A stretch of 6,753 nt of DNA from contig JAJZJI010000064.1 of the NCBI GenBank assembly GCA_021828345.1, forward strand, positions 1-6,753, given 5' to 3'. Under the pieces are notes generated by a model. The model was not told the DNA's origin. It made no database searches and was given only the letters and a program-made list of their open reading frames with translations. The translations under genes were made by a program, and so were the position numbers. Within the stretch, counting starts at the first letter, position 1. Every line of letters starts with the position of its first letter. Origin of the DNA: Microcaldota archaeon. Lineage in GTDB: Archaea; Micrarchaeota; Micrarchaeia; Micrarchaeales; Micrarchaeaceae. Positions 1 through 6,753 of this stretch are shown here, piece after piece.

Positions 1-1
1 A

Positions 2-3000
2 GATAGTCAGAATTTCACCGCATTGAATAGCACGGTTAAAAACAATTACGTTTCACTTGTGAGTAATCAAAAATTCATTGAATCTCTGGTTAATTCATCA
101 AAAACCAGTATCATAGGTATAAGTGATATTATTAACTCTACAGTCCACGATGTTTCAACAAACGTTACCTTATTCCAGACTTATGTGAAAAATACAATAA
201 ACGCAACAATAAACAATATTAATCTCAGAAGCACATTTATTAACGATACTTTAAACACAGTCTCTAACAATGTCACCATATTGCAAGATTATGAAAAGGA
301 TTACATAAACGCAACAATAAACAATATTTATGCTCAAGAGAAATTCACACAAGACATACTTAATAATACAGAAATAACACTTTCATCGAAGTTAAATTTC
401 GTTTCAAATCTCATAAATAGCACAAACACATTTGAATATCAAATAAACCTGACAGGAATACCGTCTGGTACAGGAACATATATGCAATTGGTAAACATAA
501 CTGACCCAGCGAAGTATGGAATAAACACACAAGCTACAAATGTGGTATTTGAGGATAGTTCTAATAACACTATATTAAAAGCTTGGACACAAACAATAAA
601 TTCTACAAAGATGCAAGTATGGATTGATAATTACTATAACAATAGCGTAATAAATATGCTTATTCTAACAGGTTCATTATTGCATTTAAGTAATTTATTG
701 GAATTGAATATGCACTTTTCTGGTTTGTCAGGAACGACAGGAAATGAATATTATGCAACGGCTGGTTTTGGCAATTACATTAATTACACAATACCAAACA
801 GTCTTAACAAAATAACATTTGAAGTAAATACACAGTCGTTGGGAGATTTTTTCATATTTACAAATTCCGCTGGAGAAGGACAGATGTTTAGGCTTGATGG
901 AAGAAGTGATTCGCCTGATACTGGTATTGCGACAACTAACACTTGGTTATCGTGGAATGCACCACCCAACTTATATCAAGCAACTACTAATACTTGGTTT
1001 TTAATATCTCTTACAAATGTAGGTGAAATTTGGGAAGTTAATGTGACAAACGAAACAAGCGGAATAACTACACATATTGAGAATTACACTATGTCATACG
1101 ATGGAGATTATTTTGGATTTATAGGAGATGCAGGTAGTGGAAATACATACTGGAAAAATGTGACCTTTTACACTAAAACTGGTTCAACCATTGATTTACC
1201 TATAATTCCATCTCCAATACCAACTCAGCCAACTTATTTAATTGGAAAAGATATAAACATTGGGAGTTCACTTCTTTTAAATGTTCAGAATTCGTTGAAC
1301 ATAGTTAATGATACAATAGGTTCACTTAACCTTAACCTCACAGACAAAATATCCATTTTAGACTCATTAATAACCAATGAAAATATATCTCTACAGGATC
1401 GGTTAACAACAATCAATTCTACTTTGTCAGTAGTGGACACAAATATAACTCTTTTCCAGACCTATGTAAAAGATACAATAAATGCAACTCTTACACATGT
1501 CAATATCCTTGATGCATTTATTAACAGCACTTTAAAAGCAGTAAATAACAATGTCACTCTGGATGAAAAATTTGTCAATGATACTATACATGCAGTAAGC
1601 AATAATTTAACTCTGTTTAACAATTATGTTCATGATACTATTAATACTACATTAACGAACATTACATCTACAACTGATATTATAAACTCAATTGTTCATT
1701 CAATTTATAGTAACATTAATTTACTACAAGCATACGAAGAAGATGTAATTAACGTTTCCGTAAATAAAATCCAGCTAATTGACACATTTATGAACGATAC
1801 TGTCAATGCAATGAACAACAACGTTACTGTGTTTTTCAATACACAAAACAATATGATTAACGATCTCGCAAACAACATTACACTTAAAGAAACATTTACT
1901 AATGATACAGTGAATTATATAAAATCTCTGGAAACAACAATGAATCAAAACTTAACACTTGCAAACGCCACAATTAAAGAAGTAAAGTTTATTGCATCCC
2001 AAAACTTTACAGCATTAAATAGCACAGTAGCAAATAATTTTGCAACAATAATTTCTAATCAGAATTTTGAGAATGATGTAATTAAAACGGTTAATAATAA
2101 TATTACACTATTTTATCAATACCAGAATGATTTAATGAACAGTACAAAACAAAGCATACTTGTAAAAGAAGCAATATTGAACAGTACAACAAAATTGATT
2201 AATACTAACTTGACATTTGATTATAAAACATTGAACTCAATGATTGGAATAAATAACTTAAATCTAAACCAAAGCATTATATTCTCAAAGAATCTAATAG
2301 ATACAAATAATTTAATATACAAGACAGAACTGGCACTTAATGACTATGTATTATCAGGCGGTTCAGGTGTAATAGTATCTGGCTCTGGGACATCTGTTTC
2401 TGCATACCAGAATGTATTAGATCCATACGAAACAAACACATTTACAACATATTCAAATCTAAGTACCGATCAAAATACAATATGGTTTGGAAATCCAATA
2501 AACTCTTCATATATTAACATAATTATTTCTGATAACCCGTCAATTGCATTGTATTTTGAAAATGCATATACGGGTGAATTAAACATAACATACTATAATG
2601 CAACTGTTGGACTAACAGAAGTAAAAGAATATTATTATAACCTCACCTCTTCCTCATATTTCCCAATCTCACTAAATAAGGGATATTTGGCAAAAGGTTA
2701 TATTGTAAAAATTCAGTTGAATAAGACGGAATTTAAGAGTAGCGTAACACTGCAGAGTGAAATACAATGGGGAGGAGAGATAGCAGATGTTTGGTCTCTT
2801 AATAATGCAACCCATGTATATTCTCTTGATATGAATTTACCAGGTGATGCTGGTTATTATGGTACATTAAATACAAATACATTAGGTGGAGTATTTATGA
2901 ATACCACAAGCCAGATAGAAATGGTAACACAGGGATTTCCAAATGGTCTTTCTCCCTCTGCAGCAAATGTAAAAATTAAGGATGGCTACACTGGTTTATA

Positions 3001-3646
3001 CATGACACTCGGAAATGAATATCAGATAGAATCAAACGGAATTTATTTCCAGAGGCAGAATTACACTTCTGATGTATATTATATTACATTCTTTTTGACA
3101 TCAAATATTACAGTTGGACAGGCAATAAATATCCCTCTGGGTAGTCAAACTGTTCAAAGTTTCAATGGACAAAGTTATGATTATAGGACTGGCACATATC
3201 AGAATCAGCAAAATCAGGCAATAGAGGGAAATTTGATATTGACTTTCCCGACAAATCAGATACCAAATGATATAGTTGTATTAATTGAAACACCAACAAA
3301 TACATACGTTGTATCAAATTCATCAATTTCAGTGATTGGTTCAACTGTACAAGTAAGCAGTATAACTATAAACGCAGGAGAAACTATAACAGTGGAAATT
3401 TATTACCATGTAAAGACTACGAGTACCGCGTCTTTCCTATTTTCACCTATTTCTTTGATAGATGGACTTGACATATGGGATATAATTGGATTATTCCTGA
3501 TTGGCATGGGAGGAATTGTTGCTCAATATTCATACAGAAATAGGAAAAACTTTGCTGTAAAGTATAGGTGGGTATCAATTTACATGGTAGTACTCCTTCT
3601 TTGGTTTATAATAGTTATAGCAAATTCAGGAGGGATATTTACATAA
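2..3646 (+). CDS. Giant glycosylated fibre/adhesin with 18-residue repeat stalk, lectin-like insert and C-terminal membrane anchor (5' partial)
   Basis: The frame is open to the left edge, so the TTG at 23 is only an internal codon; residue numbers here count from it (1207 residues to the stop). Residues 11-136 and 420-746 form a helical stalk of 18-residue units, for example NVTLFQTYVKNTINATIN. Residues 137-about 213 resemble DUF2341 (NVVFEDSSNNTILKAW, then MQVWI), and about 214-392 look like a concanavalin A/LamG-type beta sandwich ending in YWKNVTFY. A Pro-rich linker (393-403) leads back to the stalk. After a Gly/Ser linker (778-792) comes a beta-rich region of unknown family (about 793-1140). 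Two hydrophobic helices (1151-1170 and 1183-1200) flank a basic loop (RNRK...KYR), which by the positive-inside rule places the bulk outside the cell or virion. I count about 57 N-x-S/T sequons. Likely a surface adhesin or viral spike; an archaeal cell-surface protein is the alternative. The signal peptide, if any, lies outside the window. Confidence 0.9.
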   Translation, partial: DSQNFTALNSTVKNNYVSLVSNQKFIESLVNSSKTSIIGISDIINSTVHDVSTNVTLFQTYVKNTINATINNINLRSTFINDTLNTVSNNVTILQDYEKDYINATINNIYAQEKFTQDILNNTEITLSSKLNFVSNLINSTNTFEYQINLTGIPSGTGTYMQLVNITDPAKYGINTQATNVVFEDSSNNTILKAWTQTINSTKMQVWIDNYYNNSVINMLILTGSLLHLSNLLELNMHFSGLSGTTGNEYYATAGFGNYINYTIPNSLNKITFEVNTQSLGDFFIFTNSAGEGQMFRLDGRSDSPDTGIATTNTWLSWNAPPNLYQATTNTWFLISLTNVGEIWEVNVTNETSGITTHIENYTMSYDGDYFGFIGDAGSGNTYWKNVTFYTKTGSTIDLPIIPSPIPTQPTYLIGKDINIGSSLLLNVQNSLNIVNDTIGSLNLNLTDKISILDSLITNENISLQDRLTTINSTLSVVDTNITLFQTYVKDTINATLTHVNILDAFINSTLKAVNNNVTLDEKFVNDTIHAVSNNLTLFNNYVHDTINTTLTNITSTTDIINSIVHSIYSNINLLQAYEEDVINVSVNKIQLIDTFMNDTVNAMNNNVTVFFNTQNNMINDLANNITLKETFTNDTVNYIKSLETTMNQNLTLANATIKEVKFIASQNFTALNSTVANNFATIISNQNFENDVIKTVNNNITLFYQYQNDLMNSTKQSILVKEAILNSTTKLINTNLTFDYKTLNSMIGINNLNLNQSIIFSKNLIDTNNLIYKTELALNDYVLSGGSGVIVSGSGTSVSAYQNVLDPYETNTFTTYSNLSTDQNTIWFGNPINSSYINIIISDNPSIALYFENAYTGELNITYYNATVGLTEVKEYYYNLTSSSYFPISLNKGYLAKGYIVKIQLNKTEFKSSVTLQSEIQWGGEIADVWSLNNATHVYSLDMNLPGDAGYYGTLNTNTLGGVFMNTTSQIEMVTQGFPNGLSPSAANVKIKDGYTGLYMTLGNEYQIESNGIYFQRQNYTSDVYYITFFLTSNITVGQAINIPLGSQTVQSFNGQSYDYRTGTYQNQQNQAIEGNLILTFPTNQIPNDIVVLIETPTNTYVVSNSSISVIGSTVQVSSITINAGETITVEIYYHVKTTSTASFLFSPISLIDGLDIWDIIGLFLIGMGGIVAQYSYRNRKNFAVKYRWVSIYMVVLLLWFIIVIANSGGIFT
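8..2260 (+). repeat. Intragenic 18-codon (54-bp) repeats in two blocks
   Basis: Degenerate tandem 18-codon units make up the stalk. Block A runs from the left edge to 430 and block B from 1280 to about 2260. Approximate unit consensus: N-[VI]-T-L-x-x-x-[FY]-[VI]-x-[DN]-T-[IL]-N-x-[TV]-x-N. Units from residue 420 to 671 keep exact 18-residue phase (14 units), followed by a three-residue skip (672-674) and units at 675, 693, 711 and 729. A matching three-residue skip sits in block A (residues 8-10). The two blocks are paralogous: SQNFTALNSTV occurs at nt 5-37 and again at nt 1997-2029. DNA identity between units is low to moderate, so the repeats are old or under strong codon drift. Confidence 0.85.
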
Positions 3647-3674
3647 GCCAAAAAGAGGAAATAATTAAAATCTA

Positions 3675-3679
3675 TTTTT
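3675..3679 (+). terminator. Candidate T-run terminator of the fibre gene
   Basis: Five consecutive T residues (CTATTTTTAC context) lie 29 bases after the fibre stop codon. Archaeal RNA polymerase commonly terminates at short oligo-T tracts without a hairpin. Similar T-runs are frequent in such A+T-rich DNA, so this is weak evidence. Confidence 0.25.
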
Positions 3680-3762
3680 ACTCAATATTTTCCTGTATTA
3701 AATTTTTAAAATTCTCCCCAAAATCTTTTACAAAATTAATAAAGAGCAAATTCGAGAAACGC

Positions 3763-3777
3763 CCGAGAATTGAAATT
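3763..3777 (-). promoter_or_regulatory. Inverted copy of the AATTCTCGG motif
   Basis: CCGAGAATTGAAATT here is the exact reverse complement of AATTTCAATTCTCGG at 4924-4938. Its core CCGAGAATT also pairs as an inverted repeat with AATTCTCGG at 3821-3829, 49 bases downstream. It may be a protein-binding site belonging to the conserved module, or one arm of a long-range RNA stem. The role is unknown. Confidence 0.5.
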
Positions 3778-3789
3778 ATTTAGCCTAAA

Positions 3790-3853
3790 GGTATAATTTA
3801 ACCTAAAAACAAAAAACGTTAATTCTCGGCTTTTTAAATTAACGCTATATAAA
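3790..3853 (+). promoter_or_regulatory. Conserved cis-module, copy 1
   Basis: The block begins with GGTATAA, then an A-rich spacer, then a 22-bp element at 3821-3842 (AATTCTCGGCTTTTTAAATT plus AA), then CTATATAAA. The 22-bp element is identical at 4930-4951, and GGTATAA sits exactly 31 bases before the element in both copies. TTTTTAAATT or TATATAAA could serve as a TATA box. The element ends 140 bases before the HTH gene start at 3983, so a transcript starting here would carry a long leader. Alternatives are a shared operator or an origin-associated repeat. Confidence 0.65.
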
Positions 3854-3927
3854 TGTTAATTTTTTGATAAAAAATGTAATTTTTAAAAAGAGTAAATATT
3901 ATATTATTAAAATAATAGAGGAGACGG

Positions 3928-3936
3928 TTTATATAG
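3928..3936 (+). promoter_or_regulatory. TATA-box-like promoter of the HTH cluster
   Basis: TTTATATAG resembles an archaeal TATA box and lies about 50 bases before the start codon at 3983. A start site about 25 bases downstream would give a leader of roughly 25-30 bases containing the Shine-Dalgarno site. Transcription has not been shown. The region is A+T-rich, so chance matches occur. Confidence 0.5.
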
Positions 3937-3969
3937 TTAATATTAATTATTTGAAATAAGGCTAATTAC

Positions 3970-3976
3970 AGGAGGT
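3970..3976 (+). promoter_or_regulatory. Strong Shine-Dalgarno site
   Basis: AGGAGGT lies six bases before the ATG at 3983 and fixes that start. The same heptamer appears before the gene at 5073, which supports a host with conventional leadered translation. Confidence 0.8.
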
Positions 3977-3982
3977 TGTAAT

Positions 3983-4405
3983 ATGGGTTTGTCTTACAGC
4001 ATTCAAGATGATGAGATAGTAAAGTTATTCAGGCGAGGTTATAGTATTCGAGATATTGCAGACATTTTAAATACGACTTACGAAACGGTTAAATATCGTT
4101 TAATCAGAAATGGTTTACTGGTACAAAGGGATGGAAAATACTATCCTATTAGGTCGGAAAATTTAGACCAATATATTGAAGAAATAAAACAGATTACGAA
4201 TGAACTCAAACATAACATCGACGAGGAGAAAGACCGTGTTTTAATTAAGAGATTGAAACATATAAGTAAGCTGTTTGGAGAACATAATCCTGTTGGCTTT
4301 GAAATATATAGAGCAACGAAAGAGGCATTAAGAGAAACTCATAAAGACAGTTATAATCTAAATTCACTATACAAAGCAGTTAAGCGATTGGACGGTGAAA
4401 AATAA
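3983..4405 (+). CDS. Small HTH DNA-binding protein with helical C-terminus
   Basis: The 140-residue product has an N-terminal HTH at about residues 9-46: EIVKLFRRGYSIRDIADILN for the first helices and TYETVKYRLIRNGLL for the recognition helix and following turn. The layout GYS..(I)A..L...Y.TV...L...G matches the HTH at 5073-5735, suggesting a common family. Residues 62-95 are charged and probably helical (QYIEEIKQITNELKHNIDEE), possibly a dimerisation segment. The rest is helical and unrecognised. The start is fixed by AGGAGGT at 3970-3976. The gene heads a cluster with the membrane protein starting at the very next base. Likely a transcriptional regulator, perhaps of its own promoter or of the second module-bearing promoter; a role in replication or partition cannot be excluded. 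Confidence 0.85.
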   Translation: MGLSYSIQDDEIVKLFRRGYSIRDIADILNTTYETVKYRLIRNGLLVQRDGKYYPIRSENLDQYIEEIKQITNELKHNIDEEKDRVLIKRLKHISKLFGEHNPVGFEIYRATKEALRETHKDSYNLNSLYKAVKRLDGEK

Positions 4406-4687
4406 ATGAGCAACATAAAAACTCAGCTCTGGAAATTAATAGCCCAGAGGGGTAGAATGAACAGTAATAGATTTAGATTAAAAATGAAATGGTATTCATT
4501 TACAAGTGTTCTTCCTCTTGTATTAACTAATCAAACAAATACATTTTTTAAATTTGTTTATTCTATTTTTCCAATACTTTTTAAACATCCATTTCTATTT
4601 TTTTCATTTATTTATCTAATTGTAATTGTTGCAATTTTTCTATACTTAAAACCTAAAAAACCTGAGATGAATAAGCATGAATTGTAA
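4406..4687 (+). CDS. Small membrane protein of unknown function
   Basis: The ATG follows the stop of the HTH gene with no gap, with a weak GGTGA ahead of it. The 93-residue product has a basic N-terminus (QRGRMNSNRFRLKMK), a moderately hydrophobic stretch at about 30-57, and a clear transmembrane helix at about 59-82 (PFLFFSFIYLIVIVAIFLYL), followed by a short charged tail (KPKKPEMNKHEL). Met18 (nt 4457) is a credible alternative start, since GAGGGG lies four bases before it; that would give 76 residues. Phe content is very high. I recognise no family. The tight packing with an HTH gene and a zinc-ribbon gene suggests co-transcription, and small membrane proteins are common in archaeal viral genomes, but the role is unknown. 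Confidence 0.7.
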   Translation: MSNIKTQLWKLIAQRGRMNSNRFRLKMKWYSFTSVLPLVLTNQTNTFFKFVYSIFPILFKHPFLFFSFIYLIVIVAIFLYLKPKKPEMNKHEL

Positions 4688-4820
4688 AGTATGTCATAAG
4701 AAAGCAATGACAGTCTATGCAAAAGGTAAGGTTAGAAAGTTATTTATCGGATATTATTGTCCAAGATGCAATAGGTTTATACAAAACCCAGATGCACCGA
4801 ATGTTGAGGTTTATCGCTAA
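4677..4820 (+). CDS. 47-residue zinc-ribbon miniprotein
   Basis: The ATG at 4677 lies inside the end of the membrane-protein gene (11-base overlap, different frame), and the stop is TAA at 4818-4820. The product begins MNCKVCHKKAM and continues to GYYCPRCNRFIQNP. It has two CxxC knuckles, Cys3/Cys6 and Cys28/Cys31, with 21 residues between the pairs. This is the classic spacing of a zinc ribbon or rubredoxin-like knuckle that binds one zinc ion. Basic residues between the knuckles (KGKVRK) could contact nucleic acid. Family knowledge suggests nucleic-acid or protein binding, but such tiny ribbons are too short for a specific call. The ribosome-binding site is weak, so translation may be coupled to the upstream gene. 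Confidence 0.75.
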   Translation: MNCKVCHKKAMTVYAKGKVRKLFIGYYCPRCNRFIQNPDAPNVEVYR

Positions 4821-4898
4821 TAGAATTTTAAAGCCTTAACTTATTTTGCCTTAGCCTCGTTAGTTATCAAGCCCAAGAAACCGTTTAAATTTAAATTT

Positions 4899-4962
4899 GG
4901 TATAACTATACAAAAAACTAAGAAATTTCAATTCTCGGCTTTTTAAATTAATTGTAAATAAA
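4899..4962 (+). promoter_or_regulatory. Conserved cis-module, copy 2
   Basis: The layout matches the block at 3790-3853: GGTATAA, then the identical 22-bp element at 4930-4951 starting exactly 31 bases after the GGTATAA start, then TAAATAAA where copy 1 has TATATAAA. Between the fixed parts the spacer is only loosely conserved. The element ends 121 bases before the start at 5073. AATTTC ahead of the core makes this copy the better match to the inverted motif at 3763-3777. Confidence 0.65.
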
Positions 4963-5011
4963 ATCGTAATTGAAAGATAAATCTTTAAATTATCGTAAAA
5001 ATTTCATTATT

Positions 5012-5034
5012 TTAATATACAAAAAGTATATTAA
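5012..5034. promoter_or_regulatory. 9-bp perfect inverted repeat, candidate operator overlapping the promoter
   Basis: TTAATATAC and GTATATTAA are exact reverse complements separated by AAAAA, giving a 23-bp dyad about 39 bases before the start at 5073. Its half-sites also provide TATA-like sequence, so a dimeric HTH protein binding here would block promoter access. The HTH genes on either side are natural candidates. A+T-rich composition makes chance palindromes more likely, but nine exact pairs is notable. Confidence 0.55.
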
Positions 5035-5060
5035 TACCTTAAGCGTTACTTAATTATAAA

Positions 5061-5067
5061 AGGAGGT
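5061..5067 (+). promoter_or_regulatory. Strong Shine-Dalgarno site
   Basis: AGGAGGT lies five bases before the ATG at 5073 and fixes that start. Confidence 0.8.
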
Positions 5068-5072
5068 TAAGG

Positions 5073-5735
5073 ATGAAAAAAAGTGCAATAAAAGACGTTG
5101 ATAAGCAAGGGAAAACTCTCAAAGAGGGCGGGGATGTAAATAAGGAAAGGCAGGTAGAAGAAACAGCAAATGAGGAGGAGCCAATGATTAACATTAAAAA
5201 TTCGGCTCAATTTGAAAAGTTAGATTTAAGTAATTTAACAGTCGAAGATGAAGAGGAGGAGGAAATAGCAGAAGTCGTAGAAGAAATTGATGAGGAAAGC
5301 AGTTTAGCCCAGAGCATTGCGAGTGCAAATAAACCGATTCTTCTATCTAAAAAGCCCGAGGGTTCAATTAACCCAATACAGATGCAATATGACATTGATG
5401 ATGAATGGTTAAGGAAGCAGTATGTTGATAAAGGCTATTCAGCTAACAAGATTGCTAAAGCTCTGGGAATATCATATCAAACAGTGAGCAAAATTCTGCT
5501 CGCACATGGAATTGTGAGATACAATAGCAATGAGATGTTGAGGTATGAGAACCAAGTCTATTCACTATTGATGGCAAATCCTGATTACTTCATTGAGGAC
5601 GTTGTTGAAAAGCTAAGGATTGATGAACCAACAGTCAGAAAAATATATCAAAATATGAAAGAGAACGGAAAGAGTCAAAAAATAAATGAAGCTCTATGGA
5701 GGAAGAAAAATGAACAAAAAACTGGTAAGGCTTGA
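5073..5735 (+). CDS. HTH regulator with acidic N-terminus and two helix-turn-helix domains
   Basis: The 220-residue product has three parts. Residues 1-105 are charged and probably disordered, with an acidic run at about 58-76 (EDEEEEEIAEVVEEIDEE). Residues 107-149 form an HTH beginning YDIDDEWLRKQYVDKGYS, followed by NKIAKALGISYQTVSKILLAHGI. Residues 158-200 look like a second HTH or winged helix (VYSLLMANPDYFIEDVVEKL, then DEPTVRKIYQNMKENG). The first HTH is clearly related to the next gene (YD[IV]D..WL...YV) and less so to the gene at 3983. The motif is of the type common in phage and mobile-element HTH proteins. The acidic tail could recruit a partner or mimic DNA. Its last 26 bases overlap the next gene, indicating co-translation. 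Likely a transcriptional regulator or DNA-organising protein; the target is unknown. Confidence 0.85.
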   Translation: MKKSAIKDVDKQGKTLKEGGDVNKERQVEETANEEEPMINIKNSAQFEKLDLSNLTVEDEEEEEIAEVVEEIDEESSLAQSIASANKPILLSKKPEGSINPIQMQYDIDDEWLRKQYVDKGYSANKIAKALGISYQTVSKILLAHGIVRYNSNEMLRYENQVYSLLMANPDYFIEDVVEKLRIDEPTVRKIYQNMKENGKSQKINEALWRKKNEQKTGKA

Positions 5736-5940
5736 ACAATATAATCCAAGAAATAAGTTAGCTGTCAGGTATGATGTTGATAGAACATGGCTTTGGCAAA
5801 AGTACGTTAATGAAAAAATGTCATTAAATAAAATGGCTGAGCTTCTTGATATATCTCCACCATCAGTACGCAACTTGATGATTAGATATAATATTCCATT
5901 GAGAAAGCCATTGAAATTTAGAAACCGTAAAAGAAATTAA
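5710..5940 (+). CDS. Minimal HTH protein, paralogue of the preceding gene
   Basis: I place the start at ATG 5710 (76 residues) because GGAGG at 5698-5702 sits seven bases before it; the ATG at 5686 in the same frame has no such site. The gene overlaps the previous one by 26 bases in another frame. Residues 21-65 are a single HTH (YDVDRTWLWQKYVNEKMSLN, then KMAELLDISPPSVRNLMIRY) that aligns without gaps to residues 107-149 of the upstream protein. The tail is strongly basic (RKPLKFRNRKRN), suited to DNA contact. It looks like the DNA-binding core of the upstream protein without the acidic arm or second domain. It could compete with it for sites or form mixed dimers; that is inference. Confidence 0.8.
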   Translation: MNKKLVRLEQYNPRNKLAVRYDVDRTWLWQKYVNEKMSLNKMAELLDISPPSVRNLMIRYNIPLRKPLKFRNRKRN

Positions 5941-5947
5941 AAAAATA

Positions 5948-5973
5948 GGCAGGAGTCGGCAAAACTCCTTGCC
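5948..5973 (+). other. Bulged hairpin after the HTH gene
   Basis: GGCA GGAGT, loop CGGCAAA, then ACTCC T TGCC folds into a nine-pair stem with one bulged T at 5969. It lies seven bases after the stop at 5940 and ahead of a possible short ORF. No T-run follows, so it does not look like an intrinsic terminator. It could stabilise or block the transcript or control downstream translation (AGGAG is inside the 5' arm). Confidence 0.5.
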
Positions 5974-5986
5974 AAAAGGTGAAAAA

Positions 5987-6064
5987 ATGGGGCAGCTATA
6001 TAAGAGAACCAGCCGAAAGAATTACTGCATTAACTCTCTCAGGGGGTGTTTCCCTTATACGTAA
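5987..6064 (+). CDS. Short ORF, probably the true N-terminus of the following winged-helix protein
   Basis: ATG 5987 has GGTGA four bases upstream and opens a 25-codon frame (MGQLYKRTSRKNYC...) ending at TAA 6062-6064. It overlaps the next ORF by 19 bases. At 6042-6046 is a run of five G and at 6049-6055 the heptamer TTTCCCT, which in this frame is read T TTC CCT, the X XXY YYZ pattern of -1 frameshift sites. A -1 shift there, or one extra G in the run, would join it to the next ORF as one protein of about 141 residues. Alternatively it is a leader peptide or is not translated. Basic composition is consistent with a DNA-binding protein's N-terminus. Confidence 0.4.
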   Translation: MGQLYKRTSRKNYCINSLRGCFPYT

Positions 6065-6411
6065 GTAAATCTACTTTTAAGTATAAAAGACGTAGTTTCA
6101 ATAACGGTTTACCTGTAATTCAACATAAGTTATATGTTCTATTCTTTGAGAACCCTCGAAATATAGAGGATTTTATAGCGGACATTCGTTCTCATAAAAT
6201 ATCTAATAGAACTCTGACGCAAATTAATGATAGAAGACTATTTACTTCTTTTTCCCGTCTAATTAATACACACCCAGAGGTTTTGGTTTATTCTCTCATT
6301 TATGATAAAGAGAGAGTTAAATTAGGAGATATAATAGATTCAAGTGGGCTCGAAAGAGAAACTGTTTTAAAAGCTCTGGAAAAATTAAAGAACATGGGGG
6401 TGGTAGAATGA
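6046..6411 (+). CDS. Winged-helix DNA-binding protein (start uncertain)
   Basis: The only early start in this frame is GTG 6046, preceded immediately by GGGG with no usable spacing, and a stop lies 15 bases upstream in frame. There is no ATG until near the end, so the annotated start is doubtful (see the ORF at 5987). The 121-residue product has a basic N-terminus (FKYKRRSF), a middle region beginning HKLYVLFFENPRNIEDFIAD, and a C-terminal HTH at about 79-121: VLVYSLIYDKERVKLGDIID, then GLERETVLKALEKLKNMGVV. This matches the core of MarR/ArsR-like winged helices (helix, HTH, then a first wing strand), but the protein stops just before the wing. It is coupled to the next gene by an ATGA overlap, suggesting it regulates or partners the ATPase, for example in replication. 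Function not established. Confidence 0.7.
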   Translation: MFPLYVSKSTFKYKRRSFNNGLPVIQHKLYVLFFENPRNIEDFIADIRSHKISNRTLTQINDRRLFTSFSRLINTHPEVLVYSLIYDKERVKLGDIIDSSGLERETVLKALEKLKNMGVVE

Positions 6412-6753
6412 CTATCACTCTAACAAGACACAGGAGTAATAAGAAAAAACAGGACAAATCACAAATATTTGAGCTTAGAGCGTATCAGAAACCTGTTTAT
6501 GAAAAAATTAAAACGAATTTGGAAGAACACAAAATATCTACATTTTTACCACCAAACGGATGGGGTAAAACCTTCCTAATGACAAAATTTTTAGCCGAAA
6601 ATCCTGGTACAGTTATAGTATCACGTCTAAAGAAACATCTTTTCAATGAAATATATGCAAAACTACAAGCTGATAAAGAAGCATTTTCGAGGACTATGTT
6701 TATTGATAGTGCTCTATCTTCAACATATCATCCAGAATTATCACCTGATAGAT
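6408..6753 (+). CDS. Helicase-like P-loop ATPase, N-terminal part (3' partial)
   Basis: ATG 6408 overlaps the TGA of the previous gene (ATGA), and GGGGGTGG just upstream provides a ribosome-binding site. The frame runs off the right edge after 115 codons. After a basic N-terminus (RHRSNKKK), residues 23-34 read LRAYQKPVYEKI, resembling the Q-motif area of superfamily 2 helicases. Residues 48-55 are PPNGWGKT, a Walker A motif with Gly51, Gly53, Lys54 and Thr55 and an unusual Trp at 52. TVIVSRLKKHLFNEIYAKL at about 70-88 fits the position of motif Ia. These features suggest a superfamily 2 DNA/RNA helicase or related ATPase in replication, transcription or packaging. The DEAD/DEAH box and later motifs lie outside the window, so the subfamily cannot be named. 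Confidence 0.75.
   Translation, partial: MTITLTRHRSNKKKQDKSQIFELRAYQKPVYEKIKTNLEEHKISTFLPPNGWGKTFLMTKFLAENPGTVIVSRLKKHLFNEIYAKLQADKEAFSRTMFIDSALSSTYHPELSPDR

Follow-up and report, generated by a model that had tools for sequence, protein, structure and literature searches.

A surface protein with an 18-residue repeat stalk, predicted to be helical and nearly straight, probably from thermoplasmatal archaea or their mobile elements

Coiled coils usually follow a heptad pattern, with hendecads as the more familiar exception, and a natural straight molecular stalk built on an 18-residue unit would be unusual. The locus described here raises the question of whether an archaeal surface protein carries such a stalk, how strictly its phase is kept, which fold it takes, and what kind of entity displays it. 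The window, i.e., the whole stretch of 6,753 nucleotides that was analyzed, is an AT-rich and archaeal-looking fragment. Its surface protein gene (2 to 3646, forward strand, 1214 codons in the ORF table) is open at the 5' end; the reading frame is already open at base 2, and the start codon and the head of the protein lie outside the window. The homologues P0001 to P0003 and P0008 are 1606 to 2104 amino acids long and have, by eye, a signal-peptide-like stretch at the N-terminus. An earlier note on this DNA had proposed a helical stalk of 18-residue repeats, and had missed the 5' truncation as well as two features described below, the 36-residue alternation and the 93-residue spacing of three-residue insertions.

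Layout of the surface protein and its neighbors

All features of the protein are given on the forward strand. Residues 1 to 10 (bases 2 to 31) form the in-phase tail of a further unit of stalk block 1, which continues by tiling as seven 18-residue units with no gap at residues 11 to 136 (32 to 409). The region that follows, at residues 145 to 230 (434 to 691), is probably DUF2341-like, as inferred by alignment with P0004 to P0006; the window protein had no match to the DUF2341 Pfam profile (PF10102), and P0003 alone matches it in that region, below threshold (15.5 bits vs a cutoff of 23.4). A putative concanavalin-A-like jelly-roll domain, with a predicted lectin-like fold, occupies residues 231 to 394 (692 to 1183). 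Stalk block 2 consists of twelve 18-residue units (block 2a, residues 420 to 635, 1259 to 1906, from tiling, with an AF2 helix at residues 474 to 653), a three-residue insertion TVN that lengthens one unit to 21 residues (residues 636 to 638, 1907 to 1915, from a placement test and its context in relatives), and seven more units (block 2b, residues 639 to 764, 1916 to 2293, from tiling), the last of which is weak and drops out once profile training excludes the window.

The C-terminal part begins with a beta-rich region in common with P0002 (residues 765 to 1150, 2294 to 3450), recognized by alignment and by AF2 strands whose pLDDT of 61-82 applies to residues 1045 to 1134 only. It ends with two hydrophobic segments separated by a basic loop (residues 1158 to 1209, 3473 to 3628), a probable membrane anchor judged from sequence and low-confidence model helices; P0002 has a similar pair. 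The earlier note spoke of a fiber; a free virion fiber is not supported, and these two segments fit a membrane-anchored spike better.

On the same strand, downstream of the surface protein gene, are HTH genes at 3983-4405, 5073-5735, and 5686-5940, a small ORF of membrane type (4406-4687), a winged-helix ORF (6046-6411), and, from 6408, a helicase-like ORF that is cut short. The HTH genes at 5073-5735 and 5686-5940 overlap and look like paralogues by eye, phrog_8446 and phrog_7545 matching both. A 64-nt intergenic direct repeat (3790-3853 and 4899-4962, 77% identical, core aattctcggctttttaaatta), which is perhaps a shared promoter or operator, sits upstream of two HTH genes and has a partial inverted copy at 3763-3783. 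At 4677-4820, under the size cut of the ORF list, is a 47-residue, zinc-ribbon-like ORF with two CxxC pairs.

The 18-residue repeat and its three-residue insertion

Identity autocorrelation over residues 420 to 671 peaks at lags 36, 18, and 54 (z 6.7, 6.5, and 6.3; 500 shuffles), and hydrophobic Fourier power over the same residues peaks at 3.60 residues; over residues 1 to 145, z is 8.1 at lag 36 and 4.2 at lag 18. The proposed 18-residue periodicity is therefore borne out far above shuffled sequence, in the autocorrelation and also in the tiling, where 60 shuffles of the stalk produced no chain that passed the score floor, and the repeat holds its phase with greater strictness than the note could have made out. 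The period is 18 and not that of a hendecad repeat of the tetrabrachion type, as lag 11 is weak (z 2.1 over residues 405 to 790 and 1.4 over 420 to 671, vs 6.4-6.7 for 18 and 36). The repeat is no recent DNA duplication: both rows from Tandem Repeats Finder fall outside the stalk, and adjacent units are about 21% identical. A profile trained on other proteins only recovered 18 units in block 2 (residues 420 to 746, with one +3 insertion) and seven in block 1 (11 to 136), where one frame scores well (94 bits, starting at residue 11) and the remaining 17 are negative.

The phase itself had been described somewhat differently, as 14 consecutive copies over residues 420 to 671 with three-residue skips at residues 8-10 and 672-674. 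We find exact phase for 12 units only (420 to 635), the longer stretch including the +3 insertion. Using a profile of 622 units from other proteins (P0018 excluded from training), the seven local units scored 101 bits with the insertion at 636-638, 68 at 654-656, 4 at 672-674, and -124 without any insertion. Residues 8-10 correspond to positions 16-18 of an ordinary unit. They share the letters LNS with residues 672-674 and both lie at equivalent unit ends, and to that extent the two places do correspond, but neither is a skip. Any +3 insertion in block 1 would fall before the window start, and there may be one there, because in P0001 both SQNFTALNS units follow a +3 insertion at the distance seen in block 2. 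The large hydrophobic residues occur at unit positions 2 (96%), 9 (90%), 15 (88%), 16 (71%), 5 (56%), and 13 (52%) in 163 family units, a list close to the 2, 5, 9, 13, and 16-17 first suggested.

The training set (the window protein and six relatives, tiled with permitted gaps of 1 to 10) holds 163 units in nine chains of 7 proteins, and its 154 junctions comprise 147 exact and 7 +3 junctions. With a leave-out profile and a stalk-composition background all 7 proteins tile, and 60 shuffles of each gave 0 chains over the floor. A protein search with the P0008 stalk returned 24 proteins, 21 of them new, and the stalk family now numbers 28 related proteins, window protein included. Tiled without retraining, all 21 held-out proteins gave chains, with 541 units and 516 junctions (487 exact, 19 +3, and 10 others); the 10 odd junctions, which were counted and not dropped, are all in P0018, where the tiling runs across a globular stretch that looks DUF2341-type. 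Shuffling the held-out proteins (20 per protein) left no chain over the floor, nor did any of 14 control proteins without the stalk give a chain, these being stalk-less head or lectin relatives, three SIRV1 proteins, the G012 protein, and a G226 neighbor, with P0018 outside training.

The insertion has a conserved context. All 19 held-out cases read TVN, TIN, or TIT, then x-Ile-(Lys/Asn), and the seven in the training set are TVN (three), TIN (two), TAN, and TVS. At least one insertion occurs in 15 of the 28 proteins; given the kinship of these proteins (74% identity between P0001 and P0007), junctions and insertions across the family are not independent events. Where insertions succeed one another within a chain (7 proteins), 10 of the 11 intervals measure 93 residues, i.e., 5x18+3 (P0001, G226, P0015 twice, P0019, P0023 three times, and P0029 twice), and the remaining interval, in P0008, is 165 residues, or 9x18+3. 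The longest gap-free run in the 28-protein set is 46 units in P0016, which by arithmetic would measure about 124 nm if helical. Several relatives also show a 36-residue alternation, clear in P0002 and weak in the window protein.

Fold and geometry of the stalk

Structure prediction makes a helical stalk likely. For residues 474 to 653 (six sequences), the best of five AF2 models is a single helix spanning 2-178 of 180 residues at pLDDT 83.6; the other four had pLDDT 70.5, 70.5, 64.9, and 55.5, secondary structure being viewed for the best model only. A near-full-length AF2 run (11 sequences, mean pLDDT 40.5) rendered much of the stalk strand-like at pLDDT 21-43; the beta-rich stalk that the earlier note had named as contrary to its proposal did appear, but at that very low confidence. 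According to PMC11676326, AlphaFold does badly on long or non-canonical coiled coils when the full length is modeled and improves when shorter windows are used, and the discrepancy between our full-length and fragment models fits this report.

The strand labels bring up a different fold, a beta-solenoid in which each unit forms one 18-residue coil, with Asn-Ser/Asp and Asn-Asn at the turns, and some members lean that way: part of the family has a hydrophobic alternation 5-7-9-11-13-15, the P0002 stalk segments are dominated by harmonics 2.0, 2.25, and 6.0 and are not helix-like, and the NCBI name of P0014 mentions beta strand repeats, though perhaps in reference to its head. We nevertheless consider a beta-solenoid unlikely, given the single helix of the best fragment model and the near absence of Gly and Pro (4 Gly, 0 Pro, and 0 Cys in the 471 residues of the stalk blocks). 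Solenoid loops are usually variable in length, and in the stalk the only indels are +3, which we count against a solenoid; three of the four sub-threshold PDB neighbors of the stalk profile are also helical, among them SKA1 and HR1, whose folds are helical. In coiled coils, +3 is among the insertion sizes that are understood best (PMC4786415).

From the sequence by itself, the case for a helix is suggestive and not decisive. Every 18-residue repeat has 3.6 among its harmonics, and 4.5 and 2.25 are strong here as well; since such a repeat fixes where the peak falls, the 3.6 peak alone is no proof of helix. By large hydrophobics, 3.6 is the strongest harmonic in 8 of 11 segments, with 4.5 strongest in block 1 of the window and 2.0 in both P0002 segments; on the Eisenberg scale it leads in 6 of the 11. 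In the family profile 3.6 has a share of 0.36; 3% of column permutations attain that value, and in 30% one harmonic or another is as strong. Asn, Thr, Ile, and Val do not form helices readily, which counts against a helix.

The 36-residue component could also reflect an alpha-solenoid of 36-residue helical hairpins, TPR-like in length, in place of a continuous helix. Lag 36 equals or exceeds lag 18 in many stalk stretches and the A/B alternation is clear in P0002, but the window units alternate weakly, the best fragment model runs 177 residues without a turn, no Gly or Pro stands at a fixed turn position, and a three-residue insertion would be expected to upset the hairpin register; on balance, hairpins seem to us very improbable.

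In the continuous helix that we prefer, each rod would be a long alpha helix with a hydrophobic stripe 2-5-9-(12/13)-(15/16), and several copies would bundle side by side with little supercoiling, their number and orientation likewise being conjectural. As 18 residues make five turns (3.60 residues per turn vs 3.63 of the free helix), the stripe would run nearly parallel to the axis. By arithmetic the drift per residue is about 0.8 degrees for an 18/5 coil and 3.7 for heptads. At the former rate block 2 would complete less than one supercoil turn; if helical, its 345 residues would extend for about 52 nm at 1.5 A each. The +3 insertion would create a local stretch of 21 residues, i.e., three heptads.

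The 18/5 geometry is already in print: the theory passage of PMC4786415 places 18 residues over 5 turns near the ideal straight helix (3.6 vs about 3.63), names this periodicity as a possible outcome of a delocalized stutter, and gives +3 as the size of a stammer. Like the 18/5 (7+7+4) arrangement of that passage, the stalk would place 18 residues over five turns, its strong positions 2, 9, and 16 being spaced 7, 7, and 4; unlike it, the stalk runs for 7 to 46 gap-free units and recurs as a family trait. For natural 18-residue coiled coils, our literature search, one query of which was swamped by fatty-acid papers, yielded only this passage, an outcome of little weight. The core idea of an 18-residue helical, almost straight stalk survives and is strengthened by the held-out relatives: the spacing of 18 or 18+3 in 28 proteins is observed and Gly and Pro are scarce as noted, while helix and straightness stand as predictions from the fragment model.

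Comparison with known structures gave one suggestive case. The stalk profile was searched against 177,635 distinct PDB sequences, and its four best matches (E 0.3-2.6) are not significant. The second best, 4tql (E 0.43), is deposited as 'Three helix bundle' and is, we presume, a design, artificial and charged. Over the 80 matched residues it has an 18-residue repeat of its own (47% identity at lag 18) and aligns with the stalk without gaps, its core positions in the stalk register, although this match is not homology. The hydrophobic profiles of the two correlate at 0.72 at the aligned register, the highest of 18 shifts, and when the proteins are examined one by one, this register is again the best in 6 of 7 and second in P0002; since it comes from the same profile alignment, the agreement is one of consistency and no independent proof. 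Foldseek of the helix model found no match in the PDB, single-sequence PDB matches were weak and included non-coiled proteins (polymerases, and a dehydrogenase for P0002), and Pfam returned only weak sub-cutoff coiled-coil names (Cor1 0.33 and TACC_C 0.029 for P0001).

Two archaeal surface proteins are similar in design. Tetrabrachion of Staphylothermus marinus, in the description drawn from PMC5744192, is a glycoprotein stalk of 70 nm with beta-rich arms, and resembles the present protein, itself a putative glycoprotein, as a stalk bearing beta-rich parts; it differs in its 11-residue repeats and right-handed tetramer, and no sequence relation is shown. SlaB of Sulfolobus, as presented in PMC10903991, is a glycoprotein anchored in the membrane, its beta domains carried by a coiled coil that is predicted to be trimeric. 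The present protein would be alike in combining a membrane anchor, a coiled-coil stalk, and beta domains, whereas the SlaB helix has 132 residues.

Glycosylation, carriers, and possible origin

Block 2 contains 26 Asn-X-Ser/Thr sequons, whereas shuffles of the same composition average 13.5 +/- 2.9 and none of 2000 reached 26; the excess in block 1 is not significant (8 vs 5.2, p 0.11). The 163 family units hold 236 sequons, most often at positions 17 (74), 8 (64), and 3 (43), which on a helical wheel lie 103, 77, and 143 degrees from the hydrophobic center, and 21 sequons are at position 12, just 37 degrees from it. We infer from these motifs that the stalk is glycosylated, and because the sites would be mainly on the flanks and back of the helix, the rod is probably sheathed in N-glycans.

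Relatives point to the Thermoplasmata. A Thermoplasmata MAG encodes a relative of the lectin region (47% identity), P0014 is labeled Thermoplasmataceae archaeon at NCBI, and an alignment of four relatives matched 21 of 400 Thermoplasmata genomes, mostly by head parts of the model. The stalk profile matched 4 of 400 genomes of the class and 5 of 389 of the phylum (three shared); G416 was among the matches, and of the five genomes inspected G226 and G438 bear 18-residue stalks, while the matched parts in G207 and G032 were not flagged as periodic. The G226 stalk protein has 1409 amino acids. Upstream of it lies an 858-aa protein (L015 7245-9821) with weak PHROG tape-measure matches, perhaps mere coiled-coil similarity, in which we found no 18-residue chain. 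The fifth, G012, encodes another surface protein (L024 825 onward, 3290 aa), which has a beta-helix-like N-terminal part with lag 23 and about 700 sequon-rich residues with a hydrophobic period of 3.58 and a local 36-residue duplication; tiling found neither a strict 18 nor a chain in it.

In G438 (L032), of the same phylum, an 8779-aa frame, of which 4167 residues were read, alternates lectin-type domains with sequon-rich 18-residue runs; the one such domain tested is Laminin_G_3 (E 1.2e-21). Without retraining, it gave gap-free chains of 13, 9, and 8 units and longer chains of 28 units with gaps 7 and 11 (sum 18) and 19 units with gaps 7 and 4. Retraining on G438 itself gave gap-free runs of 16, 16, 21, 48, and 22 units, of which the figure 48 depends on retraining, the retrained tiling having strung units across globular domains so that run ends include some globular residues. 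The G438 unit profile correlates at 0.75 with the family profile, by which its phase was seeded, and the likeness may be due either to homology or to convergence.

The stalk protein may belong to a cell or to a mobile element. It may be a cellular S-layer protein or adhesin with nothing viral about it, in which case the window would come from a plasmid or a genomic island; such a reading bears on origin and is compatible with the helical one. Such an origin would suit the giant G438 protein with its alternating Laminin_G_3 domain and stalks, the respiratory-looking genes on the contig of the G226 stalk relative, and a lectin-region relative on L002 whose contig carries, by eye, dnaK-like and other chromosomal-looking genes. 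It is less easily reconciled with the window, where several HTH genes and the helicase-like start are accompanied by no recognized housekeeping gene, with a head relative in G211 that lies in an integrated-element-like region (phage integrase, resolvase, and tRNA-Asp), and with SIRV1 ORF580, which matches the lectin domain. We regard a purely cellular origin as a serious candidate that is nonetheless the weaker side of the argument.

The likeness to ORF580 consists in the concanavalin-A-like domain (42% identity over residues 240 to 384, E 0.01), homology past this domain not being found, and tiling gave no 18-residue stalk chain in ORF580, ORF1070, or ORF417 of SIRV1. ORF417 (L001 6550-7803) has a local repeat of about 20 residues of its own (lag 20 identity 0.43, form NSYI..II..QL..AI). 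The G211 head relative (1985 aa) is without a stalk by tiling. Around it, a provirus-like element of about 25 kb at tRNA-Asp (L013, L014) contains genes for a phage integrase, a resolvase, an AAA-type ATPase (phrog_22963), DUF5131, and secreted proteins; the tRNA-Asp overlaps the integrase end, and the element lies between amidohydrolase and phosphoesterase genes.

Broader scans revealed no relative in viral contigs, with single sequences (whole protein, helicase-like fragment, and C-terminus) or with alignments, or in genome contigs with the stalk protein alignment, all of these being weak negatives with few short patterns. Plasmids gave no match, P0001 gave none against phages, and PHROGs had nothing for the long protein.

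Taken together, we think it probable that the locus encodes a membrane-anchored, sequon-rich spike, borne by Thermoplasmata or by mobile elements of theirs, whose concanavalin-A-like domain sits on an 18/5 coiled coil that is nearly straight. It would be a large surface glycoprotein, probably anchored in the membrane at its C-terminus, in which two rods of 18-residue units alternate with globular domains, and the concanavalin-A-like domain, likely a sugar or receptor binder, would be displayed tens of nanometers from the membrane.

More tentatively, and with slightly less than an even chance in our estimation, a general type of stalk may have arisen in Thermoplasmatota and their viruses or elements: a parallel helical bundle, nearly untwisted and sheathed in N-glycans, with up to 46 gap-free units, built in some members of 93-residue modules (five 18s plus 3, 26 turns). 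If so, the stalk would be a natural counterpart of designed straight bundles, the +3 insertion would be a periodic correction of residual twist, or a joint, and the giant Laminin_G protein in another genome of the phylum would be a related or convergent version. Exact spacing of 18 over hundreds of junctions, broken by a single kind of insertion, of three residues, would be a natural case for testing how helix bundles escape supercoiling across 50-120 nm, and the family could test whether dense N-glycans fit a bundle at fixed angular positions. With the 18-residue unit as a signature, one could also search for surface spikes in thermoplasmatal viruses and cells about which little is known.
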